DNA from: Maritimibacter dapengensis
GTDB lineage: Bacteria > Pseudomonadota > Alphaproteobacteria > Rhodobacterales > Rhodobacteraceae
Reading direction: 5' to 3'
DNA: 64,000 nt
NCBI RefSeq assembly: GCF_019218265.1
Contig: NZ_JAHUZE010000003.1
Span: forward strand, 434,001 to 498,000
Below the pieces are notes generated by a model that was given only the letters and a program-made list of their open reading frames with translations, had not been told where the DNA came from and did no database searches. A program made the position numbers and the translations under genes. Positions 1-64,000 of the stretch are shown here, piece by piece; position 1 is the stretch's first letter; every line of letters begins with the position of its first letter.

Positions 1-828
1 CGCGTGCAGGCCGTCGTGAACGAACTGCAAGGCGAGAAGATCGACATTATCCCGTGGAACGAAGACGTGCCGACCTTCCTGGTGAACGCGCTTCAGCCAG
101 CGGAAGTGTCCAAGGTGGTTCTGGACGAAGACGCCGGTTCGATCGAGGTCGTGGTGCCGGATGAACAGCTTTCGCTCGCCATCGGCCGCCGTGGTCAGAA
201 CGTGCGTCTTGCATCGCAACTCACCAACCTCGACATCGACATCCTGACCGAAGAAGAAGAAAGCCAGCGCCGCCAGGCCGAGTTCGCCGAACGCACGAAG
301 CTTTTCATGGAAACGCTCGATCTGGACGAGTTCTTCGCGCAGCTTCTGGTCTCCGAAGGCTTCACCAACCTAGAAGAGGTCGCCTATGTGGAGCTCGACG
401 AGCTTCTAGTGATCGACGGGGTGGACGAGGACACGGCGAACGAGCTGCAAGCCCGTGCACGCGACTTCATCGAAGAACAGAACCGCAAAGCACTTGAAGC
501 CGCCCGCGAAATGGGTGTGCAGGACAGCCTTGTGTCGTTCGAAGGCTTGTCACCCCAGATGATTGAAGCGCTGGCCAAAGACGGCGTGTTCACACTGGAG
601 GATTTCGCGACCTGCGCTGACTGGGAGTTGGCGGGTGGTTGGACCACCGTTGACGGTGAGCGGGTCAAGGACGACGGGGTTCTGGAGCCCTTCGATGTCG
701 GCCTCGAGGAAGCCCAGAACATGATCATGACCGCGCGCATCCAGCTTGGCTGGGTCGATCCCGCTGATCTCGTCACCGACGAAGAAGAGGGCGAAGACGG
801 CGAAATTACCGAGGAGGCCGGGGCCTGA
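1..828 (+). CDS. nusA: Transcription termination/antitermination factor NusA (C-terminal part)
   Basis: This is the 3' end of nusA; the reading frame is open from the first base, so the GTG at position 4 is internal and the true start lies before the window. NusA binds RNA polymerase and nascent RNA and controls pausing, termination and antitermination. The visible part holds the last KH domain (SLAIGRRGQNVRLASQLT) followed by two helix-hairpin-helix-like acidic C-terminal repeats (about residues 105-165 and 180-250) and an acidic tail. It heads a canonical nusA-ylxR-infB operon: the next gene starts 21 bases after the stop. Confidence 0.95.
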   Translation, partial: RVQAVVNELQGEKIDIIPWNEDVPTFLVNALQPAEVSKVVLDEDAGSIEVVVPDEQLSLAIGRRGQNVRLASQLTNLDIDILTEEEESQRRQAEFAERTKLFMETLDLDEFFAQLLVSEGFTNLEEVAYVELDELLVIDGVDEDTANELQARARDFIEEQNRKALEAAREMGVQDSLVSFEGLSPQMIEALAKDGVFTLEDFATCADWELAGGWTTVDGERVKDDGVLEPFDVGLEEAQNMIMTARIQLGWVDPADLVTDEEEGEDGEITEEAGA

Positions 829-849
829 TCCCAGGCCCTGGAGTGGCGC

Positions 850-1488
850 GTGACGCGCGGGGGTGCACCCAAGGATCGAGCCGCAGGGCCAGAGCGCCGC
901 TGCGTCGGGACGGGAGAGGTGCGCCCTGCGGAAGGAATGATCCGGTTCGTCGTCGGCCCTGACGGGTCTGTGGTGCCGGATCTCCTTAACAAGCTGCCCG
1001 GACGGGGGCTGTGGATCACCCCGACCCGCGCCGCGTTCGCGCAAGCTGCCAAGAAAGGCGGCTTCGCCCGCGCAGCCAAGGCGCAGGTTACGGTGAGCGA
1101 TGATTTGGCGGATCGCGTGGAGGCAGGCCTTGCAGATCGCGTAATCCACCTTATCTCTTTAGCCCGTAAAGCGGGCGGAGCTGTGGCCGGATACGAGAAG
1201 GTCAAGGATTGGCTCGCCAAGGACGAGGCGCATGTTCTTTTGCAAGCCTCGGACGGGTCTGAACGCGGAAAATCGAAATTGCGCCCGCCGCGGGGTCAAA
1301 ACAGCCTGTATAGCTGCCTGACCGCAGATGAATTGGGTTTGGCATTCGGTCGCGATCATGTGATACATGCCGCACTCGCGGGTGGCGGACTCACGAAACG
1401 TGTTGTAGAGGAAGCCGCGAAGCTTGCCAGCTTGCGCGACGAAGTGGACGGTGGGAAGGCCCGCCGGAAAGGTACGAAGACTAGATGA
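850..1488 (+). CDS. YlxR-family (DUF448) RNA-binding protein with L7Ae-like domain
   Basis: A 212-residue protein starting at GTG. Residues about 12-85 form the YlxR/DUF448 domain ([10 protein letters not shown], then GRGLWI), and about 90-190 form an L7Ae/L30e-like RNA-binding domain ([15 protein letters not shown], then a lysine-rich tail). Stand-alone YlxR proteins are about 90 residues; this fused form is usual in alphaproteobacteria. Its invariable place between nusA and infB points to a role in RNA or ribosome biology, but the exact function is not settled. Its stop codon overlaps the infB start (ATGA), indicating translational coupling. Confidence 0.9.
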
Positions 1489-3965
1489 GCGATACGGACG
1501 GCAAAAAGCCTCTTGGGCTGAAAGGGGGCCATTCTGGCTCCGTGAAGCAGAGCTTCAGCCATGGGCGCACCAAGAACGTGGTGGTCGAGACCAAGCGCAA
1601 GCGGGTCGTCAAACCCAAGCCCGGTGCGGGCGCGGGCGGCGGCGCGGGTGCGGGCTCTCCTGCGACGGATCCGTCCAAGCGTCCTGCCGGTATCTCGGAT
1701 GCCGAGCTGGAACGTCGGATGAAGGCGCTGGCAGCGGCCAAGGCGAACGAAGCCGAGGAAGCACAGAAGCGTCAGGAAGAAGAGAAAGCGCGCGAAGAAG
1801 AGCGTGACCGTCGTCGCCGCGAGCAGGAGGAGAAGGAGCGCGAGGAACAAGAGCGCGCCGAAGCCGCCCGTAAGAAGTCCGAAGACGACGAACGCAAAGC
1901 CAAGGAAGCGGCAGCGGCCAAGGCCAAGCCTGCGCCTGAGGCTGACCCCGCCGCTGCGCAGGCTGCCGAAGCCCGCAGCGCCAAGACCCAGGCGCGGAAG
2001 CCGGAACGCGACAAGACGACGGTTGACGACCGGAACCGCGGCAAAGGCAAAGGCGGTGATGGCCGCCGGGGCGGCAAGCTGACCGTGAATCAGGCGCTTT
2101 CGGGCGGCGAAGGCGGGCGGCAACGCTCGATGGCCGCGATGAAGCGCAAGCAGGAGCGTATGCGCCAGAAGGCGATGGGCAACGCTGAACCGCGCGAGAA
2201 GGTCGTGCGCGACGTCCAGGTGCCGGACGCGATTCTGGTGCAGGAACTGGCCAACCGTATGGCCGAACGTGCCGCTGACGTAGTCAAGGCGCTCATGCAG
2301 ATGGGCATGATGGTCACGCAAAACCAGACAATCGACCAGGACACCGCAGAACTGATCGTCGAGGAATTCGGCCACAACATGGTGCGCGTCTCGGACGCGG
2401 ACGTGGAACAGGTGATCGACACCGTGGATGACAAGGAAGAGGATCTCGTATCCCGTCCGCCGGTCATCACGATCATGGGCCACGTCGACCACGGCAAGAC
2501 CTCGCTTCTTGATGCGATCCGCAACGCCAAAGTCACGGCGGGTGAAGCTGGCGGCATTACGCAGCATATTGGTGCCTACCAGGTGACGACCGACAGCGGG
2601 GCAGTCTTGTCCTTCCTCGATACGCCAGGCCACGCCGCTTTTACGTCAATGCGGGCCCGCGGCGCGCAAGTGACGGACATCGTCGTGCTTGTGGTGGCAG
2701 CGGATGACGCGGTCATGCCGCAGACGATCGAGGCCATCAACCACGCCAAGGCCGCGGAAGTGCCGATGATCGTGGCGATCAACAAGTGTGACAAGCCCGA
2801 TGCTAACCCCGACAAGGTGCGCACCGACCTGCTTCAGCACGAAGTGATCGTCGAAGGCCTGTCGGGCGAAGTGCAGGACGTCGAAGTCTCGGCGCACACT
2901 GGTCAGGGTCTGGACGAGTTGCTCGAAGCCATCGCGCTTCAGTCGGAAATCCTCGAACTCAAGGCGAACCCGAAGCGGGCCGCCCAAGGTGCGGTGATCG
3001 AAGCTCAGCTCGACGTGGGCCGCGGCCCAGTCGCGACCGTGCTCGTGCAAAACGGCACGTTGCGTCAGGGCGACATCTTCGTCGTTGGCGAACAATGGGG
3101 CAAGGTCCGTGCGATGGAGAATGATCGGGGCGAACGCGTGAAGGAAGCCGGTCCCTCGGTGCCGGTCGAGGTGCTCGGTCTGAATGGGACACCCGAAGCG
3201 GGTGACGTTCTGAACGTGGTCGAGACCGAGGCGCAGGCGCGCGAAATTGCGGAATACCGCGAACAGGCCGCCAAGGACAAACGCGCCGCCGCCGGTGCCG
3301 CCACGACGCTCGAACAGATGATGCAGAAGGCCAAGGAAGACAAGGATGTGGCGGAGTTGCCGATCCTCGTCAAAGCCGACGTGCAGGGTTCGGCTGAAGC
3401 GATCGTTCAGGCGATGGAGAAAATCGGTAACGACGAGGTGCGCGTGCGCGTGCTGCACTACGGTGTGGGCGCGATCACGGAAACCGACATCGGTCTCGCC
3501 GAAGCGTCGGGCGCGCCGGTCATCGGTTTCAACGTCCGGGCCAACGCGCCCGCGCGAAACTCGGCCAACCAGAAGGGCGTGGAAATCCGCTATTACAGCG
3601 TGATTTATGACCTTGTGGACGACGTAAAAGCGGCGGCCTCCGGCCTGTTGTCCGCCGAAGTGCGCGAGAACTTCATCGGCTATGCCGAGATCAAAGAGGT
3701 CTTCAAGGTCTCCAACGTTGGCAAGGTCGCCGGTTGTCTCGTCACCGAAGGTGTTGCGCGCCGCTCTGCCGGCGTGCGTCTCCTGCGCGACAACGTGGTG
3801 ATCCACGAAGGTACGCTGAAGACACTCAAGCGCTTCAAGGACGAAGTTCCCGAGGTTCAGTCGGGTCAAGAATGCGGGATGGCGTTCGAGAACTACGACG
3901 ACATTCGCCCGGCCGACGTGATCGAGATCTTTGAACGCGAAGAAGTCGAGCGTCAGCTGGACTGA
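1485..3965 (+). CDS. infB: Translation initiation factor IF-2
   Basis: An 826-residue GTPase that places initiator fMet-tRNA on the 30S subunit and promotes subunit joining. The N-terminal third is a long alanine-, lysine- and glutamate-rich low-complexity region, as in other alphaproteobacterial IF-2. The G domain follows: G1 GHVDHGKTS near residue 332, G3 DTPGHAAFT, and G4 NKCDKP. Domains II, III and IV (fMet-tRNA-binding C2) complete the protein. The start overlaps the ylxR stop by four bases, and a strong hairpin with a T-rich tail follows the gene. Confidence 0.97.
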
Positions 3966-3988
3966 TCCGGGTTACGTTAGTGATGCAC

Positions 3989-4020
3989 AGGGCGGCCGTC
4001 GGGCCGCCCTTTGTCGTTTT
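3989..4020 (+). terminator. Rho-independent terminator of nusA-ylxR-infB
   Basis: A perfect 9-bp stem (AGGGCGGCC with GGCCGCCCT, positions 3989-3997 and 4002-4010) has a 4-base loop and is followed by TTGTCGTTTT. It lies 23 bases past the infB stop and just before the end of the convergent cysG gene. Confidence 0.85.
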
Positions 4021-4023
4021 CGC

Positions 4024-5448
4024 TCAGAGCGTATGCCCTGCCTTGAGCTCCATCTCGTATTCGGAGCGGGAGCCCTTCACGCCGAGTTTTCCGTAAAGGC
4101 TGACGACATGGCCGATCACAATGAGTGCAGGACCGGGGAGGTCGGCCTCCACCACCTTGGCTTCGATTTCGTCCAGCCGACCGATTATGACGCGTTGATC
4201 GAGCCGGGTGCCATTGTCGATCACGGCCACCGGCATGTCCGGATCGACACCCTGTGACAGCGCCTTTTGCGCGACTTCGCCCAGCGCGTTGAGACCCATG
4301 TAAACAAGCACCGTCTGACCCTTGCGGGCATAGCGGGTCCAATCGTGATCCAATACGCCGCCCGCGCCATGAGCGGTGATAAAGACGCAGCTTTGTGCGT
4401 GGTCGCGGTGCGTGAGCGGGATACCCGCCGCCGCGCCACAGCCTGCCGCGGCTGTGATCCCTGGCACGACCTCGACCGGGATGCCGTGGGCAGCCACATC
4501 TTCAAGTTCTTCGCCACCGCGCCCGAATATGAAGGGATCACCCCCCTTGAGTCGCAGAACGCGCTCGCCCCTGCTGGCGCGTTCAATCATTAATTCGGTT
4601 ATTTCACGCTGTGTTAGAGTATGTTCCCGGGGCTTCTTGCCCACATAGATCCGCTCGGCATCCCGGCGCACGAGGTCGATGATCCCATCGCCAACCAGCC
4701 TGTCGTAAAGCACCACGTCCGCGTGCTGCATCATGCGAAGCGCTTTGAAGGTCAGAAGGTCCGGATCCCCAGGCCCCGCGCCCACCAACCAGACTTCGCC
4801 ATGTTTCAGATCAGCGGAACCGCGGGCGAGGTCTTCTTCCAGCCGCTCTTCAGCCAGCGCTTCTTCACCCGCAAGGAAGGCGTCCCCAACCGGCCCTTCA
4901 ATCAGGTTTTCCCAGAAGCGCCTCCGGTTCCGGCCATTGGGCACCGCTTCGTAGATTCGCCCACGGAAGCGCGCGAGAAACAACGCGAGACGGCCATAGG
5001 CTGCGGGCAGCATCGCCTCCATCCGAGCGCGCAGAATGCGGGCGATCACCGGGGCGGCGCCTCCTGTCGATATGGCTATCGTGATGGGTTCCCGTTCCAC
5101 CACAGAAGGGGTGATGAAGTCGCAATAAGTCTTCTCATCCGCAACGTTCACAAGAGCGCCCGCGGCCTTGGCTGCGCGATGGAGGAGCGCATCGCGTTCC
5201 GGCACTTCCGATGCGCCATAGGCAATGATGCATTCGGCGAAATCGGCATCATACGGGAGACGCGCGATATGCGTCAGGTTCTCGTGCTCAAAAAAGGCAC
5301 GGACCTCGTCGCCCGGTTCAGGGTCGAATACGGTGACGAACGCACCTGCATTCAGCGCACGTTCGACCCGGCGAGCAGCCACGGTATTGCCGCCGTCCAC
5401 GACAATCCGCTTGCCGGCGACTTCAAGAAAGATGGGAAGAAAATCCAT
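4024..5448 (-). CDS. cysG: Siroheme synthase (uroporphyrinogen-III methyltransferase / precorrin-2 dehydrogenase / ferrochelatase)
   Basis: A 474-residue bifunctional enzyme that makes siroheme, the cofactor of assimilatory sulfite and nitrite reductases, from uroporphyrinogen III. Residues about 1-200 form the NAD-dependent dehydrogenase/chelatase half; its glycine-rich loop reads VVDGGNTVAARR, a slightly altered version of the usual GGGxVAxRK, and VNVADEKTYCDFITP follows. Residues about 215-460 form the SAM-dependent methyltransferase half (VGAGPGDPDLLT, LKGGDPFIFGRGGEE). Relatives usually have sulfite reductase genes nearby, but none is seen in this window. Confidence 0.95.
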   Translation of the reverse strand: MDFLPIFLEVAGKRIVVDGGNTVAARRVERALNAGAFVTVFDPEPGDEVRAFFEHENLTHIARLPYDADFAECIIAYGASEVPERDALLHRAAKAAGALVNVADEKTYCDFITPSVVEREPITIAISTGGAAPVIARILRARMEAMLPAAYGRLALFLARFRGRIYEAVPNGRNRRRFWENLIEGPVGDAFLAGEEALAEERLEEDLARGSADLKHGEVWLVGAGPGDPDLLTFKALRMMQHADVVLYDRLVGDGIIDLVRRDAERIYVGKKPREHTLTQREITELMIERASRGERVLRLKGGDPFIFGRGGEELEDVAAHGIPVEVVPGITAAAGCGAAAGIPLTHRDHAQSCVFITAHGAGGVLDHDWTRYARKGQTVLVYMGLNALGEVAQKALSQGVDPDMPVAVIDNGTRLDQRVIIGRLDEIEAKVVEADLPGPALIVIGHVVSLYGKLGVKGSRSEYEMELKAGHTL

Positions 5449-5564
5449 GATATGCCCCTGTCTTTGTCGCCCATGTCCTGCTTTGGCTGTGCGTTGTCAA
5501 ATGCGGAAACATGCATGTTTTCTTGGCCTACACGCCCGCTTGGATCAAGCTTATGATGGGAGAC

Positions 5565-6581
5565 ATGAACATCCAACGCCCCTTTACCGCCGAGAACCCG
5601 CACCCTTTCGCGCCGTATGTCGCGATACTTGCCCGTGGCAAGACCAAGCAGCGGCCCTTCACCTTCGAAGAGGCCCGCGATTCGATGGCGATGATCCTGC
5701 GGGGCGAGGCTTTGCCGGAACAGATCGGCGCTTACCTCATGCTGCTTCGGCTGAAGGAGGAAACACCCGAGGAAATTGCGGGCTTCGCTACGGGTACGCG
5801 TGACACATTTCCGAAAATCGAAATCCCGCCGGTCGATCTCGACTGGTCGTGTTACGCAGGCAAGCGTGTGCAACTTCCGTGGTTTCTCTTGTCGGTTTCC
5901 GCCCTTGTGCAGTCGGGAACCAAAGTGGTGATGCACGGGGCGGAGGGGCACACGCCCGGGCGGATATACACCCGCGACGTGCTCGCGCGGTTCGGGCTAC
6001 CCATCGCGGAAAGCTTCGAAGAAGGCGCGCAACAGGTGGAGAGCGGGTTCACCTACCTTCCGCTGGAAGTCCTGAACCCGATGCTGCGCGACCTGATCGA
6101 GTTGAAGCCCGTCTTGGGTCTTCGATCTCCGGTCAACAGCTTCACCCGACTGCTCAACCCGTTCAACGCGCCGAGTGTCATGCAGGGGATATTTCATCGT
6201 GGTTTTCTCGACATTCATTCAGGGGCCGCGCGTATCCTGAACATACCCAACATGGCGGTGTTTCGCGGGGACGGGGGCGAGATCGAGATGCGCCCAAACA
6301 AGCCCTGCCCGGTCTGGACGACACATGCCGATTCCGAACCCGAAATCGAAACATGGCCCGCCACGCTCGACGACGGCCATGCTCCGGCGGATAGCGAGAT
6401 GAACCCCGACCGCCTGCTCGACGTGTGGGAGGGGCGCGATTCGGACGTTTATGCGCGCGAGGCAGCGATCTCGACCCTTGCCGTGACAATTGCGACCATG
6501 CAGCGCGCGGAAAATTCGCAGGCCGCCCGCGAATTGGCCGAAACACTTTGGGGTGACCGGGACAAAACCCGCCTGTTTTGA
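5565..6581 (+). CDS. Glycosyl transferase family protein, TrpD2/YbiB-like
   Basis: A 338-residue protein related to anthranilate phosphoribosyltransferase. The N-terminal helical domain (ALPEQIGAYLMLLRLKEETPEE) and the following alpha/beta domain (GVLxHGAEGHTPGRIYT-like loop, then RSPVNSFTRLLNPF) match the TrpD fold. Members near cysG in Rhodobacteraceae are annotated as glycosyl transferase family proteins. The E. coli relative YbiB binds nucleic acid and lacks TrpD activity, so tryptophan synthesis should not be assumed. I chose the ATG at 5565 because GGGAG stands just upstream; an in-frame ATG at 5511 and another at 5553 are less well placed. Confidence 0.75.
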   Translation: MNIQRPFTAENPHPFAPYVAILARGKTKQRPFTFEEARDSMAMILRGEALPEQIGAYLMLLRLKEETPEEIAGFATGTRDTFPKIEIPPVDLDWSCYAGKRVQLPWFLLSVSALVQSGTKVVMHGAEGHTPGRIYTRDVLARFGLPIAESFEEGAQQVESGFTYLPLEVLNPMLRDLIELKPVLGLRSPVNSFTRLLNPFNAPSVMQGIFHRGFLDIHSGAARILNIPNMAVFRGDGGEIEMRPNKPCPVWTTHADSEPEIETWPATLDDGHAPADSEMNPDRLLDVWEGRDSDVYAREAAISTLAVTIATMQRAENSQAARELAETLWGDRDKTRLF

Positions 6582-6596
6582 CCTGATGGACAAAAT

Positions 6597-6614
6597 CTGT
6601 CGCCCGGATGTCGT
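6597..6614 (+). promoter_or_regulatory. Weak Pho-box-like direct repeat before the nucleotidase gene
   Basis: CTGTCGC, four bases, then ATGTCGT gives two TGTC cores exactly 11 bases apart, the spacing of PhoB half-sites. The match is imperfect. A 3'-nucleotidase that frees phosphate would be a logical PhoB target, but this is a low-confidence call. A small TTGGC-AAAAC-GCCAA palindrome (6631-6645) sits between it and the ribosome-binding site. Confidence 0.25.
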
Positions 6615-6657
6615 GTTCCATGCCTAGCTATTGGCAAAACGCCAACAGGAGGACGAC

Positions 6658-8625
6658 ATGTCACGGGACTTCAAGATCAGCCGCCGGGGATTCATGGGTG
6701 GTACAGCGGGTGCAACCCTGATCGCTCTTCACCCTTTTTCGGCCCGCGCCGCGGGTGCTCAGGCGCATTTACGCATTATGGAGACGACGGACCTGCACGT
6801 TCACGTCTATCCCTACGATTATTACAGCGACAAACCCATCGACACGGTCGGGTTGTCGCGTACTGCGTCGATCATCGAAGAAATCCGTGCGGAAGCGACC
6901 AATTCGATGCTCGTGGACAATGGCGACTTCCTGCAAGGCAACCCGATGGGCGATTACATGGCCTACGAGCGCGGTATGAAAGAGGGTGACATGCACCCGG
7001 TCATCACCGCGATGAACACGGTGGGCTTCGACGCCTCGACCCTCGGCAACCACGAGTTCAATTACGGGCTGGATTTCCTGATGAAGTCGCTGGCCGGGGC
7101 CGAATTCCCTGTGGTCTGCGCCAACGTCGTCAGTGAAATGGGCGGCAGTCCTCGCGACGACAAGACGCTACTTAAGCCGTATGTCATTCTCGACCGTGAA
7201 GTGACCGATGGAAACGGCGAAACCCATGTGGTCAAGGTTGGCCTGATCGGCTTCGTGCCGCCACAGATCATGACTTGGGACCGTCGGCATCTGGAAGGCA
7301 ACGTTGAAGCGCGTGACATTGTCACGACCGCCGAGGCCTGGGTCCCGCAAATGCGCGAAGAAGGCGCTGATCTTATCATCGCACTCAGCCATTCCGGGAT
7401 CGGATCAGCCCAGCGCGAGGACGGTATGGAAAACGCCAGCGTTCCACTTGCTGAGGTCGACGGAATTGACGCGTTGATGACGGGCCACAGTCACCTCGTC
7501 TTTCCGTCGCCCACCTACGCCGATTTCGTCGGGCTCGACGCCGAAGCAGGCACCATCCACGGCAAGCCGGCGGTGATGGGCGGCTTCTGGGGGTCGCATC
7601 TGGGTGTGATCGACCTTCTGCTCGAGAAAGACGGTAACGAATGGCGCGTCCTTTCGGCCGAGACCGAGGCACGGCCGATTTCGAAGCGGAACGAAGATCG
7701 CTCGGTCACGGCGCTGGTCGAGGATGTGCCCGCTGTGCTCGCAAGCGTCGAGGCCGAACATCAGGCGACACTTGAATATGTACGCCGGGCCGTCGGCGAA
7801 ACCGCCGCGCCGCTACACAGCTATTTCGCTTTGGTGGCTGACGACCCCAGCGTGCAAATCGTGTCGAACGCTCAGCTTTGGTACATTGAACAGATGATGC
7901 AAGGGACCGAGTACGAGGGGCTTCCCATCATTTCTGCTGCCGCGCCGTTCAAGGCCGGTGGGCGTGGTGGGCCCGAGTATTACACCGACGTGCCGGTCGG
8001 CCCGGTGGCGATCAAGAACGTAGCTGACCTGTATCTCTATCCAAACACCGTGCGTGCGGTGAAGGTGACGGGGGCGGAAGTCAAAGGCTGGCTCGAACGG
8101 TCGGCCGGCATGTTTAACCAGATCACACCGGGCGAGCCTGACCAGGTTCTGCTGAATCCCGATTTCCCATCCTACAATTTCGACGTGATCGACGGCGTGA
8201 CCTACAAGATCGACCTGAGCAAACCGTCGATGTTTGACTCTGACGGCGCCGAAGTGTCGGAGGGTGGCCGGATCGTGGACCTGATGTTCGAAGGCGCGCC
8301 CGTGACGGACGATATGGAGTTCATCGTCGCCACCAATAACTATCGCGCGGGTGGTGGCGGCAGTTTCCCAGGAGCGAACCCGGAGAACATCATTTTTGAA
8401 GGTCCGGACACCAACCGCGACGTGATTGTGCGCTATATCGTGGACAAGGGGACGATCGACCCCAAAGCGGATGCGAACTGGACCTTCGCGTCGATGGAAG
8501 GGACCACAGTCTTGTTCGATACCGGACCGGCGGCGACGGCATACGCAGATGCGGTCGAGGGCGTCACGATCGAGCCGGCCGGTGACGGCCCAGATGGATT
8601 CGCGCGGTTCCGCATCACGCTCTGA
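6658..8625 (+). CDS. cpdB: Periplasmic 2',3'-cyclic-nucleotide 2'-phosphodiesterase/3'-nucleotidase
   Basis: A 655-residue two-domain phosphoesterase. A twin-arginine signal (SRRGFMGG) followed by a hydrophobic stretch and ARAAGA predicts Tat export to the periplasm. The N-terminal calcineurin-type metallophosphoesterase domain shows TTDLHVHVYPYDYY, DNGDFLQGNP, LGNHEFNYG and TGHSHLVFP; the C-terminal 5'-nucleotidase domain binds the nucleobase (ATNNYRAGGGGSFPG). It scavenges phosphate and nucleosides from cyclic and 3'-nucleotides. The ATG at 6658 is preceded by AGGAGG at a good distance, so I prefer it to an upstream ATG at 6631. Confidence 0.92.
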   Translation: MSRDFKISRRGFMGGTAGATLIALHPFSARAAGAQAHLRIMETTDLHVHVYPYDYYSDKPIDTVGLSRTASIIEEIRAEATNSMLVDNGDFLQGNPMGDYMAYERGMKEGDMHPVITAMNTVGFDASTLGNHEFNYGLDFLMKSLAGAEFPVVCANVVSEMGGSPRDDKTLLKPYVILDREVTDGNGETHVVKVGLIGFVPPQIMTWDRRHLEGNVEARDIVTTAEAWVPQMREEGADLIIALSHSGIGSAQREDGMENASVPLAEVDGIDALMTGHSHLVFPSPTYADFVGLDAEAGTIHGKPAVMGGFWGSHLGVIDLLLEKDGNEWRVLSAETEARPISKRNEDRSVTALVEDVPAVLASVEAEHQATLEYVRRAVGETAAPLHSYFALVADDPSVQIVSNAQLWYIEQMMQGTEYEGLPIISAAAPFKAGGRGGPEYYTDVPVGPVAIKNVADLYLYPNTVRAVKVTGAEVKGWLERSAGMFNQITPGEPDQVLLNPDFPSYNFDVIDGVTYKIDLSKPSMFDSDGAEVSEGGRIVDLMFEGAPVTDDMEFIVATNNYRAGGGGSFPGANPENIIFEGPDTNRDVIVRYIVDKGTIDPKADANWTFASMEGTTVLFDTGPAATAYADAVEGVTIEPAGDGPDGFARFRITL

Positions 8626-8640
8626 CAAATCAATGCCTGC

Positions 8641-8676
8641 GTGAGAGGCGCCCGGCGCCTCTCACACACGCCGTTT
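8641..8676 (+). terminator. Terminator after cpdB
   Basis: A perfect 10-bp stem (GTGAGAGGCG with CGCCTCTCAC, 8641-8650 and 8656-8665) has a 5-base loop. The tail is only moderately T-rich (CGTTTCCTT), so termination efficiency is uncertain. Confidence 0.6.
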
Positions 8677-8682
8677 CCTTCG

Positions 8683-8711
8683 TTGAACCTCACTCAAGGT
8701 CGCACTATCAC
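8683..8711 (+). promoter_or_regulatory. Candidate housekeeping promoter for the RNase D gene
   Basis: TTGAAC (8683-8688), a 17-base spacer and TATCAC (8706-8711) lie between the cpdB hairpin and the next start codon. This is a sequence match only. Confidence 0.45.
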
Positions 8712-8732
8712 CAACGAAAAGCGGAGGCGCAT

Positions 8733-9344
8733 ATGGCGAACCATTTCTACAAGGGCGATCTACCAGACGATCTCGACATGGGGCCAGTCGTGGCGATCGA
8801 CTGCGAAACGATGGGACTCAACCCGCACCGCGACCGGCTGTGTGTGGTTCAGATGTCGGGCGGAGACGGTAACGCCCATGTCGTTCAAATCGCGAAGGGA
8901 CAGACCTCCGCGCCGAATCTGGAAAAGATGCTTACCAACCCAGAAGTGCTCAAGATTTTTCACTTCGGCCGGTTCGACATCGCTGCTCTGCTCAATGCCT
9001 TCGGCGTCCTCACCGCGCCGGTCTATTGTACCAAGATCGCCTCGAAACTGGTTCGCACCTACACTGATCGTCACGGACTCAAGAACCTGCTCGATGAAAT
9101 TCTTCGCATTGACATATCGAAGATGCAGCAGCAATCGGACTGGGGCGCGAGTGTTCTGACTGAGGCGCAGCTCGATTATGCGGCGTCGGATGTGCTATAT
9201 TTGCACCGTCTGAAAGACAAACTGGACGCGAGACTCGCACGCGAAGGGCGAGCCGAGATGGCTGAGGCGTGTTTCGCGTTCCTTCCAACGCGCGCGCAGC
9301 TTGATCTGGCCGGTTGGCCGGAAATCGACATCTTCGCACATTGA
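8733..9344 (+). CDS. rnd: Ribonuclease D-like 3'-5' exonuclease (DEDDy)
   Basis: A 203-residue exonuclease made of only the DEDD catalytic domain. Exo I is VAIDCETMGL (Asp and Glu ligands), Exo II is HFGRFDIAALL, and Exo III is YAASDVLYLHRL, which carries the tyrosine that defines the DEDDy class. It lacks the HRDC domains of full-length E. coli RNase D (about 375 residues), the usual short form in alphaproteobacteria. Likely role: trimming of tRNA or other small RNA 3' ends. AGCGGAGGCGCAT stands before the ATG. Confidence 0.85.
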   Translation: MANHFYKGDLPDDLDMGPVVAIDCETMGLNPHRDRLCVVQMSGGDGNAHVVQIAKGQTSAPNLEKMLTNPEVLKIFHFGRFDIAALLNAFGVLTAPVYCTKIASKLVRTYTDRHGLKNLLDEILRIDISKMQQQSDWGASVLTEAQLDYAASDVLYLHRLKDKLDARLAREGRAEMAEACFAFLPTRAQLDLAGWPEIDIFAH

Positions 9345-9582
9345 GCGATCGGTCGCTTTGATCCGATCCCATTGACAAGTCACAGGTTCAGGCGCTCAAT
9401 ATCCAAGATGCATGAAGCACGCCAATCCGCTTCGTGGCGTTCACCGAAAGGTGGACAACACGTCGGCCGCCACGGGAAACCGGGCGTGGCGCTTAGCATA
9501 AACTCCTGTTATCCGTCCCTTTTTCCGGCCCCGTCGCATCCCGCGGCGTGAGTCAGGGACCATCTATCCATAAGGAGGAAAG

Positions 9583-10158
9583 ATGCAGTATCAAATCAGC
9601 GGCAAACAGATCGACATCGGCGAGGCGCTCCAGGTCTATGTGAAAGACGGCTTGGGGACTGTCGTGGAAAAATACGCCGAGCGCCCGACGGATGCGCACG
9701 TCATATTCTCGAAAAACGCTGGGGAGTTCTCCTGTGAAACGATCGTGCATCTGTCCACGGGATTGACTGCGCAGGCCAGTGCGCATGCGCACGATATCCA
9801 CGCGGCTTTCGATCAATGTGCTGAAAAGATGGAAAAACAACTGCGCCGATACAAGCGCAGGTTGAAAGATCACCACAAGGAACGGTCCAACCCGGTTGAT
9901 GTTTTTGAAGGAGCCTCGTATATCCTCGCGTCTGAAGACGGGCCCGACGAGTCGGAACCGGAAAGCATGGAACCGATGATCATCGCAGAGATGGAAACAC
10001 GGATCCCGGCGCTTTCTGTCGGCGAAGCGGTCATGCAGATGGAACTGGCTCATGCGCCAGTGCTTGTCTTTCGGAACGAAAAGTCAAAGGGCGTGAACGT
10101 CGTATATCGCCGCGAAGACGGCAATATCGGCTGGATCGACCCGGGAAACCAAGCCTGA
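9583..10158 (+). CDS. hpf: Ribosome hibernation-promoting factor, long form
   Basis: A 191-residue protein. Residues 1-110 form the HPF/YfiA domain (MQYQISGKQIDIGEALQVYV, ending in a basic helix KQLRRYKRRLKDHHKE), which binds the decoding region of idle 30S subunits. Residues about 130-190 form the dimerisation domain (APVLVFRNEKSKGVNVVYRR) that joins two 70S ribosomes into 100S particles. AAGGAGGAAAG precedes the ATG. ptsN follows 45 bases downstream, as in many proteobacteria; the 238 bases upstream contain no recognisable gene. Confidence 0.93.
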   Translation: MQYQISGKQIDIGEALQVYVKDGLGTVVEKYAERPTDAHVIFSKNAGEFSCETIVHLSTGLTAQASAHAHDIHAAFDQCAEKMEKQLRRYKRRLKDHHKERSNPVDVFEGASYILASEDGPDESEPESMEPMIIAEMETRIPALSVGEAVMQMELAHAPVLVFRNEKSKGVNVVYRREDGNIGWIDPGNQA

Positions 10159-10203
10159 GTGGGGCGGGCGCGAAAGACCTAAGGTCGGGTAGTAGTTGAA
10201 CTG

Positions 10204-10668
10204 ATGGATCTATCGGAAATTCTTCGGCCCGCCGCTGTAAAGGTGGTGGCCACGGTATCTTCCAAAAAGCGCCTGTTTCAGGATCTCGGCGACATCGTCG
10301 CCGGGACCTACGGCATTGATGCCAACGCGGCCTTCACGGCATTGCAGGAGCGTGAAAGTCTCGGACCAACTGGCGTTGGCAAGGGGATTGCACTCCCGCA
10401 CGCGCGGATCGAGGGGTTGGACAGGGTGGTCGGGGCGTTCCTGCGCCTTGAAAAACCCGTCGATTTCGACTCGGTGGATCGGCAGCCTGTGGATCTCGTC
10501 TTTGCGCTTTTTGCTCCTGACGGAGCCGGTGTCGATCACTTGAAAGCGCTCGCATTGGTTTCACGCACGATGCGCGACCAGTCGGTCGCTTCGAAATTGC
10601 GGGCGAACAACGACCCCGAGACCCTTCACACCATCTTGACGGACGCGCAGGCAATCCGCGCGGCCTAG
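10204..10668 (+). CDS. ptsN: PTS IIA-like nitrogen-regulatory protein
   Basis: A 154-residue EIIA-Ntr protein, the end point of the regulatory PtsP-PtsO-PtsN phosphorelay that tunes potassium, nitrogen and phosphate responses rather than sugar uptake. The phosphorylated histidine is in GIALPHARIEGL near residue 65. The gene lies behind hpf. Its stop codon shares bases with the stop codon of the convergent sulfotransferase gene (the CTAG at 10665-10668 serves both strands), so no terminator separates them. Confidence 0.9.
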   Translation: MDLSEILRPAAVKVVATVSSKKRLFQDLGDIVAGTYGIDANAAFTALQERESLGPTGVGKGIALPHARIEGLDRVVGAFLRLEKPVDFDSVDRQPVDLVFALFAPDGAGVDHLKALALVSRTMRDQSVASKLRANNDPETLHTILTDAQAIRAA

Positions 10669-12113
10669 CCCGCCTCGTTGCCTTCGCGGCCCCATTTCCG
10701 AAATCCGAAAGCCATATAGTCGCGCGCGTAGCAATTTCTCACGGCTTTCTCCACTTCCTCGTCATATATCGACGCAAGTGAATACGGCTCGTCCTTCACA
10801 GCTTCACCCAACGGCGGCGGGTCAATTCCGATTTCTTTCGAGAGAAATGCGAGACCTTCTTGAACCTGGGCTTCCCGCAGGACATGGTCCGGCGCGACGA
10901 AACCTGAAAAACCACGCAAGAGCACATCCTGCGTCGCCCAGATGGGTTCAACCGGATGCGCACTCGAACCTCCCAGTGTTCCGGCGACAAACTCCAGGAA
11001 TTTCAGGAACGCTGCCCGATGGCGCGGTCGGTCGTACTCCTCGCCGATAGGCGTATCCCACGGAATATCCAACCCGTATTTTTCGATCAGCCCGTGCCGC
11101 AACTCCCACATTGTCCAGGGTGTTTGATTGAGCACGTAGCGACAGAACACCGAGTGAGACCTTTCCGCAGGATGGCGCAACACGGTGAAGCTACGGCTCC
11201 CTTTGTTTCGGTTTTTCCATTGGCGAAGGTCTTTTTGCGTAAAGCCGGTCGTCAACTCGTCCCGTTGGACACCGTCCACCGCACCAAGCCAGTCCCTGAT
11301 TTCCTGATCCATAGCCCCAGGTATGGGCATGAAACACAGACCGGCTTCTCTGGCAGTCACATAGCTTGGCACGGTCGGCCCGCGTTTCGGTTCGAAGTTG
11401 GGCAAACGACCAAGGTCGTACCGGTCGATGTCATTGACCGTCTTCTCGACCTCCTCGAAATTCCGAACTTTGTCGGCCAGCGGCTCAGGATTCTGCTTTT
11501 TGAACTGGCCCGAAAGGCGCTCGAGCTTCTCGGTTTCTCCGAGGTATGCCGCTAGCCCATTCACCACGCGAATATCTTGGATATCTTCATAGTCGATATG
11601 AAATCCGGCCTGCCCGCTGATTTGAAGTCTCCGAGCAATATTCTGTTGTCGTTCCTTGACGGTGAAATAGAAGTGCTTGAAGTCCTTTGGATCGAACTTC
11701 ACGCGCCATGTCTTTCGGTCTACATCATCGCCAAGCTGCCATTGTTTCGTCGACCATGCGATCCGTTGGCTCACCCATGCGTCGACGAGGTTCCGTGTCA
11801 GGACAATCTTCGCGCACCGCCGATCCTCCATTACCAGATCGAAGACACGAGGATCGTGGTCGTGGAAAAGGCGGAAACCGGGGATTCCGTCGGCATTTGC
11901 CTTCATCGCCTCGATAAGCGCGATGGGGTCGGCATCACGCTGCGCCATCGTGATACCGAACAGTTCTGTGCGGTCCGGATCGACCAGCAGCCAGGGATTG
12001 AACGCTTCGCCGAAACAGGAGATGCCGGGAAACTGCTTGAGGTTCGACTCGAGGAAATTGGACCCGGTTCGCATTTCCGCGAGGATTACGAAATAGTCGA
12101 ACTGCCGATCCAT
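10665..12113 (-). CDS. Two-domain sulfotransferase family protein
   Basis: A 482-residue cytoplasmic protein that appears to carry two sulfotransferase-like halves. The N-terminal half begins with ILAEMRTGSNFLESNL, a PAPS 5'-phosphosulfate-loop motif, and has CAKIVLTRNLVDAWVSQRI as the 3'-phosphate-binding helix. The second half (from about residue 300) has SFTVLRHPAERSHSVFCRY, again like the 3'-phosphate site, but no clear second P-loop. It is the last gene of the galU-glycosyltransferase operon, six bases after the GT14 gene, so it probably sulfates the glycan made by its neighbours. The acceptor is unknown. Confidence 0.75.
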   Translation of the reverse strand: MDRQFDYFVILAEMRTGSNFLESNLKQFPGISCFGEAFNPWLLVDPDRTELFGITMAQRDADPIALIEAMKANADGIPGFRLFHDHDPRVFDLVMEDRRCAKIVLTRNLVDAWVSQRIAWSTKQWQLGDDVDRKTWRVKFDPKDFKHFYFTVKERQQNIARRLQISGQAGFHIDYEDIQDIRVVNGLAAYLGETEKLERLSGQFKKQNPEPLADKVRNFEEVEKTVNDIDRYDLGRLPNFEPKRGPTVPSYVTAREAGLCFMPIPGAMDQEIRDWLGAVDGVQRDELTTGFTQKDLRQWKNRNKGSRSFTVLRHPAERSHSVFCRYVLNQTPWTMWELRHGLIEKYGLDIPWDTPIGEEYDRPRHRAAFLKFLEFVAGTLGGSSAHPVEPIWATQDVLLRGFSGFVAPDHVLREAQVQEGLAFLSKEIGIDPPPLGEAVKDEPYSLASIYDEEVEKAVRNCYARDYMAFGFRKWGREGNEAG

Positions 12114-12119
12114 GATGTC

Positions 12120-13817
12120 CTACTTGACCAGATAAGGTTTGCGCGGTTTATGGCGGCTCTGCCGATCCGAGTTATCCACGGGGAAATCGCCCATCAGATA
12201 GGGCTGCATACCCTGGTTCTTGAGGTTCTGAAGAAACTGTCCGAACCCATCGAGCGACACCATGCGCGGTGCCTCCGTCAGCCGGTTTGCCTGACGGGCG
12301 CCAATCTCGTCGATAATGGTCTGAAGCGGCTCCATCGGGTTCTCAATAAAGTCTGCCAAGGTCCAAACACGAACACGGGCTTTCGTCCAGACGGACCGCA
12401 GGACCTCGATATGCTGCGTTTCGATACGCTGTAGCCGCGCCGCCTCGCGGCGAATGTCCGAAAAATTCGCATTGGAATAGAAAAGTGGCACTGCCCATGC
12501 ACCACTGATGACGCTGATCTGAGCGTTCGGGTCCTTGGCCACATCCCAGGAGATATCCTGATTGTCAGCAGGGCCGAACATGAAACACTGCCTTTCGCCA
12601 CGCGTGTTCCAGATCAAGTTGGTCAGAAAAGCGCGGGGGTTGTAGTCGCGGAGATCCGCGCTATCGACCATGGCACCGGCAAACACCTTCTGCCGACCAG
12701 AGTACTCCGCTCGTTCCGGTCCATATAGATGGCCATGAACCCTCGTCTGCGTCACCCGGCCAAGCCATTCTTCGAAGTCCTCGAACAATTCAGTGAACCC
12801 TTCGAAGATCGAGTATTGTGACGAGGTCAGCCCGTTCTCCCAGTTTTCATTTGGAAAGCGGCTTTGCATGTAAAGCCCCGGGCGCCCCTTCGTTCGTCGT
12901 TCAACGGCCTTCGAGAACACCCGGTCAATTTTGCCGGGGTTGGGCTCCGCTCCCGTAAAAATCGAACCATCATCCGACAGAAACCCGTTGTATAGCTTCT
13001 CGGCATGCGGCCAGATTTTCCGAGCAACGAAACAATCCGACCGTCGCAGGAGCTGCATGTGATCGTCGTAGAAAATGTGCGGCTTGCCTTGGAAATCGAA
13101 CTTCGACAGCGTGAGCGATCGGCTTTCGATATTGGTGGAATAGAGCCTGGTCAGGGTCTGGAAGTAGCTTTCGTCAGGTATCCAGACCTTTGAGAAATAC
13201 CGATCATATTTCTGACGATCTGGGTCCTCCAGGATTGCGGTCAGCGTTTGTCTGGTGAGGCACCACCACTGGCTACCAAGATGCGGTACCAATCCCTCGG
13301 GCACTTTGCGTTTGAAGTTCATCCGGCGTTGGAATCTGACGTAGCCGTCGAACGCGCGGCGATGCCTTTTCCAAGAAAACGGAAAACGAAAAATGAACCG
13401 TTCGATATCCAACCCGCCTACGGTCCATGGGACATCTTCGGTCGTGACGCTTTCGATGAAATTCGTCATAGGGCGCGCAGCAAGGTATTCCTTGAGTTCG
13501 TCGATTGGTCGAAGCGGAAGGCATGATCCTGACGCGAGATACACATGGCGAACCTCGGGAAACTCGGCGAGGAGCACCTCGGATGCTGTCTGACTCGCGG
13601 CCACGAGCGACCAAGTGCCCCATTCACAACTGAAGCGTTTGCAGAACTTGACGTTCGGAAGATCACCAAGCTGGGCTGTGAAGGACTTGTAGGCCCGTCG
13701 ATCCACCTTCTTGTCGACATGTATCACGACCGGACACTTGTTGACCGCCCAGTGCCGCGCCACCTCTGCAGCCCGGTCCAGCGAGGTGTGGACGAGCATC
13801 GCGAAACCGACGCTCAC
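12120..13817 (-). CDS. Core-2/I-branching beta-1,6-N-acetylglucosaminyltransferase family protein (GT14-like)
   Basis: A 565-residue protein. Residues about 1-270 match the Core-2/I-branching (GT14) fold: FAMLVHTSLDRAAEVARHW at the start, VYLASGSCLPLRPIDEL and GSQWWCLTRQTL, with the acidic WIPDESYFQTL. The C-terminal 270 residues are a separate domain found in Rhodobacteraceae homologues (DUF5928-type, recalled) of unknown role. Predicted to add a branching sugar to a surface polysaccharide. It overlaps the preceding gene by four bases and is followed closely by a sulfotransferase gene. Confidence 0.8.
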   Translation of the reverse strand: MSVGFAMLVHTSLDRAAEVARHWAVNKCPVVIHVDKKVDRRAYKSFTAQLGDLPNVKFCKRFSCEWGTWSLVAASQTASEVLLAEFPEVRHVYLASGSCLPLRPIDELKEYLAARPMTNFIESVTTEDVPWTVGGLDIERFIFRFPFSWKRHRRAFDGYVRFQRRMNFKRKVPEGLVPHLGSQWWCLTRQTLTAILEDPDRQKYDRYFSKVWIPDESYFQTLTRLYSTNIESRSLTLSKFDFQGKPHIFYDDHMQLLRRSDCFVARKIWPHAEKLYNGFLSDDGSIFTGAEPNPGKIDRVFSKAVERRTKGRPGLYMQSRFPNENWENGLTSSQYSIFEGFTELFEDFEEWLGRVTQTRVHGHLYGPERAEYSGRQKVFAGAMVDSADLRDYNPRAFLTNLIWNTRGERQCFMFGPADNQDISWDVAKDPNAQISVISGAWAVPLFYSNANFSDIRREAARLQRIETQHIEVLRSVWTKARVRVWTLADFIENPMEPLQTIIDEIGARQANRLTEAPRMVSLDGFGQFLQNLKNQGMQPYLMGDFPVDNSDRQSRHKPRKPYLVK

Positions 13818-14824
13818 GCCCAGTTTCCTTTGGACATGAGCCCGAGAATCTCAAGCTGCCTCCAGTTAATGTATTTCTCGGACCATTTGCACCAGAGGTC
13901 GGGGTCGCTATCCAGTTTCTCGGCGTACGCCCGGTACTCGTGGCTGGCCGCGTAATGCTGGCGCCTCTCCAGCTCCTCGGCAGCCTTGGGGGCGAACGTG
14001 TCGAGAAATTTTGCGTGGAGGAGACATCCTGATGCCTTTTCTCCCCCCCATTCGTCGTAAACCAGATTCAATCCGCGCGGGAGCAAGTTGTGAGTCGAGG
14101 AAACGTAGGTGTAACTGCGTTGCCATTTGACCAGTGGGATTTTGTTGAGTGCCGGTGCGCGGGCCGGATTGTCCGGAAAAAACATGCGGGCGCGCGGACC
14201 GCCCTGTATCCACAGGTTTCCGAATTTCGTGTTCTTCTCGATCATGTAATTCCCGGCATCGAACCAGCTCGCGATCTCGAAGGGGTCCTGACCTGCGGAA
14301 TACGGTTGCGACGACATCGGGCCCTTGGGGTACATATCCAGGAGCATGGCGCCGAAGCTCTTGATCGACGAAGCATCGAGCCAGTCGGTGAGGGCGCGAA
14401 GTCCGCGCGTGTCGCAAAACGGGAATACCAGAAACTCGTCCGGGTCCACTGTCAGGCACCAATGACCGTGCGCGTAGCGCCGCATCAGCCAGTTGAGCCA
14501 ATCGACACCGAAACGAGCCCTTTTATAGCCCGCCTTCGAAGTCCAGAGCGACACGTCCTCTTGCTCGGCAAGATACTCGCGCGTCCCGTCATCGCTGTCG
14601 TTTTCGACAAATACGAAATGGTTCACGCCCATGTTTCGGTAGTAACGCAGGAAATAGGGGAGCCGTATTCGCTCGTTCCTCGCCGTGCAGAAAACCAGAA
14701 TGTCGTTGGGTTTGATTGTTTCCGTGCGGTTGACGACAGACTTCATCTCGCGTCGCTTGCGGAACGCGCGGATGCGCCATCTCTTGCGAAGCATCCGAAG
14801 CCTGTATGTCCGCGCAATGCCCAA
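13814..14824 (-). CDS. Glycosyltransferase family 2-type protein (GT92/DUF23-like)
   Basis: A 336-residue protein with a very basic N-terminus (RLRMLRKRWRIRAFRKRREM). The catalytic domain shows ILVFCTARNERIRLPYFLRY, VNHFVFVENDSDDGTREYL and CLTVDPDEFLVFPF, the last with the DxD-like metal/nucleotide-sugar site. This arrangement is typical of the Glyco_tranf_2_4/GT92 group. The donor and acceptor cannot be told from sequence. The next gene downstream overlaps by ATGA. Confidence 0.8.
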   Translation of the reverse strand: MGIARTYRLRMLRKRWRIRAFRKRREMKSVVNRTETIKPNDILVFCTARNERIRLPYFLRYYRNMGVNHFVFVENDSDDGTREYLAEQEDVSLWTSKAGYKRARFGVDWLNWLMRRYAHGHWCLTVDPDEFLVFPFCDTRGLRALTDWLDASSIKSFGAMLLDMYPKGPMSSQPYSAGQDPFEIASWFDAGNYMIEKNTKFGNLWIQGGPRARMFFPDNPARAPALNKIPLVKWQRSYTYVSSTHNLLPRGLNLVYDEWGGEKASGCLLHAKFLDTFAPKAAEELERRQHYAASHEYRAYAEKLDSDPDLWCKWSEKYINWRQLEILGLMSKGNWA

Positions 14825-14861
14825 ATCTGCCCTTTCGACGCCTCGGCGCTCAATCCCGATA

Positions 14862-16073
14862 TCATAGGCAGTTTAAGACAATATTGAAATGAGCCTCCCA
14901 AGTTGGGAGCTTGCCCGTCACCACCAACGCTTCGCGTTCTTTCCGCGCGATTTTCTGTATTTCGTTCACCCAAGGATACAAAGCCTCTGGATCAAGGTAA
15001 ATGACATTGTTTCCAAATACTTCACGATAGACCGGCAGGTCTGAGGCCAGGACTTTCGTCCCCAAGCTGAGCGCCTCACCTGGAGGAAGACCGAACCCCT
15101 CGACGAAGCTGGGCATGAGGAGACCGTGCGCGCCTGCAATCAACGATGCCGTCGCCCCATCCGAAAGCGGCCCGAGTTCAACGACATTGGACGGTTCGAG
15201 ATCGAGACGGGCGAACACCTTCGCGTTGTTCCAACCCCGCGCACCGACAATGAACAACTGTGGAATCGCATCGGGCCTCATGGTGTCACGCATCGCTGCC
15301 CATGCATTGAGTAGCATTGCATGGTTTTTTCTCGGCTCGATCGTGCCGAGAGCTACGAAATAGGGTCTATCCAACCTTAAACCGATAGGTATTTGCGCTT
15401 TGTCCGGGGTTGGTCGTTCAATACCCAGCCGGGCGACTTCACCGGGCGGCACACGACCGAAGCGTTCGAATTGCGCTTCGGTCACGCCGCGGGTCGCATT
15501 GGACGTGTGGATCACAAGGTCCGCCTTTGCAGCGACCTGTCTCATCCGCGCTTCGAAACTGCTGACGGTCCCTTCCCGCTGCCAATGCGGATGGTCGAGC
15601 GGTATCGTATCGTGAACAAGCACCACGCAGTGTCCATCGCAGGACTCGTGAATGTTGTCGAACACGCTCGCCACAAGGTTCGAGTGACCGACATTGAACC
15701 AGATCGTTCCGCGCGGAAGATGTTTTGCAAACGTCTGACCGAGCGTGCGCCGCCCGGTTCTTGCAATCGCGAACCGGCGTAGGTCGGCCTCCGCGCCACG
15801 ACGACCGGTTCCGGGCCGCATGAAAACCTTCGTCAATATGTCCGGCTCACCCCACGGCACGTCACCGAGAATTCTCTGCGCCAGATGTCCGACACCCTCG
15901 CGGTCGAACAACGTGAACCCGAAGGAAGAACGCACTAAGGCAAAGAGCGGTGCATTTTCGCTAAGAAAACGTTTGAGATATGCGGCCTCGACCCGGTCGA
16001 TCCCTGTCCACGTTGGTCGACCGACGCGAGAGACCAGGCGCGACAAGTCGATCAGGCGCGCGGCCTCGGTCAT
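14862..16073 (-). CDS. Glycosyltransferase family 4 (GT-B fold)
   Basis: A 403-residue GT-B enzyme. The C-terminal nucleotide-sugar domain has PYFVALGTIEPRKNHAMLL, VELGPLSDGATASLIAGA and the E-x7-E motif in FVEGFGLPPGEALSLG, all classic for GT4. The N-terminal part has VLVHDTIPLDHP, a mannosyltransferase-like signature. It starts nine bases after galU stops, so UDP-glucose supply and glycan assembly are probably co-expressed. The protein ends soon after LPTWEAHF. Confidence 0.88.
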   Translation of the reverse strand: MTEAARLIDLSRLVSRVGRPTWTGIDRVEAAYLKRFLSENAPLFALVRSSFGFTLFDREGVGHLAQRILGDVPWGEPDILTKVFMRPGTGRRGAEADLRRFAIARTGRRTLGQTFAKHLPRGTIWFNVGHSNLVASVFDNIHESCDGHCVVLVHDTIPLDHPHWQREGTVSSFEARMRQVAAKADLVIHTSNATRGVTEAQFERFGRVPPGEVARLGIERPTPDKAQIPIGLRLDRPYFVALGTIEPRKNHAMLLNAWAAMRDTMRPDAIPQLFIVGARGWNNAKVFARLDLEPSNVVELGPLSDGATASLIAGAHGLLMPSFVEGFGLPPGEALSLGTKVLASDLPVYREVFGNNVIYLDPEALYPWVNEIQKIARKEREALVVTGKLPTWEAHFNIVLNCL

Positions 16074-16082
16074 CCCGGGCCC

Positions 16083-16964
16083 CTAGCCCTTCTCGACCAC
16101 CGTTTGGAGATACTCCATCAGCTCTGTGCGCAGTTCCTTGCGCTCCAGCCCAAAGTGAACCGTCGCTTGCAGATAGCCGGACTTCGAGCCGCAGTCGAAG
16201 CGTTCACCGTCGAAAAGAACGCCATGAACGGGCCGGCCCTGAGTAATTTCGTCTGCGATCGCGTCGGTCAACTGAATTTCGCCGCCTGCACCCTTTCGAA
16301 ATTTTCCAAGGTTCGCGAGGACCTCCGGGGTCAGGATGTAACGCCCGATCACGGCATAATTCGAAGGCTGTTTGCCGGTCTGCGGCTTCTCGACCATTCC
16401 CTTCACTTTGATGAGATTGCCAACCTGCTCTTCCGGGTCGAGCACGCCGTAGGCATATGCCTTCTCAGGGGCAACCTCCATTGCCGCGACCATGGAGCCA
16501 CCGGTCTCTTCATGCGCATCGACCATCTGTTTCAAACACGGCTTGTCGCCCGTGATAATATCGTCCGGCAGAAGCACGGCGAAAGGTTCGTCCCCGATCA
16601 GCCGGTTCGCACAATAGATCGCATGACCAAGGCCAAGCGCCTTGTGCTGCCGGATATAGGCGATGGCGCCCGAGCCCATATTGGTCGAGCGCAGGACATC
16701 GAGCAATTCGTCCTTCCCCTTGGCCACCAGGTCAGCTTCGAGCACCGGAGCGTTGTCGAAATAGTCTTCGAGCGCACCTTTCCCGCGCGACGTGACGAAA
16801 ATGAACTCCTCGATCCCGGCTTCGCGCGCCTCGTCGATCGCGTATTGGATCAGAGGACGATCGACGAGCGTCATGATTTCCTTGGGAATGGATTTCGTAG
16901 CGGGTAGAAACCGTGTTCCGAGCCCGGCCACAGGAAATATCGCTTTTGTCACTTTTTTTGTCAT
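16083..16964 (-). CDS. galU: UTP-glucose-1-phosphate uridylyltransferase
   Basis: A 293-residue nucleotidyltransferase making UDP-glucose from glucose-1-phosphate and UTP. The N-terminal signature is PVAGLGTRFLPATKSIPKE; further motifs are LLPDDIITGDKPCL, VEKPQTGKQPSNYAVIGRY and FDCGSKSGY. It heads the minus-strand operon galU-GT4-GT2-GT14-sulfotransferase. Its start follows about 130 bases of AT-richer upstream sequence, where the operon promoter is expected. Confidence 0.96.
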   Translation of the reverse strand: MTKKVTKAIFPVAGLGTRFLPATKSIPKEIMTLVDRPLIQYAIDEAREAGIEEFIFVTSRGKGALEDYFDNAPVLEADLVAKGKDELLDVLRSTNMGSGAIAYIRQHKALGLGHAIYCANRLIGDEPFAVLLPDDIITGDKPCLKQMVDAHEETGGSMVAAMEVAPEKAYAYGVLDPEEQVGNLIKVKGMVEKPQTGKQPSNYAVIGRYILTPEVLANLGKFRKGAGGEIQLTDAIADEITQGRPVHGVLFDGERFDCGSKSGYLQATVHFGLERKELRTELMEYLQTVVEKG

Positions 16965-17096
16965 ATCGCGTACCTACAATTTTTTCTGTCACGGACCGGG
17001 GTAACAACCGCAGGCTTCCCCGTTAACATTAGGTGGTTTTGGGCACAGTGATATTTTGTGCGCGGCCAAACGTCACCCAGTTATTGCGCGCGCTGC

Positions 17097-18314
17097 CTAA
17101 AATCCGCGCACTTGCCCGATCATTGCACGTTCACGCGCGACGCGTCGGGCAAAGCTTGTGGCGCAAACCAAGGGGTCGGCACGGTCTGATGGACCGAACA
17201 CTCCACCGCGTTGCTCCCAAAACCCGTCAGAGTGGAATTTGACCTGATGGGGGCGCGCAGTCGCGGATAGCTCCAGAACAGTTATTACTTCACCGCGCGC
17301 GACCCGTTCGCGTGCCTGTGCCTCAAGATCGCTGCGCGACCATCGTCTCCCGGCGATCAGTGTCGAGGAACCCGTGGCGGAGGTATCGAACGGTAGGAAA
17401 GGCGCAGAAGCCGCCTTGATTGGCACCAGGTCGGAAAGAACACGAGATAACCCGTCTGCGAAGCCGCGCTCGAAACCCCGCATCAATCGTCCCACGTCGC
17501 GAGGTTCCAACCGGCCGTCATTCAGATACCGGATAAGCCGGGATCTTTGCTCCAAAAAGGCTCTATTTCGGCCGAAATCTATCAAATCGGGCGCATGCTT
17601 GCGCAGGAATACGGCCGATGACGCGGCGATTTCCGAAAGGTCCAACGGGGCGCGGCCTGCCTTGCGCGTGGGTGAGGCGGCAAAGCCGTGGTGCACTTGC
17701 GCCAAAGGCACCAGCATAGTGCGGGCATCCGCGAGACGCAGGTTCACATCCGTTTCGTCGAGAAAGAAACGAAATGCGGGGTCGAATCCTCCAATGCCCG
17801 CAATCACGTTTCGGCGCAGGGCCATGTTGGTGCCTTCTGTCTTTGCCGCTTCGCCACCGCCGACCCGAGGCTGATACGGCAAGTCACCCTTCTCCACGAG
17901 CGGCCTTGCGACGCCAGTCCGGTCCACCACCCGGCCCCGCCATTGGAAGCTGATACCATTGCGTCCACGCACGTAACCGCCGGTCTGCACCACTTCGGGA
18001 TCGTCGAACGGCGCGGTGAGAAAGGACAACCAGCTCGGCTCCGGTACAGCGTCATCGTCAATGAACGCAACAATCTCACCTGCCGCGTGTTGGATGCCAA
18101 GATTGCGGGCTGACGAGATGTTCGGCTCGTCGAACGGCACGCATTTGATCCTGTCTGCCCAAGCATCCACCGCAGCGCAACCTGCCGGATCCGCGACCAC
18201 CACGACCTCGAAAGCGTCGTGCCAAAGCTGGCTGATGCCAGCAAGACAACGCGCGAGGAGTGCGGGGCGTCCCCGGCTGACGACTATGATCGAAACCCGA
18301 AGGGGCCCGGTCAT
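17097..18314 (-). CDS. Glycosyltransferase family 2
   Basis: A 405-residue GT-A enzyme: VSIIVVSRGRPALLARCLAG, PFDEPNISSARNLGIQHA, GEIVAFIDDDAVPEPSWL (acidic DDD metal site), and GGFDPAFRFFLDETDVNLRL. A C-terminal region of about 160 residues is not recognised. I chose the ATG at 18314, which overlaps the kdsB stop (ATGA), over an upstream in-frame start. Gene order cysQ-kdsB-GT2 on the minus strand suggests a role in a Kdo-containing surface glycan. Confidence 0.85.
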   Translation of the reverse strand: MTGPLRVSIIVVSRGRPALLARCLAGISQLWHDAFEVVVVADPAGCAAVDAWADRIKCVPFDEPNISSARNLGIQHAAGEIVAFIDDDAVPEPSWLSFLTAPFDDPEVVQTGGYVRGRNGISFQWRGRVVDRTGVARPLVEKGDLPYQPRVGGGEAAKTEGTNMALRRNVIAGIGGFDPAFRFFLDETDVNLRLADARTMLVPLAQVHHGFAASPTRKAGRAPLDLSEIAASSAVFLRKHAPDLIDFGRNRAFLEQRSRLIRYLNDGRLEPRDVGRLMRGFERGFADGLSRVLSDLVPIKAASAPFLPFDTSATGSSTLIAGRRWSRSDLEAQARERVARGEVITVLELSATARPHQVKFHSDGFWEQRGGVFGPSDRADPLVCATSFARRVARERAMIGQVRGF

Positions 18315-19111
18315 TCGATACCCATTTCGGCGAGCATGGCTTCGATGCGCGGCACGTCTTCGGGATTGTTCAACTCCCAAAAGCTCCGCCCGCGGGCGTC
18401 AACCTCGACGCACAGCATCGGCTGCTGGCGCTCCAGAAATCGCAACTGCTCCAACCCCTCGAACTTTTCGAGCGGTCCGGGCACCCAGCGCGGATAGGCA
18501 GCAAGCGCCGAGGGGCGATAGGCGTAAACGCCGACGTGGTGAAAAACCGGTGTCACGGCATCCGGTGCGAAGTTTTCAGTGGTGTAGGGAATGACTTCTT
18601 TCGAGAAGTATAGTGCCTGGCTCTCGATCCCCATGACCGCAGTCGTTGCTCCTACTCGTCCCGCGCGGCGATCTTCACGAAATCCATCCAGCGCGCGGCC
18701 GGAACAGCGAAGGACCGGTGTGGCGACTTCTGCCGTCGGGTGCGCCTTGAGCGCGGCAATCAGATCCTCGATGAACCAGGGCGGCGTCAGCGGCGCGTCG
18801 CCTTGAAGATTGACAACGATCTCATAGCGCGCACCAAGCGCATCCAGCGCTTCGGCGCAGCGTTCGGTCCCATTGGCGCAATCGGGAGATGTCATGACCA
18901 CGTCGGCCCCGAAACCCTGCGCGGCGTCTCGGATGCGGGCATCATCGGTTGCGATGACCACCTTTTCGACGCCAGCCACCTGTTGCGCAGCATCCCAACT
19001 TCTGCGGGTAAGTGATCTCGCCTCGCCGGTCGCCCCCACAAGCCGTGCCAGCGCCTTGCCCGGATAGCGGGTTGAAGCATAACGCGCCGGAATGACGAGT
19101 AGAACGGGCAT
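18311..19111 (-). CDS. kdsB: 3-deoxy-manno-octulosonate cytidylyltransferase
   Basis: A 266-residue CMP-Kdo synthetase. Motifs: LLVIPARYASTRYPGKALA (nucleotide-binding loop), VVIATDDARI, VVNLQGDAPLTPP and YAYRPSALAAY. CMP-Kdo is needed for the lipopolysaccharide core and for Kdo linkers of group 2-type capsules. It sits one base behind cysQ and overlaps the GT2 gene. The divergent ABC-2 permease 0.9 kb away fits a capsule locus, though Kdo use in LPS alone would also explain it. Confidence 0.93.
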   Translation of the reverse strand: MPVLLVIPARYASTRYPGKALARLVGATGEARSLTRRSWDAAQQVAGVEKVVIATDDARIRDAAQGFGADVVMTSPDCANGTERCAEALDALGARYEIVVNLQGDAPLTPPWFIEDLIAALKAHPTAEVATPVLRCSGRALDGFREDRRAGRVGATTAVMGIESQALYFSKEVIPYTTENFAPDAVTPVFHHVGVYAYRPSALAAYPRWVPGPLEKFEGLEQLRFLERQQPMLCVEVDARGRSFWELNNPEDVPRIEAMLAEMGIE

Positions 19112-19112
19112 C

Positions 19113-19910
19113 TCAGGCGTGTTTTAGGTCCACGCCGGGCGCGTAGGCGATGAAGAACGGATTTTCATAGATGTTCTTCCCATACGTCAGCGGCTCATGA
19201 TCATCGAAACGCACGACCTTGCCGCCGGCGCCATGCAGCACGGCCTGACCAGCCGCCGTGTCCCATTCCATCGTTCGGCCAAGGCGCGGATAGATGTCTG
19301 CCTCGCCCGTGGCGACGAGACAGAACTTGAGCGACGAACCAGCACTCTTCATGTCTTTCACGGAATATTTGCCGATATAGTCATCGGTCGCCTGATCGCG
19401 GTGCGATTTCGACGCCACGACCATAAGCGCGTCATTATCTGGATGGGACACACGGATCGGGTGACACTTGCCTGGGCGGTCCGGGTGGAAATCACCGGTT
19501 TCCTCTACTGAAGAGCCGTCCTCCATCGTGTAGAACATCCGCGACTGCGCCGGGGCATAGACCACACCGCGGATCGGCGTGCCGTCCTTCACGAACGCAA
19601 TGTTCACCGTGAAATCACCACGCCTGTTCACGAACTCCTTTGTCCCGTCGAGCGGATCGACGATCAGGAATTCGTCCGCGAAATCCTTGTGACTGTCGGC
19701 TTGTTCCTCGGTCACGATCACCATGTCCGGGAAGGCGTCGCGCAATCCGGCATGGATCAGAGCGTCAGCGGCTTCATCGGCCTCGGTCACAGGGCTGTCG
19801 TCGGATTTCGACCGCACTTCGAAATCGTCGGCGTTATAGATTTCCATGATCTTTTCGCCAGCTTCGATCGCCAGACGGCGCAACACGCCCATGAGCACTT
19901 CGTAATTCAA
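19113..19910 (-). CDS. cysQ: 3'(2'),5'-bisphosphate nucleotidase
   Basis: A 265-residue inositol-monophosphatase-fold enzyme that hydrolyses PAP (3'-phosphoadenosine 5'-phosphate) to AMP. Metal-site motifs are VTEEQADSHKDF, FLIVDPLDGTKEFVNR and MEWDTAAGQAVL. PAP is the by-product of every PAPS-dependent sulfotransferase, and this window has three sulfotransferase genes. The start is a TTG codon at 19910 with AGGAG five bases upstream; the next methionine (19892) is less well placed. First gene of cysQ-kdsB-GT2. Confidence 0.92.
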   Translation of the reverse strand: MNYEVLMGVLRRLAIEAGEKIMEIYNADDFEVRSKSDDSPVTEADEAADALIHAGLRDAFPDMVIVTEEQADSHKDFADEFLIVDPLDGTKEFVNRRGDFTVNIAFVKDGTPIRGVVYAPAQSRMFYTMEDGSSVEETGDFHPDRPGKCHPIRVSHPDNDALMVVASKSHRDQATDDYIGKYSVKDMKSAGSSLKFCLVATGEADIYPRLGRTMEWDTAAGQAVLHGAGGKVVRFDDHEPLTYGKNIYENPFFIAYAPGVDLKHA

Positions 19911-19942
19911 TGCCGCTCCTTTCGCCGGTCCCTCCGGCGTTG

Positions 19943-19971
19943 TTGATAAGTAAATCCGCCTCCCTTATGCT
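19943..19971 (+). promoter_or_regulatory. Candidate housekeeping promoter for the ABC-2 permease gene
   Basis: TTGATA (19943-19948), a 17-base spacer and TATGCT (19966-19971) stand 65 bases before the permease ATG. A good match to the primary sigma-factor consensus. Confidence 0.55.
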
Positions 19972-20035
19972 GATCGCTAAAGGGAACGGCAAGATTTCCC
20001 TGTAAAAAACGCGAGTGCAGGCACAGGAACGGCGC

Positions 20036-20857
20036 ATGTTTCAGGCGAACACACAACCAAACCGGACGGCCCGGATCGTGGGCGTGTTCGAGCTTATCTA
20101 CCATGTGACCGTTCACGGATTGCGCAAGAGCCATGCGAACGCGCTGATGGGTCTGTTCATCAACATGCTGCAGACCATGATCCTCGTCGCGGTGTTTTAC
20201 ATCATGTATTCCGTTCTCGGATTGCGGGGGTCACTGATCAGGGGCGACTTCCTGCTGTACATTATGTCCGGGATTTTCCTGTACATGACGCAGACCAAGA
20301 GCATGGGTGCTGTCGTCGGGGCCGACGGACCAGCAAGTCCAATGTTGCAGCACGCGCCCATGTCGACCTTCGTTTCGATCATCGCGAACGCGCTGGGCGC
20401 ATTGTATATTCAGATCCTTTCGGTCGTCGTGGTGCTCTACATCTACCACATCGCCTTCAATCCGGTGGAATTTCAGGACATGTCGGGGGCGTTCTTCATG
20501 CTCATTCTCGCCTGGTTCTCGGGCGTGTCGATCGGCATGATCTTCTATGCTTTGAAACCATGGTTTCCGCAGTTCGCGACGGTCGGATCCACGATCTACA
20601 GCCGCGCGAACATGATCGCATCGGGCAAGATGTTCGTGGCCAACTCATTGCCGTATACGATGCTCGTGCTGTTCGATTGGAACCCGCTTTTCCATATCAT
20701 CGACCAGGCGCGCGGTTTCGCCTTCATCAATTACAACCCGCATTACTCGAATTGGCTTTATCCGCTGATCGTGTCCGCGGTGCTTCTGGTGATCGGGTTC
20801 ATGGGCGAAAGCTACACCCGCAGACATGCCTCGCTGTCCTGGGGCGCACGCCGCTAG
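20036..20857 (+). CDS. ABC-2 type transporter permease (polysaccharide export)
   Basis: A 273-residue membrane protein with about six predicted transmembrane segments in the ABC-2/KpsM arrangement (first helix LFINMLQTMILVAVFYIMY, last YPLIVSAVLLVIGFMG). Such permeases pair with a KpsT/Wzm-type ATPase to move capsule or O-antigen across the inner membrane. No ATPase gene lies next to it: the following gene is alkB on the other strand. I chose the ATG at 20036, preceded by AGGAAC; an in-frame GTG at 20015 would add seven residues. Confidence 0.82.
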   Translation: MFQANTQPNRTARIVGVFELIYHVTVHGLRKSHANALMGLFINMLQTMILVAVFYIMYSVLGLRGSLIRGDFLLYIMSGIFLYMTQTKSMGAVVGADGPASPMLQHAPMSTFVSIIANALGALYIQILSVVVVLYIYHIAFNPVEFQDMSGAFFMLILAWFSGVSIGMIFYALKPWFPQFATVGSTIYSRANMIASGKMFVANSLPYTMLVLFDWNPLFHIIDQARGFAFINYNPHYSNWLYPLIVSAVLLVIGFMGESYTRRHASLSWGARR

Positions 20858-20864
20858 GCCACGC

Positions 20865-21500
20865 TCAATCCACCACGCGCAGTGTAAGGTTTATTCGTCC
20901 GCCTTCGGCCAAGAGCGTGGAGGTGCCGAACTTGATCCGGTCGATCCCGTGATAGGCGAGCCGCGCGGCACCGCCGAGGACAAGGACATCACCGGACCGA
21001 AGCCAGACCGATTTCGTAGGACCGCCCCGCTCGGACCCGCCAATGCGAAACAACCCATCATCGCCCAGCGAGATCGACACCACGGGCTGTGCGAAATCGG
21101 TTTCATCGCGATCCTGGTGCAGCCCCATTTTCGCGCCTTCCCTGTAGAAGTTCACAAGGCAGCAGTCTGGTGCGTGGGCATCTGCCGCAATGGCATTCCA
21201 AACCGCCAGAATGCTGTCGGGTATCGGCGGCCATTGATTGCCTGAGGGGTGCCGGGGTTCGTAACGGTATCCCCGCCCGCGATCGGAATACCAACCGTAT
21301 CGACCGGCCGATGTCATCGCCACGGTCATCTTTTTTCCGAAGCGTGTTTCGGGCGAAAACAAGGGCGCACGGGCCACCACGTCTCTCAGGTCCGCCACCA
21401 TCGCGTGCTGGGCCTTGGCATCAAGAAAGCCGGGATAGACCGTGGCTCCGCCGATGTCGAACGAGGGGCTTTCTCCGGTTTCTTGCCTTTTCATTGCCAA
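20865..21500 (-). CDS. alkB: AlkB-type DNA oxidative demethylase
   Basis: A 211-residue Fe(II)/2-oxoglutarate dioxygenase that repairs N1-methyladenine and N3-methylcytosine. The iron ligands are in GLHQDRDE (HxD) and AYHGIDRI (distal His); RINLTLR binds 2-oxoglutarate. [16 protein letters not shown] and [15 protein letters not shown] are typical of AlkB proper. It runs divergently from dnaK and ends seven bases from the permease stop. There is no adjacent ada gene. Confidence 0.92.
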
Positions 21501-21549
21501 AACCCTGAAAACGAGTCGCTTTTTTCGTCCAGAACGCGGTTTGCACCGC

Positions 21550-21577
21550 CTTGCAGGCCTGTTTTCCCCTCCTTATA
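21550..21577 (+). promoter_or_regulatory. Candidate heat-shock (RpoH) promoter of dnaK
   Basis: CTTGCA (21550-21555), a 16-base spacer and CTTATATA (21572-21579) resemble the alphaproteobacterial sigma-32 consensus (CTTG in the -35, C-T-TAT in the -10). It lies about 108 bases before the dnaK ATG, in the divergent alkB-dnaK gap. Confidence 0.55.
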
Positions 21578-21684
21578 TACGCCGAGACGCCGGGACGGCA
21601 CCCTCGTTCCGGCCAGCTAGTGGGATCGGGCGAAGGTGCCTTTGGGGCCTGAGCCCAAAACATCGCCAAAGAGAGGAAAAGAGC

Positions 21685-23595
<1,911 letters not shown>

Positions 23596-23605
23596 ATCCT
23601 GATAC

Positions 23606-23641
23606 CGAAGGCCGGCCCGCCCACGGGTGGGTCGGCCTTCG
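23606..23641 (+). terminator. Intercistronic hairpin between dnaK and dnaJ
   Basis: CGAAGGCCG (23606-23614) pairs with CGGCCTTCG (23633-23641), and CCCA/TGGG pair inside. There is no T-run, so this is more likely a processing or attenuating hairpin that sets the DnaK:DnaJ ratio than a full terminator. Confidence 0.5.
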
Positions 23642-23663
23642 TATTCCCAAGGGGGAATGACCG

Positions 23664-24815
23664 ATGTCGAAGCGTGATTATTACGAAGTGCTGGGCGTTC
23701 AGAAGGGCGCGTCGGCCGACGAGATTAAGAAGGCCTATCGCACGAAGGCCAAAGAGCTTCATCCAGACCGGAACGCCGACAATCCCGACGCCGAGGCGCA
23801 GTTCAAGGAAGCGAACGAAGCCTACGACGTACTCAAGGATGCCGAGAAGAAAGCGGCATACGACCGTTTCGGCCATGCGGCCTTCGAAGGCGGCATGGGT
23901 GGCGGGCCGCGTCCCGGCGGCGGATACGGTGCGCAACAGGGCGACTTCGCAAGTGCGTTTTCGGACGTCTTCGATGACTTGTTCGGCGACTTCATGGGCG
24001 GTCGACCAGGCGGCGGACGCTCGCGTGCCATGCGTGGCTCGGATCTGCGTTATAACCTGCGAGTGACGCTGGAAGAAGCCTACGAAGGACTTCAGAAGAC
24101 GATCAATGTCCCGACGTCCGTAGCCTGCGATGAATGTAACGGCACTGGGGCCGAATCCGGCGCTGATCCGACGACTTGCCCGACCTGCTCCGGATTGGGC
24201 AAGGTCCGGGCCCAGCAAGGTTTCTTCACTGTCGAACGCACCTGCCCGACCTGCCAGGGCACGGGCCAGATGATCAAGAATCCCTGCAACAAATGCCATG
24301 GTCATGGCCGCATCGAACGCGAGCGCGCCCTTTCGGTTAACATTCCGAAAGGCGTGGAAACCGGCACGCGTATCCGCCTTGCCGGCGAAGGCGAAGCAGG
24401 TTTGCGAGGCGGCCCCTCGGGCGATCTTTACATATTTATCCAGGTGACAGAGCACGATCTGTTCGAGCGTGACGGCGCGCATCTTCATTGCCGCGTCCCC
24501 GTTTCGATGAGCGCAGCAGCCTTGGGCGGAGACATCGAAGTGCCGACGATCGACGGCGGCCGGTCACGGGTCAAGATCCCTGCAGGAAGCCAATCCGGGC
24601 GTCAGATGCGCCTGAAAGGCAAGGGTATGCCGGCCCTGCGCGGCGCGGGTCATGGCGACATGTATATCGAGCTCGCGGTCGAGACGCCGGTCAATCTCAC
24701 GGCCAAGCAGAAGGATCTGCTGAAGGAGTTCGAGAAGCTTTCGGAGGAAAACAATCCCGAAGGCCGTGACTTCTTCTCTAAGGTCAAGACGTTCTGGGAC
24801 GGCATGAAGGGCTGA
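23664..24815 (+). CDS. dnaJ: Chaperone protein DnaJ (Hsp40)
   Basis: A 383-residue type I J-protein. The J domain (residues 1-70) carries HPDR; a Gly/Phe-rich segment follows; then four CxxCxGxG zinc motifs ([32 protein letters not shown]) and the C-terminal substrate-binding domains. It stimulates DnaK ATPase and delivers substrates. AGGGGGAATGACCG precedes the ATG. Confidence 0.97.
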
Positions 24816-24873
24816 CCGCTTTTGACCGTCGTCTTTTAACCTTACGCTAACCGACTCAGGTGAGACTGCGGGA

Positions 24874-25647
24874 ATGTCACCGCCGTCTTCGCATATGTCT
24901 GAAGCTTCTCTGCCGCTCTTTGCGGCAGACGAAGCGCAACCGGTTCCCGTTGTCGGGACGAAAGCCCGACTGCCGTCCTACATAAAAGATCACCGTGCGC
25001 GACTACGCGAACGCTTCATGTCCGGCGGGGCAGAGGCGCTGCCAGACTACGAACTGCTCGAACTACTTCTGTTTCGCGCAATCCCACGGCAGGATGTGAA
25101 GCCTTTGGCACGGCGGCTTCTGGACAGGTTTGGGGACTTCAATGGGGTGCTTTCTGCTTCCCCCCAACGGCTGAAAGAAATGCATGGTGTTGGCGACTCG
25201 GTCGTGCAGGAGCTCAAGATCGTGGAAGCAGCGGCACATCGCCTGTCCCGTGCAAAAGTAATCGGGCGGCGGGTAGTTTCGTCGTGGAACGATCTTCTCG
25301 ACTATTGCCATACCACGATGAGTCACCGTGAAACCGAACTCTTCAGGGTGCTTTACCTCGACCGCAAAAACACGTTGATCGCGGATGAGACGCTGGCCGA
25401 AGGCACCGTGGGTCATGTTCCGGTTTATCCGCGCGAAGTGGTGAAGCGGGGGTTAGAGGTCGGCGCATCGGCGCTGATCCTCGTGCATAATCACCCATCG
25501 GGCGATCCCACCCCGTCGCGGGACGACATCGACATGACCCGTCGCATCGCCGAAGCGGCGGCCGCGCTGGAGATTCAGCTTCACGATCATATCGTGATCG
25601 GCAAGTCGCGTGAGGTGAGCTTTCGTTCGGATGGTTACCTAAAGTAG
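24874..25647 (+). CDS. radC: RadC-family JAB/MPN domain protein
   Basis: A 257-residue RadC protein. The N-terminal UPF0758 helix-hairpin-helix part has LPDYELLELLLFRAIPRQDVK and MHGVGDSVVQELK. The C-terminal JAB1/MPN metalloprotease-like domain carries the zinc site in LVHNHPSGDPTPSRDD. The historical DNA-repair label is not firmly supported; the biochemical role is unknown. Alternative start ATG at 24895. Confidence 0.88.
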   Translation: MSPPSSHMSEASLPLFAADEAQPVPVVGTKARLPSYIKDHRARLRERFMSGGAEALPDYELLELLLFRAIPRQDVKPLARRLLDRFGDFNGVLSASPQRLKEMHGVGDSVVQELKIVEAAAHRLSRAKVIGRRVVSSWNDLLDYCHTTMSHRETELFRVLYLDRKNTLIADETLAEGTVGHVPVYPREVVKRGLEVGASALILVHNHPSGDPTPSRDDIDMTRRIAEAAAALEIQLHDHIVIGKSREVSFRSDGYLK

Positions 25648-25650
25648 GCT

Positions 25651-27210
25651 CTATTTCACCCAAACTTCCACACGTCGGTTAATTCGGCGACCCCAATCGG
25701 TGTCGTCACATGCCATGGGGAGCGCCTCGCCAAAAGCGTCCGTCGCGATTTCGACCCGCGCGGGATCATAAGTCTCCGCGGCTTCGACAACGGCTTGACG
25801 GACCGCTTCCGCGCGACGTGTGGCCAGCCTCAGGTTCAACGCCGCTGCGCCTTGCCCGTCCGAGAACCCGACAAAGGTCAGCTTTCGTCCATCGAAATCT
25901 CCCGCCTCGAGCGCCTCTGCCAAGAGACCGACGTTGGACCGAGACGTCGCATCGAGCGCGGTCGACCCGCCGGTGAACCTGTAGGTGAGCGTCAAACGAC
26001 GTGTCCCGCTCATGAGCGTCACCATGCGCTGCAACTCGGACAACGCGACCTCGGGTCCAGCTTGGGCAATTGCATTGGCAAGCCGCGTGCCTTGTTCTGA
26101 TAGCGAAATCTCGTCGATCCCCTGATCGACAAGCCCGACACGCTGGATCACGCGTTCGGCAGACCCTGTTCTCAGGAAACGCAAAAAGTCACGCCCGACC
26201 TGCGGCAGCCGAATGGCCGGGCGATAGAGAAACACTGGCGCGGTCAACGGATAATCCCCGGCCTTGATCGCCGTATGCGACGGCGCGACTTCGAAGGCAC
26301 AGTTGCCCGTCAGCGTCACGGTTTCTGTCAGCCCGGTTTGCGAGAAACTGGTGATCCCGAGTCCGAATGGGTCCTCTTCGACCGCGAGCGTGACACCATC
26401 GTTCGACGCCTTCTTTAAGATGGCATCACTCAGCGTCTCGCCCTGCGCCCGGACCACTGCACGATCGAACACCATACCGAATCCAGCTTCAGGATCGCGC
26501 AGGTATGTCGTAATCGGCGCATCTTCCCCGCCAAGTTCACTCCAACGCTCGATAAGGCCAGCGTAAACTTTGGCAAGCGTTTCGATCCCCAGATGGCGCA
26601 CGGGATTGCCGGGGTTCACAACCGGAACCAGCGCGTCGAGTGCCAGGACGCGTGATTGCCGCACGGCATTCAAGTCCCCGAGCGCGGCATCGCGTGCGAT
26701 CAACCGCTCTTCGCGGGTGGGCTCGCGAAGCGAAACGACGAAATCCGCGATCTCCGTCACGAGGTCGCCAAATGCATCCTGCGACGTGGTGAGCCTGACA
26801 CGAAATCGTGCGACCTCCTGCGCGCCTTCGCCGGTGTAGAGCGTGTAGAGAAACCCCTCGCCCGCCACTTCTTCTCGCGTCGCCGCATACCCTTCGGCGC
26901 GCGCGAAGCTTTCGATCAACGCTGGAAGCAAGGGCTCGGCCACAGCATGTGCCGCCGAGATTGTCATATCGGCGACGAAAGATGTGAGGTTCGGGCATCC
27001 AGGTCCGTCGCACGAAACGCCCGAGCCGTCCACGGTCAACACCCCGTATTCCGTATCGACCCTGTAGAACTCGCCATCGAACCCGAGAAGCACGCCCGAA
27101 ATTTCGACCGAGCCGTCGCGAGACGTCAACGTCACGTCATCTGCCGCTGCAGGAAAGATCGCCAGAACCGCTATCCATGCAGCGCCGAACGCCGCACGAA
27201 ACCTCGCCAT
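25651..27210 (-). CDS. Periplasmic PstS-like / OmpA-domain fusion protein
   Basis: A 519-residue exported protein. A signal peptide (AAWIAVLAIFPAAADD) is followed by a phosphate-binding-protein-like region: LVPVVNPGNPVRHL and the ESFARAEGYAATREEVAG segment resemble type II solute-binding proteins of the PstS family. Residues about 400-519 form an OmpA C-terminal peptidoglycan-binding domain (LTFVGFSDGQGAAALNLRLATRRAEAV, DFGRRINRRVEVWVK-like end). No ABC transporter genes are adjacent, so phosphate uptake should not be assumed; a peptidoglycan-anchored sensor or scaffold is equally possible. It follows the gene at 27241-28569 by 30 bases. Confidence 0.72.
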   Translation of the reverse strand: MARFRAAFGAAWIAVLAIFPAAADDVTLTSRDGSVEISGVLLGFDGEFYRVDTEYGVLTVDGSGVSCDGPGCPNLTSFVADMTISAAHAVAEPLLPALIESFARAEGYAATREEVAGEGFLYTLYTGEGAQEVARFRVRLTTSQDAFGDLVTEIADFVVSLREPTREERLIARDAALGDLNAVRQSRVLALDALVPVVNPGNPVRHLGIETLAKVYAGLIERWSELGGEDAPITTYLRDPEAGFGMVFDRAVVRAQGETLSDAILKKASNDGVTLAVEEDPFGLGITSFSQTGLTETVTLTGNCAFEVAPSHTAIKAGDYPLTAPVFLYRPAIRLPQVGRDFLRFLRTGSAERVIQRVGLVDQGIDEISLSEQGTRLANAIAQAGPEVALSELQRMVTLMSGTRRLTLTYRFTGGSTALDATSRSNVGLLAEALEAGDFDGRKLTFVGFSDGQGAAALNLRLATRRAEAVRQAVVEAAETYDPARVEIATDAFGEALPMACDDTDWGRRINRRVEVWVK

Positions 27211-27240
27211 GAAATCTCCCCCAGCCCCTGGTTTCGCCCG

Positions 27241-28569
27241 CTAGTTGCGAGCAATTGTCAGGTCTTGCGGGAGGTTTTTCAACACAAGATATTCACCGAT
27301 CGCGTCGCAGTCGGGAACCGACATGCCCACAGTCGTCACAAACGGTGCATCGGTGGGCGAAGACCGAAGGTACTCGCCAACGATTGTCGTGCCACACGTC
27401 GTCTCGAGAACCTGTGCTTCGATCGAGATCGTGGGCGCGTTCAACATACCTGCTGGATAGGTGTAAATATCGGCCGCGTATCCGTCAGAGGTCGAGCCGA
27501 GCACGGAAATGTAGCCACCCTCGCCCTTGGAGGCGCGGTCCGGCGTGCCGGGAACCTCGGACCAGACATGACCGGCTTCACCGTAATACGCGCCATTTTC
27601 GAGTGCATGAAGCTGTAGCCCCGTGCCGCCTTGCCAAACCAGCGCCACACGATCGAAATCGGTCATGTCGGGCACGGCGACTTCTCCAACTTGGGCATAA
27701 CCGCCAACTTCCGTCTTGACGCGAGCCAGACCGGCCAATGCCGGCATTTCCAGAATAAGCAGTCCGTTTTCGTCCAAAGCCTCGGTGAACCGAAGCCCGG
27801 CATGGTCGAAGGTCACCTCATCTCCCGCCTGGCAGGGAGCGGTCAGGCTGACGCCGATCATTGCGCCCGATCGAGCTGTCAATTGAAAGTCGATCTCGCA
27901 TGCGTCCGGTCCATCATCCATCCCATCAGGCATCGGTGCACCCGCCGCCGGTTCGATATCAGGCAATTCCTGCGGCGCAATCAGGTCGGATTCGGTTTCG
28001 TTCCGCGTGACTTCGGCAAATGTGATTTTTTCGGTTGGGTTCGGTTCGTTCGTCTCCGTGCTCGCCTGTGCCTGCTGCAACACAGGGGCGTCGACCGGAA
28101 CATCAACCCGGACTCCCGACGGAAGCCCGGAGACCGACATGGATTGCAGACGTGGTGCCTGATCCACCTGCAATGTGGTGCTGTCTTCAGTGAACACTCC
28201 GTTACCGCTTGTCGCGGACGCGGCGGCTTCTTGCACAACGTCGCGTTCTGCTTCTGCACGCGCCACGTCGACGGGCTGAGGCGTGGCGCCGTCTATGACC
28301 TGGTCAGCAGAGGCCTCAGCGGTTTCGTTAGATTGCGGGTCTTCGCCTCCAACCACTTCGCGCTTGGGCGCGCCATCGACGGGGACGACCACGGGTGCGG
28401 TCGAAGCCATACGCGCTTGTTGCGGCGGCGTGGACCCTCCGGTGATAGGTTGAACGACATTTCTTTGCATGAGGTGTCCCGTCGCGAGTGCCACGACGAG
28501 CGCGCCCACGGCCGTGTAGACCCGTTTCTTGTCTATCCTGGTCGAGAACTCTTGGATCTTTCCGAGCAT
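27241..28569 (-). CDS. Membrane-anchored envelope protein of unknown function
   Basis: A 442-residue protein with a short cytoplasmic N-terminus, one transmembrane segment (VYTAVGALVVALATGHLM, about residues 15-33), a proline/alanine/glutamate-rich linker of roughly 180 residues, and a folded periplasmic domain with several cysteines (ACEIDFQLTA, TAPCQAGDEVTF, LETTCGTTIV, VPDCDAIG). Rhodobacteraceae homologues are often labelled translocase, but I see no translocase domain. The ATG at 28569 follows AAAGGA at eight bases; an in-frame start at 28614 is less likely. Likely operon partner of the PstS/OmpA fusion. Confidence 0.65.
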   Translation of the reverse strand: MLGKIQEFSTRIDKKRVYTAVGALVVALATGHLMQRNVVQPITGGSTPPQQARMASTAPVVVPVDGAPKREVVGGEDPQSNETAEASADQVIDGATPQPVDVARAEAERDVVQEAAASATSGNGVFTEDSTTLQVDQAPRLQSMSVSGLPSGVRVDVPVDAPVLQQAQASTETNEPNPTEKITFAEVTRNETESDLIAPQELPDIEPAAGAPMPDGMDDGPDACEIDFQLTARSGAMIGVSLTAPCQAGDEVTFDHAGLRFTEALDENGLLILEMPALAGLARVKTEVGGYAQVGEVAVPDMTDFDRVALVWQGGTGLQLHALENGAYYGEAGHVWSEVPGTPDRASKGEGGYISVLGSTSDGYAADIYTYPAGMLNAPTISIEAQVLETTCGTTIVGEYLRSSPTDAPFVTTVGMSVPDCDAIGEYLVLKNLPQDLTIARN

Positions 28570-28728
28570 ATCGACAGTCCTTTCCCACAAACTCAGGGAA
28601 ATCTGACCGACCAATACGGTGACAGAATGAACAAAACATGACTAAAAAACGATGCGTTTCCAGACCGAAAACAGCTCAGTTATCTGGAATCACTACGAAA
28701 AAAGCGCCTGCGTCAAGGTTTTGCCTGA

Positions 28729-29619
28729 TTAGGGCCGGTCAAGCTTGCCCGTGCGCCATTCCTCGATCATCGACCGGTTCAAAAGACCCATCACGCCCAA
28801 TTCGTTGCGGCTCATCGCCGTCACACCTTCGGTGCGAAAGTCATGCCAGAAGCGAATGCGCCGGATCAGATGCGCGTCCTTCCGTATCTTGATCCTCGAA
28901 ATCTCACGCGTGTACATTTCCGCGTCGGCGGATTTTGCATCTCGGGTCGCATCAATCACGGCCTTCAGAAACCGGTTCCCGACTTCGAACCGCATCCAGC
29001 CAGCCCAGCGCTCTTCGTGGCGAAGATGAAAGATGCCGGAGGGCTCCAAGAACACCGACGTCATGCCTGTCATTCGCATGATGAGCGGTACGAAATGATC
29101 CCACCAAGGAACGCCCAAAGCGAAGAGATCGCTCTCGAAGCGGGCCAGGTCGCGACTGTGCATGGCAAGAAAATCGTAACCGCCTGTGTATTCCTCAGGG
29201 TTGTTTCGATCCAGATCGTCTATGTCGATCCGCCGCAGGACTATCGCCTCGCCAGGTCGAAGGTTTCGGATCTTATCGACCTGTTCGTCGGTGAAGTCGA
29301 AGAAGATGTCCGCATTCGCGAACACCATCACGCCATCCGTATCCTCCGAAATCTTTCCGTAAAAATCGTCGAGATAGACAAAAGGTTTGCCATAGTCTTC
29401 TGCGGCATTGCGCGAGACCTCGATCTTGCGAACGCCCCATTCTTCCAGGGGAAGCTTTAATACCTCGACCTCGGAATTGACCGTGACGGGTTCGAAACCG
29501 TGATCGCGCCAGCTGTCGAGGCAATACTTGAGGTATTCGAGGCCAAACTCTTCACCAGCCGCATTCACCCGGCTCATGCGAGGGGGCAGCGATGTATAGA
29601 TCGAAATGGGTTGCACCAC
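28729..29619 (-). CDS. Protein of unknown function, possible glycosyltransferase-like
   Basis: A 296-residue soluble protein. It has alternating hydrophobic strands and a DxD-like element (VMVFANADIFFDFTDEQ, near residue 100) reminiscent of nucleotide-sugar transferases, plus LRRIDIDDLDRNNPEEYTGGYDFLAM. Nothing else is diagnostic. It starts at GTG (29619, with a second GTG at 29616) eight bases after the preceding sulfotransferase gene, so the two are probably co-translated and act on the same acceptor. Confidence 0.55.
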   Translation of the reverse strand: MVQPISIYTSLPPRMSRVNAAGEEFGLEYLKYCLDSWRDHGFEPVTVNSEVEVLKLPLEEWGVRKIEVSRNAAEDYGKPFVYLDDFYGKISEDTDGVMVFANADIFFDFTDEQVDKIRNLRPGEAIVLRRIDIDDLDRNNPEEYTGGYDFLAMHSRDLARFESDLFALGVPWWDHFVPLIMRMTGMTSVFLEPSGIFHLRHEERWAGWMRFEVGNRFLKAVIDATRDAKSADAEMYTREISRIKIRKDAHLIRRIRFWHDFRTEGVTAMSRNELGVMGLLNRSMIEEWRTGKLDRP

Positions 29620-29627
29620 TACTCCGC

Positions 29628-30539
29628 CTAGGCTCTTGCTGGTGTTTCAAAGCCCCAATAGGTCAAGACTTCGTGCAGGATGTCATTCAGGGCTTCGACT
29701 GTCTCCGGCTTCAATTCGTGCGCGAACTGACCCGAACGGCCAGATCTCTTGTGACTCAGATCGTCTGTCTTCACGTCTTTCTGCACAGGCGTCGCCTGAG
29801 CAGAAATCTCGTCGATGGCCGTCTCCGGGATATCCATGTCCATGAAGGTAAACAGCTTGGTCAGGAATCCGCGCGTGTCGTCCTTGTATTCGTCATAGGA
29901 CAGGAAAAGCGCGTTCGGGCTTGCTTCTCGAAGTTCCTTGTACCGCGTGAGGTAGGGAAGCATCCATTCCTCGGCGCGACGAAGTGCGAACGCGTCGATG
30001 CCCTCAGCCTGAATGCGTTCGCGTTGGCGATGAAACGCTTCCACACGATCCGGATTGTTGGGTGGCTTGTGCGAAAAGCCGAAGGAATAGAAGGCGCTTA
30101 CCAGGACGTCTCTGGGATCGCGGAGGAAAAACACCATCCTATACTTGTCTGCATCCGGGACCTCGACGGGCCCCCGGAGCGGTCCATAGACCTCGCCAGT
30201 CGGAAAGAAGAGATCCGACGCCGCCTGAGACATGAACTCCTCGGGCTCATTCGTCCGTACACTCGGTACATTGAAGACGGCTTTTCCAAGATTGAGATAG
30301 TGGAAATCGGTATGCTTGCCTGCCGTCCTCAGAATAGCGGCGACAAAGACGCTGGCGCATTTGTGTGTCGTGAAGAACAGAACGGACGGTTTTTCGATAC
30401 GTGGAGGGTCGGGCGTGTAGTTTCCGGGAACGCCCGCCGCACGCCTGGCACGGGAATTCACAAGCGTCACACGTGGCGTCTGATCCTGACCGGCAAACGC
30501 ATGTTTTATCCGACGGGCCAATGTGCGGAAGGTTGGCAT
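29628..30539 (-). CDS. Sulfotransferase domain-containing protein
   Basis: A 303-residue PAPS-dependent sulfotransferase. The 5'-phosphosulfate-binding loop is FFTTHKCASVFVAAIL near residue 55; the 3'-phosphate-binding site is MVFFLRDPRDVLVSAFYSF with a conserved Arg-Asp-Pro-Arg-Asp; the C-terminal cofactor loop is KRSGRSGQFAHEL. These match the Sulfotransfer_1 family. The gene starts 26 bases after the secA stop, on the same strand. The acceptor is unknown. Confidence 0.85.
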   Translation of the reverse strand: MPTFRTLARRIKHAFAGQDQTPRVTLVNSRARRAAGVPGNYTPDPPRIEKPSVLFFTTHKCASVFVAAILRTAGKHTDFHYLNLGKAVFNVPSVRTNEPEEFMSQAASDLFFPTGEVYGPLRGPVEVPDADKYRMVFFLRDPRDVLVSAFYSFGFSHKPPNNPDRVEAFHRQRERIQAEGIDAFALRRAEEWMLPYLTRYKELREASPNALFLSYDEYKDDTRGFLTKLFTFMDMDIPETAIDEISAQATPVQKDVKTDDLSHKRSGRSGQFAHELKPETVEALNDILHEVLTYWGFETPARA

Positions 30540-30565
30540 GTGTTACTTACCTTTCGGCGTTTCGC

Positions 30566-33265
30566 TCAGATCGCGCCGTGACAATGCTTGAATTTCTTCC
30601 CGGATCCGCAAGGGCAGAGCGCATTCCGGCCTGGGTTGCCCCAGGTCGAAGGGTCGTTTTCGTCAAAGCCATCGCGGGGCGTGCCCGGCTCGGACGGACC
30701 CGAGGCTTCGGCATCGTCCGCGGCCTTGGCCATCGCGGCCTGCTGCTGTGCCATTTGCGCCATCATGGCCTTCTGCTCTTCTTCCGTCATCGGCCGGACT
30801 TGGCCGAGCTTTTGGGTGACGTCCGCGCGCAGTCCGTCGAGCATACCCTCGAACAGCTGAAATGCCTCGGTTTTGTATTCGTTCAGAGGGTCGCGCTGGG
30901 CATATCCTCTGAAGCCGATCACCGATCTCAGGTGTTCGAGCGTCAGCAAGTGCTCGCGCCACTTCGCATCAATTGTCTGGAGCAGGATCTGCTTTTCGAT
31001 GTTGCGCATGGTCTCAGGACCAAAGGCTTCGGCTTTTTCTGCCATCTGCTTGTCGGTGGCGTCCTGAAGCTTTTCGCGAACGCTGTCGTCATCCGTGCCT
31101 TCTTCGGCGGCCCAGTCCATCACCGGAAGGTCGATGTTCAGCTTTTCAAGGACCGCGGCATAAAGCCCCTCGGTATTCCACTGGTCGGCATAGGACTTGG
31201 GCGGCATGTATTCCGACACCAGATCGTCGATCACCTGGTGACGCATGTCTTGCGTGACGTCCGACAGGTCCTGGCTTTCCATGATCTCGCGCCGCTGCGA
31301 GAAGATCACCTTCCGCTGGTCGTTCATCACATCGTCGAATTTCAGAAGCTGCTTGCGGATGTCGAAGTTCCGGCCCTCGACCTTCGCCTGTGCGCGTTCG
31401 AGAGACTTGTTCACCCACGGGTGGATGATTGCTTCGCCTTCCTTCATGCCCAGACCCGACAGCACCTTGTCCAGCCGCTCCGACCCGAAAATGCGCATCA
31501 GATCGTCTTCCAGTGACAGGAAGAACGACGAACGGCCAGGGTCGCCCTGACGCCCCGAGCGGCCGCGCAGCTGGTTGTCGATCCGACGGCTTTCGTGTCG
31601 CTCCGTGGCAAGCACATAAAGCCCGCCCGCTTCCAGAACCTTCGCTTTTTCGTCGCTGACTTCGGCTTCCGCCTTGGTTCGCAGGGCCTCGGGGTCGGCT
31701 TCGGGATCGGAGGCAAGAGCATCGAGCACTTTCATGTCGACATTGCCGCCCAGCTGGATGTCGGTGCCCCGACCGGCCATGTTTGTGGCGATCGTAACTG
31801 CGCCCAGACGCCCGGCTTCCGCGATGATCTGCGCTTCCTGTTCGTGCTGGCGGGCGTTCAGCACGTTATGCTGGATACCTGCGCCGTTCAGGAGCTTGCT
31901 CAGCTCTTCGGATTTCTCGATCGAGGTGGTGCCCACCAGAACTGGCTGACCCTTCTCGTTGGCTTTCTTGATCTCGTCGACAATGGCCGCGTATTTCTCG
32001 CCAACGGTGCGATAGACCGCGTCATGTTCGTCCACACGCGCGATCGGCTTGTTGGTCGGAATCTCGACCACGCCCAGCCCGTAGATGTCGTCGAACTCCT
32101 CCTCTTCTGTCAGCGCCGTGCCGGTCATGCCCGCAAGCTTGCCATAAAGACGGAAGTAGTTCTGGAACGTCACTGACGCCATTGTCACGTTCTCGGGCTG
32201 AATGTTGCAGCCCTCTTTGGCCTCAATCGCCTGATGCAGACCGTCGGCGAGCCGGCGACCAGCCATCATGCGCCCGGTGAACTCGTCGATCAGCACGACC
32301 TCGCCGTTGCGGACGATATAATCTTTGTCCTTCTGGAACAGCTTGTGCGCGCGGAGCGCGTTCGAAACGTGGTGCACCACCGTGGTCGATTCCGGGTCAT
32401 ATAGCGTCTGCTCTTCGGGCAGGACGCCAATCTGATGGAGCCGTTCCTCTAGAAAATCGTTGCCCTCGTCGGTGAAGGTCGCAGAGCGGGCCTTCTCGTC
32501 CAGCGTGTAGTGCTCCTCGGTGATCTCGGGAATGATCCGGTCGATGGTCACATACAGGTCGGACTTGTCTTCGGAGGGTCCAGAGATGATCAGCGGCGTG
32601 CGCGCCTCGTCGATCAGGATCGAGTCAACCTCGTCTACGATGGCGAAATGGTGGTCGCGCTGGTTCATATCCTCGATCGAGGCTTTCATGTTGTCGCGCA
32701 GATAGTCGAAACCAAGCTCGTTGTTGGTTGCATAGGTAATATCGGAACCGTATGCGCCCTTCTTCTCGGCGTCCGGTTGCTGCGGATAGACAACCCCCGT
32801 GGTCATGCCCAGCGCGGCATAAACCTTGCCCATCCATTCCGCGTCACGTTTGGCGAGGTAATCGTTCACGGTGACGATATGCACGCCCTTGCCCGTCAGC
32901 GCGTTGAGATAGGCCGGAAAGGTTGCGACGAGCGTCTTGCCTTCGCCGGTCTTCATCTCGGCAATGTTGCCACGGTGCAGGAAAAGCCCGCCTATGAGCT
33001 GGACGTCGAAGGCGCGAAGACCAAGGGCACGGCGCGCGGCTTCCCGGCAATTCGCGAAGGCTTCGGGGAGCAGATCATCAAGCTTCTCACCCTTTTCGAT
33101 CCGCGTGCGGAATTCGGCGGTCTTCTCGATCAGCCCCTCGTCCGAAAGCTTTTCGAACTCAGGCTCGAGCGCGTTGATTTTCTCGATGATCGGGCGCGTG
33201 GCCTTCACTTTGCGGTCGTTGGGGGTGCCAAATGCTTTTTTGGCGAGTGTTCCTAGACCCAGCAT
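30566..33265 (-). CDS. secA: Protein translocase subunit SecA
   Basis: An 899-residue ATPase that drives preproteins through SecYEG. Motifs: Walker [18 protein letters not shown], Walker [30 protein letters not shown], and [23 protein letters not shown]. The C-terminal zinc-binding SEC-C motif [14 protein letters not shown], which binds SecB and phospholipid, is complete. The gene diverges from ppiC, an arrangement usual in this family; the 199-base gap carries both promoters. Confidence 0.98.
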
Positions 33266-33464
33266 AAATACTCCGCTGCCTTCAGCTCGATGCGCGACTT
33301 TGCGCTTTGACGTTCTCGTGATCCGATGAAGGGTGGTTGCCCGGCCCCCAAAGGCCCCATATCAAGGGCGCGAGACGGCCCTCTTCAAGGACTCTTGCGA
33401 TGTAAGGTCCGGGGCCAAGATAGTCAACGATGCCGGGTGCTCCGGCACGATCAGAGGAAATTTC

Positions 33465-34355
33465 ATGACCTATACACCCACCCGCGCCTCGCTTGTGAAA
33501 GCGACGCTTTTGTCCGTTTCTCTGGCCCTCCCAGGCTGGGCGCAGGAGGAAGAAACCGTCACCGAAGAGCCGACGTCGCCGTCTGTGACCGCCGAAACGG
33601 TCGTTGCCACCGTCAATGGCGAGGACATTACGGTCGCACACGTCGCCGCAGCGCGCGCGACATTGCCTCAGCAGTATCAGCAGCTTCCCAACGAAGTGCT
33701 TTTGCCGGGTCTCGTCGATCAACTCGTGCAGCAAACCGTTCTCAGTCAGGCGATCGACCAGATCAGCCCGATGATCGAAATTCAGCTCGACAACGAACGG
33801 CGCCAGATGGTCGCCGCCCAGAAGATCGAGAGCGTGGTGTCCGACGGCGTCGACGAAGCTGCGATCCAGGCCGCTTATGACGCGAAATACGAAGGTGCCG
33901 AACCGACGACCGAATGGAATGCAAGCCACATTCTCGTGGAAACCGAAGCCGAAGCCGCCGACCTTGTCGAACAGGCGCGCGAAGAGGATGCGGACTTTGC
34001 TGCTCTCGCCAAAGAACACTCGACCGGCCCCTCAGGCCCCTCTGGTGGCGAGCTTGGCTGGTTTTCGACCGGCATGATGGTCGAACCGTTTGAAACCGCT
34101 GTGGCCGACATGGAAGCAGGCGATGTCCAAGGACCGATCCAGACCGAATTCGGCTGGCATGTCATCAAGCTCAACGAGACCCGCGAGAAGGGTGCGCCTG
34201 CGCTAGAGGAAGTGCGGCAGGAAATCGTCGCTGAGCTTCAGACATCGGCTGTTGAAGAAGCGGTTGCGAAGCTCCTTGAAGATGCCGACGTTGAGCGTAT
34301 GGATATCGAGACGCTTGATCCGGCCATTTTGACGGATCCGTCAATGTTCCAATAA
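33465..34355 (+). CDS. Periplasmic parvulin-type peptidylprolyl isomerase
   Basis: A 296-residue PpiC/SurA-like foldase. A signal peptide (VKATLLSVSLALPGWAQ) is followed by a glutamate-rich spacer, a helical SurA-N-like segment (LPQQYQQLPNEVLLPGLVDQ) and the parvulin domain (SHILVETEAEAADLV, GPSGPSGGELGWFSTGMMV, FGWHVIKLNE). It helps outer-membrane proteins fold in the periplasm, which fits its divergence from secA. The ATG at 33465 follows AGAGGAAA; upstream in-frame sequence lacks a signal peptide. argJ follows after 19 bases. Confidence 0.9.
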   Translation: MTYTPTRASLVKATLLSVSLALPGWAQEEETVTEEPTSPSVTAETVVATVNGEDITVAHVAAARATLPQQYQQLPNEVLLPGLVDQLVQQTVLSQAIDQISPMIEIQLDNERRQMVAAQKIESVVSDGVDEAAIQAAYDAKYEGAEPTTEWNASHILVETEAEAADLVEQAREEDADFAALAKEHSTGPSGPSGGELGWFSTGMMVEPFETAVADMEAGDVQGPIQTEFGWHVIKLNETREKGAPALEEVRQEIVAELQTSAVEEAVAKLLEDADVERMDIETLDPAILTDPSMFQ

Positions 34356-34374
34356 CAGGGCCAAGGGGCAGGTC

Positions 34375-35676
34375 ATGGGAAAGAAGAAGAAGATCAAGAA
34401 GCTGAAGGCGCGGATCAAGAAATTGAAATCCGCGCTGAAAGCCGCCACCACGCATACGCACAAGGTGGCTCCGCTTGCACCGCCTTCCTTTCCTGACCTG
34501 CCCGTTATCGAAGGTGTGCGGTTCGCCGCCGCCGAAGCCGGTGTGAAGTACCAGGGCCGGCTCGACGTGATGCTGGCCGTCTGCGACCCCGGCACATCCA
34601 TCGCCGGGGTCTTTACCCGGTCGGCCACCCGCTCTGCCAACGTGCTCGACTGTCAGGACAAGATCGGGTCGGACGCAACTGGCGGAGCCGCGATTATCGT
34701 GAACTCCGGCAATTCGAACGCATTCACGGGCCGGGCCGGAGAAGGCTCGGTCAAGGCCATCAGCGAAGCGGTGTCCAAGGCCACCGGAGTGCCCGAAAAC
34801 AGGGTCTATTCCGCCTCGACTGGTGTAATCGGTGTGCGGCTTCCGCATGATCGGATCACCGCGAAGCTGGACGAACTGAACGCTGGCCTCGATCCGGCTG
34901 CGCTCGATCTCGCCGCGCGTGCTATCATGACGACCGACACGTTTCCCAAGGGCGCGGCCGCCGAGGTTTCGATCGACGGAAAGCCTGTGAAGATCGCTGG
35001 CATCGCAAAAGGTTCCGGCATGATCGCGCCGGATATGGCGACGATGCTCGTCTACATCTTCACCGATGCCGAAGTGGAGCAACACGTGCTTCAGGGCATG
35101 CTCGGCAACCTGACCGACATGACTTTCAACAACATCACCGTGGACAGCGACACATCCACCTCCGACACGCTGATCCTCGCCGCCACCGGCGCGTCCGGGG
35201 TCAAGGTCACGGACAAGACTGACCCGTTCCGCGACGCGCTCCACGGCGTCATGCTGGACCTTGCCCATCAGGTGGTGCGCGACGGAGAAGGCGCGACGAA
35301 ATTCGTCGAGGTCCGCGTCACCGGCGCCGCCTCAGACAAGGACGCGCGGACCCATGCGCTGGCTATCGCCAATTCACCGCTTATCAAGACCGCCATTGCA
35401 GGCGAAGATCCGAACTGGGGACGCGTGGTCATGGCCATCGGCAAATCCGGTGCGCAAGCCGACCGCGACCAGATCACCATTCGCTTCGGCGACATCCTCG
35501 TGGCCGAGAAAGGCTGGGTGGCGGAGAGTTACCGTGAGGAAGACGGTGCGGCCTACATGAAGCAGGACGAGTTGGTGATCGACGTCGATCTCGGTCTTGG
35601 GCAAGGCGATGCAACCGTCTGGACTTGCGACCTGACGCATGGCTACATCCAGATCAACGCGGATTACCGGTCGTGA
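34375..35676 (+). CDS. argJ: Glutamate N-acetyltransferase / amino-acid acetyltransferase ArgJ
   Basis: A 433-residue Ntn-type enzyme of cyclic arginine synthesis that moves acetyl groups from N-acetylornithine to glutamate. It self-cleaves at the Ala-Thr bond in GSGMIAPDMATMLVYIFTD, where Thr becomes the nucleophile. The canonical protein begins near VAPLAPPSFPDLP; here it is preceded by about 30 residues extremely rich in lysine (MGKKKKIKKLKARIKKLKSA), predicted as a basic coiled helix. An in-frame GTG at 34465 would restore the usual length but has no ribosome-binding site, whereas the ATG at 34375 follows AAGGGGCAGG. mutT overlaps its stop. Confidence 0.93.
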   Translation: MGKKKKIKKLKARIKKLKSALKAATTHTHKVAPLAPPSFPDLPVIEGVRFAAAEAGVKYQGRLDVMLAVCDPGTSIAGVFTRSATRSANVLDCQDKIGSDATGGAAIIVNSGNSNAFTGRAGEGSVKAISEAVSKATGVPENRVYSASTGVIGVRLPHDRITAKLDELNAGLDPAALDLAARAIMTTDTFPKGAAAEVSIDGKPVKIAGIAKGSGMIAPDMATMLVYIFTDAEVEQHVLQGMLGNLTDMTFNNITVDSDTSTSDTLILAATGASGVKVTDKTDPFRDALHGVMLDLAHQVVRDGEGATKFVEVRVTGAASDKDARTHALAIANSPLIKTAIAGEDPNWGRVVMAIGKSGAQADRDQITIRFGDILVAEKGWVAESYREEDGAAYMKQDELVIDVDLGLGQGDATVWTCDLTHGYIQINADYRS

Positions 35677-36071
35677 ACACGATCCTCGTCTCTGCCGTCG
35701 CCCTCGTCGACCGGGACGGGCGTGTCCTTCTTGCTCAGCGACCTGAAGGCAAGAGCATGGCGGGGCTGTGGGAATTTCCGGGCGGCAAAGTCGAGCAGGG
35801 AGAGACGCCCGAAGCTGCCCTGATCCGCGAATTGCACGAAGAGCTGGGGATTGAAACTTGGAACAGTTGCCTCGCTCCGCTTACCTTCGCGTCCCACACT
35901 TATGACGATTTCCATCTACTGATGCCGGTCTTCGTCTGCCGCAAATGGCAGGGGACGCCGCAGCCGCAGGAGGGCCAGTGCCTGAAATGGGTGGCCGTGA
36001 ACAGGCTCCGCGACTATCCGATGCCGCCCGCCGACATACCCCTGATCGCCATGATGCGGGACATGCTCTGA
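35673..36071 (+). CDS. mutT: 8-oxo-dGTP diphosphatase (MutT/Nudix)
   Basis: A 132-residue Nudix hydrolase that removes oxidised dGTP from the nucleotide pool. The Nudix box GKVEQGETPEAALIRELHEELGI is complete, within the typical MutT frame RPEGKSMAGLWEFPGGKVE. The GTG start at 35673 overlaps the argJ stop (GTGA), which fixes the start and indicates coupling in ppiC-argJ-mutT. Confidence 0.92.
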   Translation: MNTILVSAVALVDRDGRVLLAQRPEGKSMAGLWEFPGGKVEQGETPEAALIRELHEELGIETWNSCLAPLTFASHTYDDFHLLMPVFVCRKWQGTPQPQEGQCLKWVAVNRLRDYPMPPADIPLIAMMRDML

Positions 36072-36082
36072 AGTCGTGACAT

Positions 36083-36111
36083 CTGTCATAAGCCTGTTAC
36101 ATCCGTGTCCT
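36083..36111 (+). promoter_or_regulatory. Candidate Pho box (PhoB-binding direct repeats) before gap-arsJ
   Basis: CTGTCAT (36083-36089), AAGC, CTGTTAC (36094-36100), then GTGTCCT (36105-36111) form two good and one weaker half-site at exact 11-base intervals. This matches the PhoB consensus of CTGTCA-type heptamers separated by four bases. It lies 32-60 bases before the start of gap. Confidence 0.65.
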
Positions 36112-36142
36112 ACGCGCGGAAGAAACCAGGCAAGGGGGCCGA

Positions 36143-37141
36143 ATGACACGCATCGCCATCAACGGAATCGGAAGGATCGGCAAGCTCGTTCTTCGTGAGC
36201 TGATCGACAACGGCGTCAATGCCGAGATCGTGCTCTTGAACGACCCGGTCGGAACGCCCGAGATCCACGCGCATCTCCTTGAATTCGACACTGTGCACGG
36301 GCGCTGGGCAGCCGATTTCGCACATGGCGAGGGCTTTGTGTCGGTCAACGGGCATCGCATGGCAATGACCCATTCCCGGACGCTCGAAGACTTGCCCCTC
36401 GAGAATATAGACTTGGTCATCGACTGCACCGGTGCGTTCAAGACGAACGAAAAGCTTGCACCCTACTATGCGGCTGGGGTGAAGAAGGTCGTCGTCTCAG
36501 CTCCGGTAAAGGAAGACAACGCGCTCAACGTCGTTTTTGGCGTAAATAGTGACTTTTATTCGGATCAAGACCTCGTCACCGCCGCCTCGTGCACGACCAA
36601 CTGCCTCGCACCCGTGGTCAAGGTCATTCACGAAGGGCTTGGCATCAAGCACGGGTCGATCACCACGATCCATGACGTGACCAATACCCAGACCATCGTC
36701 GACCGGCCCGCCAAGGACCTGCGCCGTGCACGCTCGGCGCTCAATTCGTTGATCCCGACGACGACCGGCTCGGCCAAAGCGATCACGCAGATATTCCCGG
36801 AACTCTCGGGGCGGCTCAATGGCCATGCCGTGCGCGTGCCGCTACTCAATGCCTCGGTCACAGATTGCGTCTTCGAGGTCGAGCGCGAGACCACCGAGGA
36901 AGAAGTGAACGCCCTGTTCGAAGCCGCCGCCAATGGCCCGCTCAAAGGCATCCTTGGGTACGAGACGCGACCCCTGGTCTCGGCGGATTACACGAATGAC
37001 AGCCGGTCCTCGATCGTCGATGCGCTCTCGACGATGGTGGTGAACGGGACGCAGGTGAAGGTCTATGCATGGTATGACAACGAGTGGGGCTATGCCTGCC
37101 GTCTCGCGGACGTGACGCGGATGGTGCTCGCCTCGCTCTGA
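36143..37141 (+). CDS. gap: Type I glyceraldehyde-3-phosphate dehydrogenase (ArsJ-associated)
   Basis: A 332-residue GAPDH. NAD-binding start [20 protein letters not shown]; catalytic cysteine in [18 protein letters not shown]; substrate loop [12 protein letters not shown]. Beside arsJ, its established role is to use arsenate instead of phosphate and form the unstable 1-arseno-3-phosphoglycerate, which ArsJ exports. This would be a dedicated detoxification paralogue rather than the glycolytic enzyme. arsJ starts 22 bases downstream, and a candidate Pho box stands upstream. Confidence 0.93.
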
Positions 37142-37163
37142 CTGGACGCACCGGGGAGGCAGC

Positions 37164-38414
37164 ATGACGGACAATTCGACACGCGCTGACAATCCGCTGG
37201 CCGCCTATATAGCGGTGACAGCCGCGTATTGGGCGTTCATGCTCACCGACGGCGCCCTCAGGATGCTGGTGCTCCTGCATTTCCATCACCTCGGGTTCTC
37301 GCCGATTACACTGGCTTGGCTTTTCTTGCTCTACGAGATCGCGGGGATGATCACGAACCTCTCTGCGGGCTGGATCGCAGCCCGTTTTGGGCTGACCACC
37401 ACGCTCTATGTCGGGCTTGGGCTTCAGGTCGTTGCACTTCTCGCCCTGTCGCGGCTCGATCCTGGCTGGGCCATCGCGCTGTCGGTACCTTTCGTCATGG
37501 TGGTCCAGGGGCTGTCAGGCGTGGCGAAGGATCTGGCCAAAATGTCTTCGAAATCGGCTGTCAAACTGCTCGCACCGTCGGCGGACGGCGGGCTGTTTCG
37601 CTGGGTCGCGGCACTGACTGGATCAAAGAACGCGGTCAAAGGGGTGGGCTTCTTCCTCGGCGCTGGACTACTCGCGCTGATCGGGTTCAAGGCGTCCGTG
37701 ATTGCGATGGCAGGTGTGCTTGCTCTGATCCTTGTTGCGGTCATGGCCTTCATGCCGTCAGGCCTGCCAAAAGGCTCTAAATCAGCCAAATTCAGCCAGG
37801 TTCTCTCAAAAGACCCGAAGATCAACCGATTGTCGCTTGCGAGAATGTTCCTGTTCGGCGCGCGCGACACATGGTTCGTCGTCGGTATCCCGATCTTCTT
37901 TCACAGCCGGATCGAAGAGCTTATCGGCACTGACAGCGCGTTCTTCATCGTCGGTGGTTTCATGGCGGCCTGGATCATCGCCTATGGCGCGGTGCAGGCG
38001 GCGGCCCCAAGACTGCTTGGCCCCGCCGCGCATGAAGGGGGCGAAGCGACCCGACTTGCGGTGCGATGGGTCGGCATCCTGACGTTCATTCCGGTCGCGC
38101 TGGGCATGGCGGCGCTCTGGCCCGACGCGTTCTGGCTACTGCCGGTTGCGATAGTCGTATTGCTCGCGTTCGGCTTCGTTTTCGCGATCAACTCGTCGCT
38201 CCACAGCTACCTCATCCTCGCCTTCACGAAATCCGAGCGGGTGACGATGGACGTTGGGTTCTACTACATGTCGAACGCAGCAGGGCGACTGATCGGAACG
38301 TTGTTGTCCGGCATCAGTTACCAAATCGGCGGTCTGGCGCTCTGCCTTCTCACAGCTGGGGCAATGGCCGGCGCAAGTTGGATTGCCGCGCGCCGCATTC
38401 AGGCGGTTCTTTAA
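37164..38414 (+). CDS. arsJ: Organoarsenical efflux MFS transporter ArsJ
   Basis: A 416-residue major-facilitator permease with about 12 hydrophobic segments. It matches the ArsJ family: AAYWAFMLTDGALRMLVLLHF at the start, QGLSGVAKDLAKMSSKSAVK, GSKNAVKGVGFFLGA, and INSSLHSYLILAF followed by DVGFYYMSNAAGRLIGTLLSG. ArsJ exports 1-arseno-3-phosphoglycerate made by the neighbouring GAPDH, which then hydrolyses outside the cell and releases arsenate. No arsR, arsC or acr3 gene is present nearby. Confidence 0.92.
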   Translation: MTDNSTRADNPLAAYIAVTAAYWAFMLTDGALRMLVLLHFHHLGFSPITLAWLFLLYEIAGMITNLSAGWIAARFGLTTTLYVGLGLQVVALLALSRLDPGWAIALSVPFVMVVQGLSGVAKDLAKMSSKSAVKLLAPSADGGLFRWVAALTGSKNAVKGVGFFLGAGLLALIGFKASVIAMAGVLALILVAVMAFMPSGLPKGSKSAKFSQVLSKDPKINRLSLARMFLFGARDTWFVVGIPIFFHSRIEELIGTDSAFFIVGGFMAAWIIAYGAVQAAAPRLLGPAAHEGGEATRLAVRWVGILTFIPVALGMAALWPDAFWLLPVAIVVLLAFGFVFAINSSLHSYLILAFTKSERVTMDVGFYYMSNAAGRLIGTLLSGISYQIGGLALCLLTAGAMAGASWIAARRIQAVL

Positions 38415-38421
38415 CGCGGGA

Positions 38422-38958
38422 TCACGTCGTGACGACCCAATCCGCAATCGCCTCGGCGCATTCCTCCGCGGTCAGTTCCGTGGTGTCGAGTTTCAGCACA
38501 CGTTCAGCGTCATCCCCGATCAGGATGCGCCCCTCTTCGTGATACTGCAGCGCCAGCGCCCGTTTGCGCGACTGGCGCATCGCTTCGCGTCCAGCAGAGC
38601 CGATCCGCCGCGCGTTTTCGTCCGGGTCGCAGTGCAGGTGGACCACGTAAAGCGGCCCACGGGTCTGGGCGATGTGCTCAACCCGCGCCCACGCTTCGGC
38701 GGACCAGTCCGAGCCCTCGCGCAGTGCGTCGGTCATGATAAGCGGGACCTCGGCGGGAAGCTCGGTGATCCGCTTGTCCGCAACTTCCCAGACCGCGCGC
38801 ACGGTGTCGTAAAACGCATCGCTTTTGAAATCCGTCAGCGCGTAGGCCAGGTTCATTTGCGTGTAAACATCCAGTAGTCGACCGCCCAGTTTGTCCATGA
38901 GCGCCTGGCCGACCGTGAGTTTGCCCGTTCCGGGGAATCCGTTGATGAATATCAGCAT
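38422..38958 (-). CDS. P-loop nucleotide kinase-like protein
   Basis: A 178-residue P-loop protein: Walker A in INGFPGTGKLTVGQAL at the N-terminus, PLIMTDALREGSDWS in the Walker B position, and an arginine-rich lid (RIGSAGREAMRQSRKR). The size and layout fit small-molecule kinases of the AAA_33/zeta-like group. The substrate cannot be told. It is convergent with arsJ (seven-base gap). Confidence 0.6.
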   Translation of the reverse strand: MLIFINGFPGTGKLTVGQALMDKLGGRLLDVYTQMNLAYALTDFKSDAFYDTVRAVWEVADKRITELPAEVPLIMTDALREGSDWSAEAWARVEHIAQTRGPLYVVHLHCDPDENARRIGSAGREAMRQSRKRALALQYHEEGRILIGDDAERVLKLDTTELTAEECAEAIADWVVTT

Positions 38959-38985
38959 GGCGGCATGATGCCTGACCTGAGTGAA

Positions 38986-39024
38986 AGGTCAAAAGAAAAC
39001 CGGCGCGGGGGTTGCCCGCGCCGG
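38986..39024 (-). terminator. Terminator of the dctPQM operon
   Basis: On the minus strand a perfect 10-bp stem (CCGGCGCGGG with CCCGCGCCGG, 39000-39009 and 39015-39024) is followed by GTTTTCTTTTGACC. It lies 26 bases past the dctM stop. Confidence 0.88.
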
Positions 39025-39050
39025 TCTTGGCCGATCCCCGTGGGACGGGA

Positions 39051-41702
39051 TCAGAAGTTCAACGACACATCGCGGTGGTTCGCCGTGCAGCGGGCCATGG
39101 CAAGCGCCTGAGCGCGGGTGAAGCGATCCTGCGTGCGGATGCCGAACGTGCCCTTCACACCTTCAACATAGGTCCGGATGCCGGGCAGCGCGCCCTCCGC
39201 ATCCATTCGCCACTGTTTCTGCGCGGCGTACTCTTCCAGAGCTTCCTCATAGTCAGCCACTGCCGCTTCTCGATCCACCTCGTCCTCGTCGATTTCACGG
39301 CGAGCCGAAGCCAGCGCCGACTTCACGTCGCCCGCGCCTTCGACTTCGCCGATCAAGTCTTCGACATTCTCGATCTCGGCGGCGTCGGCCTCGCCTTGGC
39401 CGTTTTCGATCAGACTGCGGACGTCGGCCAGCGGCCCTTCCAACGCCATGAATGCGGCATTGTCACCCAGGACCGCATAGACTTCCGCCGGGCCGGAATA
39501 GGCATCGTCTGCCGCGCGTCGATACTGGTTCCGGGCCGCGTCTTCGGCAGAGGTCAATTCCGCGAAGCGATCATGCACCTCATCCCAATCCGCAGGAATC
39601 TGCGCTTCGAGTGTCGCGATCTCTTCGTCGATATGCGCGATTTCCTCTTCCAGCGCCGGAGCCCGTTCGCTGTCTCCACCGATCCGTGAAAGAGTGGTCG
39701 CAGCCACGTCCCGTTCTTCGCGCAAACGGCGGATCTGCTTCTCAAGCCCGCGCACGAGGGTAAGCTGGGGCCGATATTCGCCCGCGGCCGCATTCACTGC
39801 CGCGTCCGTTTCGGCAATTGCTTCGATCTGAGCGATCGCTTCGTCCGCTGCGTCCAGACCGGAAGTGAAGTCCTCTGCAAGGTCCTCAGGCAAAGCCGAG
39901 AGGTCGACCATCCGTCCGGTTTCGATCGCGTCCTGCGTGACACTGGTCGACGCCAGCCGATCGGCGACGTAATCCTCGAGACAGAGCTGAAGCTTGGGAT
40001 TGCGTGGTGGCGGCGCTGTTTCGGACAGGAAACTCACCCGGTTCGGCAGATAGTTCACAAGCGGCGGGTAAAGCCCGACGATGCCCAGCGCGACAAGCTG
40101 AAGCACGATGAACGGAATCACGCCCTTATAGATCTGGAGCGTCTTCACGACCGCCGGAGCGACCCCGCGCAGGTAGAATAGTGCAAACCCAAACGGTGGC
40201 GTCAGGAACGAGGTCTGCATGTTCAGGCCGATCATCACGCCAAGCCACACGGCGGTGACGTTCGCGCCCGGATCAGACAACAGGATCGGCGCCACGATTG
40301 GCACGACGACCACCGCGATCTCGATGAAATCGAGGAAGAAGCCAAGAACGAAGATAACCGCCATCACGATCACGAACTGGGTCCAGAACCCGCCCGGTAG
40401 GCCATTCAGGAACTCGCGCACCAGCTCTTCACCGCCGAACCCGCGGAATGCCGCGGTCAGCATGGCAGCACCGAGCAGGATGATGAAGACAAGCGATGTT
40501 GTCTTCGCCGTCTCCAGCATGACCTGTTGCAGCGTGTTGTCGATGCGGATGGCCCGGAATGCCGACATGATCAGCGCGACCAGAAGGCCGACGGTGGCGA
40601 CCGCGCCGATGGCGATGCCGATGCTGTCGGCGCTTTCGTCCATGGCTTTCACGTTCATCTCGAAATTCGCCAGAGCGAAGCCGATGGCGACGAGCGAGAC
40701 GATTGCGATGATGGCGGGAAGAAACAGGCCGCGCGATCCTTCGGTTGGCAGTCGGTAAGACGCCATGATAAGCGCACCCGCCGCCCCGATAGCGCCAGCT
40801 TGGTTCACCGTCGCGATACCGCCGATGATCGAACCCAGCACGAGAAAGATGAGAGCGAGAGGCGGAACCAGCGTCAGAGTAACCCGGCCCCAGAAGGCGA
40901 GGTTGAATTTCTGATCCTTGTCATGCACCGCAGGTGCAGCTTTCGGCTTCAGGATGGCATAGACGAGAATATAGATCATGTAGATCCCGACCAGCACAAG
41001 GCCGGGGATCAACGCACCAAGGAACATTTCGCCAGCCGATGTGCCGGATACGTCGAAGATCGACGGCATCGAAAGCTCGCCGGTCGCGTCTTTGTGCAAC
41101 GACTTACGCAAGGTTGAGGCTTGGTCGGCGGCACTGGCCAACTGGTCCGCCAGAATGATGAGTACGATCGAAGGCGGAATGATCTGCCCCAATGTGCCCG
41201 AGGCCGCGATTGTGCCGGTGGCCAGCGATTGCGAATAGTTCGAGCGGAGCATGGCGGGAAGCGAAATCATCCCCATGGCAACAACCGTCGCGCCGACGAT
41301 GCCGGTGGTCGCCGCCAGAAGTGCGCCGACGAACACCACCGAAATGCCAAGACCGCCCGGCACCGGGCCGAACAATTGCGCCATGGTGACCAGCAGGTCT
41401 TCCGCAATCTTGGACCGCTGGAGCATGATGCCCATGAAGATGAAGAGCGGGATGGCGATGAGCGTATCCCTCTCGACCTCCCAATAGACCCCTCGGAGGT
41501 TGGTCACCCCCGCCGTCAGCCATTGCTGCGGTCCGCCGGAGTGGAAATAGGCGTCGGTGTTACCCTCGAACGCATAGCCCGCGAGCGCGGCGAGCCCGAT
41601 TGAGATGATCGCGGCACCCGGAAGCGCGAACGCGACCGGATAACCCGAGCCGAGCGCGGTCGCCATTATGACGACGAGGAGAAGAAGGAAGAAGAGTTCC
41701 AT
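39051..41702 (-). CDS. dctM: TRAP transporter large permease (DctM) with long C-terminal extension
   Basis: An 883-residue protein. The first 570 or so residues form the membrane domain that carries out sodium-coupled solute uptake (GSGYPVAFALPGAAIISIG, AIPLFIFMGIMLQRSKIAEDLL, ATTGIVGATVVAMGMISLPAML, SGTLGQIIPPSIVLIILADQ). It is longer than the usual 430-residue DctM, with an insert of extra helices in the middle. The last 300 residues are soluble, very acidic and predicted coiled coil (LEKQIRRLREERDVAATTL, LEEEIAHIDEEIATLEAQI). Last gene of dctP-dctQ-dctM. Confidence 0.9.
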   Translation of the reverse strand: MELFFLLLLVVIMATALGSGYPVAFALPGAAIISIGLAALAGYAFEGNTDAYFHSGGPQQWLTAGVTNLRGVYWEVERDTLIAIPLFIFMGIMLQRSKIAEDLLVTMAQLFGPVPGGLGISVVFVGALLAATTGIVGATVVAMGMISLPAMLRSNYSQSLATGTIAASGTLGQIIPPSIVLIILADQLASAADQASTLRKSLHKDATGELSMPSIFDVSGTSAGEMFLGALIPGLVLVGIYMIYILVYAILKPKAAPAVHDKDQKFNLAFWGRVTLTLVPPLALIFLVLGSIIGGIATVNQAGAIGAAGALIMASYRLPTEGSRGLFLPAIIAIVSLVAIGFALANFEMNVKAMDESADSIGIAIGAVATVGLLVALIMSAFRAIRIDNTLQQVMLETAKTTSLVFIILLGAAMLTAAFRGFGGEELVREFLNGLPGGFWTQFVIVMAVIFVLGFFLDFIEIAVVVVPIVAPILLSDPGANVTAVWLGVMIGLNMQTSFLTPPFGFALFYLRGVAPAVVKTLQIYKGVIPFIVLQLVALGIVGLYPPLVNYLPNRVSFLSETAPPPRNPKLQLCLEDYVADRLASTSVTQDAIETGRMVDLSALPEDLAEDFTSGLDAADEAIAQIEAIAETDAAVNAAAGEYRPQLTLVRGLEKQIRRLREERDVAATTLSRIGGDSERAPALEEEIAHIDEEIATLEAQIPADWDEVHDRFAELTSAEDAARNQYRRAADDAYSGPAEVYAVLGDNAAFMALEGPLADVRSLIENGQGEADAAEIENVEDLIGEVEGAGDVKSALASARREIDEDEVDREAAVADYEEALEEYAAQKQWRMDAEGALPGIRTYVEGVKGTFGIRTQDRFTRAQALAMARCTANHRDVSLNF

Positions 41703-41714
41703 GAAGCGTTCTCC

Positions 41715-42713
41715 TTAATGCGCCGCGGCCTGAGCCGGTTCGCGGTGGCCGGGTTCGTCCCGTTTGTCAGCAACTGCGTCGAAGAAGTAGCTGACGAATT
41801 CGATCAGCATGGTGATCGCGAACAGGCCGATGAATGCTGCCATCTGATACTTCACATACATGCCGTAAGGCCCGGCCTGGCTCACCTCGTAGTTGGCGAG
41901 CGGTGCATTGATGATCGACTGCGGCCCGTTCAGACCGATGAACAGGATGACCCAGGTCGTCGACATGCCCAATAGGATCGTGCCGATCGCGTTAATGAAG
42001 CCGCGCTTTGTGCGCCCGAACCCGGCATAGAGCACGTCGACCCGCACGTGGCCCTCGTCGAACAGCGTATAAGCCGAGGCAAACAGGAACAGCGCGGCGT
42101 ACCAGTAACGCACCAGGTCGCCCATCAACGCTTGCTCATACGAGAACACGAAACGCGAAATCACGATCAGAAGCTCGGCGGCAACGATCAACAACGCAAG
42201 CCAGACGAAGCCCAGCGTGCGGGTGAACAGCGCAATGACGAAGGCGACGATCACGAGGGGACCATGGACCCAAGGCCCGACCCAGTTCGCACGCGCGAGG
42301 TTCCGCGCGAGATCCTGACCGAGAAGAGGCTCGATGAAGTCTTCGGTCCGCATGAAGGCGATGGCTGCGTCGAAAACGCCCACGAGGAACACCGTCCAGA
42401 ACAAAGCACGGATCAGGTAGGTGTTGAACTTGTGGATTTGCAGCGCGTCCCAGCGCAACGACCGATCCTGCGTCATGAGAACGAAAGCGGCCCCAACCGC
42501 GACCGCGACAGCGTAAATCGCAAGGTGGACGTAGGGGAGTGTCCCGCCTCCTGTGCCCAAGGCTTTTATCCCGGGCCAGTCGAGATAGACGACGAGGATG
42601 TTGTTCAGCAGAAGTGCCGCCAGCACCGTCAGACTGATCCACCCGAAAAGACGTGGCAGAACCGCCGGCTTTCCGTGGCGCGGAATCTCTGTGTGATCGA
42701 AGACCTCGGTCAT
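41715..42713 (-). CDS. dctQ: TRAP transporter small permease (DctQ)
   Basis: A 332-residue inner-membrane protein, larger than the typical 160-200-residue DctQ because extra helices precede the conserved four-helix region (LVRYWYAALFLFASAYTLFDEGHVRVDVLYAGF). It links the binding protein to DctM. I chose the ATG at 42713, which has GGGAGGGG just upstream, over the in-frame ATG at 42725. It ends 12 bases before dctM starts. Confidence 0.9.
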   Translation of the reverse strand: MTEVFDHTEIPRHGKPAVLPRLFGWISLTVLAALLLNNILVVYLDWPGIKALGTGGGTLPYVHLAIYAVAVAVGAAFVLMTQDRSLRWDALQIHKFNTYLIRALFWTVFLVGVFDAAIAFMRTEDFIEPLLGQDLARNLARANWVGPWVHGPLVIVAFVIALFTRTLGFVWLALLIVAAELLIVISRFVFSYEQALMGDLVRYWYAALFLFASAYTLFDEGHVRVDVLYAGFGRTKRGFINAIGTILLGMSTTWVILFIGLNGPQSIINAPLANYEVSQAGPYGMYVKYQMAAFIGLFAITMLIEFVSYFFDAVADKRDEPGHREPAQAAAH

Positions 42714-42763
42714 TGCCCCTCCCATCGCAATTATTGCGTGAATGCGCGCTCGTTTATCAGAAA

Positions 42764-42800
42764 AAAAGCGGGACAGAAGCCCCGCTTTTCATTTTTTCGC
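42764..42800 (-). terminator. Attenuating hairpin between dctP and dctQ
   Basis: AAAAGCGGG (42764-42772) pairs with CCCGCTTTT (42781-42789) around an 8-base loop, and T-rich runs flank it on both strands. Between dctP and dctQ this would stop part of the transcripts, giving more binding protein than membrane subunits. Confidence 0.7.
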
Positions 42801-42817
42801 TCAGATGCACAAAGTGA

Positions 42818-43903
42818 TTACTCGATACCGAGAATCCGGTTCCGGTTGGCCACCAGTTGCCCTTCGAACAGGGCAAGGCCACGACCATACTCGCGCATGG
42901 CGGCCTGGGCGCTGTCGTTGACGCGCGCGGCCAGGTCGGAATGTGCTGCTGTTTCCTCGAACACTTCCGCCGCGGCTTCGCCCATCGCGTCCCACACGTC
43001 CTCGTTGAACGATTTGACCTCGACGCCCTGCTCCTCCTGCAGTTTGTTGAGGTATTCGCCGTTCAGAGCGGTCGCTTCGTAGTAGCTGTTGGCGTTCTCT
43101 TCGAGCGCTGCCGCGGTGATGACAGCACGCTCCGTGTCGGAAAGACCCGACCACCACGACTTGTTCGACGTGAGCGAAAGCTGCGCGCCCGGCTCATGCA
43201 TACCACCGGTGTAATAGAACTTCGCGGCCTCGTAGAACTTCATGAAGTAGTCGTTGTAGGGACCGACCCACTCCGTCGCTTCGATCGAACCGGAGACGAG
43301 GTTTTCGTAGATCTGACCACCCGGAAGCGACACGGTCGACGCGCCGAGTTTCGACAGAACCTGACCACCAAGGCCCGGAATACGCATTTTCAGACCCTTG
43401 AGGTCGTCAGCGCTTTCGATTTCCTTGTTGAACCAACCGCCGGCTTGCGTGCCGGTGTTGCCGGCCGGCAGGCCGTAGAGACCGAATTCGTCCTGCACTT
43501 CGTCCCAAAGCGCACGGCCTTCACCGTAGAGGCACCAGGCGTTGATCTCGGCGAACGTCATGCCGAACGGCACTGCGGTGAAGTAGGCCAGGGCCGGGTG
43601 TTTGCCCGTCCAGTAATAGTCGGCGCCGATATAGGCTTGCGAGTTTCCGCTCGCGACTTCGTCGAACACGTCGAGCGCGCCCACGCGCTCACCCGCTGCG
43701 AAGTACTCGGTCTGAATGGCACCTTCCGACAACTCGGTGATGCGGTCGGCCAGACGCTGTGCCGATACACCGAGACCGGGGAAGTCCCGCGGCCAGGTCG
43801 ACACGATGGTCATGGTCTTTGCACCCTGCGCAACCGCCGGGGCAGCCAGTGCGGTACCGGCGGCGCCGAGTGCGGCACCTTTCAGAAACTTACGACGTTC
43901 CAT
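42818..43903 (-). CDS. dctP: TRAP transporter solute-binding protein (DctP/TakP-like)
   Basis: A 361-residue periplasmic binding protein. The N-terminus ERRKFLKGAALGAAGTALAAP is a likely twin-arginine signal. TWPRDFPGLGVSAQRLADRI, EWVGPYNDYFMKFYEAAKFYY and GGMHEPGAQL resemble TakP of Rhodobacter, which binds 2-oxo acids, and the related group annotated for mannitol/chloroaromatics. A 2-oxo acid or similar monocarboxylate is the best guess for the ligand. The ATG at 43903 follows GGAGGAGGA; an in-frame start at 43975 would bury the signal peptide. Confidence 0.9.
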   Translation of the reverse strand: MERRKFLKGAALGAAGTALAAPAVAQGAKTMTIVSTWPRDFPGLGVSAQRLADRITELSEGAIQTEYFAAGERVGALDVFDEVASGNSQAYIGADYYWTGKHPALAYFTAVPFGMTFAEINAWCLYGEGRALWDEVQDEFGLYGLPAGNTGTQAGGWFNKEIESADDLKGLKMRIPGLGGQVLSKLGASTVSLPGGQIYENLVSGSIEATEWVGPYNDYFMKFYEAAKFYYTGGMHEPGAQLSLTSNKSWWSGLSDTERAVITAAALEENANSYYEATALNGEYLNKLQEEQGVEVKSFNEDVWDAMGEAAAEVFEETAAHSDLAARVNDSAQAAMREYGRGLALFEGQLVANRNRILGIE

Positions 43904-43919
43904 GAGTATCCTCCTCCGT

Positions 43920-43933
43920 ATGACGTCAGTCAT
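43920..43933. promoter_or_regulatory. Operator-like palindrome upstream of dctP
   Basis: ATGAC-GTCA-GTCAT is an inverted repeat with perfect 5-base arms, a few bases upstream of the dctP ribosome-binding site. Farther up, on the minus strand, TTGAAA (44003-43998), 16 bases and TAGGGT (43981-43976) form a possible promoter. A repressor site is plausible; no regulator gene is adjacent. Confidence 0.3.
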
Positions 43934-44046
43934 GTGTTTTATTGGGTGCGCACCTCCCAGCGCGCAGCCTGCCACACCCTAGCCAGTAGAAGAGGGATTT
44001 CAAACGGTTTCAGTCGGACCAGCCGGTTAAATTCGCGTCAACGGGC

Positions 44047-44087
44047 CAAAAAAGTGGCGGCACTACGGGAATTTACGTAGTGCCGCC
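44047..44087 (-). terminator. Terminator of rpoE-chrR
   Basis: On the minus strand a perfect 12-bp stem (GGCGGCACTACG with CGTAGTGCCGCC, 44056-44067 and 44076-44087) has an 8-base loop and is followed by ACTTTTTTGG. It lies 23 bases past the chrR stop. Confidence 0.9.
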
Positions 44088-44109
44088 GGTTTCCGTCTAA
44101 AGCGCGATG

Positions 44110-44751
44110 TTAGATCGCGAAGAATGGCTGCAGGATTCGCGGGACAAACGCACTGAACCGAAGCGGCGCGTCCGTGGCGGCAAGGCAGATGCAATCTTCG
44201 CCTTCGTCTGCCATGGGTACGTGTTCAAGATCGTCGGTCGCGACCTCGACATCGCCGACATCGAAATGACCTGTCGAGTCAGAGAACCCGCCCTGCAGCA
44301 CCATTGTCAGCTCCAGCCCGCCATGGCTGTGCTCAGGCACCGGCCGGCCAGCGGGGATATAGAGCAACCGCGCAGACCCTTCGTTGCCCATGTCCAGAAT
44401 GCACTGACGCACGCCACCGCCGAGCTTCTTCCACTTCGGGGGTTTCCCGGAAAGCGCATCGACGACCGGGCCGGGGTAGATGCCCTGTCGCGACGCCGGC
44501 TCGGGTTCCACGTCGATCGCATCGTCCAACGCACCCATCACGCGGTCGCGCATACCACCGGACAGCTTTTCTTCTGCCATGCCTTCGAGCACCGCGCCTC
44601 CTGCCGCCTGATGCGCCAGCAGATTGGCCCGGCATTCGTCACACATGGAAACATGGCTCGCCACCACCAGCGCGAAGGGCCGCGGCAGGTTTCCGGCGAC
44701 ATAAGCCGCCATGATTGCATCCGGGATATGGTGCGAGATCTGTTCGCTCAT
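44110..44751 (-). CDS. chrR: Zinc anti-sigma factor ChrR
   Basis: A 213-residue anti-sigma factor. The N-terminal zinc anti-sigma domain has His7/His8 and HVSMCDEC (His33, Cys37, Cys40), which grips RpoE. The C-terminal cupin domain has PEHSHGGLELTMVLQG, a later histidine in DLEHVPM and the CxC of DCICLA, all equivalent to the metal ligands and cysteines of Rhodobacter ChrR. In that family singlet oxygen and organic hydroperoxides release the sigma factor. It begins four bases after rpoE ends. Confidence 0.92.
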   Translation of the reverse strand: MSEQISHHIPDAIMAAYVAGNLPRPFALVVASHVSMCDECRANLLAHQAAGGAVLEGMAEEKLSGGMRDRVMGALDDAIDVEPEPASRQGIYPGPVVDALSGKPPKWKKLGGGVRQCILDMGNEGSARLLYIPAGRPVPEHSHGGLELTMVLQGGFSDSTGHFDVGDVEVATDDLEHVPMADEGEDCICLAATDAPLRFSAFVPRILQPFFAI

Positions 44752-44755
44752 CTCT

Positions 44756-45349
44756 CTACCTCAGATCCTTCAATTCATGCCTCAGCCGTTCCAGACCCAG
44801 CCGTATCCGGGATTTGATCGTCCCGAGAGGCAGGCCCGTCGCCTCGGCGATATCACTATGAGTCAGCTCACCAAGGTATGCCTTCTCGATCATGTCGCGC
44901 TGGTCAGGGTTCAGCCGGTCGAGCGCATCGCGCAGCACATCGGTTTCCTGCTCCAACGCAAGAACCTGACCCGCATCGGGCTCGGTCTCTTCCGCTTCCG
45001 CCTTGAGCGCCTCCGGCATAGGACGGCCCTCCTTGCGGATGATGTCGATCTGGCGATTGCGGGCGACCTGATAGATCCAACTGGAGACCTGCGCCCGCTC
45101 GGGATCGTATAGGTGCGCTTTGCGCCAGACCGAAAGCATGACGTCCTGCACGATGTCCTCGGCCTGTCCGGCCGGGGCACCCGCGCGAATGACAAAACCC
45201 TTCAGCCGTGGTGCGAAATGATCGAACAACAACCCGAAGGCGCGCTTGTCGCGGTTGTCCCTGATCGCAAGCATCCAGAGCGTTTGCTCGGAATAGGCTT
45301 TTTGATCCGCTTTCGTTGCCACGTGCCGGGCTTTCTCAACTGTCTCCAT
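44756..45349 (-). CDS. rpoE: ECF sigma factor RpoE (singlet-oxygen/peroxide response)
   Basis: A 197-residue ECF sigma factor. Region 2 is LLFDHFAPRLKGFVIRAG...AEDIVQDVMLSVWRKAHLYDP; region 4 is LNPDQRDMIEKAYLGELTHSDIAEATGLPLGTIKSRI. I take the ATG at 45349 as start: a candidate in-frame ATG at 45415 lies only five bases past the -10 element of the gene's own sigma-E promoter, so it would fall upstream of or at the transcription start. Co-transcribed with chrR; release from ChrR activates both promoters in the divergent gap. Confidence 0.9.
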   Translation of the reverse strand: METVEKARHVATKADQKAYSEQTLWMLAIRDNRDKRAFGLLFDHFAPRLKGFVIRAGAPAGQAEDIVQDVMLSVWRKAHLYDPERAQVSSWIYQVARNRQIDIIRKEGRPMPEALKAEAEETEPDAGQVLALEQETDVLRDALDRLNPDQRDMIEKAYLGELTHSDIAEATGLPLGTIKSRIRLGLERLRHELKDLR

Positions 45350-45419
45350 GCCAACGGGACGCACGCATCGCGTGCTTGGTTCCTCGGCAATCAGGTCGTC
45401 ACTTAGCCTCAACATAACC

Positions 45420-45449
45420 CGATTACGCGCCGCGTTGAAACTTGGATCA
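45420..45449 (-). promoter_or_regulatory. Autoregulatory sigma-E promoter of rpoE-chrR
   Basis: On the minus strand TGATCC (45449-45444), 18 bases, then TAATCG (45425-45420). It matches the RpoE consensus known from Rhodobacter (TGATCC, about 18 bases, TAA). It is the mirror image of the plus-strand site four bases away. Confidence 0.8.
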
Positions 45450-45453
45450 GTAG

Positions 45454-45483
45454 TGATCCGTATTTTTTCCCGACACGTAATCG
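45454..45483 (+). promoter_or_regulatory. Sigma-E promoter of the FAD oxidoreductase-DUF1365-SDR operon
   Basis: TGATCC (45454-45459), an 18-base spacer and TAATCG (45478-45483), with the same hexamers and spacing as the minus-strand rpoE promoter. The ATG follows 19 bases later, behind AAGAGGATATG. Confidence 0.8.
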
Positions 45484-45502
45484 AACGGAAAACCAAGAGG
45501 AT

Positions 45503-46804
45503 ATGACGAGTATGTCTTTCGATGCCCCCCTGACACGGACCCAACGCATTGCCATCATCGGCGGAGGCGTGTCCGGTCTTGCCGCTGCTTACACGTTGGG
45601 CGCCACCCATGACGTGACGCTCTTCGAGGCCGAACCGCGCCTCGGCGGTCATGCGCGGACCAAGATGGCCGGCCGGAACGGGGATCAGCCGGTCGACACC
45701 GGGTTCATCGTGTTCAACTACGAAACCTATCCGCACTTCACCCGGATGCTCGACGCACTCGATGTGCCAGTGGCGAAATCGAACATGAGCTTCGGGGCGA
45801 CCGTCGACGGTGGCGCAATGGAATACTCCCTGCAGTCCCTGAACGCGATTTTCGGTCAGCGGCGCAACATCGCCCGCCCGCGCTTCGTCAAGATGATCCG
45901 CGACCTGACGAAGTTCAACGCCGAAGCCGAGGCTCATGCCGACGACGATGACATGACCATCGCGGATCTGGTCGACAAGATGCGTTTGGGCCAGTGGTTC
46001 GAGCGCTACTACCTCATGCCGATGTGCGGCGCGATCTGGTCGACCTCCACGGACGAAATCCGGGGATTCCCGGCCAAGAGCCTCGTCAATTTCTTTCGCA
46101 ACCACGCGCTTCTGGGGTGGCAGCAGCACCAGTGGATGACGATTGACGGAGGCTCGGTCGAATACGTGCGGCGTCTGACCGACAATCTGCGCGCAAAAGG
46201 CGTGGATCTTCGGCCAGCGACTCCGATAGAAGCCGTGACGCGACTTGCCGGTGCAGCGCAGGTCAAGCCCTACGGCCAAGCGCCGGAAATCTACGACCAT
46301 GTCATATTCGCGACCCATTCCGACGATGCGCTGAAGCTGTTGAAAGACCCTACTTCTGCTGAAAGCGCCGCGCTCGGCAATCTGAACTACCAGGACAACG
46401 AAGTGATCCTTCACGCCGATGTAACGCAGATGCCACGGCGCAAGCTGTGCTGGTCATCGTGGAACTATCAGGCCGACACGCGTGCCGCGCGGGATCAAAT
46501 CGGCGTCACGTATTGGATGAACCGGCTTCAGAACATTCCCGAAGACGACCCGCTCTTCATCACGCTCAACCCCGCCGAGTCGATCCGGGAAGACTTGATC
46601 TACGACCGCGCCAATTTCCGCCACCCTGTCTTCGACCGTGCTGCCCTGCGTGCCCAGCACGCCCTGCGCGAGATGCAAGGCGAGAACAATACGTGGTTCG
46701 CCGGCGCGTACACACGCTACGGTTTCCACGAGGACGGCTTCGCCTCAGGCGTGGCGATCGCCGATGCACTGTCGCCCGCAAACATGTTGGTCGCAGCGGA
46801 ATGA
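45503..46804 (+). CDS. FAD/NAD(P)-binding oxidoreductase of the RpoE regulon (amine-oxidase/desaturase-like)
   Basis: A 433-residue flavoprotein. The dinucleotide-binding loop IAIIGGGVSGLAAAYTL and FEAEPRLGGHART are at the N-terminus, and VDTGFIVFNYETYPHFTRML and WFAGAYTRYGFHEDGFASG are typical of the phytoene-desaturase/amine-oxidase group. In Rhodobacter sphaeroides the homologous gene next to rpoE is sigma-E-dependent, and this operon has been linked to furan fatty acid synthesis (UfaD/UfaO; recalled, exact assignment uncertain). A role in modifying membrane lipids during photo-oxidative stress is likely. The next gene overlaps by ATGA. Confidence 0.85.
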   Translation: MTSMSFDAPLTRTQRIAIIGGGVSGLAAAYTLGATHDVTLFEAEPRLGGHARTKMAGRNGDQPVDTGFIVFNYETYPHFTRMLDALDVPVAKSNMSFGATVDGGAMEYSLQSLNAIFGQRRNIARPRFVKMIRDLTKFNAEAEAHADDDDMTIADLVDKMRLGQWFERYYLMPMCGAIWSTSTDEIRGFPAKSLVNFFRNHALLGWQQHQWMTIDGGSVEYVRRLTDNLRAKGVDLRPATPIEAVTRLAGAAQVKPYGQAPEIYDHVIFATHSDDALKLLKDPTSAESAALGNLNYQDNEVILHADVTQMPRRKLCWSSWNYQADTRAARDQIGVTYWMNRLQNIPEDDPLFITLNPAESIREDLIYDRANFRHPVFDRAALRAQHALREMQGENNTWFAGAYTRYGFHEDGFASGVAIADALSPANMLVAAE

Positions 46805-47553
46805 CGGGACACAGACATATGCGCGGGTCAACGACCCATGTCCGTAAGGGGTCCGTCCGAAACGCCTTTACCTACGGGGTCGACTACCTATTGATCGATC
46901 CGAATGAAACGGCGGATCTGCCGCCGCTGTTCTCGAGGAATTCCTGGGGCATCTTCGCCCTGCATGACCGTGATCACGGCGGTCCGCGTGGTGATGGTGA
47001 CGGCGTAGCATGGGCGCAGACGGTATTTACCAATGCCGGACTTGAACTCGACGGTGTCGAGATCCTGCTGCTCGCCCAGCCCCGGTTCCTCGGTTTCTGG
47101 TTTAACCCGGTCGCGTTCTGGCTCGCCCGCCGCGACGGCGACCTCATCGCTGTGATCGCGGAGGTGAACAACACGATGGGCGACCGGCATTCCTACCTAT
47201 GCGCAAAGCCCGGTTTCGAACCAATCCTGCCATCCGATCACCTGACCTCGCAAAAGGTGTTCCACGTCTCGCCGTTTCAGGAAATCTCGGGCGACTATCG
47301 GTTCCGTTTCGCGATGAGCGAAGACAGGATTGCCATTACCATCGACCTTATCGACGGCAACAAGGGGTTGACCGCGACCCTCACGGGCCCGCTTGCCCCG
47401 TTGACCTATCCACGTTTCGCAGGGGCCGCGCTGCGCCGCCCGGCCGGCGCTCTCAGGGTCATGGCGTTGATCCTGTGGCAGGCCGCCAAACTCACGGCAA
47501 AAGGCGCAGTGTTTCGCAAGAGGCCAGCCCCGCCTGCCGAGGAAATCAGCTAG
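46801..47553 (+). CDS. DUF1365 family protein
   Basis: A 250-residue protein of the DUF1365 family: HMRGSTTHVRKGSVRNAFTY at the start, SWGIFALHDRDHGGPRDG-like loop, QPRFLGFWFNPVAFWLA and VIAEVNNTMGDRHSYL. DUF1365 genes almost always pair with an FAD oxidoreductase of the preceding type and often with a cyclopropane-fatty-acid synthase; the biochemical role is unknown. The start is fixed by the ATGA overlap with the previous gene. Confidence 0.88.
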   Translation: MTGHRHMRGSTTHVRKGSVRNAFTYGVDYLLIDPNETADLPPLFSRNSWGIFALHDRDHGGPRGDGDGVAWAQTVFTNAGLELDGVEILLLAQPRFLGFWFNPVAFWLARRDGDLIAVIAEVNNTMGDRHSYLCAKPGFEPILPSDHLTSQKVFHVSPFQEISGDYRFRFAMSEDRIAITIDLIDGNKGLTATLTGPLAPLTYPRFAGAALRRPAGALRVMALILWQAAKLTAKGAVFRKRPAPPAEEIS

Positions 47554-47586
47554 GGAACAGGCCCCTCGGGCCTGCGTTATTGCTAC

Positions 47587-48327
47587 ATGTCCAAGGAACT
47601 TCCCGCCAAACGATACTGGATCATCGGCGCATCCGAAGGGTTGGGGCGCGCACTTGCACATGCGCTCGACAAACGTGGCGCGTCGCTCGTTGTGTCGGCC
47701 CGGTCAGAAGATCGCCTGAAAGACCTTGTGGGTGAATTACGCGATGCAAAGGCGGTGATGGTGGATGTCACCGACCCGGATTCAGTTTCTCATGCTGCCA
47801 AACAGGCGGGTGATTTCGACGGGATCGTCTATTCCGTCGGTGCCTATGAGCCGATGAAGGCGACAGAATGGAACGGTGATGCTGCGCGTCTGATGGTGAA
47901 TACGAACATCACGGGCTGCCTCAACATCCTGGGCGAGGTCGTACCGAAGTTCGTCGAAGCCAATCGTGGCCACATCGCGCTTATCGGATCTCTCTCGGGG
48001 TTCCGCGGCCTGCCCGGCGCGGTTGGGTATGGGCTATCGAAAGCCGCTGTGATGCATACCGCGGAAAACCTGCGTATCGACCTGTCGAAGACCGACATCC
48101 TCGTGCAGAGGATGAACCCCGGTTTCATCGAGACACGCCTGACCGAGAAAAACGAGTTCGATATGCCGCAGCTCATGTCGCCCGAAGCCGCCGCGAATCA
48201 CGTCATGCGTGCGATCGACTCGCGGCGCTTTTCCTACAGCTTTCCGCGACCGTTTTCGTGGCTGTTCACCGTCGGACAGCACCTGCCGCTTTCGTGGTTC
48301 CAAGGGTTCTTCAAAGGACTTGTCTGA
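47587..48327 (+). CDS. Short-chain dehydrogenase/reductase
   Basis: A 246-residue SDR: WIIGASEGLGRALAHAL (cofactor loop), the serine in ALIGSLSGFRG, and YGLSKAAVMHTAE (YxxxK). The third gene of the predicted RpoE-dependent operon, 33 bases after DUF1365; the same trio occurs beside rpoE-chrR in Rhodobacter. Substrate unknown, probably a lipid-derived or reactive carbonyl. Confidence 0.86.
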   Translation: MSKELPAKRYWIIGASEGLGRALAHALDKRGASLVVSARSEDRLKDLVGELRDAKAVMVDVTDPDSVSHAAKQAGDFDGIVYSVGAYEPMKATEWNGDAARLMVNTNITGCLNILGEVVPKFVEANRGHIALIGSLSGFRGLPGAVGYGLSKAAVMHTAENLRIDLSKTDILVQRMNPGFIETRLTEKNEFDMPQLMSPEAAANHVMRAIDSRRFSYSFPRPFSWLFTVGQHLPLSWFQGFFKGLV

Positions 48328-48360
48328 TTTGCGCCGCGTGCGTGGCACGCGTCGCGACGC

Positions 48361-48417
48361 TGGAGGGGCGCTGCCCCTCTAGACCTCCCCGAAGTATTTT
48401 TGAAACGATGAAGCGGA
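48361..48417. repeat. Rhodobacterales-type intergenic repeat with hairpin
   Basis: GAGGGGC-GCT-GCCCCTC is a 7-bp hairpin, followed by TAGACCTCCCCGAAGTATTT and TTGAAACGATGAAG. From memory, very similar modules (hairpin, CCCCGAAGTATTTTTG, ATGAAG) recur at the 3' ends of genes across Rhodobacteraceae genomes and probably act as terminators. Here it separates the convergent SDR and aroE genes. Confidence 0.65.
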
Positions 48418-49233
48418 TCAGGTGAGCGGGATGGTCATCTCGGCGATCACAGGCGCCGTATCGGGCCGCTTACCACGCCACCAGAGATACGCTTCGGCCG
48501 CCTGTTCCACCAACATGCCGACACCATCCGCGATACCGACACCACTCGCTTGCGCGTCTTCAAGAAAGGGGGTCAGCCCCTTGCCGTAGACCAGATCGTA
48601 GGCAAGCGCGGCGTCTTCGAAAACCGACATAGGCAGAGGCGGTTTCTTGCCCGTCAGACTGGTTGTGGTCGAGTTCACCACGATGTCGTATCCACGCGTA
48701 ACCTCATCGTAGCCGATCGCGTGGATCTCACCACGGTCTCCAAGGCGTTTGACGATGTCGCGGCCTTTCGCGACGGTACGGTTGGCGATGGTCACGCTCA
48801 TCGCGCCCGCGGCAAGAAATGGGGCGACCGCGCCACGTGTTGCGCCGCCAGCCCCCGCAAAAAAAATGCGTTTGCCGGTCAGATCATGACCGAGATTGGC
48901 CGAGATGTCGCGCACGAGCCCGACACCGTCGAAATTTTCGGCCACGATCTCATCGCCCACGAATTTCAGGCAATTCGAGGCGCCGCAGATCGCGGCCGCA
49001 TCGCGCGCGGTGTCGGCGAGTTCGAACGCTTCGACCTTGAACGGCACTGTCACGTTGACTCCGAGCCCCCCTGCCTCCCGGAATGCGTGGACCGCGTCAG
49101 CGAACCCGTCGAGCCCGGTCTCTATCGCGTCATAGGTCAAGTCGTCGTGGAACTGTCTGGCGAACGCGTTGTGGATGAAGGGCGATTTCGTGTGGCTCAA
49201 TGGATTGCCAAGCACAGCGTAGCGGGCCGTCAT
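48418..49233 (-). CDS. aroE: Shikimate dehydrogenase family protein (possible quinate/shikimate dehydrogenase)
   Basis: A 271-residue NADP-type oxidoreductase of the AroE family. Catalytic lysine in [16 protein letters not shown]; cofactor loop [17 protein letters not shown] with NRTVAK suggesting NADP. The substrate motif reads [13 protein letters not shown], with Thr where biosynthetic AroE has the first Ser of SxS. It overlaps aroQ by ATGA, unlike the usual biosynthetic aroE of this family, which sits elsewhere near coaE. A catabolic quinate/shikimate dehydrogenase is therefore an alternative. Confidence 0.85.
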
Positions 49234-49667
49234 GCGAGAAGCGTCGCCATCCTGCGAAGCGCGAGTTGGTAGCCTTCGACCCCAAGTCCCGCGATCACAC
49301 CGTCCGCCCGGAGCGAGACGTAAGAATGATGGCGGAAGCTCTCGCGCCTGTGGACGTTCGAAATATGCACCTCGATCACCGGACCCTCGAACGTGTTCAG
49401 TGCGTCGAGGATAGCAACAGAGGTATGCGTGTAAGCGGCAGGGTTGATGATGATGCCCTCCACCTTTTCCCGTGCGGCGTGGATCATCTCGACGATTTCG
49501 CCTTCGTGGTTCGACTGAGACAGCGCCACCTCCAGCCCAAGCTCACGTCCGAGCTTGGCACAGGTGGCCTCGACATCGGCAAGCGTGTCGGCGCCGTAAA
49601 TCTCCGGCTGCCGTTTGCCCAGCAGGTTCAAATTGGGACCGTTCAGGATATGGATCGTCTTGGCCAT
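49230..49667 (-). CDS. aroQ: Type II 3-dehydroquinate dehydratase
   Basis: A 145-residue dodecameric-type dehydroquinase. Motifs: [19 protein letters not shown] (lid loop with the catalytic Arg and Tyr), [25 protein letters not shown] and [15 protein letters not shown] with the catalytic histidine. I chose the ATG at 49667, preceded by AAGGGCG; upstream in-frame residues are arginine-rich and not part of the fold. Translationally coupled to aroE. Confidence 0.93.
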
Positions 49668-49759
49668 GTGCTTCGCCCTTCTTTTCGGTCGTCCTACACG
49701 GCTTTTTGGCCTTGTCACAGTCGGCCCGGCGCGATTTCCGCCGCGCCGTGGCGTTTCGG

Positions 49760-50743
49760 TCAGAGCCAGCGGCCAACGGCGAGCAACGAGACGTCCGGCG
49801 TCACACTGTCAGACCCGGAGAGGTCGAAACTCACGATCTCGACGTCCGTAGCACTTTGGGACGAAATCGTAATCACGCCAGGCGTTGCACCCAGCACTGT
49901 GGCGGCGACCGAGTAAGCGGCGCTCGCGAAGGTTTCGGGCAGGGTCCATGTCGCGGCAGCGCCGTCCGCGGTGGTGAAGGCTTCGATCTGGCAAATCAGC
50001 GTGCCGTCCGCGAATTTCGTGTAGCTGCCGTTTGCGCCATCCCCGGTTTCGATCACCGCGTTCCCGGGGCCGGGGGTGGCGGCCACCACACCAACCATGT
50101 TGGCGGTCGTCACGATGCCACTCCCCGCAGCCAGCGACAGGGCTTCTTCCCAATTCACGCCATCAGCGCTGAGCTTGACGGAAAAGGCGTCGGTGCCGGC
50201 AAGCCCGATTTCCGCGCGTCCGGACCAGTCGGATTGAAACAGAAGCGACGCGGTATCGCTGGCAGACGACTTGTTGATCTTGAGCTGATGCCCGGCACCT
50301 TCGTGGGTAAGAAGCGTGGCTGGAGCGCTCACTGAAAGCCGATTTGTCGCGTCGGAGGTCGTATTGACCCCGACACCGGGAAGGTTGTCGAAGTCCACGC
50401 TCGTCGATGCCGCGACCCAGCCGGACCCATCGTGCACCATCACATCCGTCGAGCCGGCCTCTACCGCGAGCCACCCGGCGGACGGCGTCACGAAATGCCA
50501 TGCGCTGTCGAACCAGAAGGCGACATCACCGTCATGACCGGCCCACGCGTCGGTGGCTGAGGCACCGATCGCATGGCTCTCACCGTCATCGGGGTTAGCG
50601 GGAGGCGTGACGGCGTCGAACGCGGTGACCGAAAGCTGCACGATGATGTCGAGCCGACGCAGCGCCTCATTATGCGTGACATGCTTTTGCGCTTGGGCAG
50701 GCTGGATGAACGGAAGCGTTAGTCTGGGCGACGACTGGGGCAT
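49760..50743 (-). CDS. DUF2793 domain-containing protein (phage/GTA fibre- or spike-like)
   Basis: A 327-residue protein. Residues 1-100 form DUF2793 ([46 protein letters not shown]), and the rest is glycine/serine/threonine-rich beta-strand sequence like tail-fibre or head-spike proteins. DUF2793 proteins occur in phage and gene-transfer-agent settings in Rhodobacterales, but no other phage gene is present here. Stand-alone gene; function unproven. Confidence 0.7.
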
Positions 50744-51012
50744 ATTGGATCTCGCAATGAAGAGTTTTCATGGTGGATACACGCCCCCGCATTGCGAATG
50801 GTAAACGAACCGTTCCTTTCACATAGCCCCGTTAACCATTTGTTAATAAAGGCCACTTCGGCTTGCGAGGCAGTTCGGGCAAGCCAAAGTTAAGCTATTG
50901 ATCATAATAAATAATTCGATAGACAGTAAGGAAAAACTGCCTTGCAGACCTGACTCCACCTGCTAACTCTTTCCACAAGAGGGCGGGAAAAAAGAGAGCG
51001 AGCAGCGTGCAG

Positions 51013-51654
51013 ATGAAAGACGAAAGACTACGAAAGACTTGGAAACAAGACGCCGAAGGTGTGAAGCACGATATCCTGTCGGTCGCCATGCACGAGTTCG
51101 CGGAGTTCGGCCTCGCGGGTGCACGGATCGACGAGATTGCCGAGAAAACCAAGACATCCAAGAGGATGATCTACTATTATTTCGGCGACAAGGAAGGTCT
51201 CTACATCGCCTCGATCGAAGCCGCCTACGCCCTTGCGCGTGATGGAATGGACGCCATCGACATTGAGGGCCTGGCGCCTGATGCGGCCGTCAGGGAAATC
51301 GCCGGCTACATGTTCGATTTCTATCGCGCCAATCCCGAATTGGTGAGAATGGTCATGAACGAGAACATGCATCATGCCCAGTTCGTCCAGAAGTCGGCGT
51401 ACATATCAGACATGGTGATGTCCGTGGTTGACCGGCTGCAACGTGCCGTCCGCCGTGGACAGGATCAAGGCGTTTTCCGCTCCGATGTCGATCCGCTTCT
51501 CCTGTTCTGGCAAATTCAGGCGCAGAGTTTCTACAACGTGTCCAATCAACCCAGCTTCGCGGCGAAGTTCGGAGCTTCCGTGTTCACCGAAGACGGTCAG
51601 CACGCGATGCGGACGGCGATTATCGAGAGCGTGTTGCGTTACCTAAAGGCGTGA
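51013..51654 (+). CDS. TetR/AcrR family transcriptional regulator
   Basis: A 213-residue repressor-type protein. The N-terminal helix-turn-helix is ILSVAMHEFAEFGLAGARID...TKTSKRMIYYYFGDKEGLY. The C-terminal ligand domain (SVVDRLQRAVRRGQDQGVF, QAQSFYNVSNQPSF) is of the TetR_C type found in pyrimidine- and aromatic-catabolism regulators. No catabolic operon is adjacent; possible targets are itself or the nearby aroE-aroQ pair. A GTG at 51007 is an alternative start. Its stop codon lies in a 9-bp hairpin. Confidence 0.88.
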   Translation: MKDERLRKTWKQDAEGVKHDILSVAMHEFAEFGLAGARIDEIAEKTKTSKRMIYYYFGDKEGLYIASIEAAYALARDGMDAIDIEGLAPDAAVREIAGYMFDFYRANPELVRMVMNENMHHAQFVQKSAYISDMVMSVVDRLQRAVRRGQDQGVFRSDVDPLLLFWQIQAQSFYNVSNQPSFAAKFGASVFTEDGQHAMRTAIIESVLRYLKA

Positions 51655-51674
51655 GGTGTCGACGTCCTCACGCC
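51648..51674. terminator. Hairpin between the convergent TetR and receiver genes
   Basis: GGCGTGAGG (51648-51656) pairs perfectly with CCTCACGCC (51666-51674) around a 9-base loop. It covers the TetR stop codon. No T-run follows on either strand, so bidirectional termination is only plausible. Confidence 0.45.
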
Positions 51675-51702
51675 GCCTGAGGCTAGGGGTCTTGTTGGAA
51701 TC

Positions 51703-52827
51703 CTAGTGGCTTTGCCCGTTGTCCGAAACTTTGTCGCGCCGCAGAAGACCCTGAAGCCAGACATCGTTCCCGGTTTCTTTGATGGTATCGTTCAAGAGCG
51801 CTTCGTAGGACCGTTTCTCAAGGTGCTTTTGTTCCTGACCCACCCGGCGTCCTCCAAAGAAGAGCCGCGGAACGTTGAAGAAATTGGTCAGAAAGGCATT
51901 GCTGACATCGCCGTTTCGAGCTTCGGCATTCTCCACCGCGCGGGCAAGCGAAGTCATGGCTTCCGCCTCGGAATGCTTGGGCAAGAGCACCTGCTCGCCG
52001 ATATGCAATTGAACGGGGACCTCGTCTCCGGACGAAAACACGCTCCGCAGGCGTTTGTTTAATTCCGTTTCCTGATTGCGGTGCCGCAGCGTCTGGCCTT
52101 TTTCCGGGATGCACAGGAAGGTGCCATTGCCGCGATACGAAAGCACACCTCCGTCGGCAAGCAGGGTATCCTGCACCGCCGCGGCGGTTGCGCCGAGCAT
52201 CAGCTTGAATTGTTCGGATGTGTACTCGGCATACAGATGGTCAACCGATCCGATTTTCACGGCGACAGTCGTCAGCCGGGCCGTGCGACGACGCAGTAAC
52301 TCTCGCAGATAATTCTCGAACTCGCTGTATTCGAGCGCGGATTCAATGCCTGGGAGCGTTATCGGATCGTTGAGCATGATCTCCTTCAGCTCTCCGCCCA
52401 TGCCCACCAGCTCACCGGCTTTGTAGGTCCGATGTTCGTTTCGGGACTTCTCCAGCGAAAGCTTCTGAGCCGCCTGCATTCTCGGCGGAAGGTCCACGCA
52501 GTCGAATGGTTTTGTCACGTAATCGGTAGCGCCCGCGTGGAATGCGCGGTCGAGATCCTGCTTCGCGTGCATCGCCGTCAGCATGATGATCGGCGTCTGT
52601 TTGTGACCGGGGCTTTGGCGGATCAATTTGACGAGCGATATCCCGTCCACTTCGGGCATTTGAATATCGCAAAGGAAGCACTCGAAAGGTTCTTCTGCGT
52701 CCGAAATGGCCTCGAGCGCCGCCTTTGCCGAAGGCACGGCATTTACTTCGTGCTTCGTTGAGAAATCCAGGTACTGAACAACGATATCGAGGATTGTTGG
52801 ATCGTCATCGATGACTAGGACTCTCAT
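51703..52827 (-). CDS. Response regulator: receiver plus degenerate GGDEF-like domain (paralogue 1)
   Basis: A 374-residue protein. The receiver (residues 1-120) is intact: IDDDPTILD, phosphorylated Asp54 in CFLCDIQMPEVDG, MLTAM, and the lysine in YVTKPFD. Residues about 165-320 have the layout of a GGDEF domain (SEFENYLRELLRRRTARLTT, then strand-turn-strand), but the GGDEF motif reads YRGNGTF, so diguanylate cyclase activity is not expected. It shares this signature and overall layout with the protein at 57791-59116. Likely a phosphorylation-controlled protein-interaction or c-di-GMP/GTP-sensing output. Confidence 0.82.
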   Translation of the reverse strand: MRVLVIDDDPTILDIVVQYLDFSTKHEVNAVPSAKAALEAISDAEEPFECFLCDIQMPEVDGISLVKLIRQSPGHKQTPIIMLTAMHAKQDLDRAFHAGATDYVTKPFDCVDLPPRMQAAQKLSLEKSRNEHRTYKAGELVGMGGELKEIMLNDPITLPGIESALEYSEFENYLRELLRRRTARLTTVAVKIGSVDHLYAEYTSEQFKLMLGATAAAVQDTLLADGGVLSYRGNGTFLCIPEKGQTLRHRNQETELNKRLRSVFSSGDEVPVQLHIGEQVLLPKHSEAEAMTSLARAVENAEARNGDVSNAFLTNFFNVPRLFFGGRRVGQEQKHLEKRSYEALLNDTIKETGNDVWLQGLLRRDKVSDNGQSH

Positions 52828-53342
52828 TTCAACTCCAATTCAAAGTCTCGACGCACTTCTGTGCGCGTTTTTCCCGTGTAGGTTACTCGTTGCGTTTTCG
52901 ACCAGAAATGAGGCAGCCGTCGGTCATCTTTGTGGCCTTTACCAGCGGTTAACTATACAAAGTGATATGCGGTTCGATGGGTTGCGTGGTTTGCGAGTCA
53001 CTACGATAATTTTTCCAAGCGGTTTCGCCCGTGATGTCTTTGGTAACTGCGCGATAGGCCTTATTTCCTTGTGTGTTCCTGCGCTGGATCACACTGCGGC
53101 CTGGACAGATATGGCGTGTTCTTCGGGTTAAGAGAACGCCTCGCTCGGGAAAATTTTTTCCCAACCGAACCCATTTTCGCACATCACCACGGACTAGAGC
53201 GATTTAGGAAACAATCCCGCCAAATCGGCCAAATTGTTGACATATTTCCTTGTAAATGCACTTTTCCAATGTAACCTCAGAGTTGTCTGAATGATTCTTG
53301 TGCCTGCTTGCCGCGAGAACGTAAAATCGGGAGTCGACTCTG
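52828..53342. other. Intergenic region without a convincing gene (515 bases)
   Basis: This AT-richer gap separates the divergent receiver and methyltransferase genes and must hold both promoters. I see a TTGACA hexamer (53237-53242) without a good -10 at the right distance, and a small GGGAAAA-TT-TTTTCCC palindrome (53147-53162). No protein with family resemblance is encoded on either strand. Confidence 0.5.
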
Positions 53343-54134
53343 ATGGCGTCGCGCGTTCAATCTGGAAATTCTTGGTCCCTGAAGGCCGATCGTCGGGAAA
53401 ATACCGACCAGAATGACGCGTCTCGAATTGCGAAGCAGACTGCGGACTGGACGGCCTACGCAACGTCGTACGACCTGCTCGCCGACTACAATCCGGCGTA
53501 TCAGGAGCTCGTGAAGGAATGCGATGAATTCCTTTCCGGGATCGAGCCGCCGCGCGTCATTTTCGACGTTGGCGGTGGCACCGGGACATACTCGCTCCTG
53601 GCCGCTCAGAAGTTCCCCGAAAGCGCCATTTACCTGATCGAACCCGACCAGGGTATGAGAATGCGTGCCCAGGAGAAGCTGTCTGGTTTCGACAACATCA
53701 CGTATGTTGGTACCGGTCTGGAAGACGCCGAAATTTCGGTCAAAGCGGATACCATAATCTGCGTTCACTCGCTGTATTCCATGCCGGATCAAACGGAACG
53801 GTTGAAAAACCTGCGTGATTTTCTTGAGCCTGGCGGCCTTATGTTCCTTGTGGATCTAGGGCGAACCATGAACGTGACGGATTGGCGATCGTACTTGTTT
53901 TCCCACCTGACCAGGGAATACGGCCTCATCAAAGCACTGAAAGTGTTCTGGCAGGGTCGGGAAATCGCGAAGCAGAACAAAGCGATTTTCGAAGCGCAGA
54001 AAAACGGCCTGTATTGGACGCACACCGGAGCAGAGCTTGCAGCTTCGGTCGAGAATGCAGGGTTCGAAATCATAAAACAGAAATCCGTCTACCGCGACTA
54101 CAGCGATCTGCTGTTGTGTCGCGCTGCGATGTGA
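53343..54134 (+). CDS. Class I SAM-dependent methyltransferase
   Basis: A 263-residue methyltransferase. Motif I VIFDVGGGTGTYSLLAAQKF (near residue 75), motif II YLIEPDQGM, and LRDFLEPGGLMFLVDLG as motif III. The start follows GGGAG at nine bases. It overlaps the next gene, a FeeM/AHL-synthase-like acyltransferase, by four bases, so the two probably act on the same product, for example by methylating an acyl-amino acid or its precursor. Substrate unknown. Confidence 0.82.
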   Translation: MASRVQSGNSWSLKADRRENTDQNDASRIAKQTADWTAYATSYDLLADYNPAYQELVKECDEFLSGIEPPRVIFDVGGGTGTYSLLAAQKFPESAIYLIEPDQGMRMRAQEKLSGFDNITYVGTGLEDAEISVKADTIICVHSLYSMPDQTERLKNLRDFLEPGGLMFLVDLGRTMNVTDWRSYLFSHLTREYGLIKALKVFWQGREIAKQNKAIFEAQKNGLYWTHTGAELAASVENAGFEIIKQKSVYRDYSDLLLCRAAM

Positions 54135-54850
54135 ACGGGCAGCGATTGGGGGCTGGAGAATTGTACGAGCAGGTTCTGGAAACGCTTAAGCATTGCCGAT
54201 ACACCGTCATGACGAACGGTGACGACCTCGATAAGGTCTTTCGGCTTCGCTACGAGTGCTATCGCGCCGAGAATTCGATTCCGCGAAACGAAGACCGGGT
54301 CATGTCGGATTCCTTCGACGAGAGTGACAATTGCGTGCACGTTGCGGTTGAAATGGACGACACGGTTGTGGCCGCCGTCCGTCTCCACCTCGTGTCGCGT
54401 CTGAACAAGGAAGCGCCTACGATTGAGGTGTTTCCGGAAATCATGGAAACAGTCGACGCGGGCAACACGCTCCTCGATCCGACCCGGTTTGTCGTGAACC
54501 CGGAGGCGCGGAAGGCGCGGCTGCCTCTCCACTTCTTGGCACTGCGTATTCCGTTCCTCGCGACGTCGTTTTACGACGTGGACGTTGCCCTCGCACCGGT
54601 GCGTACAGAGCATTCCGCGTTCTATCTTCGTTACCTGGGGTATGAGGTCTATGCACCTCCCCGCCAGTATCCGGGATTGAAAAAGCCCGTTTGCCTCTTG
54701 ACCGCGAAGGTGAAAGAGCACCGTGACGAAGTCCTTCACAGATATCCGTTTTTCGGCAAGATAGAGTCTATTCCGCAGTCCGAGATCAATTTTCCTAGAC
54801 TACGCGAATCCTACGTTGCATCGGGCCGGAACTCTTTTCGCGCCGCCTAG
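54131..54850 (+). CDS. FeeM-like N-acyl amino acid synthase / AHL-synthase-fold acyltransferase
   Basis: A 239-residue GNAT-fold protein. VFRLRYECYRAENSIPRNEDR corresponds to the N-terminal Arg-Tyr-Tyr region of FeeM and LuxI-type enzymes; HVAVEMDDTVVAAVRLHLVSR is the central strand pair; LLDPTRFVVNPEARK parallels the ESSRFVV-type motif of AHL synthases. FeeM makes long-chain N-acyl amino acids from acyl-ACP, and LuxI makes acyl-homoserine lactones; which this does is not decided by sequence. Start: GTG at 54131 overlapping the methyltransferase stop; TTG at 54161 behind GGAG is an alternative. No LuxR gene is in the window. Confidence 0.72.
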   Translation: MNGQRLGAGELYEQVLETLKHCRYTVMTNGDDLDKVFRLRYECYRAENSIPRNEDRVMSDSFDESDNCVHVAVEMDDTVVAAVRLHLVSRLNKEAPTIEVFPEIMETVDAGNTLLDPTRFVVNPEARKARLPLHFLALRIPFLATSFYDVDVALAPVRTEHSAFYLRYLGYEVYAPPRQYPGLKKPVCLLTAKVKEHRDEVLHRYPFFGKIESIPQSEINFPRLRESYVASGRNSFRAA

Positions 54851-55059
54851 TCGCGCCGCTGGCAAGTACCGTAAATGACGACCGCGGCCTCGTTTTTAGG
54901 CCGCAGATTGATGAAATGTTTATCGTGCCTTCATGCGTGTGCACGTCCTGACGACCTTCGAAATACACGCCGAAAGGGCGATTTGCCCGAAAACCGTCCG
55001 ATTTCTACCAAAATTCATGTGTAACGTGCCCGGTAGCGGGAGTTTGGAAAGAGGCAAGG

Positions 55060-56463
55060 ATGCAACGCCTGGTAAGAGCGGCGCGGTCGGAATGGTTCGA
55101 CTGGGAAGACCGCGAAGAACGGATCAAGGATTATATTGATCTAACCAACAAGCTCATTTGGCAGCGGCAGGCGAGTTTCCTGGCGGCGGCACTGCTTGCG
55201 GCTTTCTACTTCGATCCGTTCTCGACCATTGCATGCTACATCGGCGTGTTTCTGTCGGAACTTCTTGATCAGATTCTCGGAGCGAGAGCGAAATCCTGGG
55301 ATGGGAAGGACCCGGAAATCGGCCGGCGTTACCTCAGGCGGATCACGTTCAACACGGTCGTCAGCGCCGGCGCAATCAGTGTGTTCATTCTCAACATCGC
55401 GTGGCAGCAAACCTCAGGCGGGCACTTCACGCCCCTCTTTTTCCTGTTTTCCGCGTCTCTTTTCGCCGCGATGTATAACAGTCAGATATTCACGGTGCTG
55501 CTCCTGAGATTGTCGATCTACGGGGCGACCTTTGTGGCTATCGCTTTCCTGGACGTCTTACGATACCGGCCTGAACTCTCCTCCGTGGTCTGGCTGGAAT
55601 TTTTCACGATTCTCTTCGTGCTGTATTTCATCGCGGACACCTCGGCGAAATTCTACAAGAACTATCAAGAGCGGCTCGAACAGCTGAAACTGATCCGCGA
55701 AGAGAACGAACGCACGAAGGCCGCCTACGAAATCAAGTCGCAATTCCTTTCGACGGTCAGTCACGAGCTTCGCACCCCCCTGACGTCGATCAAGGCTTCG
55801 ATCGACCTGGTAAACGCCGGCGTTCTCGGCGAAGTGCCCGAAACGCTCAAACCGCCCCTCGCCATCGCGGCGAAGAACGGCCAGCGTCTGGCCAACCTGA
55901 TCGACGACCTCCTCGACCTTCAGAAAATGGAGGCGGGCGAGATGGACTTCCACTTCGAAGCAATGAGTGTCAACAGCTTGGTGAAAGAAGCGGTTGAGGC
56001 CACGGCTGGCTATGCAGAAAAGCTCGGCATTCACGTGACAACGATCATCCCTGCCACGGACGTGATGATGAACGGCGACCATGACCGCTTGATACAGGTC
56101 ATGAACAACCTTCTGTCGAACGCGCTGAAATTCTCGGATGAGGGCGGATCCGTTCAGGTGCGTCTCGAGTCCAACGGAAACCGTGTGCGTATATCGGTGG
56201 AAGATGAGGGCGTTGGGATACCAGCAGATGCACGTGAGCGTGTCTTCGGAAAATTCAGCCAGGTCGACTCCTCCGATATCCGCAAGGTCGGCGGCACCGG
56301 ATTGGGCCTCAACATCTCCAAGCAGATCGTCGAACGACACAAGGGCACGATCGACTACGAAAGCGAACAGGGCGTCGGCTCAACGTTCTTCGTAGAATTC
56401 GATCAGGTGCAACAGGAAGACACCGGTGAAACCGGAAGCGACCCGTTGGCCCTTTCGGCCTGA
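55060..56463 (+). CDS. Membrane sensor histidine kinase
   Basis: A 467-residue kinase. Residues about 35-195 contain roughly six hydrophobic segments forming a membrane sensor with little periplasmic sequence; a coiled linker follows (YQERLEQLKLIREENERTKAAYE). HisKA carries the phosphorylated histidine in FLSTVSHELRTPLTSIK; the ATPase domain has N box MNNLLSNALKFSDEGG, G1 VEDEGVGIP and G2 GGTGLGLNISK. It has no receiver of its own; the stand-alone receiver follows 0.23 kb downstream. GAGGCAAGG precedes the ATG. Confidence 0.92.
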   Translation: MQRLVRAARSEWFDWEDREERIKDYIDLTNKLIWQRQASFLAAALLAAFYFDPFSTIACYIGVFLSELLDQILGARAKSWDGKDPEIGRRYLRRITFNTVVSAGAISVFILNIAWQQTSGGHFTPLFFLFSASLFAAMYNSQIFTVLLLRLSIYGATFVAIAFLDVLRYRPELSSVVWLEFFTILFVLYFIADTSAKFYKNYQERLEQLKLIREENERTKAAYEIKSQFLSTVSHELRTPLTSIKASIDLVNAGVLGEVPETLKPPLAIAAKNGQRLANLIDDLLDLQKMEAGEMDFHFEAMSVNSLVKEAVEATAGYAEKLGIHVTTIIPATDVMMNGDHDRLIQVMNNLLSNALKFSDEGGSVQVRLESNGNRVRISVEDEGVGIPADARERVFGKFSQVDSSDIRKVGGTGLGLNISKQIVERHKGTIDYESEQGVGSTFFVEFDQVQQEDTGETGSDPLALSA

Positions 56464-56470
56464 TCTGTCC

Positions 56471-56542
56471 CACTATCCGGGATCAACCTGCGATATGTAG
56501 CCTTTCGGCAGGTGGAATCCCGGTTGATGCGAAAGGATAGTG
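56471..56542 (+). other. Structured intergenic element with nested inverted repeats
   Basis: Between the kinase stop and the receiver operon lie several nested complementary arms: CACTATCC/GGATAGTG (56471-56478, 56535-56542), CCGGGAT/ATCCCGG (56477-56483, 56517-56523) and CCTGC/GCAGG (56487-56491, 56508-56512). A competing pairing ATCAACC/GGTTGAT (56482-56488, 56522-56528) overlaps the second and third. No T-run follows. It could be an RNA processing or regulatory element rather than a terminator. Confidence 0.55.
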
Positions 56543-56635
56543 TCGTCTAGAGTATATACCAATGAGGGTGTGAAAAGACTGCTTCCTGTTCCCGTTCGGT
56601 CCGCTTCAGGCCCCATGCTCGGGAGGATGCATAGG

Positions 56636-56701
56636 ATGAGTGCTTCGACGAAAGTTGTCTCCGCGTATGAGGAAAGCTACGTGCACGGTATCCGCGAATG
56701 A
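56636..56701 (+). CDS. Putative 21-residue leader peptide coupled to the receiver gene
   Basis: A short reading frame encodes MSASTKVVSAYEESYVHGIRE. GGGAGG stands nine bases before its ATG (an in-frame ATG at 56627 is also possible), and its TGA stop overlaps the ATG of the receiver gene (ATGA at 56698-56701). The receiver gene has no clear ribosome-binding site of its own, so translation through this small frame would explain its expression. No family is recognised. Confidence 0.5.
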   Translation: MSASTKVVSAYEESYVHGIRE

Positions 56702-57090
56702 ACAAGCTAGAGAGAATCCTTCACGTCGATGACGATGAGGATATCCGCGCGCTCACGAAGATGGCGCTCGAAATGGTCGGGCATTACCAGGTCCAGCAGT
56801 TCGAGTCCGGCGAAGACGCACTCAATTCATCCGAGGATCTTGTCCCTCAATTGTTCCTGCTCGATTACATGATGCCGGGCATCAGCGGGGTCGAGCTCTG
56901 GCGCAAACTACGTGATATTCCCGGTCTCGAAGATGTGCCGGCCGTATTCATCACGGCAAAGTCGGAAGACACCTTCGCGGAAAACCTGGTCGATGAGGGC
57001 GCTTTGGCGGTAATCGTGAAGCCGTTCGAAATCGCTCGGCTCTGCGAACTGATCGAAGAAGCGTGGCAGAAGCATCAATCCGACGCCTGA
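56698..57090 (+). CDS. Single-domain response regulator
   Basis: A 130-residue receiver with no output domain. HVDDDEDIRAL, phosphorylated Asp56 in LFLLDYMMPGISG, FITAKSE (Thr switch) and VIVKPFE are all intact. Such CheY-like proteins shuttle phosphate between a kinase and an Hpt protein or act by protein contact. It lies between the membrane kinase and a convergent Hpt gene, so kinase to receiver to Hpt is the simplest relay. Confidence 0.9.
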   Translation: MNKLERILHVDDDEDIRALTKMALEMVGHYQVQQFESGEDALNSSEDLVPQLFLLDYMMPGISGVELWRKLRDIPGLEDVPAVFITAKSEDTFAENLVDEGALAVIVKPFEIARLCELIEEAWQKHQSDA

Positions 57091-57172
57091 GGCCGGACCG
57101 TTACCATCCTGAATGAGCGCGTGAAAGCTGCGACGTCGGTCCGCACAGATCGCGTAGGCCGCTGCAGGACCG

Positions 57173-57664
57173 TTAGTCGGCAGTTACGCCGTACTCTGCC
57201 TTGATCGCTTCGATCATGACCATAAGTTGCCGGATCTGCGCTATCACGACATCACGTCCCACCGAGACATCGTTCGACTTGTAAGCGGCAAGCGTTGCCT
57301 CGGTCCGTCGCGCTGCTGCACCCAGCTCCGAGTACCCAAGCGTGTGGCCCACGCCGGCGATCCGGTGCGAAACAAAAGACGCGTCGTCGAAAAGGGCTTT
57401 TTGCTGCTCTGGCTTGGCGTCCGACATGATCGCCGACCTGAGCCGCGCGTGATATCCCGTCAACTTGCCTACGAACTCGCCCCGGATCTTTTCGACAGCG
57501 GGGGAAAGCGCAGCGAGGGCGGCTCTGGATTTCTCCTGATACGAGCGGGAAGACCCGCCGACATTCCTGCCCAAAACCTTGTCCCTTTGTCCTAGTCTCA
57601 GTCCCCGCGCCGTGGGTTGATCCCGCAACACTTTGTCCCCGCGGGGAAAATCGTCCGACCGCAT
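57173..57664 (-). CDS. Hpt (histidine phosphotransfer) domain protein
   Basis: A 163-residue protein whose C-terminal half is an Hpt four-helix domain: KIRGEFVGKLTGYHARL, then the phosphorylated histidine in FVSHRIAGVGHTLGYSEL, and AAARRTEATLAAY. The N-terminal 60 residues are basic and contain a repeated RDKVL/GDKVL element. I chose the ATG at 57664, behind TGAGGGTATT; an in-frame ATG at 57721 would add 19 residues that contain a third, weaker copy (GDTIL). It ends 13 bases past the preceding receiver/GGDEF-like gene on the same strand. Confidence 0.78.
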   Translation of the reverse strand: MRSDDFPRGDKVLRDQPTARGLRLGQRDKVLGRNVGGSSRSYQEKSRAALAALSPAVEKIRGEFVGKLTGYHARLRSAIMSDAKPEQQKALFDDASFVSHRIAGVGHTLGYSELGAAARRTEATLAAYKSNDVSVGRDVVIAQIRQLMVMIEAIKAEYGVTAD

Positions 57665-57790
57665 AATACCCTCACCCAATATCGTATCGCCATTGAATTG
57701 CGATAACCGTTTCAGGACCATCAAAGGTGCAGCCCGCAACGTGGCCAGACAGCCGAAGTCAGGGCGGCCCGCGTTCAAAACGCGCTTCGA

Positions 57791-59116
57791 TCATCCATTA
57801 GAAAAATTTAGTTTCTTCGACTTCCCCTGTGGTCTGCTGTTATCTCCCCCGGCTTCGGGAAGCATCCCTGTCGCGTCACCGGAGCCCGGCCTGAAAGGGT
57901 TTTCAACCTTTTTTGATTTTCCGCCCGGGAACGCCTTCGACGGATCTCCGGACCCCTGTCTCTTGGCCTTGTTCTGACGTTTCTTGAAAATGCTGGGCGG
58001 AGACTTCCGGTCGCTTGCGAGAGAAAGCTTAGGGTGTTCGCCGACTTCCGTGTTCAATTGCTCGCGCAGTAATTGTGCGAATTCGGCCCTCAAATCGTCC
58101 TGCAGGTCCTCCGACCCGGAACCACCCATGGCACCTTCATCCCGGAACCCGAGCGAGAACCGCCGTTTCGGTTCCGGCGCGGCAACAGGGTTGGCTTTTA
58201 GGCGAACATTCTCGATCGCGGTCCACGTCGCCTTGCTCAGTTCACCGCGGGTCGGGAGGCGGATCGGCGAGCCGGGGGCCAGCACGACCGTTGCGGCCGG
58301 CGGCAGTTTGGCCGTGTGCTTGCCTTCGCTCTCCGCAATCGCGACGGTGATTTCTTCTCCGAGAGCCTTGATGACGTGTTGCCCCTTGCGTGGGATCACA
58401 CCCCCGAACTCACCCGCGCCACGGTAGGCGATATAGGCGTCATAGCTGTCGAGACGATCAATGATCGCGGCGGCGACCGACCTGAGGAAGTTCTTGAACT
58501 CGAGCGGAGGCAGAATCCTGTGCAGGGTCTCCACATTGCGGATTTTCGCGGCAAACACTGTGGTCCGGAAAAGCGCGCTCCGACCGGACTGATACAGGTA
58601 GTTCTCGAAGGCCGGATACCGAAGCAGCCGATCCATCTTGCCGAGGTCGATCGCCTCGTCGAGATCGTGCTGCGTCGTGCGATCGAGCACTTCGATCAGC
58701 GAGTCGATGACATCCGCACTCTCTGCCAACGACTTACGCTCGTTGATAAGCTGCTCCGCGATACCCAGGCGAACGATGATCTCGGTCGCATCCAGTGGTT
58801 TGGTCAGGTAATCGCTCGCACCGGCCGAGAACGCACGGTCGATATAGGATTTCTCCGACATGGATGTGAGCATCAGGATCGGCGTTTCCGCGTGCTGGGG
58901 CGTTTCCCGGATCTTCCGGCAAAGCTCGATCCCGTCCATGCCCGGCATCTGAATGTCGAGCAGGAAGCAGGTGTAGGGTTTCTTCGCTTCGGCGATCAGC
59001 TCCAGCGCACGCTCGGCGGATTCACACGTTTGCACCTCGCCGTATTCGGCGCTCACAAGGATTTCCTTGAGCAGGTCACGAACGATTTTATCGTCATCGA
59101 CAGCAAGAATTTTCAT
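57791..59116 (-). CDS. Response regulator: receiver plus degenerate GGDEF-like domain with repetitive basic tail (paralogue 2)
   Basis: A 441-residue protein. Receiver: VDDDKIVRD, Asp54 in CFLLDIQMPGMDG, MLTSMSE, and YLTKPLD. The middle domain (about residues 175-315) has the GGDEF layout, but the active-site motif is YRGAGEF, so catalysis is unlikely. The last 110 residues are low-complexity and basic, with two imperfect repeats (GSGDPSKAFPGGKSKK and GSGDATGMLPEAGG...GKSKK). Paralogue of 51703-52827. The ATG at 59116 is chosen by alignment with that paralogue; an in-frame ATG at 59185 has no better upstream signal. Confidence 0.82.
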   Translation of the reverse strand: MKILAVDDDKIVRDLLKEILVSAEYGEVQTCESAERALELIAEAKKPYTCFLLDIQMPGMDGIELCRKIRETPQHAETPILMLTSMSEKSYIDRAFSAGASDYLTKPLDATEIIVRLGIAEQLINERKSLAESADVIDSLIEVLDRTTQHDLDEAIDLGKMDRLLRYPAFENYLYQSGRSALFRTTVFAAKIRNVETLHRILPPLEFKNFLRSVAAAIIDRLDSYDAYIAYRGAGEFGGVIPRKGQHVIKALGEEITVAIAESEGKHTAKLPPAATVVLAPGSPIRLPTRGELSKATWTAIENVRLKANPVAAPEPKRRFSLGFRDEGAMGGSGSEDLQDDLRAEFAQLLREQLNTEVGEHPKLSLASDRKSPPSIFKKRQNKAKRQGSGDPSKAFPGGKSKKVENPFRPGSGDATGMLPEAGGDNSRPQGKSKKLNFSNG

Positions 59117-59405
59117 TGTTGGGCCGTCCGATTTTGCAGGGCGTCCGCTCGTGCGGCCACCACGGTAGGTTGAGAAGAGCGTCATGCGCTCGTTGATTGA
59201 TTAAGAGTTTCCTGCCGGAATTCGCCGATACTTGGGCAAGAGTGCGACCAGATCGCGGTGGCACGTCCTTTTGAGCGCGGATATCAGCCGATCAGCGAGA
59301 ATTCGCGCATTACGTGAGGGTCAGGTAACATGACCCGCGCACGGGTTGTGGGAAACCGCGAACGCCCGTCATCCGCCTTTCGGCGCGCGGCTGGTTCGAC
59401 GCCCG

Positions 59406-60188
59406 CTACGGCGTCTGAACCACCTGTGTTGACCCGTCCGGCGCAATTACGACCGCCGACAAATGCCCGGTCGCGTAGGCGCCGGTATCGACACCGATCT
59501 TGCCGCGATAGGCCTCGACCTCTGGAACGATGGTGTGACCATGAATAATCCATGTCCCATCCGCCCTGGTCCGCGCCTGGAATTTCCGATGGCCCCAATG
59601 CAGGTGCCTGGTCTGTTGCATGGCGATTGGAACATCCGGGTCCGCTCCGGCGTGTACGACCGCAACGTTGCCCGACTGGAAGCGGTCAGGAAGCTCTTTC
59701 AACCAGTCGACCGTTCCCCCCAGAGCATTCACGAACCGATCCCGCGCCGTGACAAGGTCGGTGCCCGACGAAATGTCCGATATGCCCCCGACTCCGAAAC
59801 TCGCAAGTGTTTGCAGCCCACCATTTCGTAGCCAACGAGCACCATGCTCCTCCGGTCGGTCGACGAAATCGAGCAGCATCGCTTCGTGATTGCCCGAAAG
59901 ACAGATCATGCGGCCCGACTTCGCTTCGCTTTGCAATCGGTCCAGCGTTTCGCGGCTCTGTTCCCCTCGGTCGACATAATCGCCGACCGTGACGATCGTC
60001 ATGTCCCTCTCGCCAACCGCATCCAGCTTATCGAGTAGGCGAGACAGCAGTTCGTCGCATCCGTGAATATCACCGATGATCGCAATCGTTCGCTCTGGCG
60101 CAAGCGGCGCCGTGAAGGCGGGACCGGGATCAGCGTCATCGGCCCCACGACGCCCACTACCTCCGAAAAGCCTGCCGAAAAGTGACAT
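59406..60188 (-). CDS. PPP-family metallophosphatase (serine/threonine protein phosphatase-like)
   Basis: A 260-residue metallophosphoesterase with the three PPP signatures: GDIHGCDEL, VGDYVDRGEQSRETL and LSGNHEAML, then HGHTIVPEVEAYRGKIGVDTGA. The closest well-known relatives are bacterial PrpA/PphA-like protein phosphatases and ApaH. In front of a polysaccharide tyrosine-kinase locus a regulatory role is conceivable, but substrate class cannot be set. Divergent from the Wzc-like gene with a 256-base gap that holds no gene. Confidence 0.83.
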   Translation of the reverse strand: MSLFGRLFGGSGRRGADDADPGPAFTAPLAPERTIAIIGDIHGCDELLSRLLDKLDAVGERDMTIVTVGDYVDRGEQSRETLDRLQSEAKSGRMICLSGNHEAMLLDFVDRPEEHGARWLRNGGLQTLASFGVGGISDISSGTDLVTARDRFVNALGGTVDWLKELPDRFQSGNVAVVHAGADPDVPIAMQQTRHLHWGHRKFQARTRADGTWIIHGHTIVPEVEAYRGKIGVDTGAYATGHLSAVVIAPDGSTQVVQTP

Positions 60189-60444
60189 CGTCCTACCTTC
60201 GTTGCCCTCATGCGATCTAGCTCAACCGCGCCTGAGCATCAAATGAAGATCCCCCTGGAGTGTCGAAGCAAACTCTGGTCCTCCAGTTGAACGGTCCTTC
60301 CCCTTCCATCGCAACAGCGCCGATGCACGAAGTCCGACCTTTGGCTCTCTCAACGCAGAACGCGTTGACGGCGAAAACATAACTATTTAACTCAATCTAT
60401 GATTGTGGGCCAAAAACGGCCCGAGATCCAGGCGGAGCGATTGG

Positions 60445-62550
60445 ATGAATTACGGGTCACAGCGGGAATTCGAACGCGGCATACAGGAGCCCGCCCCGCA
60501 TGAGATTGACCTGCTCGAACTGTTCGCAACCATCTGGCGGGGGAAAGGCCGGGTCTTGGCCGCGGCAATCGTCGCCATGATCGCGGGCGCATATTACGCG
60601 TATGGAGTCGCGACACCCACCTACACCGCGCGCGCCAGTGTCGCGTTGGAAAACCGGCAGGAACAGATGATCGAGCTAGAGTCGGTCATGTCCGGGCTGT
60701 CCGGCGACCAAGCGACGATCAACACCGAAAGCGAAATCCTCCGCTCGCGCCGGCTGGCGCAGAAGCTCGTGGTGCAACAGGGCCTTACCGACGACCCCGA
60801 GTTCAACCCTTTCATCCGCCCGTCACGCACCTACTCGATCTCAGGCCTGAAGGAACGGCTACTTGGCCAAGTCCCTCAAACGCCGACCGAAAAGCGCGTC
60901 CTTGACGTGACAACGAACAACCTCATGTCCGCGATCTCTGTGTCCAATGTTCGCTCGAGCTATGTTTTCAACATTCAACTGGTCACGACTGATCCCGAGA
61001 AATCAGCACGCCTCGCGAACGGGTTGGCGGACTTGTATATCGAAGATCAGATCGTTCTGAAGAACGAAGCGACCGAACGCGCCATCTCGTGGCTTTCGCA
61101 ACGAGTTGCCACGCTTCAATCTGAGCTGGAGATCGCAGAACAGAAGGCACAGGATTTCGCCGCGCAGACCACTCTGGTCAATTCCGAAACGCTCGAAGCT
61201 TTGGGCCTGCAGGTCAAGAATGTTCGGGCGCGCATCGCAGACGTCCGCGCCACACGCGACGAAGGCGCCATCAGGATTGCCGAAATGGAAGCCGCCCGCG
61301 AATCCGGCGAAACCGAAGTCATGCGCTTGGCCGCGTCGGACAGCAGGTTTGACCAGCTCGCCGATCAACGCACGTCAAAGGCCGCACTTCTGATCCGCTT
61401 TGACGAGGTGCTGTCCGCGATAAAAGCGGATCACCAGCGAGCGGCACTTCAATTGTCATCGCTCCAGTCCGGCCTCGCGCGGCTCGAGTCCAACTTCGAC
61501 GAACAATCCACCGACCTCGTCAAACTCGAACAGCTCCAGCGCGAAGCGGGCGCCGCCCGGTCGCTTTACGAGTTCTTTCTGACCCGAATGAAGGAAACGG
61601 CCGTCCAGACCGGGATGCAACAGGCCGACAGCCGGCTTCTGTCCGAGGCGATTGAGCCTAACGGCCCCTCCGCGCCCCGGACGTCGCTCGTGCTCGTTCT
61701 GTCCGGGATGCTCGGTTTGATGGGCGGGGTAGGCTCGGTCCTCGTGCGCGAAATGAAGCAGGATTCGTTCCGTACCGCGGAGGATCTCGCACAGACGACG
61801 GGGGCCTCCGTTCTCGGCCAGATTCCGTCGATCCCCGAAAAAGCGCGCAAGAACGTGCTTGAGTTCTTCATCAGGAACCCGACGTCGCCCGCAGCAGAAG
61901 CGATCCGAAACCTCCGCACGTCTCTCATGCTGTCCGACCTCGACAACCCGCCGAAAGTCATCATGACCACCTCTTCCATTCCGGGGGAGGGCAAGACGAC
62001 CAATTCCCTCGCCCTGGCGCTGAATTTCGCCGGTCTGGGCAAGAAAGTCCTGCTTCTGGAAGGAGACATTCGCCGCAGGGTGTTTGCCGAGTATTTCGAC
62101 ATTACGAACAAGTCTGGATTCCTGGGCGTGCTATCGGGCGAATCCGAGTTCGAAGACGTGGTCACGCACCATGAAGGTCTGGGCATCGACGTGCTGATCG
62201 GTGTCAAAAGCGACACTAACGCAGCCGATCTTTTTTCGTCCGAGCGGTTTGCCGAGTTCCTGAGTGAATGTCGTGACCGCTACGACATTGTGGTCATCGA
62301 CACCGCCCCGGTGCTCGTCGTCCCCGATTCCCGCATCATCGCGCATCACGTGGACGCCATCGTGTTCACCGTGAAGTGGGATGCGACAACGAAGGTGCAG
62401 GTTACCTCGGCGCTGCGCCAGTTCGAAATGGTCGGAAAGCCGGTGACGGGTCTCGCACTCAGCCAGATCGACCCCAAGGGCATGCAACGATACGGCTACG
62501 GCGGTCGCTACGGCGCTTACGCCGCCTATGGATCAGACTACGACCAATAA
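60445..62550 (+). CDS. Wzc/ExoP-like polysaccharide chain-length regulator with tyrosine kinase domain
   Basis: A 701-residue inner-membrane protein. A Wzz domain starts with a transmembrane helix (VLAAAIVAMIAGAYYAYGVA), followed by long periplasmic coiled coils, and a second helix near LVLVLSGMLGLMGGVGSVL. The cytoplasmic BY-kinase has Walker A SSIPGEGKTTNSLALAL, Walker A' VLLLEGDIRRR (Glu-Gly-Asp rather than the usual DxD) and Walker B VVIDTAPVL. The C-terminus is a tyrosine cluster (YGYGGRYGAYAAYGSDYDQ), the expected autophosphorylation site. It controls export and length of exopolysaccharide. ATG at 60445 follows GGAG. Confidence 0.9.
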   Translation: MNYGSQREFERGIQEPAPHEIDLLELFATIWRGKGRVLAAAIVAMIAGAYYAYGVATPTYTARASVALENRQEQMIELESVMSGLSGDQATINTESEILRSRRLAQKLVVQQGLTDDPEFNPFIRPSRTYSISGLKERLLGQVPQTPTEKRVLDVTTNNLMSAISVSNVRSSYVFNIQLVTTDPEKSARLANGLADLYIEDQIVLKNEATERAISWLSQRVATLQSELEIAEQKAQDFAAQTTLVNSETLEALGLQVKNVRARIADVRATRDEGAIRIAEMEAARESGETEVMRLAASDSRFDQLADQRTSKAALLIRFDEVLSAIKADHQRAALQLSSLQSGLARLESNFDEQSTDLVKLEQLQREAGAARSLYEFFLTRMKETAVQTGMQQADSRLLSEAIEPNGPSAPRTSLVLVLSGMLGLMGGVGSVLVREMKQDSFRTAEDLAQTTGASVLGQIPSIPEKARKNVLEFFIRNPTSPAAEAIRNLRTSLMLSDLDNPPKVIMTTSSIPGEGKTTNSLALALNFAGLGKKVLLLEGDIRRRVFAEYFDITNKSGFLGVLSGESEFEDVVTHHEGLGIDVLIGVKSDTNAADLFSSERFAEFLSECRDRYDIVVIDTAPVLVVPDSRIIAHHVDAIVFTVKWDATTKVQVTSALRQFEMVGKPVTGLALSQIDPKGMQRYGYGGRYGAYAAYGSDYDQ

Positions 62551-62944
62551 TCCCGCTCAATTCGGTCCAGTTGATGCGCGGCGCTCCGCCGACCGCGACC
62601 CCCAGAAGGGAAAAGGACTGGTTTTCCTTAACGTGTTTGGTGGGTCTCGTTAACAATTCTAGGTTGAATCAAGTTTGACCGCATGAGAGTATCTGCCTCA
62701 AATCTCCTTGGAGATGTTTTGCTCGGTATTTACACACGCATAAAGTGCAAATGCCGAAGTCACCGCGGACAGGAAAACCCAGGGATAATGTTGAGTGCGT
62801 AGTGCCAATGACCGAATACATTCCGGGCTTGATCCATCGTCGAACTCGCTTTTGCCGAACCCTTTGGCCGGTCTCGGTCCTCTTGCGGCTGTCGCTCGCA
62901 TTCGGTTCGCGTCCAGCGACAGCGAACACGGCGGCAATCCTGCC
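62551..62944. other. Intergenic region without a convincing gene (394 bases)
   Basis: The gap between the Wzc-like gene and the sugar transferase gene contains an AT-rich stretch (about 62625-62700) that may hold the promoter of the downstream pair. Short frames here show no family resemblance. No terminator-like hairpin with a T-run was found after the Wzc-like gene. Confidence 0.5.
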
Positions 62945-63535
62945 ATGACGCGCCGCGACCAAACACTCAAACGCGCGATGGATCTGACGTTCTCCGTCGC
63001 CGGACTGATCGTTCTTTGGCCGGTCATTCTCTTGACGGCGGTCCTCGCGCGTTGGGACACCGGAGCCAGCGGGATCTTTCGGCAGGAACGCATCGGAAGG
63101 CATGGCAGACGCTTTCGGTTGCTGAAAGTGCGGACGATGCGCCCGGTCGACGGCACGACGATAACAACCTGCCTTGACGATAGGATCACACCCCTCGGCG
63201 CGAAATTGCGGCGCCTGAAGCTCGACGAGTTGCCTCAGCTCTGGAATGTGCTGCGCGGCGACATGTCTCTCGTCGGTCCCCGGCCCGACGTTCCCGGCTG
63301 GGCGGACCGGCTCGAAGGCGACGCCAGAGCACTTCTCGCCTTGCGCCCCGGCATCACCGGTCCGGCCACCCTTCGCTTCCGTGAGGAGGAAAAAATCCTC
63401 GGTGCCGCAAGCGATCCCGAACGCCACAACGCAGAAGTCATATGGCCCGAAAAGGTCCGTTTGAACCTTGCATACATGGAAGAGTGGAGCCTCCGAGGTG
63501 ACGTCGACTACATCGCAAGAACGGTGTTCGGATGA
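62945..63535 (+). CDS. Initiating sugar transferase (undecaprenyl-phosphate sugar-1-phosphate transferase)
   Basis: A 196-residue small-form phosphoglycosyltransferase (ExoY/PglC type) that loads the first sugar onto undecaprenyl phosphate. The re-entrant membrane helix is MDLTFSVAGLIVLWPVILLTA; catalytic and signature motifs are FRQERIGRHGRRFRLLKVRTM, KLDELPQLWNVLRGDMSLVGPRPD and LALRPGITGPATLRF. ATG at 62945; farther upstream in-frame sequence does not look coding. It overlaps the following sulfotransferase gene by ATGA. Confidence 0.9.
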   Translation: MTRRDQTLKRAMDLTFSVAGLIVLWPVILLTAVLARWDTGASGIFRQERIGRHGRRFRLLKVRTMRPVDGTTITTCLDDRITPLGAKLRRLKLDELPQLWNVLRGDMSLVGPRPDVPGWADRLEGDARALLALRPGITGPATLRFREEEKILGAASDPERHNAEVIWPEKVRLNLAYMEEWSLRGDVDYIARTVFG

Positions 63536-64000
63536 ACCGAGCCTGTGATGTTACCCTGCCGTTCACGCCGATCGTCATCATCGGCGCCGGAAGGTCAGGC
63601 ACCAACGCATTGCGCGATGCGATCACCCGTCTCGACGGCTTCGCGACGTGGCCGTGCGACGAGATCAACCCGATCTGGCGTCACGGAAACCTCGATCATC
63701 CGGATGACGAAATCCCTCGGTCAAAAGCAACGCCGCAGGTGCGCGCATACATCAGGGCCGCATTCCTTCGCATCTGGCGTCAACGAGGCAAGCCGCCGTT
63801 CGTGGTGGAAAAAACCTGCGCCAACGCATTGCGTGTGCCGTTCGTCGATGCCGTGCTTCCCGAAGCGCGCTTCATCCATATCCTGCGTGATGGCTACGAC
63901 GTCGTTGCCTCCGCGCGCAAAAGATGGCGTGGCGAGCTAGAAATGCCGGGTCTTCCTTATTTCATCGCAAAGGCACGATACGCGCCCGCCTCCGATCTGC
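63532..64000 (+). CDS. Sulfotransferase family protein (5' part, runs off the window)
   Basis: The frame is open from the ATG at 63532 to the end of the window (156 residues seen). FTPIVIIGAGRSGTNALRDAI is the PAPS 5'-phosphosulfate loop and FIHILRDGYDVVASARKRW the 3'-phosphate-binding site, as in the Sulfotransfer_3 family. Overlap with the initiating sugar transferase gene (ATGA) places it in the exopolysaccharide operon and suggests that the polymer is sulfated. Confidence 0.85.
   Translation, partial: MNRACDVTLPFTPIVIIGAGRSGTNALRDAITRLDGFATWPCDEINPIWRHGNLDHPDDEIPRSKATPQVRAYIRAAFLRIWRQRGKPPFVVEKTCANALRVPFVDAVLPEARFIHILRDGYDVVASARKRWRGELEMPGLPYFIAKARYAPASDL

Follow-up and report, generated by a model that had tools for sequence, protein, structure and literature searches.

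A FeeM-type acyltransferase locus with a methyltransferase and a sensor kinase: a candidate system for making and sensing N-acyl amino acid methyl esters in Rhodobacterales

Gene content of the locus and of related loci

The window, a 64,000-nucleotide stretch of the Maritimibacter dapengensis genome (contig NZ_JAHUZE010000003.1, positions 434,001 to 498,000), carries a class I SAM-dependent methyltransferase gene on the plus strand (MT, 53343..54134), whose best match among Pfam methyltransferase families is PF13489 (56.5 bits, cut-off 27). It is followed on the same strand by the gene of a FeeM-family N-acyltransferase of clade 1 (54131..54850), which scores above the cut-off of the Pfam FeeM profile PF21926 (136.9 versus 27 bits), by a membrane histidine kinase without a receiver (HK, 55060..56463; HisKA and HATPase domains), the proposed sensor of the product, and by a stand-alone receiver (56698..57090; PF00072, 83 bits). 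On the minus strand lie an Hpt phosphotransfer protein (57173..57664), which falls just under the PF01627 cut-off (E 8.5e-5, 23.2 versus 24.6 bits), and two copies of a protein that joins a receiver to a degenerate GGDEF-like domain: RecG1 (51703..52827; PF00072, 91 bits), divergent from the operon, and RecG2 (57791..59116; PF00072, 102 bits). All these genes had been listed in a sequence-only reading of the stretch and were found where it placed them. Its remark that no LuxR-type receptor accompanies them also holds, in that none of the ten locus proteins scanned with Pfam is of LuxR type. The 5' intergenic region aligned poorly across four loci (mean column identity 56%).

The same reading had MT and FeeM translationally coupled. 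That they form an operon is not in doubt, but overlapping translation is doubtful, because the initial Met of the relatives aligns with TTG 54161, the probable start, which leaves a gap of 26 bases after the MT stop, like that in relatives; the 4-base overlap requires the alternative start, GTG 54131. Of 30 loci checked, 29 have a candidate FeeM start 9 to 37 bases past the end of MT, and the 4-base overlap is seen in one.

Across 35 named loci MT adjoins FeeM in 34 and an HK does so in 33. HK lies on the opposite strand in L047; in L039 it is represented by a fragmentary match, also on the opposite strand, where the contig ends. No HK adjoins L048, the second copy in R. tolerans and likewise at a contig end. 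The remaining components are less constant: among the 34 clade-1 named loci we found the stand-alone receiver in 15, relatives of the receiver/GGDEF-like proteins in 13, and Hpt in 4. MT, FeeM and HK stand as a constant core; the full relay proposed earlier, with receiver, Hpt and receiver/GGDEF parts, occurs mainly in close relatives. The suggestion that the neighbouring exopolysaccharide locus is an output was rejected, since the link is not conserved: Wzc had no match in the 35 named loci, and near the three same-genus loci a single distant match (L015) was found within the stretch read.

The C-terminal domains of the receiver proteins carry GAGEF or GNGTF in place of an intact GG(D/E)EF motif, and none of 21 receiver/C-domain relatives matched Pfam GGDEF at E ≤1, under program filters that remove most weak matches. 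The top solved Foldseek matches of the RecG2 model are the receiver-GGDEF cyclases WspR, DgcR and PleD, aligned over nearly the whole length; TM-scores are low (about 0.35), which reflects a different placement of the two domains, and with a pTM of 0.59 the domain placement in the model is itself uncertain. The altered motif combined with a cyclase-like fold indicates that the label 'degenerate GGDEF' is right. With the motif lost and no Pfam GGDEF match, a diguanylate cyclase output was rejected.

The FeeM acyltransferase and its methyltransferase partners

In fold comparisons of the predicted acyltransferase model (mean pLDDT 88) the FeeM structure 2g0b ranked first among solved folds with both Foldseek and VIA-align (Z 19.2, rmsd 2.5, 175 aligned positions in the latter), and AHL synthases ranked below it (Z 17.1 and lower). 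A sequence-profile search of solved structures (query A1) returned an AHL synthase as its sole match; FeeM was found by the fold search. Profile PF21926 and fold 2g0b together place the enzyme in FeeM and not in an unrelated GNAT family. Membership of the PEP-CTERM/exosortase acyltransferases was rejected (TIGR03694, 21.7 versus a cut-off of 111.95).

Clade-1 FeeM proteins have diverged to 50–65% identity. Of 390 genomes of the order, 13 have a strong MT match, in every case no more than about 0.4 kb from a FeeM gene, which belongs to clade 1 in 12 cases and is distant in one; the first match past these 13 reaches only E 3.5e-10. Co-occurrence in related genomes, on which the sequence-only reading depended, is therefore confirmed both here and in the named loci. 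In Carideicomes (L044) MT and FeeM form a single open frame of 499 residues without a stop between them; the fusion retains an internal Met at the usual FeeM start and may be a sequencing error. At the plasmid locus L035 a transposase gene splits MT, with FeeM and HK still present. No MT or HK of this type was seen next to the distant relatives of FeeM from Aurantimonas (L072) and Rhizobium (L213, for which six features of an incomplete annotation were read).

A second clade of FeeM proteins shares about 30% identity with the first and is paired in 10 of 10 loci with a PEMT/ICMT-type membrane methyltransferase unrelated to MT. This enzyme passes the PEMT and DUF1295 profiles and scores under the Pfam ICMT cut-off (20.6 versus 24). 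A related HK is present at nine of the ten loci, and G461 is the one without an adjacent HK. A class I methyltransferase lying 3' of the clade-2 FeeM in L036 proved to be a PF04445 protein (214 bits), which we take to be of the RsmJ family, and was excluded from the system. The joining of two methyltransferase families to two FeeM clades suggests that the product is a methylated N-acyl amino acid. We propose that MT is an N-acyl amino acid carboxyl O-methyltransferase; class I MT profiles are unspecific for carboxyl methylation, and MT has weak NCBIfam matches to BioC, trans-aconitate methyltransferase and many others.

The histidine kinase and its relatives

A simple hydropathy scan gave four hydrophobic segments in HK. 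Its sensor domain occurs in 80 of the 390 order genomes, mostly without FeeM, and the top 12 sensor-domain matches are the 12 clade-1 FeeM genomes. The survey found 82 places in the 80 genomes; subtracting 12 clade-1 and 5 clade-2 places left 65, and the regions of 59 of these were read together with HK-less L198. A LuxI-family gene was assigned by clustering in 44 of these 60 regions. Such genes also lie within L180 and L181, and the contig of L152 has one roughly 5 kb away, nearly all of it beyond the region read. Of the six omitted places (G220, G276, G289, G358, G413 and G425), four have a LuxI-family gene at most 2 kb off. LuxI-family genes are common in the order (244 of 390 genomes at E 1e-20), without a tie to the HK sensor type. 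The Maritimibacter genome has two of them outside the locus, and no HK of the locus type was found near the LuxI-family gene examined there (L215/L216).

Two trees, one with 88 sensor domains and one with 91, both made by quick searches and with 12 HK rows lacking a LuxI neighbour excluded, gave matching outcomes; the larger one counts L152, L180 and L181 as LuxI. In both, the 35 kinases of FeeM+MT loci form one side of a branch, as do the nine kinases of FeeM+membrane-MT loci (support 99–100 in each case). The three labels (FeeM+MT, FeeM+membrane-MT and LuxI) need two changes on these trees, against a shuffled mean of about 35. On a tree that also includes 15 rows labelled as without LuxI (L152, L180 and L181 among them), the labels need 12 changes. 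The FeeM+MT kinases are placed beside the LuxI-linked L140/L141 (support 86, unstarred). These patterns suggest that LuxI-fold synthases in Rhodobacterales often accompany one membrane kinase family and that the chemistry of such synthase-kinase systems changed at least twice.

Predicted product, alternatives and known systems

Roseovarius and Loktanella produce N-acyl amino acid methyl esters (NAMEs; PMC11580390, available text), compounds that an excerpt of another study terms specific to these two genera (PMC6296433). As far as the available parts of these sources go, NAMEs are known chemically, without synthase genes or a proven function (PMC6296433, PMC11580390), no candidate synthase genes having been found so far (PMC11580390), and they show no activity with LuxR-type AHL receptors, consistent with a receptor of another kind (PMC6296433). 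Our link to NAME chemistry was set down ahead of the scan of named loci. R. tolerans DSM 11457, conspecific with the main NAME producer EL-164, has two MT-FeeM loci. Within the genus of L. salsilacus, 8 of 9 genomes carry FeeM of clade 1 or 2, versus 16 of 381 others in the order sample, with 381 being an assumed number (Fisher test, P-value 5e-10); this genus is our group g7, tied to L. salsilacus through the near-identity of G006 with plasmid DNA of that species. The operon is not significantly enriched in Roseovarius (7 of 79 versus 19 of 390 for the order, P-value 0.13).

The earlier suggestion that the locus makes and senses an acylated, methylated signal is now, given the co-occurrence and the FeeM identity, the best reading, and we specify it as a NAME-type synthase that comes with a dedicated sensor kinase, both product and ligand being predictions. 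The FeeM-type enzyme would take a long acyl chain from either acyl-ACP or acyl-CoA and couple it to an amino acid, and its family makes N-acyl amino acid synthesis very probable. MT would then methylate the free carboxyl and yield a neutral NAME-type compound, such as the methyl ester of N-acyl alanine, glycine or similar; with the two genes so closely coupled, we regard this carboxyl as MT's probable target. For the two steps jointly, an N-acyl amino acid methyl ester is the predicted product that we favour with some reserve. The hydrophobic N-terminal domain of the membrane kinase would bind this product, a role that co-inheritance makes rather more plausible than not. Phosphate could next pass to the free receiver, Hpt and the receiver/degenerate-GGDEF proteins, which would serve as signalling outputs and have no cyclase activity; judged by the domains, the chances for such a relay are evenly balanced. 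The MT-FeeM genes are strong candidates for those behind the NAMEs of marine bacteria, and the wider reading, in which these same loci are the missing NAME synthase genes, is tentative and falls a little short of even. The locus offers a two-gene synthase candidate together with a receptor candidate, so that both questions about NAMEs become testable.

FeeM might instead supply the membrane with N-acyl amino acids or an aminolipid, or make such a product as a surfactant, with MT modifying it, perhaps off the carboxyl, and HK sensing the envelope and not a signal. The FeeM protein is slightly over the Acetyltransf_5 cut-off (27.0 versus 22.4), and Stieleria methyltransferases near N-acyl tyrosine synthases have the tyrosine part as their proposed target (PMC12479983, available text). 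We consider this lipid role unlikely: a ligand-receptor pair fits better with two separate methyltransferase families that each come with related sensor kinases, the HK lineage shifts with the synthase type, and HK relatives otherwise mostly adjoin LuxI-family genes.

Kinases adjoining biosynthetic operons are frequently regulators, and the compound made by the same enzymes could be antimicrobial or antialgal, with HK merely regulating its production on another cue. Minor algicidal and antibacterial properties of NAMEs (PMC11580390) and earlier tests without quorum-sensing activity (PMC4582587), as given in the parts of these papers available, agree with such a role. Yet the sensor clades of HK track the synthase type and its LuxI-associated relatives suggest a signal role, which leaves this explanation, too, with a low probability.

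Much less probable is that the enzyme is an AHL synthase of altered sequence and that MT has an unrelated target. There is a weak autoinducer-synthase profile match (E 0.0057), clade-2 members from L. salsilacus carry an AHL synthase annotation, and one clade-2 protein is narrowly above the profile cut-off (24.6 versus 24). However, the window protein is under both cut-offs (PF00765, 16.7 versus 24; NF052393, 13.7 versus 250), on which an AHL synthase identity was rejected; FeeM is its best profile and best fold, a homoserine lactone offers MT no free carboxyl, and the genome holds its two LuxI-family genes elsewhere. A chance neighbourhood of unrelated genes co-moved by horizontal transfer would suit the patchy distribution and the plasmid copies but is hardly credible, as MT and FeeM stay together in nearly all named loci, across many genera and despite the FeeM divergence.

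Among known systems, the FeeM N-acyl amino acid synthase resembles the locus enzyme in family profile and fold, but 2g0b is just 13–14% identical to it in structural alignments, and the locus adds a methyltransferase and a sensor kinase. WspR/PleD-type proteins share the fold of RecG2, whereas the locus proteins have lost the GG(D/E)EF motif and the Pfam GGDEF match. The Phc system of Ralstonia comprises the methyltransferase PhcB, the kinase PhcS and the regulator PhcR; its signal, a 3-hydroxy fatty acid methyl ester, is detected by a membrane kinase. Set beside the locus by description, Phc is alike in coupling a methyl-ester signal (PMC11298618, excerpt) to a membrane kinase and differs in the kind of ester and in having no known FeeM. 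The NAMEs themselves match the expected chemistry, and R. tolerans and the L. salsilacus genus carry the locus genes; NAMEs are known as compounds, whereas the locus is known from genes alone. The Stieleria regions for stieleriacines (N-acyl tyrosines) likewise have an N-acyl amino acid synthase near a methyltransferase gene, but methylation is proposed on the tyrosine part, nitroreductase and ThiF genes are present, and the term 'histidine kinase' is absent from the available text (PMC12479983).

The sequence-only reading knew of no named system with this composition. The combination with FeeM was indeed not found in print, but the arrangement has a precedent: work published in 2013 described roseobacter orphan luxI genes that have a histidine kinase upstream (group I-delta, topologies H, I and J; PMC3824088, available text). 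There, too, a synthase of LuxI/FeeM fold lies beside a kinase and no LuxR is present, and our survey of order genomes likewise revealed sensor kinases of this kin next to genes of the LuxI family. The locus differs, by comparison with that paper's description of its genes, in its FeeM-type synthase and added methyltransferase (PMC3824088). With a sensor kinase related to the LuxI-linked ones adjoining a putative acyl-signal synthase, and no LuxR beside them, it looks like a FeeM-type version of the orphan LuxI-kinase arrangement.

The locus and its acyltransferase

A sequence-only reading had described a FeeM/AHL-synthase-like operon within a split phosphorelay, and we recovered every gene it named within 51.7–59.1 kb of the window. 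The genome, of Rhodobacteraceae type, measures 3.96 Mb, and three relatives from the same genus group also carry the locus. The acyltransferase clearly belongs to the FeeM family (Pfam profile PF21926, 136.9 bits). Its predicted model matches FeeM 2g0b best, both in Foldseek (ranks 1–6) and in VIA-align (Z 19.2), where the AHL synthase RpaI comes second (Z 17.1). Identity as an AHL synthase was rejected, the protein scoring under the AHL-synthase cut-offs. Two LuxI-family genes lie elsewhere in the window's genome (G000 C2 411216–411683 and C1 476685–477101), hence the organism may use AHL signalling alongside the system described here.

Conserved gene neighbourhoods of FeeM

In a sample of 390 Rhodobacterales genomes, 19 carry a relative of this acyltransferase: 12 close (clade 1, the window's genome included), 6 ∼30% identical (clade 2) and one distant. 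A scan of named genomes yielded 35 FeeM loci. A class I SAM-dependent methyltransferase (MT) adjoins FeeM in 34 of them and a match to the membrane histidine kinase (HK) in 33; L072 (Aurantimonas) has neither by FeeM, and the contig of L048 (Roseovarius tolerans) ends without HK. Gene order is FeeM-MT-HK in two loci (L056, L067), HK lies on the opposite strand in L047, and in L039 it is seen only as a fragment, on the opposite strand at the contig end. Strong MT matches (E 4e–49 or better) were found in 13 of the 390 genomes, every one within ∼0.4 kb of a FeeM gene, and the next match falls to E 3.5e–10. In Carideicomes alvinocaridis (L044 7191–8687) MT and FeeM form a single open frame of 499 residues, as would be expected of enzymes in one pathway, unless this is a sequencing error.

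Several variants were also observed. On one plasmid of Sulfitobacter sp. OXR-159 (L035 6818–8979) an IS256-family transposase gene splits MT but leaves FeeM and HK as open frames; this strain also has the set, with MT unsplit, on a further plasmid (L037). G107 (L020 8986–10145) has, close to where a contig ends, a more divergent MT-FeeM pair (MT 41%, FeeM 29%) that may represent a third lineage of the coupling. FeeM relatives in Aurantimonas (L072, judged by eye) and Rhizobium (L213) neighbour GGDEF/EAL-type genes, not MT and HK.

Clade-2 FeeM is paired with a different methyltransferase. Directly 5' of it, overlapping or with a short gap, lies a gene for a small membrane protein. The Loktanella salsilacus annotation places this protein in the isoprenylcysteine carboxylmethyltransferase family, and it scores above the Pfam PEMT and DUF1295 cut-offs and under that of ICMT. 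The pair is present in 10/10 loci (nine genomes), with a related HK at nine of the ten. That two unrelated methyltransferases are tied to two FeeM clades suggests that methylating the acylated product is important.

The relay proteins would carry the output. Because many contigs end early, their counts in the 34 clade-1 loci are lower bounds: at least 15 for the stand-alone receiver, 13 for the receiver/GGDEF-like protein and 4 for Hpt. Two loci from the window's genus, L015 and L017, retain the complete gene set; the short contig L016 holds MT, FeeM, an HK fragment, receiver and receiver/GGDEF-like genes, and no Hpt match was found on it. Both receiver/GGDEF-like proteins have lost the catalytic GGDEF motif from the C-domain, and the one modelled is predicted to retain a GGDEF-like fold; this domain is thus probably an interaction or ligand-binding output. 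The exopolysaccharide locus, suggested earlier as a possible output, drew no support from conservation across the named loci.

Proposed product and known producers

We suggest that FeeM and MT would together make an N-acyl amino acid methyl ester (NAME), for which the kinase would be the receptor. This hypothesis was set down ahead of the named-genome scan. Passages of PMC6296433 report NAMEs and relatives from R. tolerans EL-164, Roseovarius sp. D12_1.68 and three Loktanella isolates. Two MT-FeeM loci (L041 and L048) are present in R. tolerans DSM 11457, along with two weaker FeeM-profile matches, one over the cut-off (36.5 bits) and one under. In L048 (6–5195) putative dynamin-like GTPases, read from translations, lie upstream of this second MT-FeeM copy, and a receiver protein comes after the copy in place of HK. 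In the L. salsilacus genus group, clade 1 or 2 occurs in 8/9 genomes (P-value 5e–10 versus the rest of the order sample); in that of R. tolerans the locus occurs in 7/79, not significant versus the order (P-value 0.13). No NAME synthase is named in the titles and abstract openings searched, a scope mostly outside subscription papers, or in passages of PMC6296433, PMC11580390, PMC4582587, PMC6356624 and PMC12479983.

The sensor kinase family

A search with the HK sensor domain matched 80 of the 390 genomes, and the 12 strongest matches are the 12 clade-1 FeeM genomes. For neighbour comparison we fetched 60 regions (59 with HK) away from clade-1 and clade-2 FeeM genes. Clustering placed a LuxI-family gene in 44 of these and a separate LuxI search added three; all three LuxI-cluster proteins tested exceed the PF00765 cut-off. 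A receiver-family gene of one cluster is found in 43/60. These regions (L140–L199) reveal a large Rhodobacterales sensor-kinase family adjoining LuxI-family genes; in 14 a cytochrome P450 gene is also close by, and could modify the acyl chain.

In a tree of 88 sensor domains, the FeeM+MT kinases (35) and the FeeM+membrane-methyltransferase kinases (9) each form one side of a branch (support 100 for both; 99 and 100, respectively, with three extra LuxI rows). The two groups are not sisters: in the 88-domain tree clade-2 kinases adjoin a LuxI-linked kinase (support 98) and clade-1 kinases two other LuxI-linked kinases (support 86). From this topology, FeeM seems to have come to the kinase family twice, the direction of change being inferential since the root was not inferred. 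An orphan luxI with a kinase upstream was already noted in 2013, in a passage of PMC3824088.
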